Made by a program: the position numbers and the translations under genes | Notes under the pieces: generated by a model | What the model was told of the DNA's origin: nothing | The model's input: only the letters and a program-made list of their open reading frames with translations | Databases searched by the model: none | From: Rhodospirillaceae bacterium | GTDB taxonomy: Bacteria > Pseudomonadota > Alphaproteobacteria > MPNO01 > UBA2964 | NCBI GenBank assembly: GCA_002709075.1 | Contig: PAPV01000015.1 | Span: 62,001 to 126,000 of the forward strand | Direction: 5' to 3' | DNA: 64,000 nucleotides | Part shown: positions 1 to 64,000 of the stretch, piece after piece | How positions within the stretch are numbered: position 1 is the stretch's first letter | How the letters are laid out: the number at the start of each line of letters is the position of its first letter

Positions 1-849
1 CGTAAAGTTATTTATGAGCAACGTAAGGAACTTATGAAGAGTGAGGATGTTTCGCAAACTGTAAGTGATATGAGGTACGAAGTAATTGATACAATGGTTG
101 CTAGATGCATTCCAGAGAAAGCATACGCAGAGCAATGGGATACTGATACACTCCACGAGGAGGTTCTTAGGGTAACAGGATTAGATCTACCAATAAGGGA
201 CTGGGCGTCTGAGGAAGGGATAGCGGATGAAGAAATTCAAACCCGTCTCATTGATGCAACCGACCGAAATATGGCTGAGAAAGTCGCCAACTATGGTCTA
301 GAACTAATGAGACTGGCGGAAAAAAGTGTTTTACTCCAAGTATTAGATCAAAGTTGGAAAGAACACCTGCTAGCACTAGATCATTTGCGTCAGGGAATCG
401 GGCTTAGAGCATATGCGCAAAAAGATCCATTAAATGAGTATAAACATGAGGCCTTTAATCTTTTCGAACAAATGACAGAGTCCCTTCGCGAGACAGTAAC
501 CTCTGTTCTCAGTCGAATGGAAATTTCGGATACTGACCTAGTTGATATTCTTCCCAATAATAATGGAGTTACCTTTGAAGGGCGTGAAGATCCGAGACTG
601 GCAATCGACTCCGCCGTTCTCGACGATATGCACCCAGCTGCTCAGCTGCAGGCACTAGATAATTCACCAAAGGGATTTGGCATAAATGCTGATCCAACAC
701 AAATGCCCCCCGGTTGGCAACTAAATGAACCTCTTGGACGGTGGATTGACCCGCAGAATCCTGATACCTGGGGTAAAGTGCCGCGAAATGCACCTTGTCC
801 TTGTGGGTCTGGAGATAAGTTTAAAAGATGCTGTGGTCGGGTTAAATAA
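1..849 (+). CDS. secA: SecA preprotein translocase ATPase, C-terminal part (5' truncated by window)
   Basis: The reading frame is open from base 1, so the gene enters from the left edge; the first visible in-frame ATG (position 34) is internal. About 282 residues are visible, starting RKVIYEQRKEL, and cover the helical scaffold/helical wing region (LLQVLDQSWKEHLLALDHLR is a SecA hallmark) and the C-terminal tail. The tail ends with the zinc-binding SEC-C motif CPCGSGDKFKRCCG, which binds SecB and phospholipid in characterised SecA proteins. SecA is the cytoplasmic motor that pushes unfolded preproteins through SecYEG. The gene converges on accA; no strong terminator was seen in the 158-base gap. 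Confidence 0.97.
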   Translation, partial: RKVIYEQRKELMKSEDVSQTVSDMRYEVIDTMVARCIPEKAYAEQWDTDTLHEEVLRVTGLDLPIRDWASEEGIADEEIQTRLIDATDRNMAEKVANYGLELMRLAEKSVLLQVLDQSWKEHLLALDHLRQGIGLRAYAQKDPLNEYKHEAFNLFEQMTESLRETVTSVLSRMEISDTDLVDILPNNNGVTFEGREDPRLAIDSAVLDDMHPAAQLQALDNSPKGFGINADPTQMPPGWQLNEPLGRWIDPQNPDTWGKVPRNAPCPCGSGDKFKRCCGRVK

Positions 850-1007
850 GAAAAATGAAATTCTCTATATTTATAATATCATTACCCGTTTGGTAACTTG
901 TAAAGGACTGTGGATAAATCCGAAAAAATTTCAATCTGCCCAAAGCATTGTAAATGATAAATACGCATAAAATACGCCCAAAATTAATACGATCAAAATA
1001 ATGCACC

Positions 1008-1967
1008 TTAAGTTGTAAGCGCATCATCTCCGATTGTTAAAAATCTTTCGCGGCGTAGGCGCTTTACCACTGATTCGTCCTGAGCTTGTAATTCATTCAG
1101 AGCTTCAGAAATTGAGTTCCCAACCATATTTATTGCTTCCTTAGGGGCCCGATGCGCTGCACCTAAGGGCTCTGGAATTATTGAGTTTATTACTCCTAGT
1201 TTCAGTAAGTTTTGAGATGTCAATTTTAGTGCTTCTGCCGCTTCCTCGGCATGTTCCGCACTACGCCATAGAATTGAAGCACAACCTTCCGGTGATATTA
1301 CTGAGTAAACTGCATGCTCCATCATCATCACATTATTAGCGGCAGCAAGAGCAATCGCCCCTCCTGATCCACCCTCTCCAATAACAACCGAGACAATTGG
1401 TTGACTCAAAGAAAGACAAGTTTCAATTGATCTCGCAATTGCCTCTGCCTGTCCTCTTTCCTCTGCACCAATCCCTGGATACGCCCCAGGTGTGTCCACC
1501 AAAGTTACCACAGGTAGTTTAAACCGATCAGCCAGTTTCATTAAGCGAATGGCTTTTCTGTAACCCTCCGGCCTTGGCATACCAAAATTATGTTTAACAC
1601 GTGTATCGGTATCATGGCCCTTTTCTTGTCCGATAATTACTATAGATCTACCGCGAAATCTTCCTAGGCCACCAACAATGGCAGCATCATCTGAAAAGGT
1701 ACGGTCCCCAGATAAAGGAGTGAAATCCTCTATCAACGTATCGATAAAGTCTACACAATGTGGTCTCTCAGGGTGCCGAGCTACTTGAACCTTCTGCCAA
1801 GCTGAGAGTTTTCCGTATGTTGTTTTAAGGGCGCGCTCAATCTGAACTTGCAATCTGGAAACCTCATCCGCAATTTTGATATCACCAATATCAGACAGAT
1901 GTTTTAGTTCTTGCAATTTACCCTCAAGCTCGGCAATATTCTTTTCAAAATCAAGAAAACTCAGCAT
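1008..1967 (-). CDS. accA: Acetyl-CoA carboxylase carboxyltransferase subunit alpha
   Basis: 319 residues, the usual length of AccA. It joins AccD to form the carboxyltransferase half of acetyl-CoA carboxylase, which moves CO2 from carboxybiotin to acetyl-CoA to make malonyl-CoA for fatty acid synthesis. Recognisable segments are the N-terminal LDFEKNIAELEGKLQEL, the GRFRGRSIVIIGQEKG block, the VDTPGAYPGIGAEERGQ motif and the glycine-rich VIGEGGSGGAIAL segment. It follows xerD on the same strand after only 5 bases, so the two are probably cotranscribed. Confidence 0.97.
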   Translation of the reverse strand: MLSFLDFEKNIAELEGKLQELKHLSDIGDIKIADEVSRLQVQIERALKTTYGKLSAWQKVQVARHPERPHCVDFIDTLIEDFTPLSGDRTFSDDAAIVGGLGRFRGRSIVIIGQEKGHDTDTRVKHNFGMPRPEGYRKAIRLMKLADRFKLPVVTLVDTPGAYPGIGAEERGQAEAIARSIETCLSLSQPIVSVVIGEGGSGGAIALAAANNVMMMEHAVYSVISPEGCASILWRSAEHAEEAAEALKLTSQNLLKLGVINSIIPEPLGAAHRAPKEAINMVGNSISEALNELQAQDESVVKRLRRERFLTIGDDALTT

Positions 1968-1972
1968 TTATT

Positions 1973-2932
1973 TCATTCCCTTCGTTGTGCCAATGGGTGG
2001 TGATTTCCAACTAGCCATTTAAGTCTATCATCTAATACATGAGTGTAAATCTGGGTAGTCGAAATATGGGCATGACCGAGCATTTGCTGGACTGAGCGCA
2101 AATCTGCATCATTTTGAAGTAAGTGACTAGCAAACGCATGACGCAAAACATGAGGGGAGACACGACTGGGATCAACACCGGCATCAGCGGCGAGTTTTTT
2201 TAACATAACAGAAAATGTAATGCGCGACATATGTTTGCCCAAAATCTTTGTTCTTGGAAACAAATACTTTGAAGTCTTATTCTCTAATAAAAGTGAATTG
2301 CGCATTTCGAGCCACTTTTCCAAAGCGACCTTTGCTGGCCCATTTAATGGCACAATCCGCTCTCGTCCCCCTTTACCCCTTACAGTTATAAGAGTCCGAT
2401 CTCGTGAGACTCCACCCATCGGCAAACTAACCAACTCTGTTACTCGCAAACCAGTCGCATATAAAAGTTCCACTAGGGCTGCTAACCGTATACCCTTGAA
2501 GGTTCTATCTTTTTGACACCTCTCCAAAATCTTCTCAACATCTGCTTCACTGAGATTCCTTGGCAACCGACGACCAGCAATGGGCGGCTCTATCTTGCTA
2601 GTTGGGTTATCGCTACGAATGGTTTCTGATACCAGGAATCGAAAGAACTGCCGAAGTACCGAAATCCGTCTAACGATTGTACTTGTTGAAATACCATTTT
2701 TATTAAGTAAAGCTATGTAATTTCGAATAGACTCTGTCGTTGCTTTTTCTATGTCTTGTCCCGACGTCTGTAAAAATATTGTAAAATTTAGAAGATCCCT
2801 CTCATAAGCCTCTAACGTATTAATGGCAGCACCTCGTTCGCATGCCATCATTTCAATGAAAGCCTCCATATGCCTGGAAACAGCTATATCTATTTTCCGA
2901 TTTTGTGCATATTTTATTTTTTCTCTCTGCAT
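1973..2932 (-). CDS. xerD: Tyrosine recombinase XerD
   Basis: 319 residues with an N-terminal SAM-like core-binding domain (about 20-105) and a C-terminal catalytic domain (about 125-310). All catalytic residues are present: Arg163 (ATGLRVTEL), Lys187 (RGKGGRERIVPL), His261 and Arg264 (HVLRHAFASHLL), His287 (GHAHISTTQ) and nucleophile Tyr296. XerD with XerC resolves chromosome dimers at dif. Chromosomal housekeeping context beside accA and aroK argues for XerD rather than a phage integrase. Start: the ATG at 2932 lacks a clear ribosome-binding site; Met22 (base 2869) aligns better with typical XerD N-termini and is a real alternative. Confidence 0.93.
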   Translation of the reverse strand: MQREKIKYAQNRKIDIAVSRHMEAFIEMMACERGAAINTLEAYERDLLNFTIFLQTSGQDIEKATTESIRNYIALLNKNGISTSTIVRRISVLRQFFRFLVSETIRSDNPTSKIEPPIAGRRLPRNLSEADVEKILERCQKDRTFKGIRLAALVELLYATGLRVTELVSLPMGGVSRDRTLITVRGKGGRERIVPLNGPAKVALEKWLEMRNSLLLENKTSKYLFPRTKILGKHMSRITFSVMLKKLAADAGVDPSRVSPHVLRHAFASHLLQNDADLRSVQQMLGHAHISTTQIYTHVLDDRLKWLVGNHHPLAQRRE

Positions 2933-2955
2933 TTATTATTACAATAAAAGTTGCC

Positions 2956-4770
2956 TTAAAGACCTGCTGCAACTGCAATTTCTAACGCGAGCTTTCGCGC
3001 TGCATCTTTTAACCCAATTTTAAAAAGTGCAGCAACAACTTCTTCTGCAGCATCAAAGTTTTTATGGTCTATGCCTTCTTCACCGAGAATGATAAGTGAC
3101 AACGCTATTATTTCCCCTGTTCTTCCACTTGAGACAGCATTCCTAAGTAACACCCGAAGTGCAACGGGTTTCTGATAACTGGCGAGGATTTTTTCAGAAG
3201 TAATTACATCACGCCACAAAATATTGGGAACATTGACATCAACTGCGTTCAGCAACGAATAGAAAACACGGGCCTTATAAGAAAAACTATCCGAAAATTG
3301 TTTTTGATTTTTTTCATGCCATTCAACTAGTGATTTTCTTGTGACCCCTTCCGCGGGCACCTGGCCTGACAACACAGCGAGATGCCAAAGCGATTCCGTA
3401 TTATCGTCCCGAGCCACATTTCCATTAAGCTTTATCCACTCTTTTGACAACGCAAAATCACCGGAAGATGCAAGACCACGGGCAGCTGTTGGAGCAAACC
3501 ACGCAAGGTTTGAAGATGGACGTATACCTCGCAATGGATATGACATAGCTCTAGCAGTTAATGGTAAGTCATCTTCTTTTCGGGCAATTCCTATCGCTCT
3601 GCTCAACGCCTTAGCCCTATTTCCTGGCGCTGTTTCTGACATTGCGGCTTGTATAAGCATCGCCCGAGCCGCTGCACCCCAATCAAGGGTCGTCCCGGAT
3701 ACCGCCTGTTTTAATACGCTAGAACTAAATTTCTGAAGCCGGTAAATATTTGAAAGAACCGATGGACTCAAAGCTCCACCCAATGCGGCTAGCTCTCCGG
3801 CGTTGACCCTTAGAACCACTGGTGCATTAGGACTCAATGCTAGTGATGCATAATTGCCTACCAAGAGTTCTTTTGGAAGGGATTTAGGTAGGGGAACATT
3901 GCCCGCGCGCAAAAGAGAGGTCAACAATGCATTGAATACCTCAAAACTTTCCAATGGCTCCGGCTTAGTGCCAGAAAGTGCATCCATACCTACAAAGAAC
4001 GCTGGATCAATAACATCCTCGCGTTCTGCCAAAATATCCGAAAGCAACATAGCTTGTGTTTCATTGCCATTAGCCGCCAAGCAAAAAGCCTGACTTTGCT
4101 TCCAATATGCGTTTTTGAATTCTTGAGCGTCCCCCTGCACAAGAGCGCAGGCTTTTTTAATATCATACCGATGAAACAAAATCTCTGCTCTTATTTTTAA
4201 AAGAGCTTCGTCCGGTTTCACAGGCGACGCCGCCTCCATCAACTTCATGGCAGATTCATAATCACCCATAAGGTATAGCGCGTTTACACGTAAAAAAATT
4301 AGTGGGACTTTGGGTGCATCTGACTGGGGCGCCTCTGCACGAGTAAGCAACAAACGTCTAGCTAAATCCCTTTGTGTTGGCGATGACATCTGCTTCGGTA
4401 GAAGCGATAAAAGTTGCACTACGAACGGACGACTCGATCCAGCCCACATTTCTGTTCCAAATCCACCCTCAAGTTCGCTCAGTGTTCCAATGGAGTCTGA
4501 ATCTACTAGATCTAGCTTTTCCATTTCCACACTATTAGGAACTATCTTTTCTACTTTTTGGCTGTCATTTTTATTTTCATTATTAACAGAACGCCGCGGC
4601 CCAAGTGGTATCGGTTTTGCTGACACTACTTGGCCCATTTGCTCCCGTATTTCAAAAGACATTACCTTAATTTCCTGACCAATAGCGATGCTAGTCAGAA
4701 ATATGGAAAAGCTAGCAAAAACTGTAGCGAGAACCACAAACATCAAATTTTCAAAGCGGAAAACGATCAT
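2956..4770 (-). CDS. Hypothetical membrane-anchored/secreted protein, possibly repeat-rich helical
   Basis: About 604 residues from the chosen start (MIVFRFENL). One hydrophobic segment near residues 10-30 could be a signal anchor or signal peptide; the rest is soluble, largely helical and alanine/leucine-rich, with helix-turn-helix spacing reminiscent of TPR-like solenoids (for example PLIFLRVNALYLMGDYESA). No catalytic motif was recognised. The open frame extends further upstream to 4845, but that extension is covered by the 46-residue gene at 4751-4891, so the ATG at 4770, which overlaps the end of that gene by 20 bases, is preferred. A poorly characterised protein in this position between xerD and aroK is common in alphaproteobacteria (recalled, not searched). 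A periplasmic or inner-membrane role is inference. Confidence 0.7.
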   Translation of the reverse strand: MIVFRFENLMFVVLATVFASFSIFLTSIAIGQEIKVMSFEIREQMGQVVSAKPIPLGPRRSVNNENKNDSQKVEKIVPNSVEMEKLDLVDSDSIGTLSELEGGFGTEMWAGSSRPFVVQLLSLLPKQMSSPTQRDLARRLLLTRAEAPQSDAPKVPLIFLRVNALYLMGDYESAMKLMEAASPVKPDEALLKIRAEILFHRYDIKKACALVQGDAQEFKNAYWKQSQAFCLAANGNETQAMLLSDILAEREDVIDPAFFVGMDALSGTKPEPLESFEVFNALLTSLLRAGNVPLPKSLPKELLVGNYASLALSPNAPVVLRVNAGELAALGGALSPSVLSNIYRLQKFSSSVLKQAVSGTTLDWGAAARAMLIQAAMSETAPGNRAKALSRAIGIARKEDDLPLTARAMSYPLRGIRPSSNLAWFAPTAARGLASSGDFALSKEWIKLNGNVARDDNTESLWHLAVLSGQVPAEGVTRKSLVEWHEKNQKQFSDSFSYKARVFYSLLNAVDVNVPNILWRDVITSEKILASYQKPVALRVLLRNAVSSGRTGEIIALSLIILGEEGIDHKNFDAAEEVVAALFKIGLKDAARKLALEIAVAAGL

Positions 4771-4891
4771 CAGAAAGAATTCTCTCCACAGGTGATGAGG
4801 GAGCAGGAATGTCCGTTGTTGACAAAAAAACGGCAACCCCCACAATAGTTGTAAGAATCAATATGAAGATGGCTAAGGTCAAACGTGACAT
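4751..4891 (-). CDS. Small single-pass membrane protein, 46 residues
   Basis: A short gene. Translation begins MSRLTLAIFILILTTIVG, one hydrophobic helix (about residues 4-24), and continues into a short polar tail, DIPAPSSPVERILSDDRFPL. A Shine-Dalgarno-like GGGAG lies 7 bases upstream of the ATG. The last 20 bases overlap the start of the downstream 604-residue gene, so the two are likely translationally coupled. The pattern of N-terminal helix, a D-I-P-x-P segment and a terminal DxRFP resembles small proteins seen beside aroK in other alphaproteobacteria (memory only). Function unknown. Confidence 0.75.
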   Translation of the reverse strand: MSRLTLAIFILILTTIVGVAVFLSTTDIPAPSSPVERILSDDRFPL

Positions 4892-5129
4892 ACTAAATCT
4901 CCCATTTACCAAATAAACCATTCATCTCAATTACATAGGAAGTTTTTGCCAAAGCCTCTAGTATATCTAAGAATTCTTCGGGACATAACGTTCCAACCAT
5001 CTTATATTTAAGCGTATTATTGCTGATTTTAATAAAGTAACGCAATTATTAAGTAAATCTACTAGCAGGAAAGCAAGGTTACAATGCTTCAAAATAAATC
5101 GCACTCGAAATAGATTAAGTTGATATAAA

Positions 5130-5678
5130 GTGTCATATAAGTTTAACCCAATCAAAACAATTGTTCTTGTAGGACTCATGGGAGCAGGAAAGACCTGTAT
5201 TGGTAGTCGCTTAGCGGAACGGCTTAGTGTACCATTCATAGATGCAGATGAGGAAATTGAGAGCGCAGCAGGCTGTTCCATCACTACTATCTTTGAGTTG
5301 TATGGTGAGAAAGAATTCCGCTCAGGAGAACGACGAGTAATTAAGCGATTACTTAAACAGCCAGTACAAGTGTTAGCCACAGGAGGGGGAGCCTTCGTGG
5401 ATGCAGAGATTAGAAGATCAGTTAAGAGCACTGCAACCTCCGTTTGGCTTCGTGCGGATTTGGATCTTCTTGTAAGTCGTACATCACGTCGAGGTGATAG
5501 ACCATTACTTAAAGGAAAGGACCATCGCAAGGCATTACTAAAACTTATGGAAGATCGACATCCTTTCTACAGTCAAGCAGATCTGATAGTCGATAGCGGA
5601 ACAGAACCACCAGTTGTAACGGTAGAAAAAATTGTGGAAGCACTTAAAAAAAAACAAACTAAAAAGTCCCGCCGATGA
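5130..5678 (+). CDS. aroK: Shikimate kinase
   Basis: 182 residues. Phosphorylates shikimate with ATP in the aromatic amino acid pathway. The Walker A motif GLMGAGKT is at residues 15-22, the DADEEIE substrate/magnesium motif follows at about 38-44, and the GGGAF shikimate-binding loop and RPLL lid are present. The start is a GTG: the frame is closed by TGA three codons upstream, so no earlier start exists. It overlaps aroB by four bases (ATGA), indicating an aroK-aroB operon. It is divergent from the 46-residue membrane gene across a 238-base gap, which should hold promoters in both directions. Confidence 0.96.
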   Translation: MSYKFNPIKTIVLVGLMGAGKTCIGSRLAERLSVPFIDADEEIESAAGCSITTIFELYGEKEFRSGERRVIKRLLKQPVQVLATGGGAFVDAEIRRSVKSTATSVWLRADLDLLVSRTSRRGDRPLLKGKDHRKALLKLMEDRHPFYSQADLIVDSGTEPPVVTVEKIVEALKKKQTKKSRR

Positions 5679-6799
5679 AAGAAACAAAAACAACTACTAA
5701 GGTTACAGTAGATCTATCAGAGCGTAGCTATGAAATACTAATTGGAAAGAATTTACTAAAATCTGCTGGGGAATTAGTGGCGCCAGCAGTGCGCGGACGA
5801 AAACAGATACTGGTTACGGATGCAAATATTGCCCGTGTGTGGCTTCCAACTTTCCGAAAAGCAATGGCCGCTCAAGGCTTTCACCCTGAAGAAATCATCC
5901 TATCGCCAGGTGAAAAATCAAAATCTTTACATGTATTTTCAAATCTTATTAAAAATATACTCGATTTTGAACCTGATAGAAACACCTGCCTAATAGCACT
6001 TGGTGGTGGTGTGATCGGGGATCTCACCGGATTCGCCGCAAGTACAGTGCTTAGAGGTTTGAGTTTTTTGCAAATACCCACCACACTTCTAGCGCAGGTA
6101 GATAGTTCTGTTGGCGGGAAAACCGGTATAAATACATCACACGGAAAGAATTTAGTTGGGAGTTTTTATCAGCCCCAAATGGTAATTGCGGATACAGAAG
6201 CATTAAACACCTTGTCCCCTCGAGAATTGAGATCTGGATATGCAGAGATCTTAAAATACGGGTTGATTGTTAATCCTGAATTTTTCGAATGGCTGGAGGT
6301 CAACGGAACCCGTGTAATTGATGGAACGGAAGATGCTCGTCGGCATGCAATTTCTTGCAGTTGTGAAACAAAAGCTGGTATTGTTTCTAAGGACGAACGA
6401 GAGGGAGGTGTGCGTGCGCTACTAAACCTGGGTCACACATTCGGCCATGCACTCGAAAAGGAAACTTCTTATGGAAGAGAATTACTCCACGGTGAAGCAG
6501 TCAGCATTGGTATGAGCATGGCTTTTGAACTCTCACACCGATTGGGTTTGTGTTCTTCCACAGATGTTAAAAGAGTAAAAGATCATATAGCTTCAATTGG
6601 ATTACCTAATTCATTAAAACATTTAAAAGATTTTGATTGGCATACCGGCCGGTTGCTAACCCATATGGCCCACGATAAAAAAACACGAGACGGTAAAATA
6701 AATTTTATATTGGCTAGAGGTATCGGAAATGCATTTATCTGCGATACGGTGCCCATAAAGGAGGTTTTAGCCGTCTTGGAGAGTGCAATTGCGAGTTGA
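5675..6799 (+). CDS. aroB: 3-dehydroquinate synthase
   Basis: 374 residues, a normal length. Converts DAHP to 3-dehydroquinate in the shikimate pathway, using NAD and a divalent metal. Diagnostic segments are ALGGGVIGDLTGFAAS (NAD binding), PTTLLAQVDSSVGGKTGIN, GYAEILKYGL, and the metal-ligand region NLGHTFGHALE with LLHGEAVSIGM. Its start overlaps the aroK stop by four bases, and the CorC-like gene starts right after the stop, so the three form a tight operon. Confidence 0.97.
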   Translation: MKETKTTTKVTVDLSERSYEILIGKNLLKSAGELVAPAVRGRKQILVTDANIARVWLPTFRKAMAAQGFHPEEIILSPGEKSKSLHVFSNLIKNILDFEPDRNTCLIALGGGVIGDLTGFAASTVLRGLSFLQIPTTLLAQVDSSVGGKTGINTSHGKNLVGSFYQPQMVIADTEALNTLSPRELRSGYAEILKYGLIVNPEFFEWLEVNGTRVIDGTEDARRHAISCSCETKAGIVSKDEREGGVRALLNLGHTFGHALEKETSYGRELLHGEAVSIGMSMAFELSHRLGLCSSTDVKRVKDHIASIGLPNSLKHLKDFDWHTGRLLTHMAHDKKTRDGKINFILARGIGNAFICDTVPIKEVLAVLESAIAS

Positions 6800-6802
6800 T
6801 TG

Positions 6803-8092
6803 ATGGAAACCGAACTTATCGCTACCTTAGTAGGAATTCTATTTCTTCTTATTTTATCCGGAATGTTCTCTGGTTCTGAAACAGCACTTACTGCAGCATC
6901 GCGGCCGCGCATGCATCTTCTCGAACGCGATGGAAATGAAAAAGCAAAAATGGTCAGTCTTCTGTTGAAAGATAAGGAGCGTATGATTGGAGCCATCTTA
7001 CTAGGAAACAATTTAGTGAATATACTTGCATCTGCTTTAGCTACAAGTATGCTTATTTCCATCTTTGGGACGAATGGTGTTGTATACGCGACAATCGCGA
7101 TGACCCTGCTGGTTCTTGTTTTTGGTGAAATCGCACCAAAAACCTATGCCTTTTATCACGCCGATCGGGTCGCACTTGCGATAGCGCCAATTTTCCGGAT
7201 TTTAGTTCTATTGTTATCTCCAATTACACAAGCAATAAACTGGATAATTTCAGGTGCCATGAGATCGATTGGAATTCGTCTATCTGAAACAACCGATGGT
7301 ACTAATTCCGTTGAAGCTCTTCGTGGCGCAATCGAATTGCACCAGGGCGATAACTCCGATATCCAACACGAACGTGTGATGCTTAGAAGTATATTAGACC
7401 TATCAGATGTTGATGTCGCAGAGGTGATGCACCATAGACAAGATATTGTAATGGTCGATGGGGACTTGCCGGCTACTGACATTGTTAAGCAAATCGTTGA
7501 AGCACCCTACACCCGCATACCAGTTTGGCGTGATGAAATGGACAATATAGTAGGTGTGATACATGCGAAAGAATTACTTCGTCAGGTTTGTGCACATCAA
7601 AAGAAACCAAATCAGATAAATATTGATAGAGTATCTTCACCTCCTTGGTTTATTCCAGAATCAACTTCACTCCTTGATCAACTTCAAGCCTTTCGGAGGC
7701 GCCGAGAACATTTTGCATTGGTGGTTGATGAATATGGCTCCCTCATGGGAATTGTAACCTTAGAGGATATTCTAGAAGAAATTGTTGGAGATATTGCCGA
7801 TGAACATGACATCGTGCCTGTTGGTGTAAGGCCTCAGGCAGACGGATCATATTTAATAGACGGTAGAGTAACTATTCGTGATCTAAATAGACGGTTTGAT
7901 TGGCGTTTACCCGATGACTCAGCAGCCACCATAGCCGGACTTGTGATAGAAATCGGACGAGTTATTCCAGACGAGGGACAAATTTTTAATCAAAATGGTT
8001 TTCGTTTCGAGGTAGTGAGAAGGCGCAGAAATAGAATTTCAATGGTACGCATAACAACACCAAAGCCTATTCAAATTCCTAATGAACTATGA
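6803..8092 (+). CDS. CNNM/CorC (HlyC) family membrane protein with CBS domains
   Basis: About 429 residues. An N-terminal DUF21 membrane domain with about four helices carries the signature SGMFSGSETALTAASRPRM. Two CBS repeats follow (about 205-330, including YTRIPVWRDEMDNIVG and VVDEYGSLMGIVTLEDILEE), then a C-terminal CorC/HlyC domain (YLIDGRVTIRDLNRRF). The family is linked to magnesium/cobalt efflux or homeostasis; the hemolysin label is historical. The ATG at 6803 is preferred over the TTG three bases upstream. It sits directly behind aroB. Confidence 0.9.
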   Translation: METELIATLVGILFLLILSGMFSGSETALTAASRPRMHLLERDGNEKAKMVSLLLKDKERMIGAILLGNNLVNILASALATSMLISIFGTNGVVYATIAMTLLVLVFGEIAPKTYAFYHADRVALAIAPIFRILVLLLSPITQAINWIISGAMRSIGIRLSETTDGTNSVEALRGAIELHQGDNSDIQHERVMLRSILDLSDVDVAEVMHHRQDIVMVDGDLPATDIVKQIVEAPYTRIPVWRDEMDNIVGVIHAKELLRQVCAHQKKPNQINIDRVSSPPWFIPESTSLLDQLQAFRRRREHFALVVDEYGSLMGIVTLEDILEEIVGDIADEHDIVPVGVRPQADGSYLIDGRVTIRDLNRRFDWRLPDDSAATIAGLVIEIGRVIPDEGQIFNQNGFRFEVVRRRRNRISMVRITTPKPIQIPNEL

Positions 8093-8150
8093 TTTTTTGT
8101 TCGAAATGCTATTTTAATAATCAACCATTCAGCAGACAGAAAGTTTAACG

Positions 8151-8627
8151 ATGCCACTTCCCAAACCAGAAAAACGCGCTCACATTCAAACACGGGAAAT
8201 AAGTGTATACGCGTTTAGGCGCGAAGATGGCCAATGGAATAGTGAAGGTCAACTGAAAGATAGTGCAGCAATTGATATACCAAATGTTTTTAATAAAAGA
8301 GGTCCGGCTAAAACTACAATCCACGACATGAAAATCCGTTCAACATTAGATATGGAGTCACATCCCTATGCGATTTGTCCCCTTGTGCTTCCTTCCTTTA
8401 AAAAACTAAGAGCAGAAGCCATTGCTCCCGGTTGGAACAGCAAACTCAAGCGTGTGCTTGGGGGAGTGAAAGGGTGCATTCACATTGTTGATCTTCTCTG
8501 GCCAATGGGAACCATCGGGTTCAAAGAGAAGCTATTACGAAAAGCACGTCTAAAACAAAACAAACGGATTTTTCACCCTACCAAGGCAATAGCTGCCAGG
8601 CGCCATCGAGTACCGGTCCCATCGTAA
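8151..8627 (+). CDS. DUF2889 domain protein
   Basis: 158 residues, no signal peptide or membrane helix. The layout matches DUF2889 as I know it: an N-terminal HIQTREISVYAFRREDG strand region, a central HDMKIRSTLD block, YAICP, then a PGWNSKLKRVLGGVKGCIH segment with conserved Cys and His, and a C-terminal basic tail. Molecular function unknown. It follows the CorC-like gene by 58 bases on the same strand. Confidence 0.8.
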   Translation: MPLPKPEKRAHIQTREISVYAFRREDGQWNSEGQLKDSAAIDIPNVFNKRGPAKTTIHDMKIRSTLDMESHPYAICPLVLPSFKKLRAEAIAPGWNSKLKRVLGGVKGCIHIVDLLWPMGTIGFKEKLLRKARLKQNKRIFHPTKAIAARRHRVPVPS

Positions 8628-8705
8628 AAAAACAGCAGCCAGATCTATACAGAGGAAAATAATACTTGCATTGTCCTACCAGTTTCCAAAAAGCATACTC
8701 TACGG

Positions 8706-9293
8706 ATGAGTAATAAACAAAAAATAGTCAGTGGTCTCGTTGAGGTGAACAAATCACATTCTCAAAAACGTAAATGTGACTCACCTGGATGTTTAAAAGA
8801 AGGAGTGTTTCCTGCACCACGATCCCGTCAGAAACTTACTGAGTATTTGTGGTTTTGTCTCGAACACATTCGGGTTTATAATCGGTCATGGAATTTTTAT
8901 GAGGGTATGAGCGACGCTGACGTCGAAAAGCAGGTACGCCATGACATTACTTGGGAGCGTCCTACTTGGCCATGTTCTGGTAAACTTAGAGACAACCACC
9001 CCAATTTTGATATGGGTATCTTCTCTAGAAAGAATTGGGATCAGCACGAACTTTCCTATACTACAACTAATACTTCTGGATGGAGACCCAGACCAAATTC
9101 TGATCAGGAAAAAGCTCTTAAAGAACTAAGTCTGCAAGGCCTAGTCACTAGAGACATTGTTAAAGCACAGTACAAAAATCTGGCAAAAAAATATCACCCG
9201 GACACTAAAGGAGGGGATAAAAGTGCTGAAGAGAGACTTAAGCGTGTAAATAATGCCTACTCTTTGCTAATGTCTTGTGAAGAACTAATCTGA
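8706..9293 (+). CDS. J-domain protein with N-terminal Cys-rich segment
   Basis: 195 residues. The C-terminal 65 or so form a J domain with the essential His-Pro-Asp motif (KKYHPDTKGGDKSAEERLK), which stimulates Hsp70 ATPase activity. The N-terminal half has CDSPGCLKEGVFPAPRS and WFCLEHIRVYNRSWNF, a possible metal-binding cluster with two Cys plus Cys/His. There is no glycine/phenylalanine region or DnaJ-type zinc repeat, so this is a specialised co-chaperone, not DnaJ. Similar proteins are widespread in alphaproteobacteria (recalled). Its client is unknown. Confidence 0.85.
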   Translation: MSNKQKIVSGLVEVNKSHSQKRKCDSPGCLKEGVFPAPRSRQKLTEYLWFCLEHIRVYNRSWNFYEGMSDADVEKQVRHDITWERPTWPCSGKLRDNHPNFDMGIFSRKNWDQHELSYTTTNTSGWRPRPNSDQEKALKELSLQGLVTRDIVKAQYKNLAKKYHPDTKGGDKSAEERLKRVNNAYSLLMSCEELI

Positions 9294-9323
9294 TAAAAAT
9301 TTCTAGAATTTAATTTTCTAAAT

Positions 9324-9617
9324 TTATAGTTTAGTACTTGCGGAAACCTTGCGAATACGGCGCTTTAACCGCAAAGCTTCATGAGTAAGCCTTTTATCCG
9401 AAGTCGCTAAAAGATATGCATCTAGTCCACCATTCTTCTCAATTGTACGAATGGTATCTGTTGCTAATTTTAGTTTAATCGGCTGTTTAAGAGCATCTGA
9501 CAAAAGGGTAGTCGACTGAACATTTGGTAAAAAACGTCTTCTCGTTTTATTATGTGCATGGCTTACGTTGTTTCCAGTCATTACGGACTTACCAGTGATA
9601 CTGCATCTGCGTGACAT
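9324..9617 (-). CDS. rpmB: Ribosomal protein bL28
   Basis: 97 residues, the length typical of alphaproteobacterial L28. Starts [29 protein letters not shown], with the conserved [13 protein letters not shown] stretch that contacts 23S rRNA. It converges on the J-domain gene with a 30-base gap and is followed upstream by a 203-base spacer that should hold its promoter. Confidence 0.97.
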
Positions 9618-9659
9618 TGCATGAATCCAATTTGATTAATTCTTTTCAAACTCATGATC

Positions 9660-9688
9660 GGTTTACCCACGCATAATTGTTCCGTCAA
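9660..9688 (-). promoter_or_regulatory. Possible sigma-70 promoter for rpmB
   Basis: On the minus strand TTGACG (9688-9683) is separated by 17 bases from TAAACC (9665-9660), 43 bases before the rpmB ATG. The -35 is good and the -10 is weak, so this is tentative. Confidence 0.35.
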
Positions 9689-9820
9689 GGTTTTTAATCA
9701 TTAAAATTACAGAAAACCATCTATTTTTTTAAGTGGATTACGTACAAAATTTATGGCCATAAGACACATGCAAGTTTAAAAAATCACGCACAATTAATTT
9801 AAATTACCTCAATACTTCAT

Positions 9821-10987
9821 TTATTCGCGATGGAGTTTCAACTTATATGAAATTAACAGCATCCAGATCATTATCATCGCTCCAAAGAAAAACGGCCAAT
9901 TTTTTCCAATGTATTCAAAAGAAAATCCAGCCCAGGCTGGACCAATAATACGCGCCATCGCAGCACAACTCATCGAAATACCTAAAAGACTACCCCGTTC
10001 TTCAGCACATGCGTGCTGTGAAATAAGACTATTTAAAGACGGATTGTTAAAACTAACTCCCATAACAATTACGATAAATGCAGAAGCGAGATCAATAAAA
10101 CCCGAGGTGAATGGAACCAAAAAACAACCTAATCCTATTGCAAGTGCACCTATCCGTATCAAGGTTACTTCACCGTAAAGTTTTGTAAGCGGACCAACTA
10201 GGTACCACTGTGTTGCTGCAGCTGCTAATCCCATCGCCGCATAAATCCACCCATTTTGCCAAGGACCCCAACCAAATTGACGCTCTGACCAAATGACAAA
10301 CGTCGTTTCAATTCCCGAGAAAACAAATGGAGTCATCATCAAAAGGATCAACAGTGTAAGGAAATCACGAGCACGAAGCGATGATAATAAAAGCCTAAAC
10401 ATCGATCGCGACTGACGGTTAGTAATTGAAGTTTCAGAATAATTTGGTGTTTCCAAAACTTGGAAGATTGCAATAATAAAAGCCATTGCAGAAAGACCGG
10501 CAGCTATAAGAAATGGAACCAAAATATTTGGATTCACTGGATCAATTCCCGCAAACACTCCACCAATGGCTGGACCTATGATAAATCCAAGTCCATGTGC
10601 AGCGCCAACTTTACCCATACTACCTGCACGCTGCTGTACATCTGTAACATCCGCCACGTAAGCATGAATCACGCCACCATTCGCCGCCATCGCTCCCGTG
10701 AACGCGCGCGCCAAAAACAACGTTAAAAGAGAATCAGTGAATGCCAACAATACGTACCCTACAAACATTCCAGCTAAGGTTACTAAAATAACCGGACGGC
10801 GTCCGAATCTGTCACTTATACGGCCCCAGATAGGAGCAAAAACAAACTGTGAAAGAGAATAGACTGTTGCTAAGAGTGTTACAGTCAGCGGAGATGCACC
10901 AAATTTTTCAGCAAAAAAGGGAAGTAATGGCAGAACAATGCCAAACCCGACTGTATCAATAAATATAGTAAGCAACAGAGCATGCAA
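9821..10987 (-). CDS. MFS drug-efflux-type transporter (TetA-like)
   Basis: 388 residues, about 12 membrane helices. The MFS loop 2-3 signature appears as GRISDRFGRRPVIL (about 56-69), and helix 5 has the antiporter-type pattern GLGFIIGPAIGG. The N-terminus (TIFIDTVGFGIVLPLLPFF) and spacing resemble the TetA/MdtG drug:proton antiporter subfamily. The substrate cannot be deduced and resistance should not be assumed. It lies behind the coiled-coil gene on the same strand with a 35-base gap, so it may be cotranscribed. Confidence 0.85.
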   Translation of the reverse strand: MHALLLTIFIDTVGFGIVLPLLPFFAEKFGASPLTVTLLATVYSLSQFVFAPIWGRISDRFGRRPVILVTLAGMFVGYVLLAFTDSLLTLFLARAFTGAMAANGGVIHAYVADVTDVQQRAGSMGKVGAAHGLGFIIGPAIGGVFAGIDPVNPNILVPFLIAAGLSAMAFIIAIFQVLETPNYSETSITNRQSRSMFRLLLSSLRARDFLTLLILLMMTPFVFSGIETTFVIWSERQFGWGPWQNGWIYAAMGLAAAATQWYLVGPLTKLYGEVTLIRIGALAIGLGCFLVPFTSGFIDLASAFIVIVMGVSFNNPSLNSLISQHACAEERGSLLGISMSCAAMARIIGPAWAGFSFEYIGKNWPFFFGAMIMIWMLLISYKLKLHRE

Positions 10988-11022
10988 TTTGAAAACCCTA
11001 ACTTCACATAGGATTTAAATTC

Positions 11023-13842
11023 TCAATTCAATCGACCGACAGATTTGGCAATAAATATGTATAATTTACCAATATCTGCAGATAAAAATGTTGAACTTAG
11101 AAGGTTTTCCGGATCAGATCGATTCGCATCGCTAAGCAATCGTTCAAAGTGGTCGAGATATCGTTGTGTGTACTTTCTAAATTCTTCATCACCCTCAAAC
11201 TTAGCACGGATCACTTCTTCAGCATGCCGCGCGTCGTTAAGTAACATTCCCCGCACAAAGGCTCCCTTTTCCCCTTTATACAGGCGCTTCCATAACTTTG
11301 CTGATCCTCGTTCATCAATTATTCGATTGAGATCTATAGCCGTAGAATTTAAGTCTTCAATGATGAAACGAGATGCACGCAAAAATTCATCGCGTTTTGA
11401 GTCAAAAGTATTTGCCTGAATTACTTGTGCCTGATCCTCTGCATTTTGCGAGGCAAATTGTAATTTCTTTGCTTGACTTTCAAAAACAGTCCCTATCTCA
11501 GCAGCTTTGGTGACCGCATTTTCAAGAGCCTTACTTAGATCACTAGTATGTGATTGAAGGGCATTACGAACGGAGCCAACTTGCCGGGCTGCTACATCTG
11601 AAGCCTCGGATAGCTCTCGCGCATGTTCTCGGAAAACACGAGAAATTGCAGCAATTCGTTGTTCCGTCAAGCTAGATGACGTTTGAAGTGCACCTTGTTC
11701 ATCTTTTAATCCTGTCATTATTTCTACAACGTCCGATGCAACGCGAGTTGCTGCATCAATCATTGATCTTATTTGAGTCTCTAGCGCTTCACCGACTTCA
11801 TTAAAACTATCTGTCGTCGAGTTTGAAGCATCACGAATAGAGACAATATATTCATCAAATGCTTGACTTAGCTTTTCAACTCTCTCGCTTGTCACCTCAA
11901 CAGCTGTTTCAATCTCTTCAGTGCGACGATTTATTAACAAACCAATTTTTTCACCACGTTTGACCGCAGCTTCAGAAACTGTAGTCAAATGACTTTCCTG
12001 TTGATCCAAAGCAGCGCTCATACGGACAAATCTCGTATTTGTTTGCTCAACCATTTGATTAGATTGATTCTCAAATTCTAATGTTTGTTGGCGTAAATTT
12101 TCAGTTATCTCTGCTGCACGTTCAAGTGCACGATGTGTGACTTCTTCAGTCATTTTCTCAAATTTTTCCTGTTCTTCGGAAAAAAGCGACTGCAAACGTT
12201 TAGACTGCTCGGACACTTTGTCTACGAGCTGCAATGCCAGTTCATCTAGTTCTTTAATTTGGACCCCCAACACAGTGCCGCTCTCACCGAAGCGTCTTTC
12301 AATTTCACCCGTGGTTTCCTCTGCGTTTTGAACAAACGAACCAAGTTTTAGAGCGATATTTTTTTGAAGTAAACTGCTCGCCTCTTCAGACTTATCGAGC
12401 ATACTTCTAGCAGAACTCTCTAACGTATTTATTTCCTCTTGAATTGAATTTCTGATTTCAGTTGAATGAGTTTTAATAATTTCTAGCGATTTCTGGCCAA
12501 CTGCCTCAAGAATTTCTCTCTGCTGCGAAAGCACCGAACGAGCATCCTTTGTCTGTTCTTCTATTAACAATTTGTTGCTCTCTGTAACCTCTCTCATTAC
12601 TTGGGCCTGGTTTGTGAAAGCTTCACCTAGATCAGCTATATTTGTCAAAGCGTCTGCTCCAGCTTTCTCAGCAACATAAACTATACGTTCACCATGACTA
12701 TTCAACGTATTCATTATTTCATTTAATTGTGCTCTCCCACTCTCAATTGCTGCGCGTATTTGGTTCTCGTGCTTTGAACCAGATTCTCGCACTTCTTTGC
12801 CGACAGTACTAACCTTGTCTGAAATTCCGTCTGCAATCTTTGAAAGGGAAGTCATTTCTTCACGCAAAATACCACTTGAGTTATTAACCGCTGAAGTCAC
12901 ATTCTGTGAAGCGGTGGAAAGATTTTCTGTTTGATTAAAAAAATTATCCAATGCGTCATCAATGTTGCTTATGGTAGTTCTTAGTTCAGTAGTGACTTCC
13001 TGTGCTTGAGCATGGAATGTATCAACAAGATTGCTCGAATTTTCTAGAGCATTTTCAGCAAAACTCACCATTTCTTTTGCATGTCTTTTTACCACTCCGG
13101 AAACCTCAGAAATCTTATTGATTGCTTCATCTGATTGCAAAATACACTGGGAAGACTCTTCACGTAATATTCCGCTCGTATCAGTAAGGTTAGTTACCAC
13201 CTCATCAAAATTCCTTACCGCCTCATCTGACTGATTTCGTGCAAAGCTTGTAGCTGTGAGAACTCGTGAGGCTGCTTTTTCTGCATTCGGTCCTATCGTC
13301 TCAATTTGTTTTGCTACTTGTTCGGCCGTTTCCTTAAGTTGATCTAAAGCGGTCAGTGCAGCTGCATCTAGTCTATCAATCTGTCGCTCCACATTCTCGT
13401 TTACTGTGATGGCCTTGTCACCGAGACTTTTTGACACCTTGTCAAGCTGATCAGTCTGGGCCCTAAGCCCACTGTGAAGGTATTGGGCCTGTGAAATAGC
13501 ACGATCTGACACAGCAGATAGTTCCTGAGCCTGAGCTCGCAGAGCACCCGATACTGCTTTCACGCGAGATTCTGCATCATCAAATGGATAGGTCATTTTA
13601 CTTAATTCATCATGCAATTTACCAGCAGTTTCCCGCAACACACTGCCTCTACCAAAATAAGCCAGTACAAGCCACATAAAGGCCAACGGTGCAAAGGTTC
13701 CAGTTAGAATGATAGCAATTTCATGCGGAAGCATGGAGAACAAGTTATTCCAACCTACATTGCTTCCAATGTGATCAGCACACAAAGTAAGCCAGACTAG
13801 ACTTATCACCAACGCGGCAAAACCGTAAAACTTATTGTTCAT
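11023..13842 (-). CDS. Large membrane-anchored coiled-coil protein
   Basis: 939 residues. Two N-terminal hydrophobic helices (about 5-25 and 42-64) precede a very long alpha-helical region (about 75-830) rich in Ala, Glu, Ser, Gln and Asn with heptad-like spacing and repeats of the kind ALRAQAQELSAVSDRA. Methyl-accepting chemotaxis proteins and apolipoprotein-like helices share this texture, but no MCP signalling hairpin (EIxxxxxxI/V and GEGFAVVA-like) was found. A compact C-terminal domain follows (about 830-939: KLWKRLYKGEKGAFVRGML). A structural or polarity/cell-envelope organising role is possible but is inference. It is transcribed toward the MFS gene. Confidence 0.75.
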   Translation of the reverse strand: MNNKFYGFAALVISLVWLTLCADHIGSNVGWNNLFSMLPHEIAIILTGTFAPLAFMWLVLAYFGRGSVLRETAGKLHDELSKMTYPFDDAESRVKAVSGALRAQAQELSAVSDRAISQAQYLHSGLRAQTDQLDKVSKSLGDKAITVNENVERQIDRLDAAALTALDQLKETAEQVAKQIETIGPNAEKAASRVLTATSFARNQSDEAVRNFDEVVTNLTDTSGILREESSQCILQSDEAINKISEVSGVVKRHAKEMVSFAENALENSSNLVDTFHAQAQEVTTELRTTISNIDDALDNFFNQTENLSTASQNVTSAVNNSSGILREEMTSLSKIADGISDKVSTVGKEVRESGSKHENQIRAAIESGRAQLNEIMNTLNSHGERIVYVAEKAGADALTNIADLGEAFTNQAQVMREVTESNKLLIEEQTKDARSVLSQQREILEAVGQKSLEIIKTHSTEIRNSIQEEINTLESSARSMLDKSEEASSLLQKNIALKLGSFVQNAEETTGEIERRFGESGTVLGVQIKELDELALQLVDKVSEQSKRLQSLFSEEQEKFEKMTEEVTHRALERAAEITENLRQQTLEFENQSNQMVEQTNTRFVRMSAALDQQESHLTTVSEAAVKRGEKIGLLINRRTEEIETAVEVTSERVEKLSQAFDEYIVSIRDASNSTTDSFNEVGEALETQIRSMIDAATRVASDVVEIMTGLKDEQGALQTSSSLTEQRIAAISRVFREHARELSEASDVAARQVGSVRNALQSHTSDLSKALENAVTKAAEIGTVFESQAKKLQFASQNAEDQAQVIQANTFDSKRDEFLRASRFIIEDLNSTAIDLNRIIDERGSAKLWKRLYKGEKGAFVRGMLLNDARHAEEVIRAKFEGDEEFRKYTQRYLDHFERLLSDANRSDPENLLSSTFLSADIGKLYIFIAKSVGRLN

Positions 13843-13942
13843 AGATTTTCCTTGCCCTATATTGAGTGCAATTGGCTATCCAAATAAAATACTTATAACT
13901 TCTTCTAAAACCTACTCAATAAAGACTTCATTGGATATACCT

Positions 13943-14818
13943 TTACCAATGAAAAGTCGGTATAACAATGCTGGGAAGGAAGCCAAACTTTTTGCATTCT
14001 TGGCGTAGAACTGTCTCTACATTAGCCCCTGTATCGTTCGCAAGTTGGTCTTTGTGAATACCGTCAAGTACTAATAACGAGTCCATACCCATTGTGGCTG
14101 CCCCAGCAATGTCAGTTAAAAGTGAGTCACCTATGGCCAAAACACTGCTTGGATCAGGATTGTTCAGTAGACGTAAACAGGACTCATAAATCGGTCTTTT
14201 TGGTTTACCAAAATAAATAACCTCACCACCAATTTTTTCATATCGAATTGCTAAAGCTCCAGCACAAATTAAACGGGCTCCGTCTCGGATCACCTCCAAA
14301 TCTGGGTTAGCACATACCATCTTTATACCAAGATCCACACCGATATTTAAAATATCCATATAATCTTCAACAGACTCATTTGTATCCCACGGACCTGTAT
14401 TAATAATTAAACTGGCTTGCGAGGGATGGTCGGTTAGTTTAATGCTTAAGCCATCGAAAAGATTTTTATCACGAACAGGACCAATATGATAAAAATTTCT
14501 TCCAACTCCATCGAACCATGGACCTTCTCTCTCTTTTAACGCTTGCCAGGTTGCTTCTCCAGAGGTCAAAACAATGGGCACTAAATCCATGCTTAACCCC
14601 ATATTTTGCATCGCATTTATTACTGGATACGATCTACGCGGTGCGTTTGAGAGAAATGCATAAGGTGTACCAAATTCTTTTAAACATTCTAGACATTCTG
14701 CCGCACCGGGCAACAAACTGACACCATCATGGATAACACCCCAAAGGTCTATTATTAAAGCATCGTAATTTCTTACAATTTGACTAAGACCTTCTATAGA
14801 TTTTATTTTACTAGTCAC
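13943..14818 (-). CDS. HAD-superfamily phosphatase, subfamily IIA (TIGR01459-like)
   Basis: 291 residues. HAD motif I is DLWGVIHDG (about 24-32), motif II is the AFLSNAPRR loop, motif III is YFGKPKRPIY (Lys), and motif IV is AIGDSLLTDIAGA (acidic pair). The cap type and motif wording fit the IIA group related to NagD and phosphoglycolate/p-nitrophenyl phosphatases. The physiological substrate is unknown. The gene stands alone on the minus strand between the coiled-coil gene and pyrD. Confidence 0.85.
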   Translation of the reverse strand: MTSKIKSIEGLSQIVRNYDALIIDLWGVIHDGVSLLPGAAECLECLKEFGTPYAFLSNAPRRSYPVINAMQNMGLSMDLVPIVLTSGEATWQALKEREGPWFDGVGRNFYHIGPVRDKNLFDGLSIKLTDHPSQASLIINTGPWDTNESVEDYMDILNIGVDLGIKMVCANPDLEVIRDGARLICAGALAIRYEKIGGEVIYFGKPKRPIYESCLRLLNNPDPSSVLAIGDSLLTDIAGAATMGMDSLLVLDGIHKDQLANDTGANVETVLRQECKKFGFLPSIVIPTFHW

Positions 14819-15115
14819 GAGCCTATTTTTTTAAATTATCAGCAATTGATTTGTTCCACCTAAGAGTTAAAGATATAATAAATCTCCCTAGCTTTTTACA
14901 ATGAAAGAGTAACCGCCGGTCTGCATGAAATTATCTTCAACGTGAATATTATAAAGCGAAAATTGTTTTAAAACAGTCCGCTTGATCAAATTAAAGAGGT
15001 ACAATTCTGAATGTCCATCTTAAATTATTTGTTTGCTTTTCAAGAAAAGACAAAAATATAAATCGAGTTGGAAAATATTTTTATCTTTCTAGTCGATTTG
15101 CCTATTTACCACAAG

Positions 15116-16159
15116 CTAACAGTAATTCACCCCAACAGCCTCACTAATGGAAGAAAAGCCGTCCGACTTCAATAATCTTGCCAAACCATTAACAATCTCA
15201 GCTACTAACTGAGGACCTCGATATATTAAAGCAGTATATATTTGAATTAACGAGGCCCCGGAACGAATTCGATCATAAGCATCTTGCGAAGAAGATATTC
15301 CTCCTGCGGCTATAAGGGGAATGCTGCCGGAGGTTATTTTAGAGACGCAGCATAACATTTTGTGAGATAAAGAGGCCAAGGGAACACCACTCAGACCGCC
15401 GCACTTCACACTATTTTCACTAAGTAATTCACTTGGTCGTGAAACCGTGGTATTTGAAATTATCAGGCCAGAAACTCCAGCATTAAGTGAAGAAGACACA
15501 ATTGGTTCTAAATTATACATTTCAAGATCAGGTGATAATTTAAGTAAAATAGGGGCCCTCTTTCCGGCTCTTAAGCAAGCTTCGCGAGCAACCGCCAACA
15601 TACGCTCAACACCTCTAGGCGTTTGCCATTCGATGAGACCGGGGGTGTTCGGGCAAGACACATTTACAACTAAATAATCAGCATGGTTGGACAGCCTCTC
15701 TGCACATTTGGCGATGTCTTCCAACGGATCTGTAGTCTTTGCGTTGATACCGATATTTGCTCCTGTGGGCCCTTTCCTTATTTTAACAGTTCTTTCTAAT
15801 CGGTCTGAAAACTTCTCTAGGCCGCGGCTTGGAAAGCCTAGCCAATTGATAAGCGCTCTGTCTTCCTCGAGCCTGAACAAATTAGGTGCAGGATTGCCAG
15901 GTTGAGGTTCAGGCGTAACAGTTCCAGTCTCTACAAAGCCGAACGCCATCCCGAAAAGACCATTTACTGCCTCGCATTCCTTATCAAAGCCCGCTGACAT
16001 ACCAACCGGGTTGCTAAAATTTATTCCCCATAAATTGTTAGACAAACAGTCGAACTTCAAAACCGGGTGTGGCAATAGATCATATTTCAGTATTTTTATT
16101 GCTAATCTGTGAGATACACTTGGGGGCAACCTTCTCACGGCTTTAGTGGCAAGATACAT
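15116..16159 (-). CDS. pyrD: Dihydroorotate dehydrogenase (quinone), class 2
   Basis: 347 residues from the chosen start MYLATKAVRR; this start gives the amphipathic N-terminal helices typical of class 2 enzymes, whereas the frame's earlier ATG (16225) adds 22 residues with no family counterpart. It oxidises dihydroorotate to orotate using FMN and passes electrons to the quinone pool at the inner membrane. Seen: NPVGMSAGFDK, FVETGTVTPEPQPGNP, and the active-site loop VVNVSCPNTPGL. Oddities: the catalytic base position (residue 169, bases 15653-15655) is Cys, usual in class 1, not the Ser expected in class 2; and the loop normally reading GFNN is GFPS (about 108-111). The frame is intact, so it is probably functional. 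Confidence 0.93.
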   Translation of the reverse strand: MYLATKAVRRLPPSVSHRLAIKILKYDLLPHPVLKFDCLSNNLWGINFSNPVGMSAGFDKECEAVNGLFGMAFGFVETGTVTPEPQPGNPAPNLFRLEEDRALINWLGFPSRGLEKFSDRLERTVKIRKGPTGANIGINAKTTDPLEDIAKCAERLSNHADYLVVNVSCPNTPGLIEWQTPRGVERMLAVAREACLRAGKRAPILLKLSPDLEMYNLEPIVSSSLNAGVSGLIISNTTVSRPSELLSENSVKCGGLSGVPLASLSHKMLCCVSKITSGSIPLIAAGGISSSQDAYDRIRSGASLIQIYTALIYRGPQLVAEIVNGLARLLKSDGFSSISEAVGVNYC

Positions 16160-16359
16160 CACTGTATCCCGCAAAAAAACTGGCTGTGCACCTTTTAAAC
16201 AGAATGTTAAATCAACGGTATTCAAAGAAAGTTCCTATCATGACGCTGTTTAATAAGTATTTATTTGATTCGAGGATAGAAGATTCAGCTAGCATTGAAC
16301 TAAGCTTCTTGTTTGCATATATCTGGCATAAGATAAAAATTTTTAGTCGTGTAGGTACT

Positions 16360-16791
16360 ATGTCTGATCGATATCTGTCCATTAAAGAGGCAACACAAAG
16401 TATTATCGACGAATTCAGTCTATTTGAAGATTGGATGGAACGTTATGAGTACATCATCGAACTTGGTCAAAATTTAGATAATCTTCCTGATGAAAAAAAG
16501 ATTGATATGTATAGAGTCAAAGGATGTCAGTCCCAAGTTTGGTTTGTTGCAACGGAAAACTTTAACCGTATACGTTTTGAAGCTGACAGCGACGCCATGA
16601 TAGTACGTGGTTTAATCTCATTACTTTTGAGAGTATATTCCAACCGAACCCCGGACGAGATTGCTGAAACACCTCCTGATTTTTTTGAGGCGGTAAACTT
16701 GGGATCTCATCTCAGTGGAAATCGCGCCAACGGACTCGCAGCGATGGTTGCGCACATACAATCGTACGGAAAAATCAAGACGGAGATTTAA
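16360..16791 (+). CDS. sufE: SufE-family sulfur acceptor for Fe-S cluster assembly
   Basis: 143 residues from ATG 16360, the normal SufE length; longer in-frame starts back to 16186 overlap pyrD and add unrelated residues. SufE takes persulfide sulfur from the desulfurase SufS. The key Cys sits in YRVKGCQSQVWFV (about residue 50), and the GLISLLLRVYSNRTPDEI and C-terminal LSGNRANGLAAMVAHI segments are typical. It is divergent from pyrD. Its stop shares bases with an ATG of the following regulator frame (TAATG). No other suf genes are nearby. Confidence 0.93.
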   Translation: MSDRYLSIKEATQSIIDEFSLFEDWMERYEYIIELGQNLDNLPDEKKIDMYRVKGCQSQVWFVATENFNRIRFEADSDAMIVRGLISLLLRVYSNRTPDEIAETPPDFFEAVNLGSHLSGNRANGLAAMVAHIQSYGKIKTEI

Positions 16792-16832
16792 TGTTGAGCA
16801 ATCAAATTAAATATGAAATGGCGGAGGGAAAA

Positions 16833-17465
16833 ATGCTTCGCCATCGTGAATTGTGGGTAGGTATTGATAACTTGGCAAGAAAACACGGGTACTCTCCGTC
16901 AGGTTTGGCACGCGCAGCTGGTTTAGATCCAACGAGCTTTAATAAAAGTAAGCGCAGAAGCCCAGGTGGACGGGATCGCTGGCCAAGCACAGAAAGTCTA
17001 ACTAAAATATTAAATGTCACCGGTGTTACTTTAGCACAATTTGTAGAGTTTGTCGGTAAATCTGCTGGTTATATTGGGTTTCGTGAGTATTCTGCAATTA
17101 GATTGTCACAAGCCTCTAAGCAATCCGCATTTACGGATGATGGATTGCCGGCCGGCAAAATTTGGAATGCTATTTTTGCTCCAGAATTTGGAAATTCGGA
17201 TGCATTCGCGATAAAAATCGTCAATAACGACTATAATCCGGTTTACGCTAAAGGAGCAATATTAATAATTTTTCCTCACAAAAAAATCAAAAGTGGCGAT
17301 CGTGTATTCCTGCGTATGGTCAACAACTCATGTATTATAGGGGAAACCATAAAAAAAAATCGATCTAAAATAGCTGTAAAACAATTTATAAACACGAAAC
17401 GTAGAGTCACCTTATTAAATACTGAAATTCAGTTTGCCCACAAAATTGAATGGACACTGCAGTGA
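16833..17465 (+). CDS. HTH regulator with degenerate S24 (LexA/CI-like) domain
   Basis: 210 residues from ATG 16833, chosen because GGAGGG lies four bases upstream; an alternative ATG at 16791 overlaps the sufE stop. Residues 1-75 form an HTH domain (GLARAAGLDPTSFNKSKRR), and residues 120-200 resemble the S24 peptidase fold of LexA and phage CI repressors. At the place of the usual Gly-Asp-Ser-Met-x-Pro the protein has N131-N-D-Y-N-P136, so the nucleophilic Ser is missing, and the downstream Lys region is also altered. It therefore probably cannot self-cleave. The first methyltransferase gene overlaps its end by 16 bases, making that pair likely targets or partners. Confidence 0.8.
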   Translation: MLRHRELWVGIDNLARKHGYSPSGLARAAGLDPTSFNKSKRRSPGGRDRWPSTESLTKILNVTGVTLAQFVEFVGKSAGYIGFREYSAIRLSQASKQSAFTDDGLPAGKIWNAIFAPEFGNSDAFAIKIVNNDYNPVYAKGAILIIFPHKKIKSGDRVFLRMVNNSCIIGETIKKNRSKIAVKQFINTKRRVTLLNTEIQFAHKIEWTLQ

Positions 17466-18298
17466 CAAAAAAAACCACCGCCGATGCGCTGGAACACTGG
17501 AAATCACGGTCAACCGGCTGGAAAATTACAAACTTCGATGCCCAACCTCGTGATGATATATTTAATATTAAACTAGCAAGCGCTCTTTGTATTCACCCTG
17601 GTAGTAATATATTGGATGTTGCGTCAGGAACTGGAGAACCTTCAATTTGGATTTCTAAATTATTGGAAGAACATAAAGGTGCCACGATAACAGCAACAGA
17701 TATGACATACGAAATGTTAAACATTGCCCGCGAGCGGGCGCAATTGCTTAATTTTACAAACATACGTTTTGCTATTGCCTCCATGGACCGTCTCCCATTC
17801 GCGGACAATAGTTTTGATGGTTTAACTTGCCGGATGGGCCTCATGTTCCCTAAAGATAAGGAAAATTGTGTAAAGGAGGCTCATAGAGTTCTTAAAGCAG
17901 GCGGCGCGGCTACATATTTATGTTGGGGTCCATTAAGATCTAATCCGGCCTTCCAACTATTTTCAGAAGCAATGAAGAATTATTTCCACGAAAAATTTCC
18001 AATTCGGGAAGTACGTCATTGCCTCGGCGAGGTTGGAGCCATAACTAAACTCCTTCACCAAGCAGGTTTCAGCGCAGTGAATGAAGAGGTAATTTCTTAT
18101 AAAAGGGAAGTAACTCGTGGAGACGCCTATTTTCGTCAAGGAATTGCCCGTACATGGCCGGATCGTGTTGCGGAATTTACTGATAATGATTGGGCTCCCC
18201 TGCTTAAGCATACTGAGGAAGTTTTTTCTGTATTAAAAAAGGGATCAAAGTTTTTTATACCAATTAATGCGAACATCTGTAGAGGAAGGGTTAAATGA
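17450..18298 (+). CDS. Class I SAM-dependent methyltransferase (UbiE-like), first of tandem pair
   Basis: 282 residues. Motif I is ILDVASGTGEPSI (about 54-66), the acidic residue at the end of strand 2 is in ATDMTYEML, and motif post-I/II region reads LPFADNSFDGLTCRMGLMF, all typical of the UbiE/COQ5-type Methyltransf_11 fold. The substrate is unknown; ubiquinone/menaquinone methylation is possible but not shown. It overlaps the regulator by 16 bases and the second methyltransferase by four bases (ATGA), so the three are one transcription unit. Confidence 0.85.
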   Translation: MDTAVTKKTTADALEHWKSRSTGWKITNFDAQPRDDIFNIKLASALCIHPGSNILDVASGTGEPSIWISKLLEEHKGATITATDMTYEMLNIARERAQLLNFTNIRFAIASMDRLPFADNSFDGLTCRMGLMFPKDKENCVKEAHRVLKAGGAATYLCWGPLRSNPAFQLFSEAMKNYFHEKFPIREVRHCLGEVGAITKLLHQAGFSAVNEEVISYKREVTRGDAYFRQGIARTWPDRVAEFTDNDWAPLLKHTEEVFSVLKKGSKFFIPINANICRGRVK

Positions 18299-19146
18299 CT
18301 TTTTTCTATCCAGAGACCGTAAAACATGTTGAAAAATCATCATGGGAAAGAGGAGACAAAGCATGGTCGGAAAGCTCAATTAGAAACCCAGTTCAAGATG
18401 ACACATTAAATCAAGCCATCATTGCGGAAGCTGGAGTTAAACCGGGAAATCACGTTTTGGACATCGCATCAGGAACAGGAAACCCTGCGGTAAGTGCCGC
18501 TTTATTGCTGCGTGATTCAGGCTCAATAACGCTTACAGATTTATCGAGAGGCAAGCTGGAAATTTCACAAATCCGGGCCTCGAGCTTTAACAGAAAAAAA
18601 CTGAATTACTGTTGTGCCGACATGACCAATTTGCCTTTTGCTGATGAAACTTTTGATGTGGCAATGTGCCGTTTCGGCATTATGTTTGTCAAGAATAAAG
18701 TCAAAGCAGCAAGAGAGGCTATGCGCGTTCTAAAATTTGGAAGCAATATCACATATATGGTGTGGGATGCTTATCACAAAAATCCTCCATTTTTCATACC
18801 ATCAAAGGTAATTTCAGAATTTTTTGGCGAAAAAGAAGCAGCAATTCCTGCACGTCACTCAATGTGCGCTCCAGGATTGTTAAAAAGCGTTATGGAACAA
18901 GCAGGCTACACAAATATCTCTGAGAGACAAATAAAATACAAAAATCGTGTTATAAATCTTAAACGCTATATCGCAAATGGATTGAAAAGATCGCATAAAG
19001 ATAGAATTAAAGGGTTAACCAAATCAGACCTCACTAAATTGAAGAAATTAATATTCCAAGCCTGGAGTCCCTACGAGAATAACGGTGCAACCAAAATACC
19101 CAACTGCGCTCGTATTTGCACTGGATCCAAACCGGCATCCACCTGA
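18295..19146 (+). CDS. Class I SAM-dependent methyltransferase (UbiE-like), second of tandem pair
   Basis: 283 residues, clearly related to the preceding protein: motif I VLDIASGTGNPAV, TLTDLSRGKLEIS, LPFADETFDVAMCRFGIMFV and a shared C-terminal VITYKxR-like strand. The likeness over the whole length suggests an old tandem duplication. Its C-terminal half is richer in Lys/Arg than its partner. Substrate unknown. It converges on lysS; the 98-base gap is AT-rich without an evident terminator. Confidence 0.85.
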   Translation: MTFFYPETVKHVEKSSWERGDKAWSESSIRNPVQDDTLNQAIIAEAGVKPGNHVLDIASGTGNPAVSAALLLRDSGSITLTDLSRGKLEISQIRASSFNRKKLNYCCADMTNLPFADETFDVAMCRFGIMFVKNKVKAAREAMRVLKFGSNITYMVWDAYHKNPPFFIPSKVISEFFGEKEAAIPARHSMCAPGLLKSVMEQAGYTNISERQIKYKNRVINLKRYIANGLKRSHKDRIKGLTKSDLTKLKKLIFQAWSPYENNGATKIPNCARICTGSKPAST

Positions 19147-19244
19147 CTATAAATTTTTAAAAATATAATTGTTCGACTATAAGTGATTGAAGTAATTTAG
19201 TTTTGTGGTTAGAAAGTGTTCAATTGCTTTACTTTAAATTTTTT

Positions 19245-20831
19245 TCACTTTGTTGATGCTATTTTTCCAGAAAGCGCCCTATCAACCAGAGAAATTGTAT
19301 CTCTTACACCATAAACTTCTATAAATGACCCCATACGAGGTCCTTGCTCACTTCCTAAAAGAATCTGATAAAGCGCTTTGAACCAATCGCGCATATTTTC
19401 GTACCCGTTACGTTTTCCTACCTTAAAAATTTCTTTCTGGATTAAAGTCGCGTCAGGATGAAGGGGTAATCCATTGAGTGTGGTCTTAAAGTCCTCCAAT
19501 GCCTTAATCTCAATACCCTGAGGCGACCGGTAACTTTTCAATGGTTTTATAAAATCTTTGTAATAGGTGATCGCGTGCTCCGCTAAGCTTTTGAGAATTG
19601 GTGCCGTTTCTGCACTCACATTTTTATCATAACGAGATATGAATCCCCATAATACCTCAAAATCTTCAGTGTTACACGCGGAAACGAGATTTAGGAGTAA
19701 CGAAAAGCTTAATTTACTCTCCCTTACTGGGGGATGTCCCGCATGAATATGCCACGCAGGATTCTCATAATTATTAAAATCATCTTCGATCGAAAACTTG
19801 TCTAGAAAAACTAAATAATCATCGACATGCTTTGGAATTACATCAAAATAGAGACGCTTTGCTTTTCGCGGTGAGTTATACATATACAACTGCAAACTTG
19901 CGTCTGGGGCATACCGTAACCAGTCTTCTACCGTTAATCCGTTCCCACGTGACTTAGATATCTTTTCACCATTTTCATCAAGAAATAACTCATATGTAAA
20001 ACCTTGTGGCGGTTTTCCCTCCAAAATCCTACAAATATGAGATGAAAGCGTGACGGAGTCTATTAAATCCTTTCCTGACATTTCATAATCTACTTCTAAT
20101 GCCTTCCAACGCATTGCCCAGTCACATTTCCATTGCAACTTGCAATGTCCTCCCGTAACAGGAACTTCAATATAAGAGCCCTCATCGTTTAGATAAGTTA
20201 TGGTTCCGGTATTTACATTTCTTTCAACAACCGGCACCTGGAGTACTTTTCCTGTCTTTTCACATAATGGAAGAAACGGGCTGTACGTTAAACGACGTTC
20301 CTTCCCCAAAGTCGGCAGAACAACGTTAATTACTTCCTCATACTTTTGTAGTATCTCTAAAAGTGTTGCGTCAAAAATTCCTGAAGAATAACATTCTGCT
20401 GCGCTTTTAAATTCATAATCAAAATCAAACCTATCTAGAAAGTTCTTCAATTGCTGATTATTATGATCGCCAAAACTCGCATGAGTGCCAAACGGATCCG
20501 GAACACTTGTCAGAGGCATGTCTAGATATTTTTGAAGCGACCCCTTATTAGGCACATTATCCGGCACTTTCCGTAGCCCGTCCATATCGTCAGAAAAAGC
20601 AAATAATCGTGTTGGAATATCAGAGAGTTCTGAAAAAGCTCTCCTTACCATACTAGTCCGTACGATCTCGCCGAAAGTACCTATGTGAGGCAAGCCAGAT
20701 GGCCCATAACCAGTTTGAAACAGCACATAACCCTTTTTCGGTGTATTACCCTTAATCGATGCAAGAATTTTTCGCGCTTCCTCAAACGGCCAAGCCCGAG
20801 CGTCCTGCAGGAGTGAACGTGAACTCTCCAT
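19245..20831 (-). CDS. lysS: Class I lysyl-tRNA synthetase
   Basis: 528 residues. Class I signatures are present: the HIGH-type motif in GYGPSGLPHIGTFGE (about 43-57) and the KMSKS-type motif in ENGEKISKSRGNG (about 285-297). This archaeal-type LysRS is the usual form in alphaproteobacteria and differs from the class II LysS of enterobacteria. It charges tRNA-Lys in the cytoplasm. The ATG at 20831 matches the family N-terminus (SRSLLQDARAWPFEEA). It stands alone on the minus strand. Confidence 0.95.
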   Translation of the reverse strand: MESSRSLLQDARAWPFEEARKILASIKGNTPKKGYVLFQTGYGPSGLPHIGTFGEIVRTSMVRRAFSELSDIPTRLFAFSDDMDGLRKVPDNVPNKGSLQKYLDMPLTSVPDPFGTHASFGDHNNQQLKNFLDRFDFDYEFKSAAECYSSGIFDATLLEILQKYEEVINVVLPTLGKERRLTYSPFLPLCEKTGKVLQVPVVERNVNTGTITYLNDEGSYIEVPVTGGHCKLQWKCDWAMRWKALEVDYEMSGKDLIDSVTLSSHICRILEGKPPQGFTYELFLDENGEKISKSRGNGLTVEDWLRYAPDASLQLYMYNSPRKAKRLYFDVIPKHVDDYLVFLDKFSIEDDFNNYENPAWHIHAGHPPVRESKLSFSLLLNLVSACNTEDFEVLWGFISRYDKNVSAETAPILKSLAEHAITYYKDFIKPLKSYRSPQGIEIKALEDFKTTLNGLPLHPDATLIQKEIFKVGKRNGYENMRDWFKALYQILLGSEQGPRMGSFIEVYGVRDTISLVDRALSGKIASTK

Positions 20832-21136
20832 AACTAATTTCCCATCAAGTTATAAAACGCCGCAAAAATAGAATATTTTTAAGTCTCCGAAAACGTTTCT
20901 TTTAACTTACTATATGCTGCAGGGTAAATATTTATATGGAACAGCCAGGTGATTAGATTTTTTCGTTTCCACACTCTATAAAAAATAGTGCTTAATTGCA
21001 TTTACACACAATCAACCGAAATAAAATAATCAATTGTACGACTATTTGCGCGCGAATATTATAATAACTGTTTTGGACGGTAGAATTTCATTATCAATGC
21101 GCGATACAAAAGCACACGGAATATAGGGAAATTGAA
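20832..21136. other. AT-rich intergenic region, no gene seen
   Basis: 305 bases between lysS and the broken TerB gene. It should contain the lysS promoter on the minus strand and the former promoter of the broken gene on the plus strand, but I could not single out convincing elements, repeats or a structured RNA. Confidence 0.5.
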
Positions 21137-21518
21137 ATGGCTGTTAATCATAAGGCATAAATATCTGCGATGGTTATGAAGTCTGCCGCCGATCGCAATA
21201 TGAGAAGGGGAGGTATTTAAGATAGGTCAATAGTTAAAACCTTACCTGTCTTTCCAGACTTCGATGAGGAAGGATTATCTGACGTTGCAGCAAAATGTGC
21301 AGAAATGTTGAACGATTTAGAAGGAATGGCAGATACACTTGATTTTATCCGTGATGCTCTGCCAAAAAGTTTCGTGAAACAGCTTATGTATTGGCCAGTG
21401 ATGTTGTAGCTTCAGAGGATAAGACTAGACAAAAAGAGCCTCGGATGTTGGAATTGAAAGGGTGAATGCAGAGATAATTGAACGTGGTGCTGCAGCCCGA
21501 CACCGGGTTCTGGGTTAG
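21137..21518 (+). pseudogene. Degraded TerB-family (tellurite-resistance TerB-like) gene
   Basis: Reading across frames recovers a recognisable TerB-like protein: MAVNHKA, then ISAMVMKSAADRNM, then TLPVFPDFDEEGLSDVAAK with CAEMLNDLEGMADTLDFI, then FRETAYVLASDVVASEDK, and finally IERGAAARHRVL before TAG at 21516. It is interrupted by in-frame TAA codons at 21158 and 21218 and by frameshifts near 21366-21372 and 21456-21461, the second probably with a small deletion. Intact relatives are about 140-150 residues, cytoplasmic, helical, with a name that outruns the evidence for tellurite resistance. The several independent lesions argue for real decay, not a single sequencing error. Confidence 0.8.
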
Positions 21519-21615
21519 ACGGAGCTGCTAATTATCTTGGTTATCTACACTTCAACTACAATGATTTAGAGATTATAACTATAAGGTGTTTATCCATTAA
21601 AAAACTATTGAGGTT

Positions 21616-22806
21616 ATGTTGACTAACCTAGACATTATGATCGCCGGAGCAGGATTAGGAGGCCTTGCTGCTGCCTGTTCGCTGATAAAGGCCGGTTTTT
21701 CAGTTCGAATTTTTGAACGGGCCGCAAAACTAGGCGAAGTGGGTGCAGGCATCCAACTATCAGCCAATGCTATGCACGTGCTTGACTATTTCGGTTTGGG
21801 TGAACAGGTGAATGAATTATCCGTTCAACCCCAAGCTTATGTTTTTCGACTTTATAATACTGGCGAGGAGTTGCAGCGCTTTGCACTCGCAGAAACACAC
21901 TTTAAAATGCACCGTGCGCCATATAACCAGATACATAGGGCCGATCTTCATAAAATATTAGCAAAACGCGTCACAGAATTAGCCGGTGAAGGTATAATTT
22001 ATTTGGACCATGAAATCACGTCATTTCACGAAAGTGATGACCAAGTTATGTTAAAATTCAAAGGACACGCCCCTGTGCATGGAGATGTCCTCATTGGAGC
22101 GGACGGAGTGAAGTCTTTAGTACGCAATCAAATTTGTGGGGAGGTGCCAGTCAAATACACCGGAGATGCTGTTTGGCGTGTAACTGTTCCAACAAAAAAA
22201 CTACCAAGCAATTTTCAAGCACCCGTTATGGCAGTTTGGATGGGTCCTGAAAAACATGCTGTTAGCTATTTCATCCGAAATGGTGAAATTCTGAATTTCG
22301 TAGGATGTGTAGAGACCGAGGAAGTTTCCGAAGAAAGTTGGACTGCACGTTTCCCATGGGAAAACTTAAAAAAAGATTTTGAGGGTTGGCATTCAGACAT
22401 ACAGGCAATAATTGATTTATCCGAAAGGGACCAGTGCTACCGTTGGTCATTGTTCAAGAGGCCGGTTGTAGATAACTGGAGTACTCAACGCGTAAGTATT
22501 TTGGGAGATGCTGCTCATGCCACCCTACCATATCTTGCGCAAGGTGCAGCGATGGCATTGGAGGATGGAGTCATTCTCTCAAGGGCTCTATCGCAAGAGA
22601 GCAATATCGAAAGAGCACTTAAAGTTTATTCGCGTAACAGAATTCCTCGGACGAGAAAAGTTGTGAATGGATCAGATGCAAATAGAGAACTTTTTCACCT
22701 TCGCGATATAGAAGAAATGAGGAACCGGTTTAAAAATCGTGATCAAGGCGGTTATAGGAACGATTGGCTTTACTCATACAATCCACTATCCGTAGAGCTT
22801 TTTTAA
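21616..22806 (+). CDS. FAD-dependent aromatic-type monooxygenase (salicylate hydroxylase-like)
   Basis: 396 residues. The FAD-binding Rossmann motif is IAGAGLGGLAAACSLIKAGF (about 9-28), the GD motif is VLIGADGVKSLVR (Asp), and the second FAD motif is VSILGDAAHATLPYLAQGAA (about 294-313). This is the group A flavoprotein hydroxylase layout shared by salicylate 1-hydroxylase, 3-hydroxybenzoate 6-hydroxylase and related enzymes; the actual substrate cannot be read from sequence. No ring-cleavage genes are nearby. A GAGG sits just upstream of the ATG. It ends at a strong bidirectional terminator shared with groEL. Confidence 0.88.
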   Translation: MLTNLDIMIAGAGLGGLAAACSLIKAGFSVRIFERAAKLGEVGAGIQLSANAMHVLDYFGLGEQVNELSVQPQAYVFRLYNTGEELQRFALAETHFKMHRAPYNQIHRADLHKILAKRVTELAGEGIIYLDHEITSFHESDDQVMLKFKGHAPVHGDVLIGADGVKSLVRNQICGEVPVKYTGDAVWRVTVPTKKLPSNFQAPVMAVWMGPEKHAVSYFIRNGEILNFVGCVETEEVSEESWTARFPWENLKKDFEGWHSDIQAIIDLSERDQCYRWSLFKRPVVDNWSTQRVSILGDAAHATLPYLAQGAAMALEDGVILSRALSQESNIERALKVYSRNRIPRTRKVVNGSDANRELFHLRDIEEMRNRFKNRDQGGYRNDWLYSYNPLSVELF

Positions 22807-22830
22807 ACCTATTATGTCTTTCGTTTAAAA

Positions 22831-22862
22831 AAAAAGGCCTCAGAAGGTACTGAGGCCTTTTT
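22831..22862. terminator. Bidirectional rho-independent terminator
   Basis: A 13-base-pair perfect stem with arms AAAAAGGCCTCAG (22831-22843) and CTGAGGCCTTTTT (22850-22862), loop AAGGTA, and A/T tracts on both sides. It lies between the convergent monooxygenase gene and groEL and should stop transcription from both. Confidence 0.93.
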
Positions 22863-22892
22863 GTTATTCTTAAAGTTTTCTGAACGAATGAT

Positions 22893-24542
<1,650 letters not shown>

Positions 24543-24836
24543 TTACTCAATAATGCCCATGATATCGGATTCTTTCATTATAAGATAATCCTTACCATCG
24601 ACCTTTACTTCTGTTCCTGACCATTTGCCATACAGCACCCGATCACCTTTTTTAACATCCATTTCAATTAGCTTTCCGTCGCTATCTCGCGAACCGGCAC
24701 CCGTAGATATAACTTTCCCTTCCTGCGGCTTTTCTTGTGCCGTATCAGGAAGAATAACCCCACCCGCAGTTTTAGCCTCCGCTTCAGAAGCTTGAACTAA
24801 AACCCGGTCGTGAAGGGGCCGAAATTTAGTAGCCAT
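24543..24836 (-). CDS. groS: Co-chaperonin GroES (Hsp10)
   Basis: 97 residues, typical. Begins [15 protein letters not shown]; the mobile-loop region that docks onto GroEL is [20 protein letters not shown]. First gene of the groES-groEL operon, with the CIRCE element 43 bases upstream and a sigma-70 promoter just beyond it. Confidence 0.99.
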
Positions 24837-24878
24837 TTCTGCACTCCCGCATAATTAGAATTAAATTACTTGTTTAAA

Positions 24879-24905
24879 TTAGCACTCTTTTGTGTTGAGT
24901 GCTTG
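24879..24905. promoter_or_regulatory. CIRCE operator (HrcA binding site)
   Basis: TTAGCACTC (24879-24887), 9-base spacer, GAGTGCTTG (24897-24905), compared with the consensus TTAGCACTC-N9-GAGTGCTAA; only the last two bases of the right arm differ. CIRCE is bound by the HrcA repressor and released on heat shock. It lies between the groESL promoter and the groES start, overlapping the expected transcription start. Confidence 0.95.
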
Positions 24906-24906
24906 G

Positions 24907-24935
24907 GATATGCCGATTCTTAGCTGCTATGTCAA
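24907..24935 (-). promoter_or_regulatory. Sigma-70 promoter of groESL
   Basis: On the minus strand a perfect -35 TTGACA (24935-24930) and a -10 CATATC (24912-24907) are separated by 17 bases, immediately upstream of CIRCE. The location is exactly that expected for an HrcA-repressed housekeeping promoter. Confidence 0.85.
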
Positions 24936-24946
24936 TGGATATTTAT

Positions 24947-24970
24947 AAAAAAATGCGGCTTTTCGCCGCA
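24947..24970 (-). terminator. Hairpin in the groES-cox15 gap, terminator-like on the minus strand
   Basis: Stem TGCGGC (24954-24959) with GCCGCA (24965-24970), loop TTTTC; on the minus strand it is followed by seven T residues (24953-24947). On the plus strand it lacks a T tract and would lie in the heme A synthase leader. No minus-strand gene feeds it, so it may insulate the groESL promoter from antisense transcripts. Confidence 0.5.
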
Positions 24971-25030
24971 AAAAATGGATATTTCTTGCGAATGTTACTT
25001 AAATTGGCTAATTCGCTCTGGGATATTGCC

Positions 25031-26086
25031 ATGAAACTACGTTCGCAAATTGACTTTTCTGTTAGTGTTTGGCTAGGAACTTGCACGTTTCTTGTCGCCC
25101 TTATGATCCTCTTGGGGGGAGCCACTCGGTTAACAGATAGTGGGCTATCAATTGTCGACTGGAAACCGGTGTTTGGTCTACTTCCCCCTATGAACAAATT
25201 AGAATGGTATACACTTTTTGAAGCTTACAAAATTACTACTGAATTCAAAACCCAAAATTTTTGGATGAAAGTTGACGATTTCAAATCTATTTATTGGTTA
25301 GAATACCTTCACCGTTTGTTTGGCAGGGTTATCGGGATAATTTTTTTCGTCCCTTTCCTATGGTTTCTTGTGCGAGGCCGATTAAGAAATGGCTTGTGGT
25401 GGCGTTGTTTGTGCGTGTTTTGTCTCGGAGCCGCTCAGGGCGCATTAGGATGGTATATGGTAAAAAGTGGACTGATCGGAAGAACAGATGTTAGTCAGTA
25501 CAGGCTAGCGGCACATTTGTCTTTGGCCGTCGTAATATACATTGCACTTCTTTGGTTAACCTTAAAATGTATTCGCCCTAGAAATCCGGTAAAATTGCAG
25601 TGTTTAAGTATTCATTCTTGTCTTTTAGTAATAACTGTCTTCCTAACCATCGTAGCCGGTGGATTTGTTGCTGGAATTGATGCTGGTTTTGCATATAATA
25701 CTTTTCCACTTATGAATGGAAGCTACGTTCCGAAAGGCTGGTTGGAAATTAAACCTACTTGGAAAAATTTTTTTGAAAATGTTGCAACTGTTCAATTTAT
25801 TCATCGCCAGCTTGGTATTTTGGTTGTTGCACTTGCAATTCTCTTATGGATCAGATCACGGTTTACTTACCCAAATATTTTAGCCGCTCGACTCATCAGT
25901 TTAGCCGCCGCATGCTCTGTTTTTCAAATGGGGCTCGGCATAGCAACACTTCTCACTGCGGTTCCACTTTTTTTTGGACTTCTGCATCAAGCCGGAGCAA
26001 TAATCATGCTCTCCTTTGCCATAGGGGTAGTATATGAACTATCAGCTGAGAGGAAGCATGATCCGAAAACATACCAAGTATCTTGA
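25031..26086 (+). CDS. ctaA: Heme A synthase (COX15/CtaA)
   Basis: 351 residues from ATG 25031 (MKLRSQIDFSVSVWLG). Earlier in-frame starts back to 24899 would place coding sequence inside CIRCE and the groESL promoter, so they are rejected. About eight membrane helices. Family features: ILLGGATRLTDSGLSIVDWKPV, YLHRLFGRVIGI (heme-ligand His in helix 2), RLAAHLSLAV, IHRQLGILV and LHQAGAI, supplying the paired His ligands. It oxidises heme O to heme A for aa3-type cytochrome oxidase, implying aerobic respiration. No cytochrome oxidase genes are in the window. Confidence 0.93.
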   Translation: MKLRSQIDFSVSVWLGTCTFLVALMILLGGATRLTDSGLSIVDWKPVFGLLPPMNKLEWYTLFEAYKITTEFKTQNFWMKVDDFKSIYWLEYLHRLFGRVIGIIFFVPFLWFLVRGRLRNGLWWRCLCVFCLGAAQGALGWYMVKSGLIGRTDVSQYRLAAHLSLAVVIYIALLWLTLKCIRPRNPVKLQCLSIHSCLLVITVFLTIVAGGFVAGIDAGFAYNTFPLMNGSYVPKGWLEIKPTWKNFFENVATVQFIHRQLGILVVALAILLWIRSRFTYPNILAARLISLAAACSVFQMGLGIATLLTAVPLFFGLLHQAGAIIMLSFAIGVVYELSAERKHDPKTYQVS

Positions 26087-26236
26087 AATAAGCTATAACC
26101 AGCTCAAAAACACCTCGGTATAGTAAAAAAGCTTTTTGAAATATTCGATCAATTTTTGCATAAGGGTTTGTAAAAAATTAAAAATAAATAAAAATAATCA
26201 CGTTTTACTTATTTTTGATTTTATCAGATGAGAGAC

Positions 26237-26265
26237 TTGACGGCTGTTTACAGCATCTATAACTA
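26237..26265 (+). promoter_or_regulatory. Probable promoter of the SAM-II/metZ transcript
   Basis: TTGACG (26237-26242) followed after 17 bases by TAACTA (26260-26265), or after 15 by the better-matching TATAAC (26258-26263). Either would start RNA near 26270-26272, right at the 5' edge of the SAM-II aptamer. Confidence 0.5.
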
Positions 26266-26272
26266 CCGTTAA

Positions 26273-26334
26273 CAGTGGTGATTTGAGCCCGATCGGCTTG
26301 CGGCCACAAAAAAATAATCGCTAAAAGATCGGAG
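26273..26334 (+). ncRNA. SAM-II riboswitch (SAM_alpha)
   Basis: The conserved SAM-II order is visible: CAGTGGTGATTTGAGC, then CCGATCGGCTTGCGGCCAC, an A-rich linker, and CGCTAAAAGATCGG. P1 forms between GTGG (26275-26278) and CCAC (26304-26307). The pseudoknot P2 forms between CCGATC (26289-26294) and GATCGG (26327-26332), an exact six-base complement. SAM-II binds S-adenosylmethionine and shuts off methionine-synthesis genes in alphaproteobacteria, which fits metZ 72 bases downstream. Confidence 0.93.
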
Positions 26335-26355
26335 CTTTCCAAGTCCTGATCTTTT
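26323..26355 (+). promoter_or_regulatory. Alternative hairpin overlapping the SAM-II pseudoknot
   Basis: AAAAGATC (26323-26330) is an exact complement of GATCTTTT (26348-26355). Its left arm contains GATC, which is also the 3' strand of the riboswitch pseudoknot, so the two pairings exclude each other. It may be the expression platform; the short T run makes a weak terminator, so control of translation or RNA stability is equally possible. Confidence 0.45.
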
Positions 26356-26405
26356 AAATAGGAAATTTGCTTAAGGGGAAAAGTGATCAGAAGACAGGAA
26401 ACATT

Positions 26406-27599
26406 ATGACAATAGGGGAACATGAAAAAACTTGGCGTCCTCAAACGCGGCTTGTTAGGGGCGGTTTGCAACGGAGTGCATTCGAAGAAACAGCTGAGGC
26501 GATTTACACGACTTCAGGGTTTGTTTACGACACTGCCGAAGCTTCAGAGGCGGCATTCAAAAATGAAACCAAACGCTTTATATATTCTCGTTATGGAAAC
26601 CCAACAGTTGAAATGTTTCAAGATAGGCTATGTTTGCTGGAAGGTGCGGAGGCATGCCGGGCCACCGCAAGTGGAATGGGTGCAGTGTTCACCTCTCTCG
26701 CTAGCATATTAAACGCAGGAGACCGCGTAGTTGGCTCCCGCGCTTTATTTGGTTCTTGCCAATATATTTTGACAGAAATTCTGCCAAGCTTCGGTGTCCA
26801 GACAATAATTATCGACGGCACCGATAAAAAACAATGGGAGAGAGCATTATCCATTCCAACTAAGGTTGTTTTTCTTGAAACACCGAGCAATCCAGGCTTG
26901 GAAGTGATAGACCTCCCGATGGTGTGCAATTTAGCGCACAATGCCGGGGCCTTGGTGGTAGTGGATAATGTCCTTGCAACACCTGTGTTACAACGGCCAT
27001 TAGAACTTGGTGCAGATGTAGTAGTTTATTCCGCCACCAAACATATTGATGGTCAAGGACGTGTCATGGGGGGGGCCATTTTAAGTACGAACGATTTCAT
27101 GGAAGAAATGAGCCCTTTTTATCGCCACACAGGACCCTCTCTAAGCCCGTTCAATGCATGGGTTCTTCTTAAGGGTCTTGAAACACTTGAACTAAGAGTA
27201 AAACGACACTGCCAGAATGCCGCGACTATCTCTGAATTTTTATGTAGTAGAAGTGATATTTCTCGCGTCCTCTATCCAGGTTTGCCATCACATCCGCAAA
27301 ACAAACTTGCAATTAAACAGATGTCAGGATTTGGCTCAGTTGTTAGCCTTGATTTAAACGGTAAAAAACAGAATGCGTTCACATTTATGAACGCGCTAAA
27401 GTTGATTGATATCTCGAATAACCTCGGCGACTCAAAAAGTATTGTGACCCACCCGGCAACAACCACTCATCAAAGAATTTCAGAGGCTGACCGAGCCGTT
27501 TTAGGAATAACTGATGGATTTGTTAGAATTTCAGTAGGGCTTGAAGACATAGATGATTTGAAAGAAGATATAGAACAAGCTCTTGATGAAGTATCATAA
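26406..27599 (+). CDS. metZ: O-succinylhomoserine sulfhydrylase
   Basis: 397 residues from ATG 26406 (MTIGEHEKTWRPQTRLVRGG), preceded by AGGA; the frame's earlier ATG at 26367 lies in the leader. A Cys/Met-metabolism PLP enzyme: the PLP lysine is in VVYSATKHIDGQGRVMGG (about 195-212), with YSRYGNPTVEMFQ and ETPSNPGLEVID also diagnostic. It makes homocysteine directly from O-succinylhomoserine and sulfide. The SAM-II riboswitch upstream supports the metZ assignment over cystathionine synthase or lyase paralogues. Confidence 0.93.
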   Translation: MTIGEHEKTWRPQTRLVRGGLQRSAFEETAEAIYTTSGFVYDTAEASEAAFKNETKRFIYSRYGNPTVEMFQDRLCLLEGAEACRATASGMGAVFTSLASILNAGDRVVGSRALFGSCQYILTEILPSFGVQTIIIDGTDKKQWERALSIPTKVVFLETPSNPGLEVIDLPMVCNLAHNAGALVVVDNVLATPVLQRPLELGADVVVYSATKHIDGQGRVMGGAILSTNDFMEEMSPFYRHTGPSLSPFNAWVLLKGLETLELRVKRHCQNAATISEFLCSRSDISRVLYPGLPSHPQNKLAIKQMSGFGSVVSLDLNGKKQNAFTFMNALKLIDISNNLGDSKSIVTHPATTTHQRISEADRAVLGITDGFVRISVGLEDIDDLKEDIEQALDEVS

Positions 27600-27677
27600 C
27601 CTTTTTCCGATTGACTTAAACACATGACCTTCATAATCATAGAGTGCAATTCAAAAATTGACGGATAAATTAACATT

Positions 27678-28070
27678 ATGTATTCAGCAACTACAAAAGC
27701 TATTCGGGTTACCGTCGAACCAACTTTTCTTGATGATCAATCTACCCCTGCAGATAATCATTATGTTTGGGCTTACCAAGTGAAAATTGAAAACACAGGT
27801 GTGGACACGGTAAAATTAATAAATCGCTGTTGGAGAATAACTGATGCGATGGGCAGAATTCAGGAAGTTAAAGGGAGAGGTGTAGTTGGAGAACAGCCGG
27901 AGCTTGCGCCAGGTGAGCAGTTTGAATATACGAGTGGAACGCCACTTATTACACCATCAGGAATTATGATGGGAACATATGAGATGGAGAACAAGACTGG
28001 CGTTCGCTTCGTAATCGATATTCCGGCATTTTCTCTTGATAGCCCTTACCAAGCCAGACACTTAAACTAA
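27678..28070 (+). CDS. apaG: ApaG protein (Co2+/Mg2+ efflux-associated family)
   Basis: 130 residues, all-beta fibronectin-type fold. Diagnostic stretch: VWAYQVKIENTGVDTVKLINRCWRI is the ApaG core (read in part: YQVKIENTG and NRCWRITDA), followed by GVVGEQPELAPGEQFEYTSG and a C-terminal FVIDIPAF. Its biochemical role is unsettled; early work tied it to cobalt resistance and magnesium efflux. It lies between metZ and folE on the same strand. Confidence 0.94.
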   Translation: MYSATTKAIRVTVEPTFLDDQSTPADNHYVWAYQVKIENTGVDTVKLINRCWRITDAMGRIQEVKGRGVVGEQPELAPGEQFEYTSGTPLITPSGIMMGTYEMENKTGVRFVIDIPAFSLDSPYQARHLN

Positions 28071-28104
28071 ATAAGCGCAATTTCAACGAGCACAGGAGAC
28101 AGAT

Positions 28105-28752
28105 TTGGGAGCTAAAAGCAGTACCAAAGCAATCTTTTCAAGAGAACACGCATCTTATACGAGACCATCTCGGGAAGCAGCGGAAGAAGCAGTCCGTGTA
28201 TTACTGCGCTGGGCCGGTGAAGATCCTGCGCGTGAAGGACTACAGGACACACCAAAACGTTATGTTAAAGCTTTTGGAGAGTGGTTCGCAGGCTATGCAG
28301 AAGATCCTGTTGATATTCTTTCACGCACCTTCGAAGAAGTGGAGGGTTATGATGAAATGGTTATTTTACGAAATGTTCGTTTTGAGTCTCACTGCGAACA
28401 TCACATAGCCCCAATTATAGGCAATGCGCATGTGGCATATCTTCCGAATAAAAGAGTGGTTGGCATCAGTAAACTGGCGCGTTTAGTTGATTTATATTCT
28501 AAAAGAATGCAAATACAGGAGCGTCTCACTGCGCAAATTGCCACTTCTCTCGATACAGTTTTACAACCGAAAGGGGTTGGAGTCGTTATTGAGGCTAGCC
28601 ACGGGTGTATGACCACTCGAGGGGTAGAAAAAACAGGTCTAACAATGGTAACCAGCCAGATGATGGGGGCTTTTCGTGAAGATCCCTCAACCCGGCGAGA
28701 ATTTCTCTCTGCAATAGGCAACCCCACTTCGGGGCCTCACAATATTATTTAA
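28105..28752 (+). CDS. folE: GTP cyclohydrolase I
   Basis: 215 residues. Starts at TTG 28105, supported by CAGGAG eight bases upstream and by the lack of an ATG ahead of conserved sequence. Converts GTP to dihydroneopterin triphosphate, the first step of folate synthesis. Zinc ligands lie in [12 protein letters not shown] (Cys and His) and in [12 protein letters not shown] (third ligand Cys); [18 protein letters not shown] is also typical. A 34-base gap follows apaG, so cotranscription is plausible. Confidence 0.96.
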
Positions 28753-28769
28753 TGTAGTTTGATAGTCTG

Positions 28770-30218
28770 ATGTTAGACTTTCGGCCCGCGTTATTTATAA
28801 TAGGAATTCTTTTAGTCACTTTAGCAGTAACAATGCTCGCGCCTTTCGCTGTTGATCTAGCAGCTGGAAATCGTGACTGGCAGGTTTTTGCCAGCGCCGG
28901 GCTCTTAACCCTGTTTGTGGGCGGAGTTCTTGTTCTGACCAACCGAGCTCCCATTTCGTATTTCACTATTCGCCAAACCTTTGTGCTTACGGCGGTTAGT
29001 TGGTTAGTTCTCACTATGTTTGCCGCACTACCGTTTTTATTTTCCGAATTAGATATGAGTTACACAGATGCTTTTTTCGAGGCAATGTCTGGAATCACAA
29101 CAACAGGGTCGACTGTAATAACCAAAATCGAAATAGCGCCTGATGGTATTTTGCTTTGGCGTGCAATACTTCAGTGGCTTGGTGGAATCGGTATTATCGT
29201 TATGGCTCTGGCAGTTTTACCTATGCTACGGGTGGGCGGCATGCAGCTTTTCAGAGTTGAAGCATTTGATACCCTAGAAAAGGCGTTGCCGAGGGCAGGA
29301 CAAATAGCTATAGGGATCGGAGGCGTATATGTTGGGTTGACCATTATTTGGTGGGCAGGGCTATGGATGCTTGGTTTGAACGAATTCGATGCAGCTGTTC
29401 ATGCTATGACAACCATTGCTACAGGCGGCTACTCCAGTGCAAACGGTTCTGTAGGCTTTTTCAATAGTCGAGGAGTAGAGGTTTTTATAATAATCGGAAT
29501 GATCGTAGGATCACTCCCCTTTATATTTTATTTGCAATTTGTACGAACCGGATCACACGTACTACTAAAGGACTCTCAGGTCCGTTATTTCCTCGCTATA
29601 GCCGGCATTTCATCTGTTCTCGTCACTTTTTGGCTATGGAAAACAAACGATGAATTTTCCCTCAAGATGTTAATTTCAGGAATTTTTAATACAATATCAA
29701 TAATGACCGGTACTGGTTTTTCGGTTGGGGATTACCAAGCCTGGGGAGCCTTTCCCCTTATTATACTTTTTTTTCTGATGTTTGTTGGTGGCTGTGCCGG
29801 ATCAACTTCTTGTGGAATTAAAGTCTTCCGTTTCCAGGTATTGGGATCAATTGTCAGAAACCAATTTCAAAAAATGCTGAGGCCTCACGGGGTATTTGTT
29901 CCTCATTACAATCATCGCCCCATAGATAACGATATAATTCTCTCAGTTATGAATTTTTTCTTTTTATTTATGTTATCATTTGTTGCTTTAGCAATGGCCC
30001 TTGGCGCCCTTGGACTGGATTACATGACAGCAATTACTGGGGCTGCTACAGCAATCTGCAACGTTGGACCTGCGATGGGGCCTATAATTGGACCTACCGG
30101 GACATTCGAACCCCTCCCAGATGCAGCCAAGTGGATGTTGTCCGCGGGCATGCTGCTTGGAAGACTAGAGCTTTTCACAGTTCTAATGCTCTTACTTCCA
30201 TCTTTCTGGCGCGATTAG
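28770..30218 (+). CDS. trkH: TrkH-family potassium uptake protein
   Basis: 482 residues with four membrane-pore-membrane repeats. The four selectivity-filter segments are visible: SGITTTGSTV, TTIATGGYSS, SIMTGTGFSVGD and AICNVGPAMG. TrkH forms the K+ pore at the inner membrane and normally needs the cytoplasmic NAD/ATP-binding partner TrkA, which is not in this window. It starts 17 bases after folE. Confidence 0.93.
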   Translation: MLDFRPALFIIGILLVTLAVTMLAPFAVDLAAGNRDWQVFASAGLLTLFVGGVLVLTNRAPISYFTIRQTFVLTAVSWLVLTMFAALPFLFSELDMSYTDAFFEAMSGITTTGSTVITKIEIAPDGILLWRAILQWLGGIGIIVMALAVLPMLRVGGMQLFRVEAFDTLEKALPRAGQIAIGIGGVYVGLTIIWWAGLWMLGLNEFDAAVHAMTTIATGGYSSANGSVGFFNSRGVEVFIIIGMIVGSLPFIFYLQFVRTGSHVLLKDSQVRYFLAIAGISSVLVTFWLWKTNDEFSLKMLISGIFNTISIMTGTGFSVGDYQAWGAFPLIILFFLMFVGGCAGSTSCGIKVFRFQVLGSIVRNQFQKMLRPHGVFVPHYNHRPIDNDIILSVMNFFFLFMLSFVALAMALGALGLDYMTAITGAATAICNVGPAMGPIIGPTGTFEPLPDAAKWMLSAGMLLGRLELFTVLMLLLPSFWRD

Positions 30219-30246
30219 CAATTTTAACAGAACGTTAGGCTGGATT

Positions 30247-30822
30247 TCAATCCGTCCATTTGGAAAAATATTTTGCTATTTGTTTTTCTAAGGATCTATT
30301 CAAATCCTGCATCATAGACTCAGTCATTTGAAACCATATCATCTCACGCTCAGAGAGAGTAAGATAGTCTTTTGATGTCAGACCCTGCGTGGCACGAGAA
30401 AACACCGACGCTTTAATTATTCCGTTCGGATCTATAATTTGTAATTTTACTTCGATCTCGCTGTCATAATGAACTGACTGCGTATTAAACAACATTACAC
30501 TCTTACCTCCTTGCCGCTTTTCGGTCGCAGCCCCACGAGTGATAGAAAATACTAACCGGTCTAAACCGCCCTTGAACCGCAGACGATCCTTTGCCCAACG
30601 CTCGGCGGCTTCAACTGGTTTAATGGGAAAAAGATGTTCTATATTTGGAGGTTTTTGCGCAGAAGCATAATAATTATTAATTGAAATAGAATCCACATTG
30701 AAATTGATCGGTGGAAGATGACTGAAGCTTAAATCAATTAAATTTTTAGGGGGAGGGGAGTGGACACATGAAAGGCTCAAAAATCCGATAAGAATAAAAA
30801 TTCGGATGTTGCCCACTCTCAT
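30247..30822 (-). CDS. Putative lipoprotein of unknown function
   Basis: 191 residues from ATG 30822 (MRVGNIRIFILIG), preceded by AAAGGAA; a TTG eight codons upstream is less likely. An N-terminal hydrophobic stretch ends in LSLSC, a lipobox whose Cys would be lipidated after signal peptidase II cleavage. The mature part is soluble with segments such as RWAKDRLRFKGGLDRLVFSI and a C-terminal helical region; it was not matched to a known family with confidence. It follows hslO by 51 bases, probably the end of the arg-hslO unit. Confidence 0.7.
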   Translation of the reverse strand: MRVGNIRIFILIGFLSLSCVHSPPPKNLIDLSFSHLPPINFNVDSISINNYYASAQKPPNIEHLFPIKPVEAAERWAKDRLRFKGGLDRLVFSITRGAATEKRQGGKSVMLFNTQSVHYDSEIEVKLQIIDPNGIIKASVFSRATQGLTSKDYLTLSEREMIWFQMTESMMQDLNRSLEKQIAKYFSKWTD

Positions 30823-30873
30823 TCTTTTAATTTCCTTTGCTTCCAATATTTAGATAGATCACGACCAAAAATT

Positions 30874-31803
30874 CTAATACGTGTTGTTATCAATTTTAAT
30901 TATATCATCAAGCAAAAATTTGTATTCGCAGTTGCAGAATTCGCAGGTTACCATTACGAAACGCCCATTTTTCATTTTCTTAATTTCACTATGTGGAAAA
31001 TTTGACAAAACATTTTTTACCTTTTCTTGCGAACATCTGCACTTCATATGTAATGTCTCTGGATGGAACACTCGAACTCCATCTTCATTGAATAAACGAT
31101 ATAAAAGTTCATGAGGATGCAAGGTTTTGGAAAGTAACTCGGTATTTGAACAACTTTTCATCAAGATAACGGCGCGGTTCCATTTTTCATTCACATCAAT
31201 AATTCGCTCATCTCCAGATTGAGGCTGAAAACCTTTTTGTGCCAATCTCTGAATCATTAAACCACCTGCGCGCCAACCTAAATCACTATTATCAACCCCA
31301 ATTTTGAAAACTGCCTCTGATTGAACTGATCTACTAAAATAGGCTGCGATACAGTCTCCTATCGTTTTCCCTTCCAAAGGAACAACTCCTTGATAGGGCG
31401 ATTTTTTTCCTTCTTCGGTAAGTGTAAGAGTAAGTTTTCCATTTGGAAAAAGAACAGGCACTATAGGTTTATCCGCAACATACCTGTCACTATTTAGGCT
31501 TTTTATTTTTGTTTCATCAAAACGCGCATAGCCTCTAATTCCGCCATCATGAGTAACATCAACAACTAATAAATTGATAGCAGCGCCCCCACGTATCTGT
31601 ATTGAGAGAACACCAGCTTTCTTCAGGGTGCCAGATAACATTGCGCCTACAACAACTATTTCACTCAGTAGACCTGCTACTATCGAAGGATAATTATGTG
31701 CCGAGAGAACTGCGTCCAAAGCCGGACCTATTTTAACGAGGCGTCCCTGTGCTGATCGAGATTCTACTTGAAATGGTTGAACAAAATCATCTAAACCTGA
31801 CAT
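30874..31803 (-). CDS. hslO: Hsp33 redox-regulated chaperone
   Basis: 309 residues from ATG 31803 (MSGLDDFVQPFQVE), which shares a base with the argF stop (TAATG). Hsp33 is activated by oxidative unfolding when four zinc-binding Cys form disulfides; those Cys are seen in the C-terminal HMKCRCSQEKV and VTCEFCNCEY segments (CxC and CxxC). VVGAMLSGTLKKAGVLSIQI matches the N-terminal core. Coupling to argF suggests constitutive expression with the arginine genes. Confidence 0.94.
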   Translation of the reverse strand: MSGLDDFVQPFQVESRSAQGRLVKIGPALDAVLSAHNYPSIVAGLLSEIVVVGAMLSGTLKKAGVLSIQIRGGAAINLLVVDVTHDGGIRGYARFDETKIKSLNSDRYVADKPIVPVLFPNGKLTLTLTEEGKKSPYQGVVPLEGKTIGDCIAAYFSRSVQSEAVFKIGVDNSDLGWRAGGLMIQRLAQKGFQPQSGDERIIDVNEKWNRAVILMKSCSNTELLSKTLHPHELLYRLFNEDGVRVFHPETLHMKCRCSQEKVKNVLSNFPHSEIKKMKNGRFVMVTCEFCNCEYKFLLDDIIKIDNNTY

Positions 31804-32705
31804 TATGTCAGACACCACATTAAAATACCTTTTTGAGCATACAAACGATTCTCCGCTTCTTCCCAAACAACTGATTGTGCACCATCGAGAACACTAGCTG
31901 AAACTTCTTCGCCACGATGGGCCGGCAAACAGTGCATAAAAATCGCATTGGGATTAGCGTTTTTCATTAATGCCTCATCAACCCTGAATGGTTCTAATAA
32001 CCTCTGGCGCCATTCCCCCTCCTCATATCCCATAGATACCCAGGTATCCGTCACAACACAACTAGCATCAGAAACCGCTTCTACTGGGTCATTGGTCGCA
32101 AATACGTTTGCCCCGGCAGCTCTAGCATCGAATATTTCTTTCGCATCTAATTCAAGTTCAGAGGGGCAGGCTAAACGTAACTCGAACCCAAATTCTACGG
32201 CCGCTTGCAGCCATGTAAAAGCCATATTGTTTCCATCACCACACCAAGCAATTCGTGCATCAGAAATAGGGCCTAAATTCTCTTCATATGTAATAATGTC
32301 TGCTAATAATTGGATGGGATGAGATCTGTCAGTGAGACCATTAATAACCGGAACCTCTGAAGACTGCGCTAATTCAACTAATCGATCTGGATGGGCTGTC
32401 CTAAGCAGGATCACATCAACATAGCGACTCAGAACACGTCCTGTATCGGCAATTGTTTCACCTCTACCTACCTGCAAGTCGTCTTGTTTCAATGCTATAA
32501 CATCACCGCCAAGTTGCCTCATCGCGACCTCGAAAGAGACCCGTGTGCGGGTCGAGGACTTTTCAAAAATCATAGCTAGAGTTTTTCCTGAAAGAGGGTG
32601 CTGCTGTCCTTTTCCGTGTTTAAATTTGGCGGCGGATTTTAAAATCTGACGTAATTCAACACGGCCAACATCGCAAAGATCGAGAAAATGTCGTGTAGTC
32701 TTCAT
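31803..32705 (-). CDS. argF: Ornithine carbamoyltransferase
   Basis: 300 residues, typical. The carbamoyl-phosphate site motif STRTRVSFEVA (about 52-62), ornithine-binding region VINGLTDRSHPIQLLADI and the catalytic HCLPAHRGEEV loop are present. Makes citrulline from ornithine. It overlaps argD by four bases (ATGA) and hslO by one base, so argD-argF-hslO is one operon. Confidence 0.97.
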   Translation of the reverse strand: MKTTRHFLDLCDVGRVELRQILKSAAKFKHGKGQQHPLSGKTLAMIFEKSSTRTRVSFEVAMRQLGGDVIALKQDDLQVGRGETIADTGRVLSRYVDVILLRTAHPDRLVELAQSSEVPVINGLTDRSHPIQLLADIITYEENLGPISDARIAWCGDGNNMAFTWLQAAVEFGFELRLACPSELELDAKEIFDARAAGANVFATNDPVEAVSDASCVVTDTWVSMGYEEGEWRQRLLEPFRVDEALMKNANPNAIFMHCLPAHRGEEVSASVLDGAQSVVWEEAENRLYAQKGILMWCLT

Positions 32706-33877
32706 GCCACCATAGCTCTACATGCAGAGTCGATCATATCGACCGCCTCCTCTACGTGTGAGGTGTCAATAATTAACGGCGGGAGCAAGCGAACCACATT
32801 ATCGCCCGCTGGAACTGTTAATAGACCAGCGTTTCGACAAGCTGTCACCATTTCGTGAGCGGGATTCACGCATTTTATGCCAAGCATCATACCTACACCC
32901 CTTACCTCCAAAATTAGCTCTGGATACGAAGCAGCTACATTTGAAATACATTGCATTAAATTCGTTCCTATTTCTTGAACTCGTTCTAAATATCCTTCCT
33001 CCAATAAAGTTTCCAAAACTGTATTAGCAACTGTCATTGCCATTGGATTTCCTCCAAAAGTACTTCCGTGTGTGCCCGCAGTCATTCCAACCGCTGCCTC
33101 AAATGTCGCTAAACAAGCACCGACAGGGAAGCCTCCACCTAGCCCCTTTGCTGCCGCAACAATATCTGGAACTACCCCAAAATGCTGGTGACCAAACAAA
33201 TGTCCAGTGCGCCCTATCCCAGTTTGGACCTCATCGAAAAATAATAACAATCCATACTCATCACACGCCTTTCGCAAAGATTTTAAGAAGCTTGGATTGG
33301 CTGGCCGAATCCCGCCCTCACCCTGAACCGGCTCAATTAGAACTGCGGCAGTTTCAGACGTAATTACACTCAACACCTCATTTAAGTTTCCAAATGACAC
33401 TGTATCAAAGTTATCTGACAGTGGACCAAATCCTAGCCGATGAGCTTCGTTCGCTCCAGCAGCAATAGTTGTTAAAGTCCGCCCATGGAAGCTTCCAGAA
33501 AAGGTAATAACCCTATGACGGTTTCTATTTCCATTTGCACTATGAAATTTTTGTACCAACTTGAGACCAGCCTCGACGGCTTCGGCCCCAGAATTACAAA
33601 AGAATACTGTATCCGCAAAACTATTTTCTACAAATTTCTGAGCGACAGCTTCCTGTTGCGGAATACGATAAAGGTTAGAACAATGCCATAGCTTTGAAAG
33701 CTGTTTAGTAAGAGCAGCAATTAGCTTGGGGTGACAATGCCCTAGAGAATTTACAGCAATGCCCGACCCAAAATCTAAATAACGCACGCCGTCTTGGCAA
33801 TACAGGTATGGACCTTCCCCTCGTTCAAAGGTCAGATCCGTGCGTGAATACGTAGGCATGATGTCAGAAATCATCAT
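32702..33877 (-). CDS. argD: Acetylornithine aminotransferase
   Basis: 391 residues. Class III PLP transaminase: [19 protein letters not shown], the [10 protein letters not shown] loop, [17 protein letters not shown] and the PLP lysine in [15 protein letters not shown] (about 246-260). Works in arginine synthesis and, in many bacteria, also as N-succinyl-DAP aminotransferase, which would serve the dapD/dapE route at 59-61 kb. Start among three nearby Met codons is uncertain by a few residues. Confidence 0.96.
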
Positions 33878-33962
33878 CTAGTCTCAACTTTTTGGAGAAA
33901 ATACTAAAAGAACAAACCTAAACAGTAAGGTTCTACAATGCAGCTTGTCAACGGAAGGTGTT

Positions 33963-34757
33963 TCACGATTTAAGTTTATATCCGCTTACAACTAATTGAT
34001 AACACAAAATCCAAACAATAATATTTAATCCAATTAGATAGAGAAGCCCAATGGTAAGTGAAGCGTCATGATGGCCAATAAAACCGTACCTGAATCCATC
34101 AATCATATAAAAGAAAGGATTAAACAACGCAAGACTGCCCCAAGAATCTGGAAGTTTCTCTATTGAATAAAATGCACCGGACAGAAATGAAAGTGGTGTG
34201 ATTATGAAATTACCTATTGCAGCCTGATGATCAAATTTTTCTGCCCAGATGCCAGTAATTAATCCAACCATGGACAGAAGTCCGGCAGCAAGCAGTGTGT
34301 GAACAAAAATGAATATTGGATCATGGACCTGCATTGGGACAAAAAACCACATTGCTAAACCAACAAAAATAGCAACTAAAATACCTCGGACCGCTCCACC
34401 AGCAACGAAACCCAGAACTAATTCCGCTGGAGACAAAGGGGGCATTAGTACATCAACAATATTTCCCTGTATTTTCGATACCATCACCGAACTGACTGTA
34501 TTGTTGTAAGAGTTCTGGATCACAGCCATGATTACTAATCCAGGGGCAAGGAATTCTATAAACGAAACTCCACCTATCACCTGTACAGCGCGACCCAGAG
34601 CCAAAGAGAAAATTGCAAGAAATATTAAACTGGTTGCAATTGGGGCGATTATAGTCTGCAATCCAACCTTCAAAAAACGTTGAATTTCCTTTCCAACATG
34701 CGTTTTAAGACCCAACCAGTTGACACGCCCAATATTTCGTGGGGAAGGCAAACTCAC
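33963..34757 (-). CDS. ABC-2 type transporter permease
   Basis: 264 residues, about six membrane helices. Fits the ABC-2 permease family (NodJ/YadH-like): EIQRFLKVGLQTIIAPIATS at the start, EFLAPGLVIMAVIQNSYNN, and the conserved FLSGAFYSIEKLPDSWG turn before the last helices. Substrate unknown; lipid-, polysaccharide- or drug-type cargo are all known for relatives. No ATP-binding partner adjoins it, which is unusual but not rare in reduced operons. It follows the MscS-type gene by 24 bases. Confidence 0.85.
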   Translation of the reverse strand: MSLPSPRNIGRVNWLGLKTHVGKEIQRFLKVGLQTIIAPIATSLIFLAIFSLALGRAVQVIGGVSFIEFLAPGLVIMAVIQNSYNNTVSSVMVSKIQGNIVDVLMPPLSPAELVLGFVAGGAVRGILVAIFVGLAMWFFVPMQVHDPIFIFVHTLLAAGLLSMVGLITGIWAEKFDHQAAIGNFIITPLSFLSGAFYSIEKLPDSWGSLALFNPFFYMIDGFRYGFIGHHDASLTIGLLYLIGLNIIVWILCYQLVVSGYKLKS

Positions 34758-34781
34758 TATCTCGCTCCAGCAAACAACGAT

Positions 34782-37073
34782 CTAATCACCATCTAGAACC
34801 CCGTCATCCTCATTAAAACTCGGCACCGAACTTTTGTTGCGATAAGCCTGCTTGGAGCGACCTCGGGGGGGGGGATGTCGAGAAATTTTTGTTTCTGTTA
34901 AAGATATTTTTCCTTCCGGGGCGTTACCTTCCCTATCAACGCCAAAATAAATCGTACGATGAGGAAATGGAATTTCTATTCCTAGTTCATCAAATCGTTT
35001 TTTCATCCTCCTATTATATTCACGACCAACTTTCCATTGTTGTATTGGTTTGGTTGTGATTCGCGCTCTGATGTTCACCGCATTATCACCGAATGAGTCT
35101 ACACCCATCACTTCAAAAGGAGAAACAATGAGTTGCCCATATTCTTCATCCGCTTGTAATTCATCGGCAATTTGATAGAGAATCTCGGTCACTTCATCAG
35201 TGTCTTCGCGATATGCGATTCCGACTTCAAATACATATCGAGAAAAATCTTTCGTCATATTTTCAACTGTTGTCACCTCACTGAAAGGAATAATATGAAC
35301 ATTTCCTGCCAGATCTCGTAACCTTATCGTACGCAACGTTAATTGTTCAACCATACCAGAATGACTACTTATACGTACCACGTCACCAACAGCAATCTGA
35401 TCCTCTGTGAGAATGAAAATACCGGTAATTATGTCTTTAACTAAAGTCTGAGCACCAAAACCGATTGCAAGCCCCACTACCCCTGCACCGGCCAACAACG
35501 GACCAATATCCAAACCCAACTCAGATAAGGTTACTAATATTATCATAGTAGATAACACAACCAACAGGGAAGTTCTTAGCAACGGCAGTAGAGTTTTTGC
35601 CCTTGCAGAAACCTTCTCACTCGACGTCAAATACCTTTCTAGCAAAGCACTGGAAGTTTCCCAGACAATGACTGTAATAACAATCAACAGTGCTATAGTT
35701 AAAAAACTGTTTATGAAATCTTTTCCCTGAGCAGAAGCAATCCAAGAGAAAGCATTTATGCCCCACGCTTCCAGCAGGAAAATACAAACTATTATAAAAA
35801 TCAAACCATTACCTGCACGTTGTATAAATGGCGAATACATATTTGCACGTGTTTCAAGACTGGGGTAACGGCGTTTAACTTCAACTCTCAGTGCAAAAAT
35901 CTTCCGAGTAAATTGCGAAAGTCCAACAGCAGATAGATATCCAAAGATCAAAATCAGTGCTGTTAAAACACTCCCACGCAACAAAAATTCAGCACCATTT
36001 TCAATTTGCAGGGCCCACACAAAGTAAAGTGCAAAAAGGTAAAATAAAGCTAGAATATGCCAAACTGAGGAAATACGTTTCCGGAGAACCAATAATACCT
36101 TTTTTTCGCCTTTTTTTCCTTTTATCACATCTGCAACAGTGCCTCTGACCTGCAATATCAATACAGAGACCATCAGTGCAAAAAACAAACCCACAATTTT
36201 GAAAAGCAAAGTGCTTATTTCATTTGGGGCCCCCAGATGATTAATGATTTGAACCAGTGCGAATCCATATACTCCTACATACGTCAACCGCCTCACCCAA
36301 ACAAAAATGTAATTGGCATCAACATCTTTCAATCGCAATAATCTAAGATCAGGCATAGCAGGTGAAAGAAGAAGACGCGATGTGACCATCAGTATTCCTG
36401 CTACAAAAAGAGCTCTTATGATAGTTGCGCCGAGATTGCTCACGCGAGCAGAACTGGCTAAGAATTCTACTAAAATGGTGCCCGAGAGTAACAATGCAGT
36501 TATAGGTAAGAGGTCTATTGTCAAACGAGCTAGAATTGTAAGCAAACGGTCCCAAAAAAATTTGGTCTCTTTTGTTTCAAGTCGAAGACGAGAAGCCCCA
36601 AGAATTTCTCTTACAACATAATAAACTAGGAGTGCACCAAAGATTGCTGCGATGATTTTCCATAAAAAAATTAAATTCTCACTCTTCCAATCAGTGTTCG
36701 TAAAGTTATCTTTAAATAGAGAAAGTTTTATCGGTATTAGTGCAACACCATCAGAAAGAATTTGAAACTCCGAGACAAATTTTTGTAAACTATCCGAGAG
36801 TGCTGAAAAGATTTTTTTTGTTAAACCTATGTTAGTTGCCTCAGTATTTTTATTCTTCTGGACGGCAATAAGCATTTTTAATTTTTCGACTAAATTTTTT
36901 CGTTGTGTTTCGTTTTCGAGTGTGTTTACCAAAGACTCTAATTGCATTACGTTGCGCTCTTCAATTTTTTTATCATTTGTTGGGGCAGCATAAATTTCAG
37001 TAATAAACACCTTCGATAAAATAAGCAGGGTTGAAAAAGTTATAAGAAAGAAAAAACGACAAATTCTGTTCAT
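34782..37073 (-). CDS. Large MscS-family mechanosensitive channel
   Basis: 763 residues, far longer than E. coli MscS (286) and comparable with the MscK/YbdG-like group. A signal peptide (MNRICRFFFLITFSTLLILS) leads to a periplasmic helical segment, many membrane helices and the MscS pore/beta domain: AGVVGLAIGFGAQTLVKDII (pore helix) and TEDQIAVGDVVRISSHSGMVEQ. The C-terminal tail (about 725-763) is basic, with HPPPRGRSK encoded over a run of ten C residues. Such channels open on osmotic downshock. Confidence 0.9.
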   Translation of the reverse strand: MNRICRFFFLITFSTLLILSKVFITEIYAAPTNDKKIEERNVMQLESLVNTLENETQRKNLVEKLKMLIAVQKNKNTEATNIGLTKKIFSALSDSLQKFVSEFQILSDGVALIPIKLSLFKDNFTNTDWKSENLIFLWKIIAAIFGALLVYYVVREILGASRLRLETKETKFFWDRLLTILARLTIDLLPITALLLSGTILVEFLASSARVSNLGATIIRALFVAGILMVTSRLLLSPAMPDLRLLRLKDVDANYIFVWVRRLTYVGVYGFALVQIINHLGAPNEISTLLFKIVGLFFALMVSVLILQVRGTVADVIKGKKGEKKVLLVLRKRISSVWHILALFYLFALYFVWALQIENGAEFLLRGSVLTALILIFGYLSAVGLSQFTRKIFALRVEVKRRYPSLETRANMYSPFIQRAGNGLIFIIVCIFLLEAWGINAFSWIASAQGKDFINSFLTIALLIVITVIVWETSSALLERYLTSSEKVSARAKTLLPLLRTSLLVVLSTMIILVTLSELGLDIGPLLAGAGVVGLAIGFGAQTLVKDIITGIFILTEDQIAVGDVVRISSHSGMVEQLTLRTIRLRDLAGNVHIIPFSEVTTVENMTKDFSRYVFEVGIAYREDTDEVTEILYQIADELQADEEYGQLIVSPFEVMGVDSFGDNAVNIRARITTKPIQQWKVGREYNRRMKKRFDELGIEIPFPHRTIYFGVDREGNAPEGKISLTETKISRHPPPRGRSKQAYRNKSSVPSFNEDDGVLDGD

Positions 37074-37240
37074 TACGTCACATTTGTATTTAGTTTAATA
37101 ACAGAGGCTAGCACTTTAAACGAATATCACATTTTCGAAAAACTAAATGGCCAATTATAAATTATTGATACAGACGTTGGCGGCTTGAACCACCTTAGCT
37201 ATATTTGCACTAATAGTATACAAGGAGCTTTGGCTTAGTC

Positions 37241-39583
37241 ATGGGTGAATTTGGTATAGGACAGTCTGTTCCGAGAGAAGAAGATCCTAGACTTCTAACA
37301 GGAGGTGGGGATTTTCTGGACGATGTCAACTTACTGAATCAGGCTTTTGGATACGTTCTTAGAAGTCCACATGCTCATGCTAGCATCTTGTCAATCGATA
37401 TATCAGCTGCGAGAGCTTCAAAAGGTGTTATTAAAATTCTCACTGGCAAAGATTGGATGGAAGAAAATTTTGGTACGATGCCATGTGAAGATACTAACTT
37501 TGCCAAACGTGCGGATGGAAGTGCAATGTTTCATCCCTATCGGGGTGCTTTAGTAACCGATAGAGTACGTTTTGTCGGAGATTATGTTGCATTTGTAATT
37601 GCCGAAACAAAACTTCAAGCGCGGGACGCGGCTGAATTAATTGCGGTAAAATATAAGATTCACCCTGCTATAACCTCAATTGATGATGCTACTACACATG
37701 GAGCAGAGCCAGTATGGCCAGAGAACCCAGATAATATTGCCTTTACTTTGGAAAAAGGCGATGAAAATCAGGTAGATAAAGCTTTTAAAAAGGCTGACCG
37801 AGTAATTACGCATAATTTTGTAATTAACCGAGTGACTGCAGTAACAATGGAGCCAAGGGGATGCATCGGTGATTTTGATAGAAGAACTGACCGATTCACA
37901 CTTTATACCGGACTTCAGAATCCACATCCTGTCCGCCAGCAACTGACGCAAGGAGTTTTTAAAATTCCCGAGACGCAAATGCGAGTGGTACCAGGCGATG
38001 TTGGCGGAAGTTTTGGAATGCGTGGTGGAACTTACCCAGAACTAGCATTAGTTTTGTGGGCAGCCAAAATTATTTCACGTCCGGTAAAATGGACCTGTGA
38101 CAGGTCGGAAGGATTTATGTCCGATGATCATGGAAGAGACAATCTCAGTAAAGTATCATTAGCCGTAGATAAAAACGGATATTTTTTAGGTCTCAAAGTG
38201 GAAACCTTTGCAAGCATGGGGGCTTATTTAGCAATCAGAGGTCCCCGGCCACCTACTAATAATTTAGGAACTCTCGCTGGTGTTTATCGAACTCCAGCTG
38301 CTTTCGTTCGCGTAAGCGGTGTTTTTACAAATATGAACTGCACCAATCCTTATCGAGGATCAGGTGCTCCAGAAGCTGCTTACAATATTGAAAGAATGGT
38401 CGATATTGTTGCTAATGAGCTCAATATGGATCCTGCTAAACTGCGCGCAATAAATTGCGTCACGCCCGATCAGATGCCGTGGACAAATGCCCTTGGTTTT
38501 CATTATGACTGTGGTGATTTTCCAGGCAATCAGGCGAAAGCTTTGAAAGCCATAAATTATGACGACTTCAAGATGCGGCGTGCCTTATCGAAGACGAAAG
38601 GTAAATTACGAGGTATAGGCATATCAAATACTGTGAAAAAAACGTCATCACCATTTCCGGAATCCTGCAAACTTCGGTTCGATCCTTCTGGAACACTTAC
38701 TATGATAATGGGCACGATTAGCCACGGCCAAGGTCATGAAACAATTTTCAAACAAATAGTCTGCGATAAATTAGGGTTAGAACCATCAATTATTAGATAT
38801 GTACAAGGCGACACCGACATAGCGTCTTACGGAAGAGGGACCTTCAATTCTCGTTCAACAGCAATCGGCGGTTCAGCTGCTGCACTTGCGTGCCAAAAAA
38901 CTATAGAGAAAGGAAAGAGGATTGCCTCACACCTGATGGAAACTGCTGAACAAGACATAATTTTTTCAAAAGGCTATTTCACTGTCTCCGGAACCGATCG
39001 ATCACTCAAGTTGATTGAACTGGCTAAAAAATCATTCCAAGCTAATGAATTACCGCCTGACATTGAACCGGGTCTTGATGAGCAGGGAAGTTTCAAACCT
39101 GAGTATTGGAATTGGCCAACGGGGGTCCAGATATGTGAAGTTGAGATTGACCCAGAAACTGGAGAGACTGAAATCCTAAATTTTGTATGTGTAGATGATG
39201 TTGGCACTGTAATTAATCCCTTGCTCTTAAAAGCACAAATGCATGGCGGTATTGCACAGGGAATTGGTCAAGCATTAATGGAGGAAGTAAAATTTGATAG
39301 TGAAACCGGACAACTTTTGTCTGGATCATTGATGGACTATTGTATGCCCCGAGCGGATGACTTTTGCTTCATGGATATTATTAGCTCTCCAACATATACC
39401 CGCTCAAACTTAATTGGCGCCAAAGGTGGTGGTGAGTCGGGGCCTACTGGAGCACTCCCAGCCACTATAAATGCTGTGGTTGATGCACTTCAAGAATTAG
39501 GTATTTATCATTTAGATATGCCAGCAACACCACATAGAATATGGAAGGCTATTCAAAATGCACGCTCAAAAAAGGCTGCATGA
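37241..39583 (+). CDS. Molybdenum hydroxylase large subunit (xanthine dehydrogenase/CoxL family), copy 1
   Basis: 780 residues, full length for the molybdopterin-binding subunit. N-terminal GIGQSVPREEDPRLLTGGGDF, molybdopterin-contact region VPGDVGGSFGMRGGTYPEL (about 250-268), and the catalytic-Glu region GAKGGGESGPTGA (Glu732). The active-site loop reads NPYRGSGAPEA (371-379), not the CO-dehydrogenase AYxCSFR loop, so CO oxidation is unlikely; substrate could be an aldehyde, aromatic or N-heterocycle. It also departs from the common YRGAGR form. The TGA stop is directly followed by the ATG of a second copy. No FAD or 2Fe-2S subunit gene is adjacent. Confidence 0.9.
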   Translation: MGEFGIGQSVPREEDPRLLTGGGDFLDDVNLLNQAFGYVLRSPHAHASILSIDISAARASKGVIKILTGKDWMEENFGTMPCEDTNFAKRADGSAMFHPYRGALVTDRVRFVGDYVAFVIAETKLQARDAAELIAVKYKIHPAITSIDDATTHGAEPVWPENPDNIAFTLEKGDENQVDKAFKKADRVITHNFVINRVTAVTMEPRGCIGDFDRRTDRFTLYTGLQNPHPVRQQLTQGVFKIPETQMRVVPGDVGGSFGMRGGTYPELALVLWAAKIISRPVKWTCDRSEGFMSDDHGRDNLSKVSLAVDKNGYFLGLKVETFASMGAYLAIRGPRPPTNNLGTLAGVYRTPAAFVRVSGVFTNMNCTNPYRGSGAPEAAYNIERMVDIVANELNMDPAKLRAINCVTPDQMPWTNALGFHYDCGDFPGNQAKALKAINYDDFKMRRALSKTKGKLRGIGISNTVKKTSSPFPESCKLRFDPSGTLTMIMGTISHGQGHETIFKQIVCDKLGLEPSIIRYVQGDTDIASYGRGTFNSRSTAIGGSAAALACQKTIEKGKRIASHLMETAEQDIIFSKGYFTVSGTDRSLKLIELAKKSFQANELPPDIEPGLDEQGSFKPEYWNWPTGVQICEVEIDPETGETEILNFVCVDDVGTVINPLLLKAQMHGGIAQGIGQALMEEVKFDSETGQLLSGSLMDYCMPRADDFCFMDIISSPTYTRSNLIGAKGGGESGPTGALPATINAVVDALQELGIYHLDMPATPHRIWKAIQNARSKKAA

Positions 39584-41902
39584 ATGAACAAATTTGGCAT
39601 TGGACAACCAGTCCCTCGAACAGAAGATCCAAGACTACTTCAAGGGCGTGGACAGTATGGTGACGACTTTGTGTTGGCGGATCAAGCGGTTGGCTATTTT
39701 CTACGATCTCCGCATGCTCACGCGAAGATTTTAGATTTAAATTGCAACTCAGCAAAACAAATGCCTGGGATATTGTGTATACTCACCAATGAGGATTTAT
39801 CAAAAATGGATCTTGGTGAATTTCCGGTGGTGGTACAAAGGCAAAAACGTAATGGAACCACACAACAAGCTGCCCGAGAGGGGCTTGCCCGCAATCGAGT
39901 GCGATTTGTTGGTGATCCAATTGCGTTTATTGTCGCAGAAACACTCAATGAAGCAAAAGATGCAGCAGAACAAATTGAAATAAATTTTGAATTACTACCT
40001 TCGCTAACCGATCTGGAAGATTTCAACAGCCAAGAATCATCACCAATCTGGGATGACTGCCCGGATAACGAAGCTTTTTTTTTCGAAATGGGAGACAAGT
40101 CTGCTGTCGATTCAGCGTTTAACAAAGCAGATCACATCACAAAGATCTCCTATCGCATTAACCGAATCTCTGCTAATGCAATGGAACCCAGAGTTTCAAT
40201 TGGAAATTTCGACTGTCGATCAGAACGATATTTTTTGACCACCAGCACGCAGAGTGTACATGGAATACGGACCCACCTTGCTAATATTTTAAAAGTACCA
40301 GAGACAGTCATCCGTGTAAAAGCGGGTGATGTTGGCGGTGCATTTGGTATGAAAGGTGAACTATACGATGACCAGTTACTTGTATTAATAGCTTCACAAC
40401 GAGTTGGGAGACCAGTCCGTTGGACTGCGGACCGCACTGAATCTCTTATGTCCGATACCCATGCTCGCGACAATAAAGTTACTGCGGAACTTGCTCTAGA
40501 CTTACATGGAAAGTTTTTAGGTTTCCGTGTCCATACAGTCGCCGCGCTCGGCGCATACATGTCTATGATGACAGGACATTCTCCTACAAATAACTTAGGT
40601 GGATTGGCTGGTGTATACACCACACCAGCGATCTATACTTCCGTCTCCGGTGTCTTTACAAACAATAACAATACCGCGCCATATCGCGGTGCAGGTCGCC
40701 CGGAAGCAAGTCTTGCTATTGAAAAGGCTATCGACAAGGCGGCACGTGAGTTGAAAATTGATCGTTCAGAAATTAGACGCCGTAATATAATTGCTCGGGA
40801 GTCAATGCCCTTTCAAACCGGCTTGATATTTAATTATGACTCAGGTCGATTTGAAGAAACGCTCGATAAGACATTAGTCTTGGCAGGATGGTCAGATTTT
40901 GAGACAAGGCGCAAAAAGGCGGTCTCGGAGGGGAAACTGCGGGGAATAGGCCTAGCCTGCGCTATTGAACAATCTGCTGCCCCAATAGAAGAAGCAGCTG
41001 AAATTCGTTTTGATAGCAAAGGTAAATGCGCTATTCTTGTTGGCACTGTCGCGCAAGGTCAAGGCCATGACATAACATTTAAACAAATTACAAATGAACT
41101 GCTTGGCGTGCCCATAGAAAATATAACATTTTTACAAGCTGATACCGATATTGTAGCGCACGGCCGGGGCACCTTTGGGTCTCGCTCTGCCGGCAATGGT
41201 GGTGGAGCCCTAATGATGGCAAGCGAGAGAATAATAAGGAAAGGAAAAATTATTGCAGCTTACATGCTCGAAGCCGCACAGGAAGATATCATATTTGAGA
41301 ATGGAAATTTTAAAATTGGCGGCACAGATAGAAAAGTGGAGTTAGCTGATGTCGCAAAACAAGCCTACAATGTGAATTTGCCTCCAAGTATAGAACCAAC
41401 ATTGCAGGCGCAAGCTGCTTTCAAACCCAATGCCCCTACTTTTCCAAATGGATGCCACGCTTGCGAATTAGAGATAGACCCGAGTACTGGAACCACAGAG
41501 TTTATGAAATACATCGTAGTCGACGACGTTGGAACAGTAATAAACCCACTTCTTCTAAAGGGTCAAATTATTGGCGGCGTTTCGCAGGGGTTGGGTCAAG
41601 CAATATGCGAAGATGTCGCATACGACCGCCAGAGCGGTCAGTTAATATCAGCATCATTTGTAGACTACTGCATGCCGCGAGCAGATGACATGTGCTATGT
41701 GGACGTAGTAAGCAACAGTGATCCTTCCCCTACAAACCCGCTTGGCATCAAGGGAGCAGGGGAGGCTGGGTGTGTTGGCGCTCTTCCATGCGTACAAAGT
41801 GCACTGATTGATGCGCTTTCTCCCCTAGGCATTACTGACGTACCAATGCCAGCCACCCCTTTCAGATTATGGAAGCTCCTTCAAACGGTTAACCCCTCCT
41901 AA
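39584..41902 (+). CDS. Molybdenum hydroxylase large subunit (xanthine dehydrogenase/CoxL family), copy 2
   Basis: 772 residues, closely parallel to copy 1 over its whole length (GIGQPVPRTEDPRLLQGRGQ at the N-terminus, KAGDVGGAFGMKGELYDDQ, GIKGAGEAGCVGALP at the C-terminus with the catalytic Glu). The active-site loop is APYRGAGRPEA (365-375), the form II type found in aldehyde- and heterocycle-oxidising relatives, not CO dehydrogenase. Copies 1 and 2 start alike and abut without spacing, so they are probably cotranslated and may form a mixed enzyme; this is inference. Small and medium subunits must come from elsewhere in the genome. Confidence 0.9.
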   Translation: MNKFGIGQPVPRTEDPRLLQGRGQYGDDFVLADQAVGYFLRSPHAHAKILDLNCNSAKQMPGILCILTNEDLSKMDLGEFPVVVQRQKRNGTTQQAAREGLARNRVRFVGDPIAFIVAETLNEAKDAAEQIEINFELLPSLTDLEDFNSQESSPIWDDCPDNEAFFFEMGDKSAVDSAFNKADHITKISYRINRISANAMEPRVSIGNFDCRSERYFLTTSTQSVHGIRTHLANILKVPETVIRVKAGDVGGAFGMKGELYDDQLLVLIASQRVGRPVRWTADRTESLMSDTHARDNKVTAELALDLHGKFLGFRVHTVAALGAYMSMMTGHSPTNNLGGLAGVYTTPAIYTSVSGVFTNNNNTAPYRGAGRPEASLAIEKAIDKAARELKIDRSEIRRRNIIARESMPFQTGLIFNYDSGRFEETLDKTLVLAGWSDFETRRKKAVSEGKLRGIGLACAIEQSAAPIEEAAEIRFDSKGKCAILVGTVAQGQGHDITFKQITNELLGVPIENITFLQADTDIVAHGRGTFGSRSAGNGGGALMMASERIIRKGKIIAAYMLEAAQEDIIFENGNFKIGGTDRKVELADVAKQAYNVNLPPSIEPTLQAQAAFKPNAPTFPNGCHACELEIDPSTGTTEFMKYIVVDDVGTVINPLLLKGQIIGGVSQGLGQAICEDVAYDRQSGQLISASFVDYCMPRADDMCYVDVVSNSDPSPTNPLGIKGAGEAGCVGALPCVQSALIDALSPLGITDVPMPATPFRLWKLLQTVNPS

Positions 41903-41955
41903 AACAGCAAACTAAACGTGCGTAGAATGTTAGAATATAATTCGGATAAAACTTC

Positions 41956-43281
41956 TTAAACTGCACAAGTTCGAAATCCCGAAAAGCGATCACTACGATC
42001 CATCGCTTCAAAATTACGTAAGGTATTCCATACGGCTCTTCCGCGGGTTGCCCAAGACCCACCCCGGAGAACCGGATGGCGACCGTCCATATGTGATCGG
42101 GAAAATTTTTCCATCATATCAGGAGCGAATCCTGGATATTCTGACAGTGCTGATTGGGTCCACTCCCAGACGTTACCAATCATTTGACGAGCACCATATC
42201 CACTATCACCCGAGGGAAAGGATGTCACATCACAGGGACCGCCAAAGTTACCATCAAGGTTTGCAAATGTTACGTTGATTGTATTTTTGTTCCAAGGGTA
42301 ACGGTGTTTGGGACCACTTAATTTATTTTCAAAACGGGGAACTAATGATGCTGCAATTTCCCATTCTCCCTCCCAAGGCAACCTCCGACCTGCCCAACGA
42401 CACCACGCATCAGCTTCAAACCAGTTTACATGAATAATGGGATCTGACTTTTTTAAAAGCTCCCATTTGTCGAATAGACGTGCATTCCATCCATTTGAGT
42501 TTTCTCTCCAATAGACTGGATTTCGAGCTTTTGTATATGATCGCCACCCCCATCCTGCTTTAGACCACAAATCACTCCGTTCATAACCACCATCTTCTAA
42601 AAATAAGAGAAATTCTTCATTCGTTACAGCAAGTCTTGAAATATGAAATGGTGCCACCTCGTAACCGTGGCCCCATTTTTCATTGTCTAGAATAAAACCA
42701 TCTTCTGGTGATGCTCCTAGGGAATGAATACCTCCCGGTATGTAAACATCTCCGGCTTGTGACTTGCCAGAAGCGACTACCATGTCACCAACAAAACTCG
42801 GAGCGGGAAAGCCATTAACTTGGCGTTGTGTGATAAGCATTTCTCCAAGCATATCCTCACGTTGTACACAAAACCGACATGCAAAACTTGCTTCAGGAGA
42901 GGCTTTTTCAAGGTCACCAAGTGCGAATGAAACGCTATCAGCTACTCGGTTAAAATAGTTCATTGTTGTATCAATATCAGGTAAAGGTAAATTCCATAAA
43001 TTGGAATTCAGTGCAATCTGATCATTGAATAAAGCACCCACATCCGAGAGCCCGACCGGCTGCATTCCCAAACGATCTAATAGATAGTGGTCATAAAGCC
43101 AAGCAATATGTCCAAGAACCCAAAGCGGTGGTAAAAAATTTCGACGACACGGCCCAATCAACATTTCGTCACTTAAATCAGCTACCAGTGCCTTTGTCCT
43201 GCAATGTGCATCCGCAGTAATACTTAAGAGATCGGAAATGAGCATGGGTTCTACAGTCGATGGAGGACGCACTAGGGGCAT
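41956..43281 (-). CDS. EgtB/SUMF1-like protein with altered iron-binding motif
   Basis: 441 residues. An N-terminal DinB-like four-helix domain (about 15-160) and a C-terminal FGE-sulfatase/SUMF1 domain (about 175-440: HVNWFEADAWCRWAGRRLPWEGEWE, read in parts, GNVWEWTQSA, LRGGSWATRG, FSGFRTCAV). This is the architecture of EgtB/OvoA-type non-heme iron sulfoxide synthases. The first iron-ligand His is present (LGHIAW, His58), but the second motif, usually H-E-x-M-H-x-E, reads REDMLGE (141-147), so two of three His are gone. A changed metal or changed function is likely. It faces the CoxG-like gene divergently. Confidence 0.8.
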   Translation of the reverse strand: MPLVRPPSTVEPMLISDLLSITADAHCRTKALVADLSDEMLIGPCRRNFLPPLWVLGHIAWLYDHYLLDRLGMQPVGLSDVGALFNDQIALNSNLWNLPLPDIDTTMNYFNRVADSVSFALGDLEKASPEASFACRFCVQREDMLGEMLITQRQVNGFPAPSFVGDMVVASGKSQAGDVYIPGGIHSLGASPEDGFILDNEKWGHGYEVAPFHISRLAVTNEEFLLFLEDGGYERSDLWSKAGWGWRSYTKARNPVYWRENSNGWNARLFDKWELLKKSDPIIHVNWFEADAWCRWAGRRLPWEGEWEIAASLVPRFENKLSGPKHRYPWNKNTINVTFANLDGNFGGPCDVTSFPSGDSGYGARQMIGNVWEWTQSALSEYPGFAPDMMEKFSRSHMDGRHPVLRGGSWATRGRAVWNTLRNFEAMDRSDRFSGFRTCAV

Positions 43282-43371
43282 GCTAATAATTCCTTTTAGC
43301 TACAATGTTGGACGACACGTTCGCATTGTGAGATAAAGAATACATCAAAAGCAGTGAAAGAGTAGAATAGT

Positions 43372-43995
43372 ATGGAATTTGATAACAAATTCAACGTCCC
43401 GGTTTCGACCGAAGAGGCGTGGAAAATCCTTATGGATATTGAACGAATAGCCCCTTGCGTACCAGGTGCAGAGTTAACAGAGATAGTTGATGAGAGGACC
43501 TACAAAGGAAAAGTATCGGTCAAACTAGGTCCTGTAGCATTAACTCTTAGTGGCCAGACGAGCTTCGATGATATCGACGAAAACGAAAAGAAAGCTCGAC
43601 TCACTGCAAAGGGTAACGATACGAAGGGTCGCGGAGGAGCGAATGCAACAGTTGCATTTCACATGGAAGAAGTAAGTGACGGCACTTGCGTGGTTATTAA
43701 TACAAATCTCCAATTATCAGGCGCCGTAGCGCAGTACGGACGCGGTGTAGGCATGGTAAAAGATCTGGCACAACAAATAATTGACCAATTTGCAAAGAAT
43801 TTAAGAGAGAATGTTATAGCACCGTCGACTTCCGCCCAATTAACAAAACAAGATACTGACAGTGCTGTAAAAGATACCTCGGCCACCAATGGTATAAAAC
43901 CCGCAGCACCAGTTCAGGTAGGAAGCATGGGTCTAAAAGTCATTTGGAACGCTATGTTACGGGGATTACGAAAAGTTTTTGGTATGAGCAAATGA
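43372..43995 (+). CDS. CoxG-like SRPBCC-fold protein
   Basis: 207 residues. The first 150 match the CO-dehydrogenase subunit G (CoxG) family: MEFDNKFNVPVSTEEAWKIL, DIERIAPCVPGAELTE and the AQYGRGVGMVKDLAQQIIDQF helix. The tail is polar and ends in an amphipathic, possibly membrane-binding helix (VIWNAMLRGLRKVFGM). CoxG helps attach carbon monoxide dehydrogenase to the membrane in Oligotropha; relatives accompany other molybdenum hydroxylases, as here. It probably serves the two hydroxylase large subunits next door. Confidence 0.87.
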   Translation: MEFDNKFNVPVSTEEAWKILMDIERIAPCVPGAELTEIVDERTYKGKVSVKLGPVALTLSGQTSFDDIDENEKKARLTAKGNDTKGRGGANATVAFHMEEVSDGTCVVINTNLQLSGAVAQYGRGVGMVKDLAQQIIDQFAKNLRENVIAPSTSAQLTKQDTDSAVKDTSATNGIKPAAPVQVGSMGLKVIWNAMLRGLRKVFGMSK

Positions 43996-44094
43996 GTATC
44001 TGTGCACAACATATACCTAAGTTAGAATTTTTATTTAGGTTGTTTTGTTTTAGCAAATGATTTGGGGGAAATGTTGAATTTATTGCGGGACGGG

Positions 44095-44171
44095 TGGCGC
44101 GCCCGGGAAGATTCGAACTCCCGACCCCCAGATTCGTAGTCTGGTGCTCTATCCAGCTGAGCTACGGGCGC
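44095..44171 (-). tRNA. tRNA-Arg (anticodon ACG)
   Basis: 77 bases on the minus strand: acceptor arms GCGCCCG and CGGGCGC pair fully, D arm AGCTCAGCTGGATAGAGC, anticodon stem CCAGA/TCTGG with loop CTACGAA giving anticodon ACG (ICG after modification), T arm with GTTCGAATC, and an encoded CCA end (44097-44095). The flanks (43996-44094 and 44172-44420) are AT-rich; no further gene was seen in them. Confidence 0.96.
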
Positions 44172-44420
44172 TTTGCAGAACAAAACGATACTGTATTTTG
44201 CGGATTATCCAAAAAATTTTTACTTAAAATGGGGTTATAATGCAAGGGGGTCGAAGTAAAGATTGTTTTATCTCTAAAAATCAGCTTGTGAAGCTCAGCT
44301 TGTTTGAGTAAGATGCAAAAATATCAGGTTTATTTAATTAAACTTGATGGTAATTTTAAAATTGGATTTCAGGCATTGTGCTTTAATCCTAGAGTTAAAC
44401 AAAACAGGTGAGGTCCGGCC

Positions 44421-45575
44421 ATGACCCGGAAACATATCCTTGCAGCATTGATTATTCCTGGATTTTTGATATCAGGATGTTCAACAGATGATTTGTGGCC
44501 ATCATTTTTGATGAGCGAACCAGAACCGCTGCCAGTACCTACCAAGACCGCGGAGAGCTCAACGCAGAAAGAAGTTAACGATCAGTCAGCACCTAAAACC
44601 TCTGCAAAACCCCCTGCGCTGAACTCCACAAACTTTGTTCCGCCGAAAGTTACTCCTGGGCAACAAACTGGAACTTTTGTTGGTCAAAAAGTACAAATGC
44701 TCAGAGGCGAGTTGCGGCGGATGCAGTCTGAAATCAATCGGCATAATAAAACTTTACAGAATATAAGAAAACAAACACAGAAGCATGCTCAGAAATACCA
44801 TGCGTCGGTTGCCGCTATCAATTCGCGTCTACAGGTTGGTACAACACCGGGAAATCCATTTCTTGTAAATCAATGGAATGTCAGCCAACAACAACTTGCT
44901 CAAATTGACGGCGACATTGGAAAAATGAATGCCTTGGCGAATTCTGTTGCAGGCACGAGTACTATGTCTTCATATTTACTTGAAACGACACGGGCAGCTT
45001 ATGGGTTGACCGGAGCTGTAGAAGAAGATCATAGACAATTGGCGATATTAGAAGATGAAGTAAACCGCACTGTTGTTCTCATTGATAGACTTTTAAACGA
45101 ATTAAGCGAAGATATATCGCGTCAGTCTACCTATATGGCAAATGAACGATCGAATTTAACAACACTATCACTTGCAATAAAGAATGGTGAGTTGCTTGGG
45201 CAAAGTCTGTCGAATCGAGCTTACGCGAGTGTTCCAATTGCTCAGGGCATTCGTTCCAATAGAACTGTTTCTAAACGCAGTCCTCTAGTTGTTATTCGAT
45301 TCGATAGTGCCAATGTTGAGTACAAACAAGCACTTTATAATGCGGTAAATCGTGCTTTACAAAGAAAACCTGATGCTGGTTTTGATATTGTGGCAGTTGC
45401 ATCAGGGCAAGGGTCGCCTGCGCAAGTGACGATAGATAGCAACAAGGCAAAACGTAACGCTGAGGCTGTACTCAGATCTCTTTCGGAGATGGGTTTGCCG
45501 CTTCAACGAGTGCGGTTATCATCATCCACTAGCAACGCTGCCCGAACAAACGAGGTGCACGTGTTCGTAAGGTAA
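44421..45575 (+). CDS. OmpA-like outer membrane lipoprotein with coiled coil
   Basis: 384 residues. Signal peptide ending in the lipobox LISGC (Cys20). A Pro/Ser/Thr-rich linker (about 35-85) precedes a helical coiled-coil region (about 90-255, for example LRGELRRMQSEINRHNKTL) and a C-terminal OmpA/MotB-like domain (about 290-384: VVIRFDSANVEYKQALYNAV, SNKAKRNAEAVLRSL). Such proteins tether the outer membrane to peptidoglycan; here the usual OmpA motif is only partly kept, so peptidoglycan binding is probable, not certain. It stands alone, with its promoter presumably in the gap after the tRNA. Confidence 0.78.
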   Translation: MTRKHILAALIIPGFLISGCSTDDLWPSFLMSEPEPLPVPTKTAESSTQKEVNDQSAPKTSAKPPALNSTNFVPPKVTPGQQTGTFVGQKVQMLRGELRRMQSEINRHNKTLQNIRKQTQKHAQKYHASVAAINSRLQVGTTPGNPFLVNQWNVSQQQLAQIDGDIGKMNALANSVAGTSTMSSYLLETTRAAYGLTGAVEEDHRQLAILEDEVNRTVVLIDRLLNELSEDISRQSTYMANERSNLTTLSLAIKNGELLGQSLSNRAYASVPIAQGIRSNRTVSKRSPLVVIRFDSANVEYKQALYNAVNRALQRKPDAGFDIVAVASGQGSPAQVTIDSNKAKRNAEAVLRSLSEMGLPLQRVRLSSSTSNAARTNEVHVFVR

Positions 45576-45593
45576 AATCCCTATTTGACTTGC

Positions 45594-45612
45594 ACCTCTT
45601 TTGAGAGGTTTT
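45594..45612. terminator. Probable short terminator between convergent genes
   Basis: Six-base stem ACCTCT (45594-45599) and AGAGGT (45604-45609), loop TTTG, followed by TTTT. Lies between the OmpA-like gene and panC. The stem is short, so efficiency is doubtful. Confidence 0.45.
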
Positions 45613-45618
45613 GGTGGC

Positions 45619-46458
45619 TCATAGTTTAAAATTGTCAATGAGCCTTGCTCCTTTTAAATGTGCTGCACAAAAAATACGCTCCGCGCCTTTAATTTTTGTT
45701 ACCGTCATCATTGTATTTTCATCTCGAACATCAAAGTAGTCTACAGACAAAAATCCGGCAGTTAACAACGATTGAAGTGCCCCCTCACAAATATGCTCGA
45801 TGTTTGAATTGTTTGCTTTTATAGCTTGCGCTGCCGACTTCAACGTACTGTAAAGAACCGGTGCAATTTTTAGTTCTGACTCAGAAAGATAGGAATTGCG
45901 GGATGATAGGGCCAAACCATCAGCATCGCGAACCGTCGGACCTGAAATAATTTTGACCGGTATATTTAAATCAGCGGTAAGGCGGCGAATAACCTGTAAT
46001 TGCTGAAAATCTTTTTCACCAAAAATGGCAGTATCAGGCAGAGCTTGTAAGAATAATTTTGTGACGACCGTAGCAACCCCCTCAAAATGCCCCGGCCTAA
46101 TTGCTCCACACATTTCCTGCGAGAGTCCTTTTACCGAAATTTGTGTTGCAAAATCTGATGGATAAATTTCTTTTACAGAAGGGGCAAATAATAAATCGAC
46201 GTTAGCTTTTTCCAAAATCTTTTTATCCTGTATGAAATCTGACGGATAGGTGGCTAAGTCTTCATTTTCACCAAACTGGGTAGGATTTACAAATATTGTT
46301 ACAATAGTTCTCTGACAATATGAACGGCCTATAGAAACCAAACTCAAATGACCATCATGCAAAGCACCCATCGTTGGTATAAGAGCGATGGTCTCACCCG
46401 ATTTTCTCCATGTTTGGACCGTTTTTCTGAGGTCTTCAATACTGTAAACAACTTTCAT
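45619..46458 (-). CDS. panC: Pantothenate synthetase
   Basis: 279 residues. The HIGH-type nucleotide motif MGALHDGHLSL (about 30-40), PTQFGENEDLATYP and the GEKDFQQLQVIRR and LSSRNSYLS (KMSKS-like) motifs are all present. Joins pantoate and beta-alanine with ATP. It follows panB after a single base, a classic panB-panC operon. Confidence 0.97.
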   Translation of the reverse strand: MKVVYSIEDLRKTVQTWRKSGETIALIPTMGALHDGHLSLVSIGRSYCQRTIVTIFVNPTQFGENEDLATYPSDFIQDKKILEKANVDLLFAPSVKEIYPSDFATQISVKGLSQEMCGAIRPGHFEGVATVVTKLFLQALPDTAIFGEKDFQQLQVIRRLTADLNIPVKIISGPTVRDADGLALSSRNSYLSESELKIAPVLYSTLKSAAQAIKANNSNIEHICEGALQSLLTAGFLSVDYFDVRDENTMMTVTKIKGAERIFCAAHLKGARLIDNFKL

Positions 46459-46459
46459 T

Positions 46460-47311
46460 TTAGATTATTTTAACTTGTTTATGTTTTACGTTTATTTTTT
46501 CCTTAAATACTTGTTCTGGTCCAGGAAAACGGCGCGCTTTAACATCAGATGCATAAGCTGCTGCGGCTTTCTGCACCTCTGCCCCTAATTCCGCATAACG
46601 CTTAACAAAAGTTGGGGTATAATCATTAAACATACCTATCATATCTTCCGTGACCAGGACTTGACCATCGCATTCCGCGCTAGCCCCTATACCAATAGTT
46701 GGAACAGATACAGAATGTGTTACATGACTAGCAACAGAAGGAACCACACCTTCAATCACCACAGAAAAAGCGCCCGCTTCAGCAATAGCGCGGGCGTCGG
46801 AAACAATGGCTGACCCCTCTTCTCTCTCACGACCACGAACCTGATAACCACCTAAGCGATTGACGCTCTGTGGCATGAGACCGACATGCCCCATAACTGG
46901 AATGCCGCGGTCAGTCAAAAATGATACTGTCTCTGCCATCTCTATACCACCCTCCAACTTAACTGCTCCACATCCGCTTTCCTGCATTAAACGGGCTCCA
47001 TTCCGAAATGCCTGTTCTGGAGACTCTTGGTAAGATCCAAATGGCATATCAACCGTGACACAGGCGGTTTCCGAGCCTCGTACGACGGCAGCACCATGCG
47101 CAATCATCATTTCCAAGCTAACATTCAAAGTACTATCATAACCGTAAAGAACCATACCTAAGGAATCACCCACTATAAAAACATCTGTGTAGGGATCTAG
47201 AAAACCAGCCATTGGCGCAGTATAAGCTGTGAGAGACACAATCGGCTCACCACCTTTGCGCGCCCTGAGTTTCGGGACGGTAATACGTTTCTTTTGTGAG
47301 GATATGCTCAC
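46460..47311 (-). CDS. panB: 3-methyl-2-oxobutanoate hydroxymethyltransferase
   Basis: 283 residues. Adds a hydroxymethyl group from methylene-tetrahydrofolate to ketoisovalerate. Magnesium/substrate residues lie in [45 protein letters not shown] and [11 protein letters not shown]. Preceded divergently by ggt across 133 bases; first gene of panB-panC. Confidence 0.97.
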
Positions 47312-47444
47312 TGTTAATCTCCATGTTACGTCATTTGTTGCGGTCAGGGTAACAGACTTGTAAAAGTTTTTAACCGTAAATTTTTAATGGGTACAAGGGC
47401 TTCCTTCCCATTTAAATTGAACTGAAGATAAGGAGTAAATTTAA

Positions 47445-49193
47445 ATGACAAGAATTGTATATAAATTAGGGGTTTTTCTCAGCACAGCTCTTATATTTGG
47501 ATACACAATTAATTCAGTTTTAGCTAAAGCAAATCGCGCTTCAGTTTATGCAAAACAACAAATGGTGAGCGCAGCGAACCCTGTTGCTGTTAGAATCGGC
47601 CTCAATATACTGCGCGCGGGAGGAAGCGCGGTAGATGCTGCGATTGCAGTGCAAATGGTGCTTACTCTGGTCGAGCCGCAAAGTTCTGGGATCGGCGGGG
47701 GCGCATTCCTATTAAACTATAAACCAGCTAAAACAAAAGCTTCCAAACCAATACTTAGTGCTTACGACGGACGGGAAACCGCTCCAAGGGCCATAACCGA
47801 AAATCTTTTTCTTAAAAGTAATGGCGATGTCTTTTCTTGGGATAAACGTAAAATTGGTGGTCGCTCGGTTGGAGTACCTGGCACAGTCCACGTTCTAGGA
47901 GTGGCACATAAAAAACATGGAAGATTACCTTGGAAAATACTTTTTGATCCAGCAATCCAAATGGCAAAAAATGGTTTTGCCGTCTCGCCCCGCCTTCATA
48001 AAATGATTAAAAAAGATAAGTTCCTTAAAAATTTTCCGGAAGCCCGCAATTACTTTTATCTACCAAATGGCAAACCATTACCAATTGGATATATTTTAAA
48101 AAATCCAAAGCTAGCAGAAACATTTAAATTATTGGCAGAAAAAGGGCCCCAAGCATTTTATTCGAGAAATATGTCGGTTGATATTGCTAATGCTGTACAA
48201 AAGACTCATCACCTCCCAGGAAAATTGACAGCTGAAGATATCCAAACATACAATTCCAAACAAAGGCCAATCATCTGCGGGCCATATAAAGTCTGGAAGA
48301 TTTGTGGCATGCCACCTCCAACTTCCGGTGGGGTTGCAGTAATCCAAACGCTCGGAATGTTGGAAAGATTTAATCTTGGGCGACACACTCCCAATTCTGC
48401 AGAAGCTATACACCTTGTCACTGAAGCAAGTCGACTCGCCTTTGCTGACAGGAATCTTTATCTTGGCGATCCTGATTTTGTGCAGATTCCATCGAAGGGC
48501 CTGATTAATACTAAGTATTTACAGGAGCGATCTGCCCTTATTTCAAAAAGGGAAACTATGAAAATAGCCATAGCCGGAAAACCACCGTTTCTGAGTGTTT
48601 TTCCAGATTTTTCTTCGGACAATGCTAGTAAAGAGCTCAACTCAACCAGCCATATAGCCATTGTGGACTCCTGGGGTGAAGCAATATCAATGACTACAAC
48701 TATCGGCACGGCTTTCGGATCAAGAATAATGATTCATGGATTTATGTTGAACGATGAACTAGCCGACTTCGCAGCAAATCCTCGTGATAATAAAGGTAAA
48801 ATCAAGGTAAATGCTCCGCAACCAAAAAAAAGACCCCGGAGTTCGATGTCACCCACATTCGTACTTGATCGAGAAGGAAATCTTATTATGACGGTGGGAT
48901 CTCCGGGCGGTTCAAGTATTATTGGCTATGTTATAAAAACGCTTATTGCAGTACTAGACTGGAAAATGCATATGCAAGAGGCCATTGATATGCCAAATTT
49001 TCTAAACAAAAACAAACGAACCGAACTTGAAAAGGATACTAACCTCATTGAGTTAGTGAAAGAACTGCAAGAGTTGGGACACAATCCAGACATAAGGGAA
49101 AAAACCAGCGGATTGAGCGGTATTAGGGTACTTGAACATGGTCTTGAGGGAGGAGCTGACTCCCGACGTGAGGGAATAGCATTAGGAGATTAA
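47445..49193 (+). CDS. ggt: Gamma-glutamyltransferase
   Basis: 582 residues with a signal peptide (MTRIVYKLGVFLSTALIFGY, cleavage near residues 27-29), so periplasmic. It is made as a proenzyme that cuts itself before a Thr; the site is in LNSTSHIAIVD (about residue 405). The large-subunit region has GGSAVDAAIAVQMVLTLVEP and SSGIGGGAFLL, and the small subunit has SMSPTFVL and VGSPGGSSIIGYV, ending in a RREGIAL segment. It splits glutathione and other gamma-glutamyl compounds. AAGGAG sits before the ATG. Confidence 0.94.
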   Translation: MTRIVYKLGVFLSTALIFGYTINSVLAKANRASVYAKQQMVSAANPVAVRIGLNILRAGGSAVDAAIAVQMVLTLVEPQSSGIGGGAFLLNYKPAKTKASKPILSAYDGRETAPRAITENLFLKSNGDVFSWDKRKIGGRSVGVPGTVHVLGVAHKKHGRLPWKILFDPAIQMAKNGFAVSPRLHKMIKKDKFLKNFPEARNYFYLPNGKPLPIGYILKNPKLAETFKLLAEKGPQAFYSRNMSVDIANAVQKTHHLPGKLTAEDIQTYNSKQRPIICGPYKVWKICGMPPPTSGGVAVIQTLGMLERFNLGRHTPNSAEAIHLVTEASRLAFADRNLYLGDPDFVQIPSKGLINTKYLQERSALISKRETMKIAIAGKPPFLSVFPDFSSDNASKELNSTSHIAIVDSWGEAISMTTTIGTAFGSRIMIHGFMLNDELADFAANPRDNKGKIKVNAPQPKKRPRSSMSPTFVLDREGNLIMTVGSPGGSSIIGYVIKTLIAVLDWKMHMQEAIDMPNFLNKNKRTELEKDTNLIELVKELQELGHNPDIREKTSGLSGIRVLEHGLEGGADSRREGIALGD

Positions 49194-49214
49194 TGGATAT
49201 TTTGTGGGCACGCT

Positions 49215-50087
49215 TTGAGATTATTTAACAGCTTTTCTGGAAATACCCGTGGCGCAATCTGGATGACTCTAGGGGCCATCTCTTTGGTTCTATTAGCTAT
49301 CACTGTTCGCGACCTCCAAGACCATTACAATGTTCTGCAAATGATTTTTATGCGGAGCATCGTTAGCTTGTTGATCGTGCTGCCCTGGGTGCTCAGACAA
49401 AGAAAAAATATAACAACGAAAAGATTAGGATTGCATTGGTTTCGCAATATTATTCATTATGTGGGAAATATCGGATGGTTTATTGCAGTAACTCTATTGC
49501 CGCTTGCGGATTTGTCCGCAATACAATTTACGGTTCCACTCTTTACTATTTGTCTCGCCGCTGTTTTCCTTCCCGAGAAAATCGGGAAACATCGATGGAT
49601 TGCAACGATTATAGGTTTCGTTGGTGCTTTAGTTATTATACGCCCTGGCTTTATAGTTTTGAGTTTAGGCACTGTCGCTATCATTCTTTCTTCCATTTGT
49701 TATGCCTCCTCACAAGTGGCTACCAAGTCCCTTTCAAAAACAGATAACCCGAATGCTATCCTTTTTTACATGTCAACCATGTTTGTGTTTGTTTCATTTA
49801 TTCCAGCCTGTTTGGCCTGGAAAACGCCTATTTTATCACACGTGCTACCGATAATTTTGCTTGGTGTTTTCGGCTATCTGGCGCATGCTTGCATCATTCG
49901 ATCTTTTGCAGCTGCAGATGCCAGCTTTGTCATGCCTTTTGATTTCCTTCGATTGCCAATCTCTGCAATTTTTGGAATATTTTTATATAATGAAACCCTT
50001 GACCCTTGGGTTTGGATTGGGGCAATAATTATCTTCAGTGCAACATATTACAATACATGGATTGAACACATTACTGCACGAAGGTAA
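49215..50087 (+). CDS. EamA/DMT-family transporter
   Basis: 290 residues, about ten membrane helices in two EamA repeats. Opens RLFNSFSGNTRGAIWMTLG, with LLPLADLSAIQFTVPLF at the end of helix 4 typical of the family. The start is TTG at 49215 since no ATG lies before the first helix; the Met at 49263 would remove part of it. Substrate (metabolite or drug) unknown. It begins 21 bases after ggt, so may be cotranscribed. Confidence 0.83.
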   Translation: MRLFNSFSGNTRGAIWMTLGAISLVLLAITVRDLQDHYNVLQMIFMRSIVSLLIVLPWVLRQRKNITTKRLGLHWFRNIIHYVGNIGWFIAVTLLPLADLSAIQFTVPLFTICLAAVFLPEKIGKHRWIATIIGFVGALVIIRPGFIVLSLGTVAIILSSICYASSQVATKSLSKTDNPNAILFYMSTMFVFVSFIPACLAWKTPILSHVLPIILLGVFGYLAHACIIRSFAAADASFVMPFDFLRLPISAIFGIFLYNETLDPWVWIGAIIIFSATYYNTWIEHITARR

Positions 50088-50161
50088 ATTAACAATCAAT
50101 AAAAACAAATACATTTTATAGTTTTTAATAGCGTTCTCATGTAGTCCAACGGGGTTTTATT

Positions 50162-50575
50162 TTGAATCCAATACGCATAGTAAAACTAGATCACGTTGTA
50201 CTTAGGGTAAGTAACATTAAAGACTCTATTTTTTTTTATAATGTTGTTTTGGGTTGTCCTGCAGTGCGCAGTGAACCTGATCTAGGTCTTTATCAATTTC
50301 AAGTGGGCGCCTCTATGATTGACTTAGTTCCCCAAGATAGTGAATTAGGTAGCAGGAATGGATATGGCTCTCCCAAGATCGGACGAAATGTTGATCATAT
50401 TGCATTAACTATTGAGAAATTCGATTATAGCGAACTAAAAAATTACTTTAACCGTTTCGGAATAAGGATACACGAATGGGGACGACGTTTTGGAGCAGAC
50501 GGATATGGACCCTCAGTTTATTTATCGGATCCGGATGGTAATGTAGTAGAGCTTAAAGGGCCCGCAGAGAATTAA
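50162..50575 (+). CDS. VOC (glyoxalase/bleomycin-resistance fold) family protein
   Basis: 137 residues, one VOC domain of two beta-alpha-beta-beta-beta modules: KLDHVVLRVSNIKDSIFFY, VDHIALTIEKFD and PSVYLSDPDGNVVELKG at the end. Metal-binding positions are H (LDHVV), H (VDHIA) and E (VVELKG). Start TTG at 50162 after a GGGG stretch. Reaction unknown; relatives include dioxygenases, isomerases and resistance proteins. Confidence 0.85.
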   Translation: MNPIRIVKLDHVVLRVSNIKDSIFFYNVVLGCPAVRSEPDLGLYQFQVGASMIDLVPQDSELGSRNGYGSPKIGRNVDHIALTIEKFDYSELKNYFNRFGIRIHEWGRRFGADGYGPSVYLSDPDGNVVELKGPAEN

Positions 50576-50604
50576 GTTAAAAAATACTGAAAAAAGGAGG
50601 CAAT

Positions 50605-51225
50605 ATGCTGAAAATTCTTGGTCGTAAAACATCATCAAATGTCCAAAAGGTTTTATGGGTATGCGGTGAAATTGGATTAAATTTTCATCGTGAAGATTTG
50701 GGCGGCCCGTTCGGAGGCAATCTTGAACCAGAATATTTAGAATTAAATCCAAATGGAGTAATTCCCACTATCATAGATGAAGATTTTATTCTATGGGAAT
50801 CAAACTCATGCACCAGATACCTTGCTCGAAAACACAGTTACGGAAATCTTTACCCAGAAAATTTAAATATTTTAGCAAGCGCCGAACGATGGATGGATTG
50901 GCAATTGACGGTTTGCAGTCCCTCTTTAGTACCAGTATTTAGAGGATTAATTCGTACCCCAGAAAAAGAACGGAATTTGAGGGAAATTCAAAAATCACGA
51001 AATGCATTATCAAAATCGATGTTTATCTTGGATAAAAACTTAGAACGCAACGAGTATGTAGCTGGTGCTAGCTTTACAATAGGTGACATTCCTGTTGGGA
51101 TAGCCGCTTATCGGTGGTACGAAATGCCAATCGAAAGAGAGGAATACCCGAATTTAAAACGGTGGTTCGATACCTTATCTTCACGTCCAGCTTTTCAAGA
51201 CAACGTTATGCAAGGTTTAGCGTGA
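50605..51225 (+). CDS. Glutathione S-transferase family protein
   Basis: 206 residues. N-terminal thioredoxin-like domain with GRKTSSNVQKVLWV (the catalytic Ser/Cys region) and LNPNGVIPTIIDEDFILWES (cis-Pro and the Glu/Ser glutathione contact), then an all-helical C-terminal domain with AGASFTIGDIPVGIA (the N-capping box and hydrophobic staple). A strong AGGAGG lies seven bases before the ATG. Substrate unknown. Confidence 0.9.
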   Translation: MLKILGRKTSSNVQKVLWVCGEIGLNFHREDLGGPFGGNLEPEYLELNPNGVIPTIIDEDFILWESNSCTRYLARKHSYGNLYPENLNILASAERWMDWQLTVCSPSLVPVFRGLIRTPEKERNLREIQKSRNALSKSMFILDKNLERNEYVAGASFTIGDIPVGIAAYRWYEMPIEREEYPNLKRWFDTLSSRPAFQDNVMQGLA

Positions 51226-51317
51226 AGAGTGTTTCGGTTTTCATTAAACATAATCAAATTAAATCGGTTCAGATTTAATTTCTATATATTTCCAGCACAA
51301 CTATTTAACAATTATTG

Positions 51318-52181
51318 TTATTTTTGAGAATATCGTTTTTCTGCTTCATAATAAGAGTCAAACCCAACAACATTCCTTAAGTAACTGAAGTCAGATAAAC
51401 CAGGAGGGGAAACACCCTCCGCCAAACAGTTTAGCGCATTCTCCATCGCAGTCATCGCTGAATTTAACAAAGTAAGTGGATAAAGAACTATGCTAAATCC
51501 CATTTGGCCAAGGGTATTTATTGTAAGCAAAGGGGTATCCCCTTGCTCAATCAAATTAGCCATCTTTGGTCCAGAGACCCCGTTGCAGAAAGCTTCCATT
51601 TCCTCTTCTGATTGTGGAGCTTCCAAGAACAAAATATCTGCGCCTGCATCAGCAAATGCCTTCATCCTCCACATAGCTTCGTCAAAGCCATCAGTTGCGC
51701 GGGCGTCAGTTCTGGCCATAATTAAAATATCCGCTCCATCTTCACGTGCATCAATTGCCGCCTTGATTCTTAACAGGGCTTCGTCTCGATCAACAACTGC
51801 TTTACCACGAGTATGACCACAACGTTTAGGTGCGAGTTGATCTTCAACCATTGCACATGCAAACCCCGCTCTGGAAAACCCTTCAATTGTTCGCCTAACG
51901 TTTAACGCATTGCCATAACCAGTATCAGCATCGCCTATTATTGGAATATCTGCTGCTCCACATATATTTCGTCCTTGATCAAGCATCTCAGAGTAAGAAA
52001 TAAGACCGGTGTCAGGCAAACCCAGACGAGCAGCGGATACAGCAAACCCACTCATAAACGAAACATCGAAACCTGCTCGTTCAACCAAACGCGCAGAGAG
52101 AGCATCAAAACATGCCGGCGTGAGATGGGCCTGCCCGTCATGCAATAATTTGCGTAGTTTTTCAGTCACAGTATTATTCAT
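51318..52181 (-). CDS. Isocitrate lyase/PEP mutase family enzyme
   Basis: 287 residues, a TIM-barrel fold. Key stretches: FMSGFAVSAARLGLPDTGL, IGDADTGYGNALNVRRT (metal-binding Asp), VEDQLAPKRCGHTRGKAVV (the catalytic-Cys loop, KRCGH) and TDARATDGFDEA. The family includes 2-methylisocitrate lyase (PrpB), PEP mutase and oxaloacetate decarboxylase; the KRCGH loop favours a lyase. No prp operon is nearby, so the substrate is open. Confidence 0.88.
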   Translation of the reverse strand: MNNTVTEKLRKLLHDGQAHLTPACFDALSARLVERAGFDVSFMSGFAVSAARLGLPDTGLISYSEMLDQGRNICGAADIPIIGDADTGYGNALNVRRTIEGFSRAGFACAMVEDQLAPKRCGHTRGKAVVDRDEALLRIKAAIDAREDGADILIMARTDARATDGFDEAMWRMKAFADAGADILFLEAPQSEEEMEAFCNGVSGPKMANLIEQGDTPLLTINTLGQMGFSIVLYPLTLLNSAMTAMENALNCLAEGVSPPGLSDFSYLRNVVGFDSYYEAEKRYSQK

Positions 52182-52189
52182 CGATGTTT

Positions 52190-52372
52190 TTACTCCTCCG
52201 AGTGATCAAAACTGACCTGAATTAGTCGAAAAATAAACCAAATAGCAAAAACAAAGAATAATAACCCTCCCCAATAACCAAGCCCATGGCCTGCAATACT
52301 AGCTACAAAAAGTCCGCAAATTGCAAGCACAAACATAACCCCTCCCATAATGCAGTTTCGAATATTATTCAT
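52190..52372 (-). CDS. Small two-helix membrane protein
   Basis: 60 residues from ATG 52372 (MNNIRNCIMGGVMFV), with AAGGAT upstream. Two hydrophobic helices (about 8-26 and 31-50) and a polar tail (QVSFDHSEE). Function unknown. It lies between the TVP38 gene and the lyase gene on the same strand, eight bases ahead of the lyase start, so they may be cotranscribed. Confidence 0.6.
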   Translation of the reverse strand: MNNIRNCIMGGVMFVLAICGLFVASIAGHGLGYWGGLLFFVFAIWFIFRLIQVSFDHSEE

Positions 52373-52481
52373 TTTTTTATCCTTAAAATAAAACACCCTT
52401 AAAAAGATAATTTAACAACAAGCACAAATCACACATAAAACCTTGTCTATCATTTGATAAACTTGCAAACAAGTAGTCTAA

Positions 52482-53231
52482 CTAACTCTCTCGTTCTCGA
52501 AATCGCTTCCATTTTTTGTATATGATCGGCGTCAATACCAACACACCTAATCCAATAAGCGGAAACAAAAATAATGGGGTAAAAATAATATTTTGATCAA
52601 CATCCTCCCAGCGCAAAAGCACACTGCTCAATCCGCCTCCTAGATAAGAATAAATAAGGGTACCTGGAATGATTCCTAAAAAAGTGCTTACGATAAAAAT
52701 CATGAGTTTGATGCCTAAAAAAGCCGGAACCAAGTTGACCATAAAAAATGGAAAAATAGGTATCAACCTCAAGAATAGCATATAACCAAATGCATTACGC
52801 TCAAAACCGTCACGCATTTGAGAAATAATTGGTGTTACAAATCGTTTTTTAGAGAGAGGTCCAAAAGCAAAACGCGCTGCTAGAAATGCAATAGCCGCAC
52901 CTCCTGTAGCCCCTATGACCGACAAAGACGCACCTAAAACCGGCCCAAAGAAAAACCCGCCTGCAATCGTCATAGCTGTTCCTACGGGCATAGAGCAAGA
53001 CACAATAACAATATACACTAATACGTATACTACAGACGCTAGAAAATCATTATCAGCTATCCAATTTGTTAATTCAATTTGGTTTTCCGTTAGCCATTCA
53101 TATGAAATGAATTTGTTAACATTTAAAAACCAAAACACGATCAGACCTGATAGTAGAATTGAAAAAGGAACAAACTTTTTTATTCTCTGCTTCTTAAGTA
53201 ATAACTGGGAATTTGGCTTCTTACCTAACAC
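52482..53231 (-). CDS. TVP38/TMEM64 (VTT-domain, DedA-like) membrane protein
   Basis: 249 residues, about six hydrophobic segments. The VTT-domain signature is present as FLRLIPIFPFFMVNLVPAFLGI, with GGFFFGPVLGASLSVIGATGGA earlier. The family resembles DedA and is linked to membrane lipid handling or metal tolerance; its exact role is unknown. Confidence 0.87.
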   Translation of the reverse strand: MLGKKPNSQLLLKKQRIKKFVPFSILLSGLIVFWFLNVNKFISYEWLTENQIELTNWIADNDFLASVVYVLVYIVIVSCSMPVGTAMTIAGGFFFGPVLGASLSVIGATGGAAIAFLAARFAFGPLSKKRFVTPIISQMRDGFERNAFGYMLFLRLIPIFPFFMVNLVPAFLGIKLMIFIVSTFLGIIPGTLIYSYLGGGLSSVLLRWEDVDQNIIFTPLFLFPLIGLGVLVLTPIIYKKWKRFRERES

Positions 53232-53386
53232 TTAACTAACAGCTCTCCTTAAACGATTTGCAAGTACAAATGAATTTTGGTAAATGCTAGAGTATTAAAT
53301 TGGAATTTACGAAAAAAACAATAATTTTGATAATGAAAATTGTATTTAGGTAAAAACAATAAATTTTATTATTAATCTGTGGAAGA

Positions 53387-53415
53387 TTGACTTATGTTGT
53401 TCAAATCCGTATACA
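53387..53415 (+). promoter_or_regulatory. Sigma-70 promoter for rpmH
   Basis: TTGACT (53387-53392), a 17-base spacer and TATACA (53410-53415), 33 bases before the rpmH start. Both hexamers match the consensus in five of six positions. Confidence 0.75.
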
Positions 53416-53448
53416 GCAAATGCACTTAATTTCCCACTGGAGAATATT

Positions 53449-53583
53449 GTGAAACGTACCTACCAACCTAGTGTTCTGGTTCGCAAAAGACGTCACGGAT
53501 TTCGTGCCCGCAAAGCAACGGTTGGAGGACGTCGAGTTCTTGCCAATCGGCGTGCTCGAGGTCGTAAACGTTTGTCTGCCTGA
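53449..53583 (+). CDS. rpmH: Ribosomal protein bL34
   Basis: 44 residues, short and very basic. Starts at GTG 53449 (read as [18 protein letters not shown]), preceded by GGAG; the tail is [10 protein letters not shown]. This is the standard L34 length. It opens the rpmH-rnpA-yidD-yidC-engB-argB run, the arrangement found across bacteria. Confidence 0.97.
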
Positions 53584-53585
53584 AA

Positions 53586-53978
53586 ATGGTGCAAACGCTG
53601 CAGCGTCTAAAGCAGCGGCGTGAATTTCTTGATGTCGCAGAAAAAGGCGTAAAGTTTGCAACCCCCGGGTTGGTTCTTCAAGCGTTGAAGCGCTCCAGTG
53701 CCTGCAAACATCCGTTTGTATCTGCTGAGGCAGGTTCGATCAGGGTTGGTTTTACTGTGACCAAAAAAATTGGTAACGCAGTTATTAGAAACAGAGTTAA
53801 GCGGAGGTTAAGAGCCGCCGCCACTGCTGTTTTACCAGCAGTAGCAAAAAAAGGCTTTGATTTTGTCTTAATTGGACGAGCCCACACCAAAAATAGACTT
53901 TATGAGGATTTAACCAAAGATTTAAAGGATGCTCTAAAGCGAGTGAGTGCCCACCGCAATTTTGAAAATGATAAATAG
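53586..53978 (+). CDS. rnpA: Ribonuclease P protein component
   Basis: 130 residues. Carries the RNR motif region [17 protein letters not shown] (about 65-81) and an N-terminal [13 protein letters not shown], both typical. Assists the RNase P RNA in trimming tRNA 5' ends. It starts two bases after rpmH and runs straight into yidD. Confidence 0.95.
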
Positions 53979-53986
53979 TGTTATTG

Positions 53987-54229
53987 ATGATTAAAGAAAT
54001 TCTCCTATTACCAATTCTTTTAAGTATTAGAGTCTATCAATGGTTTGTATCACCTCTGATGCCCACGACTTGTCGATTTCTGCCCAGTTGCTCTCATTAT
54101 TCTATTGAAGCACTTCGTATCCATGGGGCTATCCGTGGTGTTAGTCTTTCTATAAAACGCATTTGTCGATGTCACCCTTGGGGTGGTTCAGGCTACGATC
54201 CGGTTCCCGGATTAAAAGAGAAAGAATAA
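53987..54229 (+). CDS. yidD: Membrane protein insertion efficiency factor YidD
   Basis: 80 residues from ATG 53987 ([20 protein letters not shown]); a GTG nine bases earlier, inside the rnpA stop, is possible. Carries the YidD core [20 protein letters not shown] and [15 protein letters not shown] with its three Cys. A short amphipathic membrane-associated protein that aids YidC/Sec insertion. Confidence 0.95.
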
Positions 54230-54250
54230 ATCTATGAGACGTCAATAAAA

Positions 54251-56062
54251 ATGGAACAACGCAACCTGATACTAGCCGCAGTCCTGTCCGTGGGCATACT
54301 TCTTCTTTGGCAATTTCTTTATGAAATGCCAAGAATGGAGCAACATCGCTCTGAACTGGCCCGTCAGGCTGAACTTAAAAAAGAAACCTTACCAAACAAG
54401 CTTCGTCCCGAAGCGCCAAATCAGACTCCAACAGGGCCAAAGGGAATACCACAACCTAACACAAATGTTTTACCGCCTACAACTCAACTAGCTCCAATAC
54501 CGGGAGTGGCTCCTTCACAAGACCTGATGAGAAGATCAGAAATTCAAAGAAGCGCCGCTATTTCCCGCGTTAAACGCCTGCAAATAGTGGGAGAACGCAT
54601 CAAAGGTTCAATTTCTCTGAATGGTGGTAGAATAGATGACCTTATTCTTAGAGGGTACCGAGAAACTGTAGATCCAAATAGCCCAGAAATTACTTTACTC
54701 TCACCAATTGGTGCGCCAAAACCATATTATGCTCAGTTCGGATGGACAGCATTAGATAAAGACATATCACTTCCCAACGATACGACTGTCTGGAAGACCA
54801 ATCGTAGTACCTTAACCCCGCAACAACCAGTCACTCTGACTTGGAATAATGGAAAAGGTTTAGTCTTCAAAAGAGTGATAAGCATCGACAAAAATTATTT
54901 ATTCAAAATAACACAATTAGTTGAGAATAAAACCAGTAAATCCATTACATTGTATCCTTATGGTTTGATATCGCGAACCGATGTTCCAGAAACACTTGGT
55001 TTTTTTATATTACATGAAGGATTAATAGGCGTTTTTAATGGAAATTTAGAAGAACTAGATTACGATGACTTGGAAGATACAAAAGTTGAAACTAGAACGT
55101 CGCAGGGTGGCTGGCTTGGAATAACAGATAAATATTGGCTCATGGCTCTTATCCCTAATCAGAAGGAAAAATTTACGGGTTCCTTCCGCCATAATCTTAC
55201 TGGAAACCGCCACAAATATCAGGCTGATTTTGTAGGACAAGGGAAAATTGTTCCAGCCAACAGTTCAGCCAGCACAACCCATCAAATTTTCGCTGGGGCA
55301 AAAGAAGTTAAATTGCTCGATGGTTACAGTGAACAACACGGAATTATTCGATTTGATTTAGCGGTTGATTTTGGTTGGTTCTATTTCCTAACAAAACCAA
55401 TATTTTACGTTCTTGAATATTTTTACAGATTACTTGGTAATTTTGGTCTTGGAATTTTACTTTTGACGGTTTTAATTAAACTAGCCTTTTTCCCACTTGC
55501 AAATAAATCCTACAGGGCCATGAGCCGCATGAAACAACTTCAACCTAAAATGATGAAGCTTCGAGAACGGTATCCTGACAACAAGCAAAAGTTAAATGAG
55601 TCTATGATGAAGCTCTATCGTGAAGAAAAAGTTAATCCAGCGGCAGGTTGTCTTCCAATTATGATCCAGATACCGGTGTTTTTTGCCCTTTACAAGGTGT
55701 TGTTCGTAACGATCGAAATGCGACATGCTCCATTTTTTGGTTGGATTCAAGATCTTTCCGCTGCAGACCCAACTTCAATGTTCAATTTATTCGGCCTCAT
55801 ACCATGGAATCCGCCGGAAATACTTCTTATTGGTATATGGCCTTTACTAATGGGGCTAACAATGTGGTTACAGCAAAAATTAAATCCCGCACCGGCAGAT
55901 CCTATTCAGCAGAAAATTTTTATGTTTCTACCAATAGTTTTTACGTTTATGCTCGCTCGCTTTCCGGCCGGTTTAGTTATTTATTGGGCGTGGAATAACA
56001 TCCTCTCAATTGCGCAGCAATGGTATATCATGCGCCGCATGGGGGTAAAAATCGGCGGTTAG
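54251..56062 (+). CDS. yidC: Membrane protein insertase YidC
   Basis: 603 residues, typical of proteobacterial YidC. N-terminal anchor (LILAAVLSVGILLLWQFLY), a periplasmic beta domain (about 60-355) and the five-helix insertase core (about 365-585), with the KSYRAMSRMKQLQPKMMKLR cytoplasmic hairpin and AAGCLPIMIQIPVFFALYKV. It inserts inner-membrane proteins with or without SecYEG. Follows yidD by 21 bases. Confidence 0.97.
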   Translation: MEQRNLILAAVLSVGILLLWQFLYEMPRMEQHRSELARQAELKKETLPNKLRPEAPNQTPTGPKGIPQPNTNVLPPTTQLAPIPGVAPSQDLMRRSEIQRSAAISRVKRLQIVGERIKGSISLNGGRIDDLILRGYRETVDPNSPEITLLSPIGAPKPYYAQFGWTALDKDISLPNDTTVWKTNRSTLTPQQPVTLTWNNGKGLVFKRVISIDKNYLFKITQLVENKTSKSITLYPYGLISRTDVPETLGFFILHEGLIGVFNGNLEELDYDDLEDTKVETRTSQGGWLGITDKYWLMALIPNQKEKFTGSFRHNLTGNRHKYQADFVGQGKIVPANSSASTTHQIFAGAKEVKLLDGYSEQHGIIRFDLAVDFGWFYFLTKPIFYVLEYFYRLLGNFGLGILLLTVLIKLAFFPLANKSYRAMSRMKQLQPKMMKLRERYPDNKQKLNESMMKLYREEKVNPAAGCLPIMIQIPVFFALYKVLFVTIEMRHAPFFGWIQDLSAADPTSMFNLFGLIPWNPPEILLIGIWPLLMGLTMWLQQKLNPAPADPIQQKIFMFLPIVFTFMLARFPAGLVIYWAWNNILSIAQQWYIMRRMGVKIGG

Positions 56063-56078
56063 GCCGTTTCGCATCAAA

Positions 56079-56744
56079 ATGACTGCTATAGCTGAACTTC
56101 ATATTGAAGATACTGTCAGGGCTGAAACAGCTCGGCTGCTATTCGAAAAGGAATGTAAGTTTGTAGCAGGTGCAAATAATATAGACGTACTCCCCTTCAG
56201 CGAAAGCCCAGAGATTGCGTTTGCCGGACGCTCCAATGTCGGAAAATCTAGCTTGCTAAATGCACTAACTAGACAAACCAGGCTCGCTCGCACATCACAA
56301 ACCCCAGGACGTACCCAACAGATAAATTTTTTCGATTTGAGCGGAAAATTGATGCTGGTTGACTTACCAGGATATGGCTACGCTCGCGCATCCCGTTCCC
56401 GAATCAAAGGATGGAATAAACTTATTCACCAATATCTTAGAGGTCGCCCCAATCTAATGCGAGTTTGTTTACTAATCGATTCCAGACATGGGTTAAAAAA
56501 CAATGACGAAATGCTGATGGTCGAACTCGATAAAGCGGCGGTGATTTATCAGATAATACTAACAAAATGTGACAAAACTAGTGCTGCCAAAAGGCAAAGT
56601 ATAATCAGCAACCTAATAAAAACTTTTCCACAGCACCCTGCGGCCCATACTAGTATTTTAGAAACCAGCGCTGCAAAAGGGGATGGTTTGATAAAATTAC
56701 GAAAAGAACTCGCAGCGCTGGCTGTATCTGCAAAATTCGGATAA
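56079..56744 (+). CDS. engB: Ribosome biogenesis GTPase EngB (YihA/YsxC)
   Basis: 221 residues. G1 motif GRSNVGKSSLLN (about 50-61), G2 in TPGRTQQINFF, G3 DLPGYG and G4 TKCDK are in order. An essential GTPase for large ribosomal subunit assembly. It begins 16 bases after yidC. Confidence 0.96.
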   Translation: MTAIAELHIEDTVRAETARLLFEKECKFVAGANNIDVLPFSESPEIAFAGRSNVGKSSLLNALTRQTRLARTSQTPGRTQQINFFDLSGKLMLVDLPGYGYARASRSRIKGWNKLIHQYLRGRPNLMRVCLLIDSRHGLKNNDEMLMVELDKAAVIYQIILTKCDKTSAAKRQSIISNLIKTFPQHPAAHTSILETSAAKGDGLIKLRKELAALAVSAKFG

Positions 56745-56753
56745 AATTGAAAA

Positions 56754-57719
56754 ATGAGTGAAAGAAGAGAAGCGCAAAAAGCGACAGATGAGCAAACCAT
56801 GAAAAACCACTGGATAACAAAAGCAGCAACTTTATCAGAAGCGTTACCTTACTTGCAAAAGTATGCCGGCAAAACATTCGTGATTAAATATGGCGGCCAC
56901 GCAATGGGAAACAGGCTCCTTAGAAAACAATTCGCAAACGATGTTGTTTTGATGAAGCATGTAGGCATCAAACCGATCGTTGTGCACGGTGGGGGGCCTC
57001 AAATTGGTAATATGTTAGAAAGGCTAAATATTAAAAGTACTTTCGTGGATGGTCTTCGGGTTACAGATCAAGAAACCATTGAGATCGTGGAAATGGTTCT
57101 AGCCGGCAATATAAACAAAAAAATTGTGACTGCAATAAACGACGCAGGGGGGACCGCAGTTGGGCTTTCTGGAAAAGACGGTCAACTAATCCAAGCGAGA
57201 AAGCTCCAACAACGAACTGATGGAAACCAATGCAATAACAAAAAAGATTTCGATTTAGGATTTGTTGGGGAACCATCACATATTAACACAGGCGTACTGA
57301 ACGCTCTCACAAATACTGAACTCATTCCGGTAATCGCGCCGATTGGCATTGGTGAGGATTCCACAACATTTAATATCAATGCAGATACAGTTGCCGGTGC
57401 TGTAGCTTCAGCCATTTGTGCGGAGAGACTTTTGATGCTTACTGATGTTGCGGGTGTACTTAACAAAGATGGGGAGTTAATTGCTGAAATGTCATCAAAA
57501 CAAGTTGAGGCTTACAAAATTGATGGCACAATCCATGGTGGCATGATCCCCAAAGTGGATACGTGCCTTAAAACTATCAAAAACGGAGTTGATGCAGCTG
57601 TGATACTCGATGGTAGAGTTTCACATGCATTAATTCTTGAAATTTTCACAGAACACGGTGCCGGAACTATTTTAAGAAATACTGGTGAAAAAAGCAGAGA
57701 AAAACATGGATGTTCTTGA
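56754..57719 (+). CDS. argB: Acetylglutamate kinase
   Basis: 321 residues, slightly long because of a polar 30-residue N-terminal extension; Met16 (56799) is an alternative start. Core motifs: VIKYGGHAMG (phosphate binding), VHGGGPQIGNML, the VDGLRVTDQETIEIVEMVL substrate loop and INADTVAGAVASAI. Commits N-acetylglutamate to arginine synthesis; links to argD-argF at 31.8-33.9 kb. It starts nine bases after engB and overlaps the next phosphatase by about 14 bases. Confidence 0.95.
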   Translation: MSERREAQKATDEQTMKNHWITKAATLSEALPYLQKYAGKTFVIKYGGHAMGNRLLRKQFANDVVLMKHVGIKPIVVHGGGPQIGNMLERLNIKSTFVDGLRVTDQETIEIVEMVLAGNINKKIVTAINDAGGTAVGLSGKDGQLIQARKLQQRTDGNQCNNKKDFDLGFVGEPSHINTGVLNALTNTELIPVIAPIGIGEDSTTFNINADTVAGAVASAICAERLLMLTDVAGVLNKDGELIAEMSSKQVEAYKIDGTIHGGMIPKVDTCLKTIKNGVDAAVILDGRVSHALILEIFTEHGAGTILRNTGEKSREKHGCS

Positions 57720-58419
57720 CGTTGATAACCTCGTTAATATCAACGGAATAGTTTTTGACCTAGATGGCACACTGATTGACACACTACCTGACATTTTGTC
57801 TGCATTGAATCGTGTAATGGTAAGCGAAGGTTTTCGCAAAATCAATTTTCAAGAAGCCCGTAGGTTAGTAGGTGGGGGAGCACAAAATCTTGTTGAAGAG
57901 GCTTTTGCCACAATAGGAGAAAATAAAGAAAACCCGACTATAAAATCAGCATTCGAAAAATTTATCAAATGTTATGAGAAGGAACCAGCTGTAAAATCAA
58001 CTCTATTTTCCAACGTTGAAGATTTTCTTCAAATTTCACATAAAAATGGCATAAAACTAGGTATTTGCACAAACAAACCTATAGGGCTAACACAACTGAT
58101 CATTAAAGAAATGAAATTAATAAACTACTTTGGTGACGCGGTTATTGGGGGGGATTCGTTAGATGTAAGAAAACCTAATGCAATTCACCTTTACGAGACA
58201 ATCAAACAAATGGGCACCCCTGTCAGTCATACGGTAATGGTGGGCGATAGTGAGACGGATGTCAAGACAGCCCGCAATGCAGGAGTACCAATAATCTTGG
58301 TAGATTTCGGCTACTCCATATTGCCGCCAAGTCAAATGGGGGCCGATGCGATAATTTCATCATTTTTAGAACTACCAGCGGCCTTAATGAGAATTAATGA
58401 GACCAAAATGTCACATTGA
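57706..58419 (+). CDS. gph: HAD phosphatase, phosphoglycolate phosphatase-like
   Basis: 237 residues from ATG 57706 (MDVLDVDNL), overlapping argB by 14 bases; a GTG at 57685 is a longer option. HAD motif I is GIVFDLDGTLIDT, motif II is CTNKPIG, motif III includes RKPNAIHLY and motif IV is MVGDSETDVKTARNAG. The helical cap (subclass IA) and Gph wording support phosphoglycolate phosphatase, which clears 2-phosphoglycolate from DNA repair; other small sugar phosphates are possible. Confidence 0.85.
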   Translation: MDVLDVDNLVNINGIVFDLDGTLIDTLPDILSALNRVMVSEGFRKINFQEARRLVGGGAQNLVEEAFATIGENKENPTIKSAFEKFIKCYEKEPAVKSTLFSNVEDFLQISHKNGIKLGICTNKPIGLTQLIIKEMKLINYFGDAVIGGDSLDVRKPNAIHLYETIKQMGTPVSHTVMVGDSETDVKTARNAGVPIILVDFGYSILPPSQMGADAIISSFLELPAALMRINETKMSH

Positions 58420-58637
58420 CATTAGTAAAAATTAATTGCCCTCGCCTTCCTTTTTCTTTCAGGAAGATCTACTTTTGCTTATGGATTTTTACCGGCAGTA
58501 ATCTTATCATCACCTAATTAGTCTAAATTAAAACAAATCAATTTTGATAGCTTTCACCAGAAAAAATAATGATTATTACAATCCTGAATAATTTTTCTTA
58601 CCCTTTCATTTACACAAAAAATTGAAAGTAAAAAATT

Positions 58638-59324
58638 ATGACGTCATCTCAAATAGAACAGAGTCTAAAGCACATAAACTGTTGGATTTTTGACCTAGAT
58701 AATACTTTGTATCCAATAACAAAAAGTATGTTGTCACAACTTGATGACCATATGTCAAATTTTGTGGCGAAATTCCTTAACGTAAATGTAACCGAAGCAC
58801 GGCAAATTCAAAAAAACTATTTTAGAAAATACGGTCTGACATTAAGGGGCTTGATGTTAAACCATGGGCTAGATCCAAAAGAATTTTTTAATGCGATTGG
58901 ACCAATGGATCTTAATGAAGTTTATCCAAATCCTGATTTGGGACGTGCAATTAAAACCCTACCAGGAAGAAAAATCATATACACAAATTCATCATCTCAC
59001 CATGCGCAATTGGTCCTGGATCGTCTTGGCTTTCCAGAGGTTTTTGATGCTATATTTGATATTACTGCAGCGAACTATATTCCTAAACCTGCAGTGGAAG
59101 CATATGAACATTTGTGTTCTTTGTACAAAATCAATCCCAAAAAAGCCGCAATGGTTGATGACATTGTGAAAAATTTGGAACCAGCAGCGTCACTGGGCAT
59201 GACCACTATCTGGATGCAAACAAACACAGAATGGGCTCAAAACAGTGCTACTTATAAAAATATTCATTTTGTTACCGATGATATTGGTCAATGGACTCAA
59301 AAAATGGGGAGACTGAGCAGTTGA
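58638..59324 (+). CDS. Pyrimidine 5'-nucleotidase-type HAD hydrolase
   Basis: 228 residues. Motif I is CWIFDLDNTLYP (about 16-27), motif II YTNSSSHHA, motif III KPAVEAYEHL and motif IV MVDDIVKNLEPAASLGM. The FDLDNTLYP wording and place next to dapD match the pyrimidine 5'-nucleotidase (SDT1/Phm8-like) group common in alphaproteobacteria. A 218-base gap before it has no gene. Confidence 0.85.
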   Translation: MTSSQIEQSLKHINCWIFDLDNTLYPITKSMLSQLDDHMSNFVAKFLNVNVTEARQIQKNYFRKYGLTLRGLMLNHGLDPKEFFNAIGPMDLNEVYPNPDLGRAIKTLPGRKIIYTNSSSHHAQLVLDRLGFPEVFDAIFDITAANYIPKPAVEAYEHLCSLYKINPKKAAMVDDIVKNLEPAASLGMTTIWMQTNTEWAQNSATYKNIHFVTDDIGQWTQKMGRLSS

Positions 59325-59402
59325 CAGAACCCGAGAGAAAATTATCCTCAACTCAGTTTTATTAGGATGACTTAGGCTTACCTGGATTTATAGAGAAATC
59401 AA

Positions 59403-60263
59403 ATGAATCAAGAAAAACTTGAACAAGTTATTAATGATGCGTGGGAAATTAAAGATGACATTAAAACAAATACAACAGGACAAATAGCAGAAGCTATAGA
59501 GGGTGCTCTTCAAGGTCTTGACGATGGAAGCTTTAGGGTAGCTGAAAAGTCAAAACAGGGTAAGTGGATAGTAAACCAATGGTTAAAAAAAGCAGTTTTG
59601 TTATCATTTCGAATCTACGATAATACGTCGATCTCAGGTGGACCAACTGACCCCACTCGTGGAGAAACCCCTTGGTATGACAAAGTTAGTCCAAAATTCG
59701 CAGGTTGGAATAATCAGCGTTTTCAAGATGCTGGATTTCGCGCGGTGCCTAATTGCACTGTAAGGTATGGTGCATTTATAGGATCTGGGGTGGTTTTGAT
59801 GCCAAGCTTTATTAATATAGGTGCATTCGTTGATGAAGGCACTATGGTAGATACCTGGGCGACTATTGGATCATGCGCGCAAATTGGCAAAAACTGTCAT
59901 ATTTCTGGCGGTGCAGGAATAGGCGGAGTTCTTGAGCCGCTACAAGCAGAACCAGTTATTATCGGAGACAACTGTTTTATTGGTGCACGCTCTGAGGTTG
60001 CAGAAGGTGTAATCTTAGAAGATGGGGCTGTTTTATCCATGGGTGTATTTCTTGGCGCGTCAACTAAAATTATCGACCGTGATAGTGGTGAAATAATGAC
60101 CGGCCGGGTGCCAGAAAATTCTGTGGTTGTTCCTGGAACTATAGCAGGAAAAATCATGGAAAATGGAGATCCTGGACCCTCACTTTATTGTGCTGTAATT
60201 GTTAAAAAGGTAGATGAAAAAACTCGAGCACGAACCTCCATAAACGATTTGTTGCGCGATTGA
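59403..60263 (+). CDS. dapD: Tetrahydrodipicolinate N-succinyltransferase
   Basis: 286 residues. Left-handed beta-helix made of hexapeptide repeats (about 110-230: [40 protein letters not shown]), after a helical N-terminal domain with [20 protein letters not shown]. Fourth step of the succinylase lysine/DAP route. It overlaps dapE by four bases. Confidence 0.97.
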
Positions 60264-61420
60264 CAGTAAAAGTGGACCCGGTCGATCTTGCTCAAAGGCT
60301 AATTCGCTGTAAAAGCGTTACTCCTTCTGACGACGGCGCTCTAAATTTACTTCAAGAAGTTCTAGAACAAATTGGTTTCGTTTGCTATCGAAGAACTTTC
60401 GAAGATACTGACTCCCCGCCAGTAGACAATCTATATGCACGGCTGGGCATCCATGAACCGAATTTTTGTTTTGCTGGTCATACTGATGTTGTTCCAATCG
60501 GCAATCCTGATCAATGGACTGTAGATCCTTTTGGAGGAGAAATCAAAAATGGGAAAGTTTATGGACGCGGCGCAACCGATATGAAATCTGCAATCGCTAG
60601 CTTCGTTGCAGCAGTATCAGAATTTACTTGCGAAAGAGGTAATAATTTTTGCGGTTCATTGTCGCTATTAATCACTGGGGATGAGGAAGGACCTTCCATC
60701 AACGGAACTAGAAAAATGCTAAAGTGGATGAAAGATTCTGGCGAAATAATTAATGACTGCATCGTAGGCGAACCAACGAATCCAAACAACCTAGGAGAAA
60801 TGATTAAAATTGGACGTCGGGGATCTTTATCTGGGTGGCTAACTGTTTTTGGAACACAAGGGCATGCTGCATATCCACATCTTGCGAACAATCCAATTCC
60901 AAGAATATTGAAAATAGCGACATTGATGATGGAAGAGCCAATAGATAATGGCACTGAGCATTTTCAGCCGACAAGTCTGCAGATTACTTCAATTGATGTT
61001 GGAAACAAAGCCACTAACGTAATACCTTCAGAAGGGAGGTTAACCTTTAATATCCGTTTTAATGATAAACATACAGGGAAATCACTAATGGATTGGGTGC
61101 GCCGCCGTTGCGAGAAAACCTGCAAGAATTTTGATTTAAAATTTCAACTTTCAGGTGAGGCCTTTCTTACCCCACCCGGAAAACTGAGCGATCTCATCAC
61201 TGCTGCTGTCCAAAAGGTTATGGGAAAAAATCCTGAATTAAGCACCACAGGTGGTACCTCTGATGCTCGCTTTATAAAAGATTTTTGTGACGTCGCAGAA
61301 TTCGGCTTAGTGAGCCAAACTATGCATAAACTGGACGAATGCGCAAAGATTGAAGATATACATTATCTGTCAGAGATTTATAAAAATGTTCTCGACGGGT
61401 ATTTTTCACCCAGACCATAA
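60260..61420 (+). CDS. dapE: Succinyl-diaminopimelate desuccinylase
   Basis: 386 residues. M20 metallopeptidase: [15 protein letters not shown] (zinc His), [14 protein letters not shown] (bridging Asp), [15 protein letters not shown] (catalytic Glu) and the C-terminal zinc His in [15 protein letters not shown]. Starts at TTG 60260, whose bases overlap the dapD TGA (TTGA), so translation is coupled. Produces LL-diaminopimelate for lysine and peptidoglycan. Confidence 0.96.
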
Positions 61421-61425
61421 AGTCA

Positions 61426-62019
61426 ATGTTTGATATCAAAAAAACAATAAGAAATCTTTATGGGGCTTGGTTATTAGTCTGTTTTAATCGCACTGGATTA
61501 TCATTTTTTGCAAACTCCTCTACAGAATTTTGGCGTTCCTTTCAAGCTGCAATCCTTTGTGCTCCCATTTATTTAATGCTTTTAATAATGCGCTATACGC
61601 ATATCGAAGTGGGAGTTCCAATTCTAGCTGCTACAATCATATATGCGTTAAGTTATATTATCAGTTGGTTTGCGTTTCCTTATGCAATGTTTCACGGAAC
61701 AAGAATTATAAATCGACAAAGATTCTTTTTTCGTTATATTTCCGCTTACAACTGGGCAACAGCACTTCAGTTCTCTGCTCTACTTGCAATAGCAACCATC
61801 GCTCACAATACCCTGATTGCACCAGTATTTTCTGGGTTTCTCACACTAGCTCTTATCATCGCAATTTTCATATACAAGGGCTTCATCGCCTATGTAAGCT
61901 TAGAGATAGATATTCGAAGAACAATCATGCTTGTGCTTTTTGATTTTATAATCGCCCTTTTGTTCGAAGGCTGGACATTACGTCTTCTTCAAGCAACACC
62001 CGAGACCTCTGTCGGATAA
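61426..62019 (+). CDS. Multi-pass membrane protein of unknown function
   Basis: 197 residues, about five hydrophobic helices, the first after WLLVCFNRTGLSFFANSSTE and the last ending in VLFDFIIALLFEGWTLRLLQ. No transport or enzyme motif recognised. Loose likeness to Yip1/YIPF-type membrane proteins was considered but not supported. It starts six bases after dapE, and its 3' end overlaps truA on the other strand by 31 bases. Confidence 0.65.
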   Translation: MFDIKKTIRNLYGAWLLVCFNRTGLSFFANSSTEFWRSFQAAILCAPIYLMLLIMRYTHIEVGVPILAATIIYALSYIISWFAFPYAMFHGTRIINRQRFFFRYISAYNWATALQFSALLAIATIAHNTLIAPVFSGFLTLALIIAIFIYKGFIAYVSLEIDIRRTIMLVLFDFIIALLFEGWTLRLLQATPETSVG

Positions 62020-62747
62020 ACGACATCGACCAAGAAAAGACCTCTGGGAGGAGCAGTTTCGCCTCCTTTGGAACGATCCCGCGAGAGCAAAGCGTTTTTC
62101 ACATCAATTTCTGTCCATTTTCCTTCACCAACCAACCGCAATGTTCCAACAAAATTACGAATTTGGTGATGCAAAAATGATGGTGCTCTTGCTGAAACAG
62201 TCACTAAATCTTCAACGCGAGCTACTGAGAGCGCTGTGAGCGTTCTTACTGGTGATTTTGCCTGACACATAGCAGCTCTAAAAGTAGTAAAATCGTGTTC
62301 GCCGACCAAAACTTGTGCCGCCTTGTTCATAGAGTCTACATCCAGCCACTTTTGCAAATGCCACACTCGCCCTGCGTCTAGAGCCGGTGGTGGGCGACGA
62401 TTTAAAATCTTATAAACATACGATCTTTCAGTTGCTGAAAAGCGTGCATTAAATTTACAGCTGACAACATGAGCCGATATTATTGAGATAGACTGTGATC
62501 TCAAATGTGCATTCAATGCATCACGAACTATTTCAGCCTTTGTATCACGATTAAGGTCAAAATGCGCTGCCTGCCTGAGCGCGTGAACGCCGGCATCCGT
62601 TCTACCAGCACCGAATACGCTAACTCTTTCCCCACAAAATTTATGTATAGCGTCCTCAATTGATTGTTGAATTGATGATCCATTTTTTTGTCTTTGCCAA
62701 CCGACATATCCATACCCATCATATTCTATCCTTAGGCACCAACGCAT
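61989..62747 (-). CDS. truA: tRNA pseudouridine synthase A
   Basis: 252 residues. Catalytic Asp in GAGRTDAGVHALRQAAHFD (about 46-64); RIEYDGYGYVGWQRQ at the N-terminus and ISARAPSFLHHQIRNFVGTL toward the C-terminus are typical. Makes pseudouridine at positions 38-40 of tRNA anticodon stems. ATG shares one base with the fmt stop (TAATG). Confidence 0.97.
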   Translation of the reverse strand: MRWCLRIEYDGYGYVGWQRQKNGSSIQQSIEDAIHKFCGERVSVFGAGRTDAGVHALRQAAHFDLNRDTKAEIVRDALNAHLRSQSISIISAHVVSCKFNARFSATERSYVYKILNRRPPPALDAGRVWHLQKWLDVDSMNKAAQVLVGEHDFTTFRAAMCQAKSPVRTLTALSVARVEDLVTVSARAPSFLHHQIRNFVGTLRLVGEGKWTEIDVKNALLSRDRSKGGETAPPRGLFLVDVVYPTEVSGVA

Positions 62748-63670
62748 TAATTATTAACTCCAAGTAAGGTTCCTGGAGAAATATGGAAACCACGAAGGAA
62801 ATCCATTCCAGCTAACGGCTTTCTTCCCGCTCGTTGAACCTTTTCTAAGCGAAGGGCGTCGCATCCACATGCTATAGTTAAAGAGTTATCAATAACCTTT
62901 CCAGCCATTCCTTCACCATCTACTACCTTGGCACTAAGGATCCGTATGCGTTCTCCCGAATATTCAAACCAGCAACCGGGACGTGGGTATAACGCTCTAA
63001 TGTTTCTTTCAATTTGAGACGCAGATAATGCCCAATCAATTAACCCTTCATCACGCAACAACTTTTTTGCGTAAGTTGCTTTTGTATGATCTTGAGGAGT
63101 TGGAGATATTGTTTCCAAAAGAATTCCTGAAAGAGCATCTATTATTAGATTTGAACCTAATTCTGCTAAGTCGGTTTGGAGATCTACGGCAGTAATTCCC
63201 CGCTCTATTGGCCAAGTTTGTTTCATAAGCACAGAACCCGTATCCAATCCATCATCCATTTGTATTATTGATACGCCAGTTTCCTTATCTCCAGCCATTA
63301 TGGCTCTCTGCACAGGTGCAGCACCTCGCCAACGCGGTAAGAGGGAAACATGGATGTTAATACACCCAAACTTCGGCGCTTTTAATATCTCTGGCGGCAG
63401 TATCAGTCCGTAACCTACAACAACTGCAATGTCAGATTTTAGTTGATAAAACTCTTCCTGAGCCGATTTGCACCTCAATGAGGCAACGGGTTTAACACAG
63501 ACCCCAAGCTCCTCAGCTCGAACTTGAACAGGCGACGGGCTTAGCCTCTGCCCTCTTCCTGCTGGCCTCGGAGGTTGCGTGTAAGCGCACAGAATTTCGT
63601 GTTCCGATCCTGAAAGCTTATTCAGTGTAGGGAGAGCTAAAGAGGGCGTCCCCATAAAAACAATCTTCAT
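62747..63670 (-). CDS. fmt: Methionyl-tRNA formyltransferase
   Basis: 307 residues. FMGTPSLALPTLNKL, VVGYGLILPPEIL, and the catalytic Asn/His region CINIHVSLLPRWRGAAPVQRAI with MDDGLDTGSVL. Formylates initiator Met-tRNA. It lies ten bases after def and overlaps truA by one base, giving a def-fmt-truA operon on the minus strand. Confidence 0.97.
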   Translation of the reverse strand: MKIVFMGTPSLALPTLNKLSGSEHEILCAYTQPPRPAGRGQRLSPSPVQVRAEELGVCVKPVASLRCKSAQEEFYQLKSDIAVVVGYGLILPPEILKAPKFGCINIHVSLLPRWRGAAPVQRAIMAGDKETGVSIIQMDDGLDTGSVLMKQTWPIERGITAVDLQTDLAELGSNLIIDALSGILLETISPTPQDHTKATYAKKLLRDEGLIDWALSASQIERNIRALYPRPGCWFEYSGERIRILSAKVVDGEGMAGKVIDNSLTIACGCDALRLEKVQRAGRKPLAGMDFLRGFHISPGTLLGVNN

Positions 63671-63680
63671 GGGAATATTA

Positions 63681-64000
63681 TCACTTTTTATAAGTCCTTT
63701 TGTTTTTCTTTAGTTTACGCATAATCATATTTTTCTTTATTTGTGAAATGCGATCGACAAAAAGTAAACCGTCAAGATGATCAATCTCGTGCTGAATACA
63801 AACCGAGCTCAGCCCCTCCGCTTTAATTTCTTGTGGTATGTTGTTTTCATCCCTGAACAGAACTCTAACTGTCTCAGCCCTTTCCACTGCAATGTATTGT
63901 TCCGGAAAGGACAAACACCCCTCCTCCTGTTTTATAATTGTGTCGGATGACTCTAAAATTTTTGGATTTATGATTTTTAGTGGCGAACGTTTTCCCTCAT
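63681..64000 (-). CDS. def: Peptide deformylase, C-terminal part (5' end beyond window)
   Basis: The frame is open to the right edge, so the start lies beyond 64000. About 106 residues are visible, from SPLKIINPKILESSDTII. Motif 2 is EEGCLSFP (metal-ligand Cys, about 63915-63935) and motif 3 is the metal-binding HEIDHLDG (63775-63800 region), which holds two His ligands and the catalytic Glu. Removes the formyl group that Fmt adds. A short in-frame TTG-initiated reading starting at SFPEQY is internal and not the real start. Confidence 0.96.
   Translation of the reverse strand, partial: EGKRSPLKIINPKILESSDTIIKQEEGCLSFPEQYIAVERAETVRVLFRDENNIPQEIKAEGLSSVCIQHEIDHLDGLLFVDRISQIKKNMIMRKLKKNKRTYKK

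Follow-up and report, generated by a model that had tools for sequence, protein, structure and literature searches.

Neighbouring molybdenum hydroxylase large subunits of a Rhodospirillaceae bacterium, and the operon, probably shared, that would supply their small and medium subunits

The window analysed here is a stretch of 64,000 nucleotides from the genome of a marine bacterium of the Rhodospirillaceae, on a 172-kb contig (C15), and the locus of interest within it comprises four genes.

37241..39583, + strand: L1, large subunit of a molybdenum hydroxylase of the xanthine-oxidase family, 780 aa; loop PYRGSGAPEA, catalytic Glu732
39584..41902, + strand: L2, second large subunit, 772 aa; loop PYRGAGRPEA, catalytic Glu kept
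41956..43281, - strand: EgtB/SenA-like protein with an FGE-sulfatase domain, 441 aa; convergent to L2 and divergent from the CoxG gene
43372..43995, + strand: CoxG-like protein, 207 aa; Pfam match to PF06240

An earlier note on this DNA had described two full-length large subunits that abut without a spacer and differ in their active-site loops (YRGSGAPEA in the first copy, YRGAGRPEA in the second), and this description is accurate: the TGA of L1 occupies positions 39581-39583 and the ATG of L2 begins at 39584, and the loops read PYRGSGAPEA and PYRGAGRPEA. The two proteins are 47% identical, both contain the hammerhead, MoCoBD_1 and MoCoBD_2 domains at full length and above the Pfam gathering cut-offs, and the best match of each in the PDB is CoxL (8uem; 512 bits for L1 and 449 for L2). 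The catalytic Glu near the C terminus is kept in all 22 large subunits of the genome, L1 and L2 included, and both proteins also retain the Gln and the GGxFG motif, so that neither is marked as altered; the suggestion that one copy is catalytic and the other altered was therefore abandoned. Both genes are intact and under constraint (dN 0.042-0.13, used in place of a ratio since the synonymous sites approach saturation). Their identification as an aerobic CO dehydrogenase was also rejected. The loop motif of form I CoxL, AYXCSFR (SYRCSFR in the plasmid CoxL), includes a Cu-binding Cys that is absent from L1 and L2, and their scores with the NCBIfam CO dehydrogenase model TIGR02416 (537 and 504 bits) miss its curated cut-off of 991.

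The best PDB match of the EgtB-like protein is OvsA (223 bits), and its scores lie below the NCBIfam cut-offs for SenA (354 against 420 bits) and EgtB (264 against 360). The iron site of EgtB presumably consists of three His residues, one in GHxxW and two in HxxxH; at the predicted site of the window protein His58 is kept and the other two are lost, with HEDMH replaced by REDML (REDMW in the relative G001), while the motif is intact in the other six aligned orthologues. Because the iron motif is replaced and the cut-offs are missed, the window copy is probably not an active sulfoxide or selenoxide synthase. The loss of this motif also led us to reject the window gene as an active synthase of ergothioneine or selenoneine, even though the genome encodes a second, intact EgtB-like copy (G000:C13:57072-58355) and an EgtD homologue (C8:9865-10764). 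As for the fourth gene, CoxG is described in the accessible text of PMC13240472, which cites others, as passing electrons to quinone, and the CoxG-like protein of the window is probably a quinone-side electron acceptor.

Elsewhere in the window, a SAM-alpha riboswitch (26265-26344, + strand) lies just upstream of a gene for a PLP enzyme of Cys/Met metabolism (26367-27599), an arrangement typical of alphaproteobacterial regulation. An ORF of the GroEL/Cpn60 family (544 aa, 22893-24527, - strand) is preceded by a 97-aa ORF (24543-24836) that is probably groES. Two long ORFs were also observed, one of 939 aa (11023-13842, - strand) whose sole Pfam match is weak, below cut-off and apolipoprotein-like, and one of 629 aa (2956-4845, - strand, TTG start) that matches no Pfam family at E 1e-5.

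Linkage of the genes for the small, [2Fe-2S]-carrying (S) and the medium, FAD-carrying (M) subunits to that of the large subunit (L) is the usual gene order in the xanthine-oxidase family and not a condition of the fold. The CoxM and CoxS partners, noted previously as absent on both sides of the pair, are in fact absent from the whole of C15, which has no match to Fer2_2 or FAD_binding_5, so the absence is real. No S or M was seen in the corresponding clusters of the same family (f1) or in the related block of G015, and among the relatives none turned up with S or M adjoining L1 or L2 itself.

Orthologues of L1 are present in ten relatives of family f1 (G001, G003-G010 and G012; 68-78% identity) and in family f3 (69-70%), and those of L2 lie beside L1 in family f1 (67-75%). 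The comparison of neighbourhoods that the earlier note had proposed found L1, L2, the EgtB-like gene (antisense) and CoxG together and in this order in all nine f1 genomes, our own included, that show both large subunits; the contigs of G003 and G010 end too early for the L1-L2 order to be judged. In nine relatives a short-chain dehydrogenase (SDR) gene follows L1 (detected with Pfam in three relatives, and by tblastn with the G001 protein, which matched the other eight); it was not found within 1 kb after L1 in G003, and it is missing between L1 and L2 in the window. Since the SDR gene separates the two in relatives, their spacer-free abutment, which had been taken as a feature of the locus, is not conserved and looks like a loss of that gene, most simply by deletion, and a conserved, fusion-like L1-L2 unit is ruled out. 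Some relatives have additional genes between L1 and L2: those of G005 encode a PhyR/ECF-type sigma factor, a 258-aa ORF and a cytochrome c' (L089 8951-10968). G015, from another family of the order, has the arrangement L-L-SDR-L-EgtB-CoxG, and a block L-SDR-L-EgtB-CoxG is present in f4; in f3 genomes L1 lies near UbiD or luciferase-like genes and L2 does not adjoin it. The proposal that the EgtB-like and CoxG genes belong to one system with the large-subunit pair thus stands as regards the conserved cluster (nine of nine f1 genomes and the f4 block), but the EgtB-like protein of this genus, having lost two predicted iron-ligand His, makes a poor candidate for a functional partner.

The missing partners are a genome-wide pattern and not a local feature of L1 and L2. 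A search for coxS and coxM elsewhere in the genome, also suggested beforehand, found 8 S and 8 M against 22 L in 2.52 Mb (99.9% complete), so their absence beside L1 and L2 is not due to chance. Six L have S/M of their own and 16 have none within 5 kb, counting one at a contig edge (C15a) and two that lie about 6-7 kb from the set of another L (C13b and C12a); these 16 are referred to as orphans. Two S/M pairs, conversely, have no L: C17 (CoxG-S-M-CoxD-CoxE-XdhC) and C21 (M-S). The relative G005, assembled in one contig, has 43 L matches that correspond to 41 distinct genes, with 14 S and 13 M; S adjoins 13 of its L, 28 are without S/M of their own (broken genes counted), and its single S/M pair without L is the C17 orthologue. 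Broken L genes do occur in G005. L outnumbers S in 27 of the 27 genomes of the order, with totals of at least 422:127 in f1 and at least 537:248 in the 14 other genomes, compared with at least 60:41 in the seven of 14 class relatives that have both genes. The difference between order and class relatives is significant when related genomes are treated as independent (Mann-Whitney p 0.0004; five genomes enter with L counts of at least 45). An excess of catalytic- over accessory-subunit genes, a mark of molybdenum enzymes that share accessory subunits, is thus present here.

In related genomes the C17 operon has an L between S and M (coxG-S-L-M-D-E), and orthologues of its M (M17, at least 60% identity) were found in 20 of the 27 genomes of the order, besides which G017 has a fragment. 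Counting that fragment, M17 is present in every one of the 16 genomes with a completeness of 90% or more; in six less complete genomes (67-86%) it was not found. Among these 20 operons, nine have an L beside M (in eight it lies between S and M, and in G022 the S is off the contig) and 11 have none, yet S and M are open in all 11. A 154-aa remnant of L survives in G019, and its best match is the N-terminal part of the in-operon L (52% over 105 residues). On the tree of hub proteins the L-less operon arose at least twice, in f3 and again within f1; a single-change history is found in none of 200 bootstrap trees, and the two changes are forced by well-supported branches. Strong constraint acts on hub S and M, whose dN between G005 and G006 is 0.012 and 0.018; the values for L1 and L2 are 0.042 and 0.058.

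Other S/M pairs stand beside different L types in different genomes, so that an L orphaned in one genome adjoins an S/M hub in another; these gene-order swaps, at hubs B and C, would speak for the use of the same S/M by different L. In G003, G004, G005, G006, G008, G011 and G012 the L after the S/M of hub B (C21 in our genome) is of 27972 type; it is of C13c type in G002 and of C4a type in G015, and G000 (our genome) and G001 have no L there; in a bootstrap tree the L of G002 groups with the C13c orphans (100/100) and that of G015 with the C4a orphans (91/91). The L after the S/M of hub C is of C13b type in G002, G004, G005, G006, G007, G009 and G012 and of C5b type in G000 and G001. Differential loss among paralogous LMS sets could produce the same picture, although this is disfavoured because the S/M sets of our genome, eight of eight, have reciprocal best hits in G005. 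Assigned by clade, the 22 L fall into eight for hub A (C17), five for hub B, three for hub C (the S/M beside C5b; the count is approximate and the placement of C15d provisional), two for hub D (C5c, beside its S/M, and C19b) and four dedicated ones, which matches the eight S/M sets. C19b (986 aa; L040 8142-11102) is a natural L-CoxG fusion with a C-terminal CoxG domain, and C5c, of similar length, looks alike. The number of partners per hub correlates with the conservation of M between G000 and G005 (Spearman 0.77, permutation 0.016) and less so with that of S (0.58, 0.068), in a post hoc comparison of eight points.

A tree of 72 rows, built without broken L shorter than 700 aa, unites the in-operon L in a single clade (support 99) next to an orphan clade (99) that holds L1, L2, C3, C12a, C14, C18, C22a and C22b. 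The fork that joins the two clades has an SH-aLRT of 86%, or 89% with cultured bacteria added, both below the 95% mark. The orphan clade comprises 26 orphans and one linked row. In this tree G005_3254101 is labelled an orphan although the M of another set lies about 1.2 kb away. With cultured bacteria added, the in-operon clade includes S-L-M genes of Azospirillum, Microvirga, Novosphingobium and Phaeobacter, and only three cultured L with S/M nearby fall inside the orphan clade, from Paraburkholderia, Rhizobium and Agrobacterium. In all three the M is closest to M17, and in two of the three the S is closest to S17, the exception being Agrobacterium, whose S matches S2 best while its M matches M17; the M that accompanies a Nonomuraea L, outside the orphan clade, is closest to M5b. 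The L references from our own genome hold no in-operon type, and it is the larger tree that separates in-operon from orphan-type L. Orphan-clade L also occur in Neorhizobium petrolearium, Sinorhizobium meliloti and Azospirillum thermophilum, with no S/M in the stretches examined. Plasmids of the first two (L251 1551-8289 and L255 1615-8313) carry two orphan L, and those of N. petrolearium are accompanied by UbiD and CoxG.

On the evidence of the sequences, L1 and L2 probably draw S and M in trans from a shared hub, the C17 coxG-S-M-D-E-xdhC operon, to which they are assigned by clade membership. This operon formerly had its own L between S and M, which was then lost. Our genome would contain several hubs, of which A (C17) would serve eight L, B (C21) five, C about three and D two, together with four dedicated LMS sets. 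The gene counts, the in-place loss and its remnant, the swaps and the phylogeny are observations, and the physical assembly, the electron path and the substrates are inferred: each L would set the substrate, electrons would pass from S to the FAD on M, and CoxG would probably hand them to quinone. L1, L2 and the SDR encoded between them in relatives would probably act one after another in a single catabolic pathway. The neighbours of L genes in our genome, which encode UbiD decarboxylases, an amidohydrolase, class III CoA-transferases and a hydantoinase B, suggest the catabolism of aromatic or heterocyclic acids. A more ambitious version, which we consider unlikely, is a combinatorial system in which at least eight interchangeable L compete for one limiting S-M-D-E-CoxG module, the choice of the recalcitrant compound to be attacked depends on this competition, and neighbours such as L1 and L2 form mixed dimers for successive hydroxylations.

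Enzymes of the xanthine-oxidase family are dimers of LMS units, and this, together with the fact that L1 and L2 are same-strand neighbours in all nine f1 genomes that show both, would be compatible with a single mixed enzyme, either an (L1-M-S)(L2-M-S) heterodimer or a catalytic subunit paired with a structural one. Such an enzyme is improbable in view of the catalytic residues in both copies, the SDR gene that separates them in relatives and the f3 genomes in which L1 lies beside UbiD and luciferase-like genes without an adjoining L2. We are just as doubtful that the orphan L work without S/M, whether as Moco enzymes that carry out no redox reaction or by relying on a different redox partner, for instance cytochrome c' or CoxG by itself. 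The cytochrome c' gene between L1 and L2 in G005 and the CoxG domain of the hub-D type C19b would agree with this; however, the Glu of the family is present in 22 of 22 L of our genome, orthologues of C13c and C4a adjoin the hub-B S/M in G002 and G015, and S/M pairs persist after the loss of their L.

Two further readings are very improbable. One holds that the orphans are genes in decay or products of misassembly, with the S/M of the hubs surviving by chance; some L of G005 are indeed broken and most of the genomes compared are MAGs, but neither L1 nor L2 is broken and both are constrained (dN 0.042-0.13), the pattern extends across the order and includes G005 with its single contig, and S and M are open in 11 of 11 operons without L. 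The other supposes a fixed S/M partner, encoded elsewhere, for every orphan L and no sharing, on the model of kdhL, which is separated from kdhMS on nicotine plasmids; the S/M do not suffice for this, since our genome has eight pairs for 22 L and G005 has 41 L but 14 S.

Large gene families of this type in marine bacteria are currently interpreted as so many separate enzymes of three subunits each, or as CO dehydrogenases. Should many L share one S/M module, counts of L would overstate the number of enzymes active at once, an L cloned without its hub would fail, and a single new catalytic gene would suffice for a new substrate. The cultured carriers of orphan L of the same clade make this sharing open to test.

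Several known systems resemble parts of the one proposed here. Aerobic CO dehydrogenase (cox) has the same subunit fold and the accessory genes coxG, coxD and coxE, but L1 and L2 lack the AYXCSFR loop, score far below the cut-off and are encoded apart from M and S. The EgtB, SenA and OvsA synthases share the DinB-like and FGE domains of the window protein, in which two of three iron-ligand His are replaced. SAR202, also a marine lineage with many paralogues, has an expanded carbon monoxide/xanthine dehydrogenase family (28 proteins in one family over assemblies; PMC5395668); it belongs to another phylum, and subunit sharing is not discussed in the accessible text of that paper, nor do subunit-sharing terms match in that of the SAR202 pangenome paper (PMC6946804). 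In our literature search, which covered few subscription papers, nothing turned up on S/M hubs shared within the xanthine-oxidase family. An LMS enzyme of that family whose L gene is split from M and S is known, namely Kdh (6-hydroxypseudooxynicotine dehydrogenase) of Paenarthrobacter nicotine plasmids, which, as described in the available parts of PMC8305194 and PMC10494377, differs in having one L per MS pair, with no sharing reported there. The steroid C25 dehydrogenases of Sterolibacterium denitrificans are similar in gene counts: their catalytic alpha genes outnumber the beta-gamma genes and the alpha subunits are thought to share beta-gamma, according to the accessible text of PMC6016249; they belong to the DMSO reductase family and have other accessory subunits, whereas the system proposed here, from genes alone, is of the xanthine-oxidase family and would have up to eight L per hub. 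Sharing of accessory subunits has already been proposed in another molybdenum family, the separation of L from MS is known from Kdh, and what appears to be new is the proposed S/M hub of the xanthine-oxidase family.

Follow-up and report, generated by a model that had tools for sequence, protein, structure and literature searches.

Whether a protein of the EgtB/SUMF1 type that has lost two of its three iron-ligand histidines is a decaying relic or has been put to another use is the question raised by one gene of the window, the whole 64,000-nucleotide stretch of a Rhodospirillaceae genome that was analysed. The gene (41956..43281, minus strand, ATG start, stop included) encoded a SenA-derived protein of 441 residues without a complete iron site.

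Fold and nearest family

The protein was composed of a DinB-like N-terminal helical domain and a C-terminal SUMF1/FGE domain, as assigned by Pfam, AlphaFold2, and Foldseek, and this arrangement defines the EgtB/SenA/OvoA/OvsA superfamily. The SUMF1 domain, previously described as well kept, was matched by the Pfam FGE-sulfatase model at 1.2e-42, and DinB_2 was just under its cut-off. The AlphaFold2 model, built from 72 sequences, had a pLDDT of 93 and a pTM of 0.92. When this model was compared with known structures by Foldseek, those of OvsA, EgtB, and SenA were on top. The best match was OvsA, the ovoselenol-biosynthetic selenoxide synthase (PDB codes 8u41, 8u42, and 8ux5), with TM scores of 0.88–0.90 and an identity of 31–32%; unlike the window protein, OvsA retains HQNMH and is an active synthase. 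The ergothioneine sulfoxide synthase EgtB (TIGR03440; PDB code 4x8b) shared the same fold, with TM scores of 0.85–0.88. The predicted fold and the assignment to the superfamily are regarded as secure.

SenA (selenoneine synthase), and not EgtB proper, is the nearest family. The top NCBIfam match was the SenA model (NF041186; PDB codes 8k5i and 8ryz) at 354.4 bits, below the equivalog cut-off of 420, followed by the EgtB model at 264.3 bits, which did not reach its cut-off of 360. The SenA cut-off was passed by the orthologue in the sister genus g4 (467 bits) and by the intact SenA of the window's own genome (495 bits), whereas the orthologue in a second species of the window's genus (373 bits) failed. 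The protein resembled SenA in its two-domain architecture, its best family score, and its descent from a senA-senB locus, and differed from it in two iron ligands, a tyrosine pair, and an invariant arginine, all replaced. The "EgtB-type" label of the preliminary description was thus right for the fold and had to be revised for the family, since SenA was closest both by score and in the tree.

The former iron site

The residues of the site were identified by alignment with MthEgtB, in which H51, H134, and H138 corresponded to H58, R141, and L145, Tyr377 and Tyr380 to M390 and F393, and R90 to L95. The MthEgtB numbering was verified against H51, H134, H138, and Y377 as given in PMC13426267, and the roles of the SenA residues were taken from this mapping and from PDB entry titles. 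Of the three-histidine iron site of SenA (H + HxxxH), only H58 (codon 43108..43110, minus strand) was retained. Residues 141–147 (42841..42861, minus strand) read REDMLGE in place of HEDMHDE, with R141 and L145 at the positions of H134 and H138. The preliminary reading of H58, of REDMLGE, and of the loss of two iron-ligand histidines was therefore borne out by the translation of the open reading frame and by the alignment. The motif was aligned unambiguously through the retained residues E142, M144, and E147, and its counterpart in an independent genome read REDMWGE, which excludes both chance and a misalignment. Substitute ligands were also sought among the histidines common to both species (58, 186, 205, 284, and 402, of which H205 is frequent in other SenAs) and were rejected, as none was both shared and new; the sequence comparison placed no other histidine in the metal site.

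The loss was not limited to the metal ligands, as first described, but extended to the catalytic Tyr390, to Tyr393, and to the invariant R95. M390 and F393 (42103..42114, minus strand) replaced the two invariant tyrosines that correspond to the catalytic Tyr377 and to Tyr380 of MthEgtB, and methionine stood at position 390 in both species of the genus. The stretch from D87 to L95 (42997..43023, minus strand) carried two further replacements, of a serine and of an arginine (MthEgtB R90) that are invariant elsewhere. The conserved sites lost in both species were E55V, F62L, S87D, R95L, H141R, H145L/W, F379L, Y390M, Y393F/W, and F398M, and eight of these ten showed the same replacement in the two proteins. 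Among the 82 family-invariant sites, defined by a conservation of 95% or more across 78 further members of the family, 68 were retained in both.

Evolved EgtB loses its new-to-nature activity, and its iron content falls, when H51 or H134 is substituted, whereas H138 variants of one evolved EgtB retain some activity (PMC13426267). Tyr377 is critical for C–S bond formation in EgtB (PMC10903977). By MthEgtB standards, the 441-residue protein would lack what the iron chemistry needs: one ligand of three and no catalytic tyrosine would allow neither SenA-like iron binding nor the joining of selenosugar and hercynine. It is very probable from this comparison that the protein is a pseudoenzyme derived from SenA, free of iron and no longer able to make selenoneine.

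The genus was represented in the set searched by two genomes, that of the window (G000) and that of an uncultured Rhodospirillaceae bacterium (G001; contig CAJXEC010000001). The latter encoded a full-length orthologue at the same locus, 56% identical, with REDMWGE. Homologues with the altered motif were found to form a clade, that of a single genus, and the identical REDMLGE, which had been the proposed marker, was not present in G001. No other member without both histidines was found when 84,980 species genomes were scanned with two peptide patterns, or in profile searches of class (385) and phylum (399) genomes. Every other relative with the motif read, from many phyla, had histidine at both positions; in a distant EgtB (L025) the motif was misaligned by a gap. 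The altered motif thus appears confined so far to one genus and two genomes.

Remodelling of the pocket and possible roles

The residues newly fixed in both species include V55, L62, D87, L95, C135, C138, Q140, R141, C350, M390, and M398. The most suggestive of these is the new C135-x-x-C138 (42868..42879, minus strand), which lies on the helix formerly bearing the HxxxH pair; both cysteines were shared with the orthologue in G001 and had a frequency of about 1% at each site among other family members. Changes shared by the two species were counted at sites invariant in g4. They occupied 19 of 59 sites in the segments bearing the ligands and tyrosines (residues 51–72, 129–156, and 371–400) and 22 of 197 elsewhere (Fisher p = 0.0004, a somewhat favourable value, since the segments were picked from known active-site positions but after the lost residues had been listed). 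The intact SenA of both genomes, counted in the same way, gave 0 of 61 and 6 of 171, respectively. Identity between the two species was 82% in helix 51–72, 64% in helix 129–156, and 73% in segment 371–400, whereas identity to g4 was 41, 29, and 40%, respectively. This pattern shows that the former active-site segments underwent a burst of change and afterwards became conserved once more, as expected if a pocket had been remodelled and unlike what a relic free of constraint would show.

For the altered protein, a role in ligand binding or regulation is the best guess; it would then work without redox chemistry. The pocket formed by R141, D87, H58, and M390 might accommodate a small molecule, for which hercynine, selenoneine, or another betaine akin to them would be candidates; alternatively, the protein might form a pair with the intact SenA that the cell also encodes. 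Taken as a whole, the statement that an iron-free SenA-derived pseudoenzyme now acts as a binding or regulatory protein is reasonably probable. The occurrence of the altered gene in only two genomes argues against it. In addition, positions 393 and 423, which correspond to two of those that distinguish hercynine from histidine in OvsA (derived from the M401Y/Q430N/A431F variant in the title of PDB entry 8ux5 and mapped by alignment), were F/N in one species and W/H in the other, so that a conserved binding of hercynine is not assured.

SUMF2 is not known to have FGE activity. This FGE-fold paralogue of an active enzyme (PDB code 1y4j) offers a precedent in the manner of working, but it is distantly related, has no DinB-like domain, and represents an independent loss. 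A full-text search of a library of open-access papers, with few subscription papers among them, yielded no description of any SenA/EgtB-family pseudoenzyme.

The main rival to a binding or regulatory pseudoenzyme, itself somewhat unlikely, is a neofunctionalised enzyme with a different chemistry, in which C135-x-x-C138 (and C350) would form a new metal or thiol site together with H58, D87, or E147. Copper is held by cysteine ligands in FGE. Binding of copper by SUMF1-fold relatives such as FGE (PDB entries) favours this reading, as do the conservation of the pocket segments after their change and the fixation in both species of C135, C138, C350, D87, and R141, which are absent or nearly absent elsewhere; the three new cysteines may leave room for other metal or redox chemistry. 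However, the CxxC lies within a helix, where both cysteines may merely pack, and no partner gene indicates a reaction. The more specific proposal that the former SenA pocket has become a metal or thiol-redox site of C135-x-x-C138, perhaps joined by C350, H58, and D87, with chemistry new to the EgtB/SenA superfamily, possibly acting on hercynine or selenoneine, is fairly improbable.

Also considered next to the pseudoenzyme reading, and highly improbable, is a slow decay in which the gene, as a redundant copy of senA, would be a relic on its way out. The redundancy with the intact SenA would allow it, and for the same species split the tree branches of the altered pair (0.62 and 0.66) were longer than those of the intact SenA pair (0.37 and 0.38). 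The altered pair is thus under less constraint than the intact one, yet far from neutral. For the pair formed by the window protein and its orthologue in G001, omega = 1 was rejected (2dlnL 271), which shows purifying selection; synonymous sites were saturated, and only this rejection, and no dN/dS value, is used. Despite this saturation, the frame was open at full length in both species, and the codon of R141 differed synonymously between them (CGT and CGG), so that the arginine was retained across the difference. Helix 51–72, conserved between the species and remote from g4, also speaks against a relic. Decay is therefore unlikely, given the full-length frame, the rejection of omega = 1, and the 68 family-invariant sites kept in both species. 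Together with the burst of change and the later constraint, these results upheld the earlier suggestion of a repurposed protein. Purifying selection combined with the loss of essential catalytic residues, the mark of a pseudoenzyme, thus seems to describe the 441-residue protein.

An active SenA/EgtB-type synthase with an unusual metal site of H58 and other residues has very little probability. The overall fold and most invariant sites were indeed retained, but the shared histidines include no new residue at the site, the catalytic tyrosine and R95 were replaced as well, and in evolved EgtB one substitution at H134 is enough to abolish the activity assayed (PMC13426267). A sequencing or assembly error is practically negligible, as the same positions were altered, partly by other codons, in a separate assembly of another species (CAJXEC010000001).

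Locus history and neighbourhood

The window protein and its orthologue in G001 were grouped in the tree with support of 100/100 on a stem of 0.97, as sister to the g4 copies and nested among intact SenA-like sequences, which indicates descent from SenA. The intact SenA proteins of these two genomes were located in a separate clade with G002 and family f3. The g4 copies, with HEDMHDE as their motif, occupy the equivalent position between coxL and coxG; the window gene is their positional orthologue. Elsewhere in the genome of the window, the intact SenA gene adjoins SenB and an oxidoreductase–SelD fusion. This intact selenoneine set (L044 3280–10858, on contig C13 of G000; L168–L172) also includes a putative selenate-type ABC transporter (TIGR04553). 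In g4, the corresponding SelD–SenB locus was without senA, and the cox-locus copy was the only full-length SenA-type match found. EgtD, the gene for hercynine supply, was present in both genera.

In a genome of a related family (G022), the gene order was senA-senB-coxG (L042 6929–9877), so the cox locus descends from a senA-senB pair. No senB was found beside the window gene, where it would be a weak mark of SenA, since the intact g4 copies are also without an adjacent senB; in the window's genus, senB adjoins the intact senA instead. The simplest account would be an ancestor with two senA lineages. In g4, the cox-locus lineage would have survived and its counterpart disappeared; in the window's genus, the lineage next to senB-selD would have been retained and the cox-locus copy altered. 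The cox-locus lineage would have lost its O2/iron chemistry in the ancestor of the genus and, its pocket rebuilt, would have been retained as a pseudoenzyme.

This gene, intact in one genus and altered at the corresponding locus of its sister, provides a natural experiment in which the cell's own intact SenA serves as a control, and it makes testable what the sulfoxide/selenoxide synthase scaffold does without iron. For proteins annotated as "EgtB/SUMF1 family", synthesis of selenoneine or ergothioneine should be inferred only once the ligands have been checked.

The gene is flanked by a divergent CoxG-like gene (Pfam COXG; 43372..43995, plus strand) and by a convergent gene for a stand-alone CoxL-type molybdenum hydroxylase subunit of 772 residues (39584..41902, plus strand), next to a second CoxL-type subunit gene (780 residues; 37241..39583, plus strand). 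Neither a CoxM (medium) nor a CoxS (small) subunit gene adjoined the CoxL pair; eight FAD-subunit genes were found elsewhere in the genome. The gene order was conserved in both genera over about 15 kb, from the cox genes to panC, panB, a gamma-glutamyltransferase-like gene, and transporter genes, and coxG was adjacent to the gene in all orthologous loci and to senA-senB in G022. The molybdenum-hydroxylase neighbours proposed as a shared feature were indeed shared, but they were not diagnostic and were rejected as a functional clue; intact g4 orthologues have the same neighbours in the same order, and the neighbours therefore do not explain the loss of the histidines.

Several minor features of the loci were observed. 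In G022, the CoxG-like protein is linked with selenoneine genes by the gene order. An SDR gene lies between the two CoxL genes in G001 and, with further genes, in g4, and is absent from the window. Genome G012 carried two near-identical intact cox-locus senA copies on separate contigs (L006/L037 and L032), possibly a strain mixture, as this genome was 96% complete and 8% contaminated. Finally, a probable lipoprotein of 384 residues adjoining coxG (44421–45575) had no Pfam or NCBIfam match at the thresholds used and was 62–68% identical in both genera.
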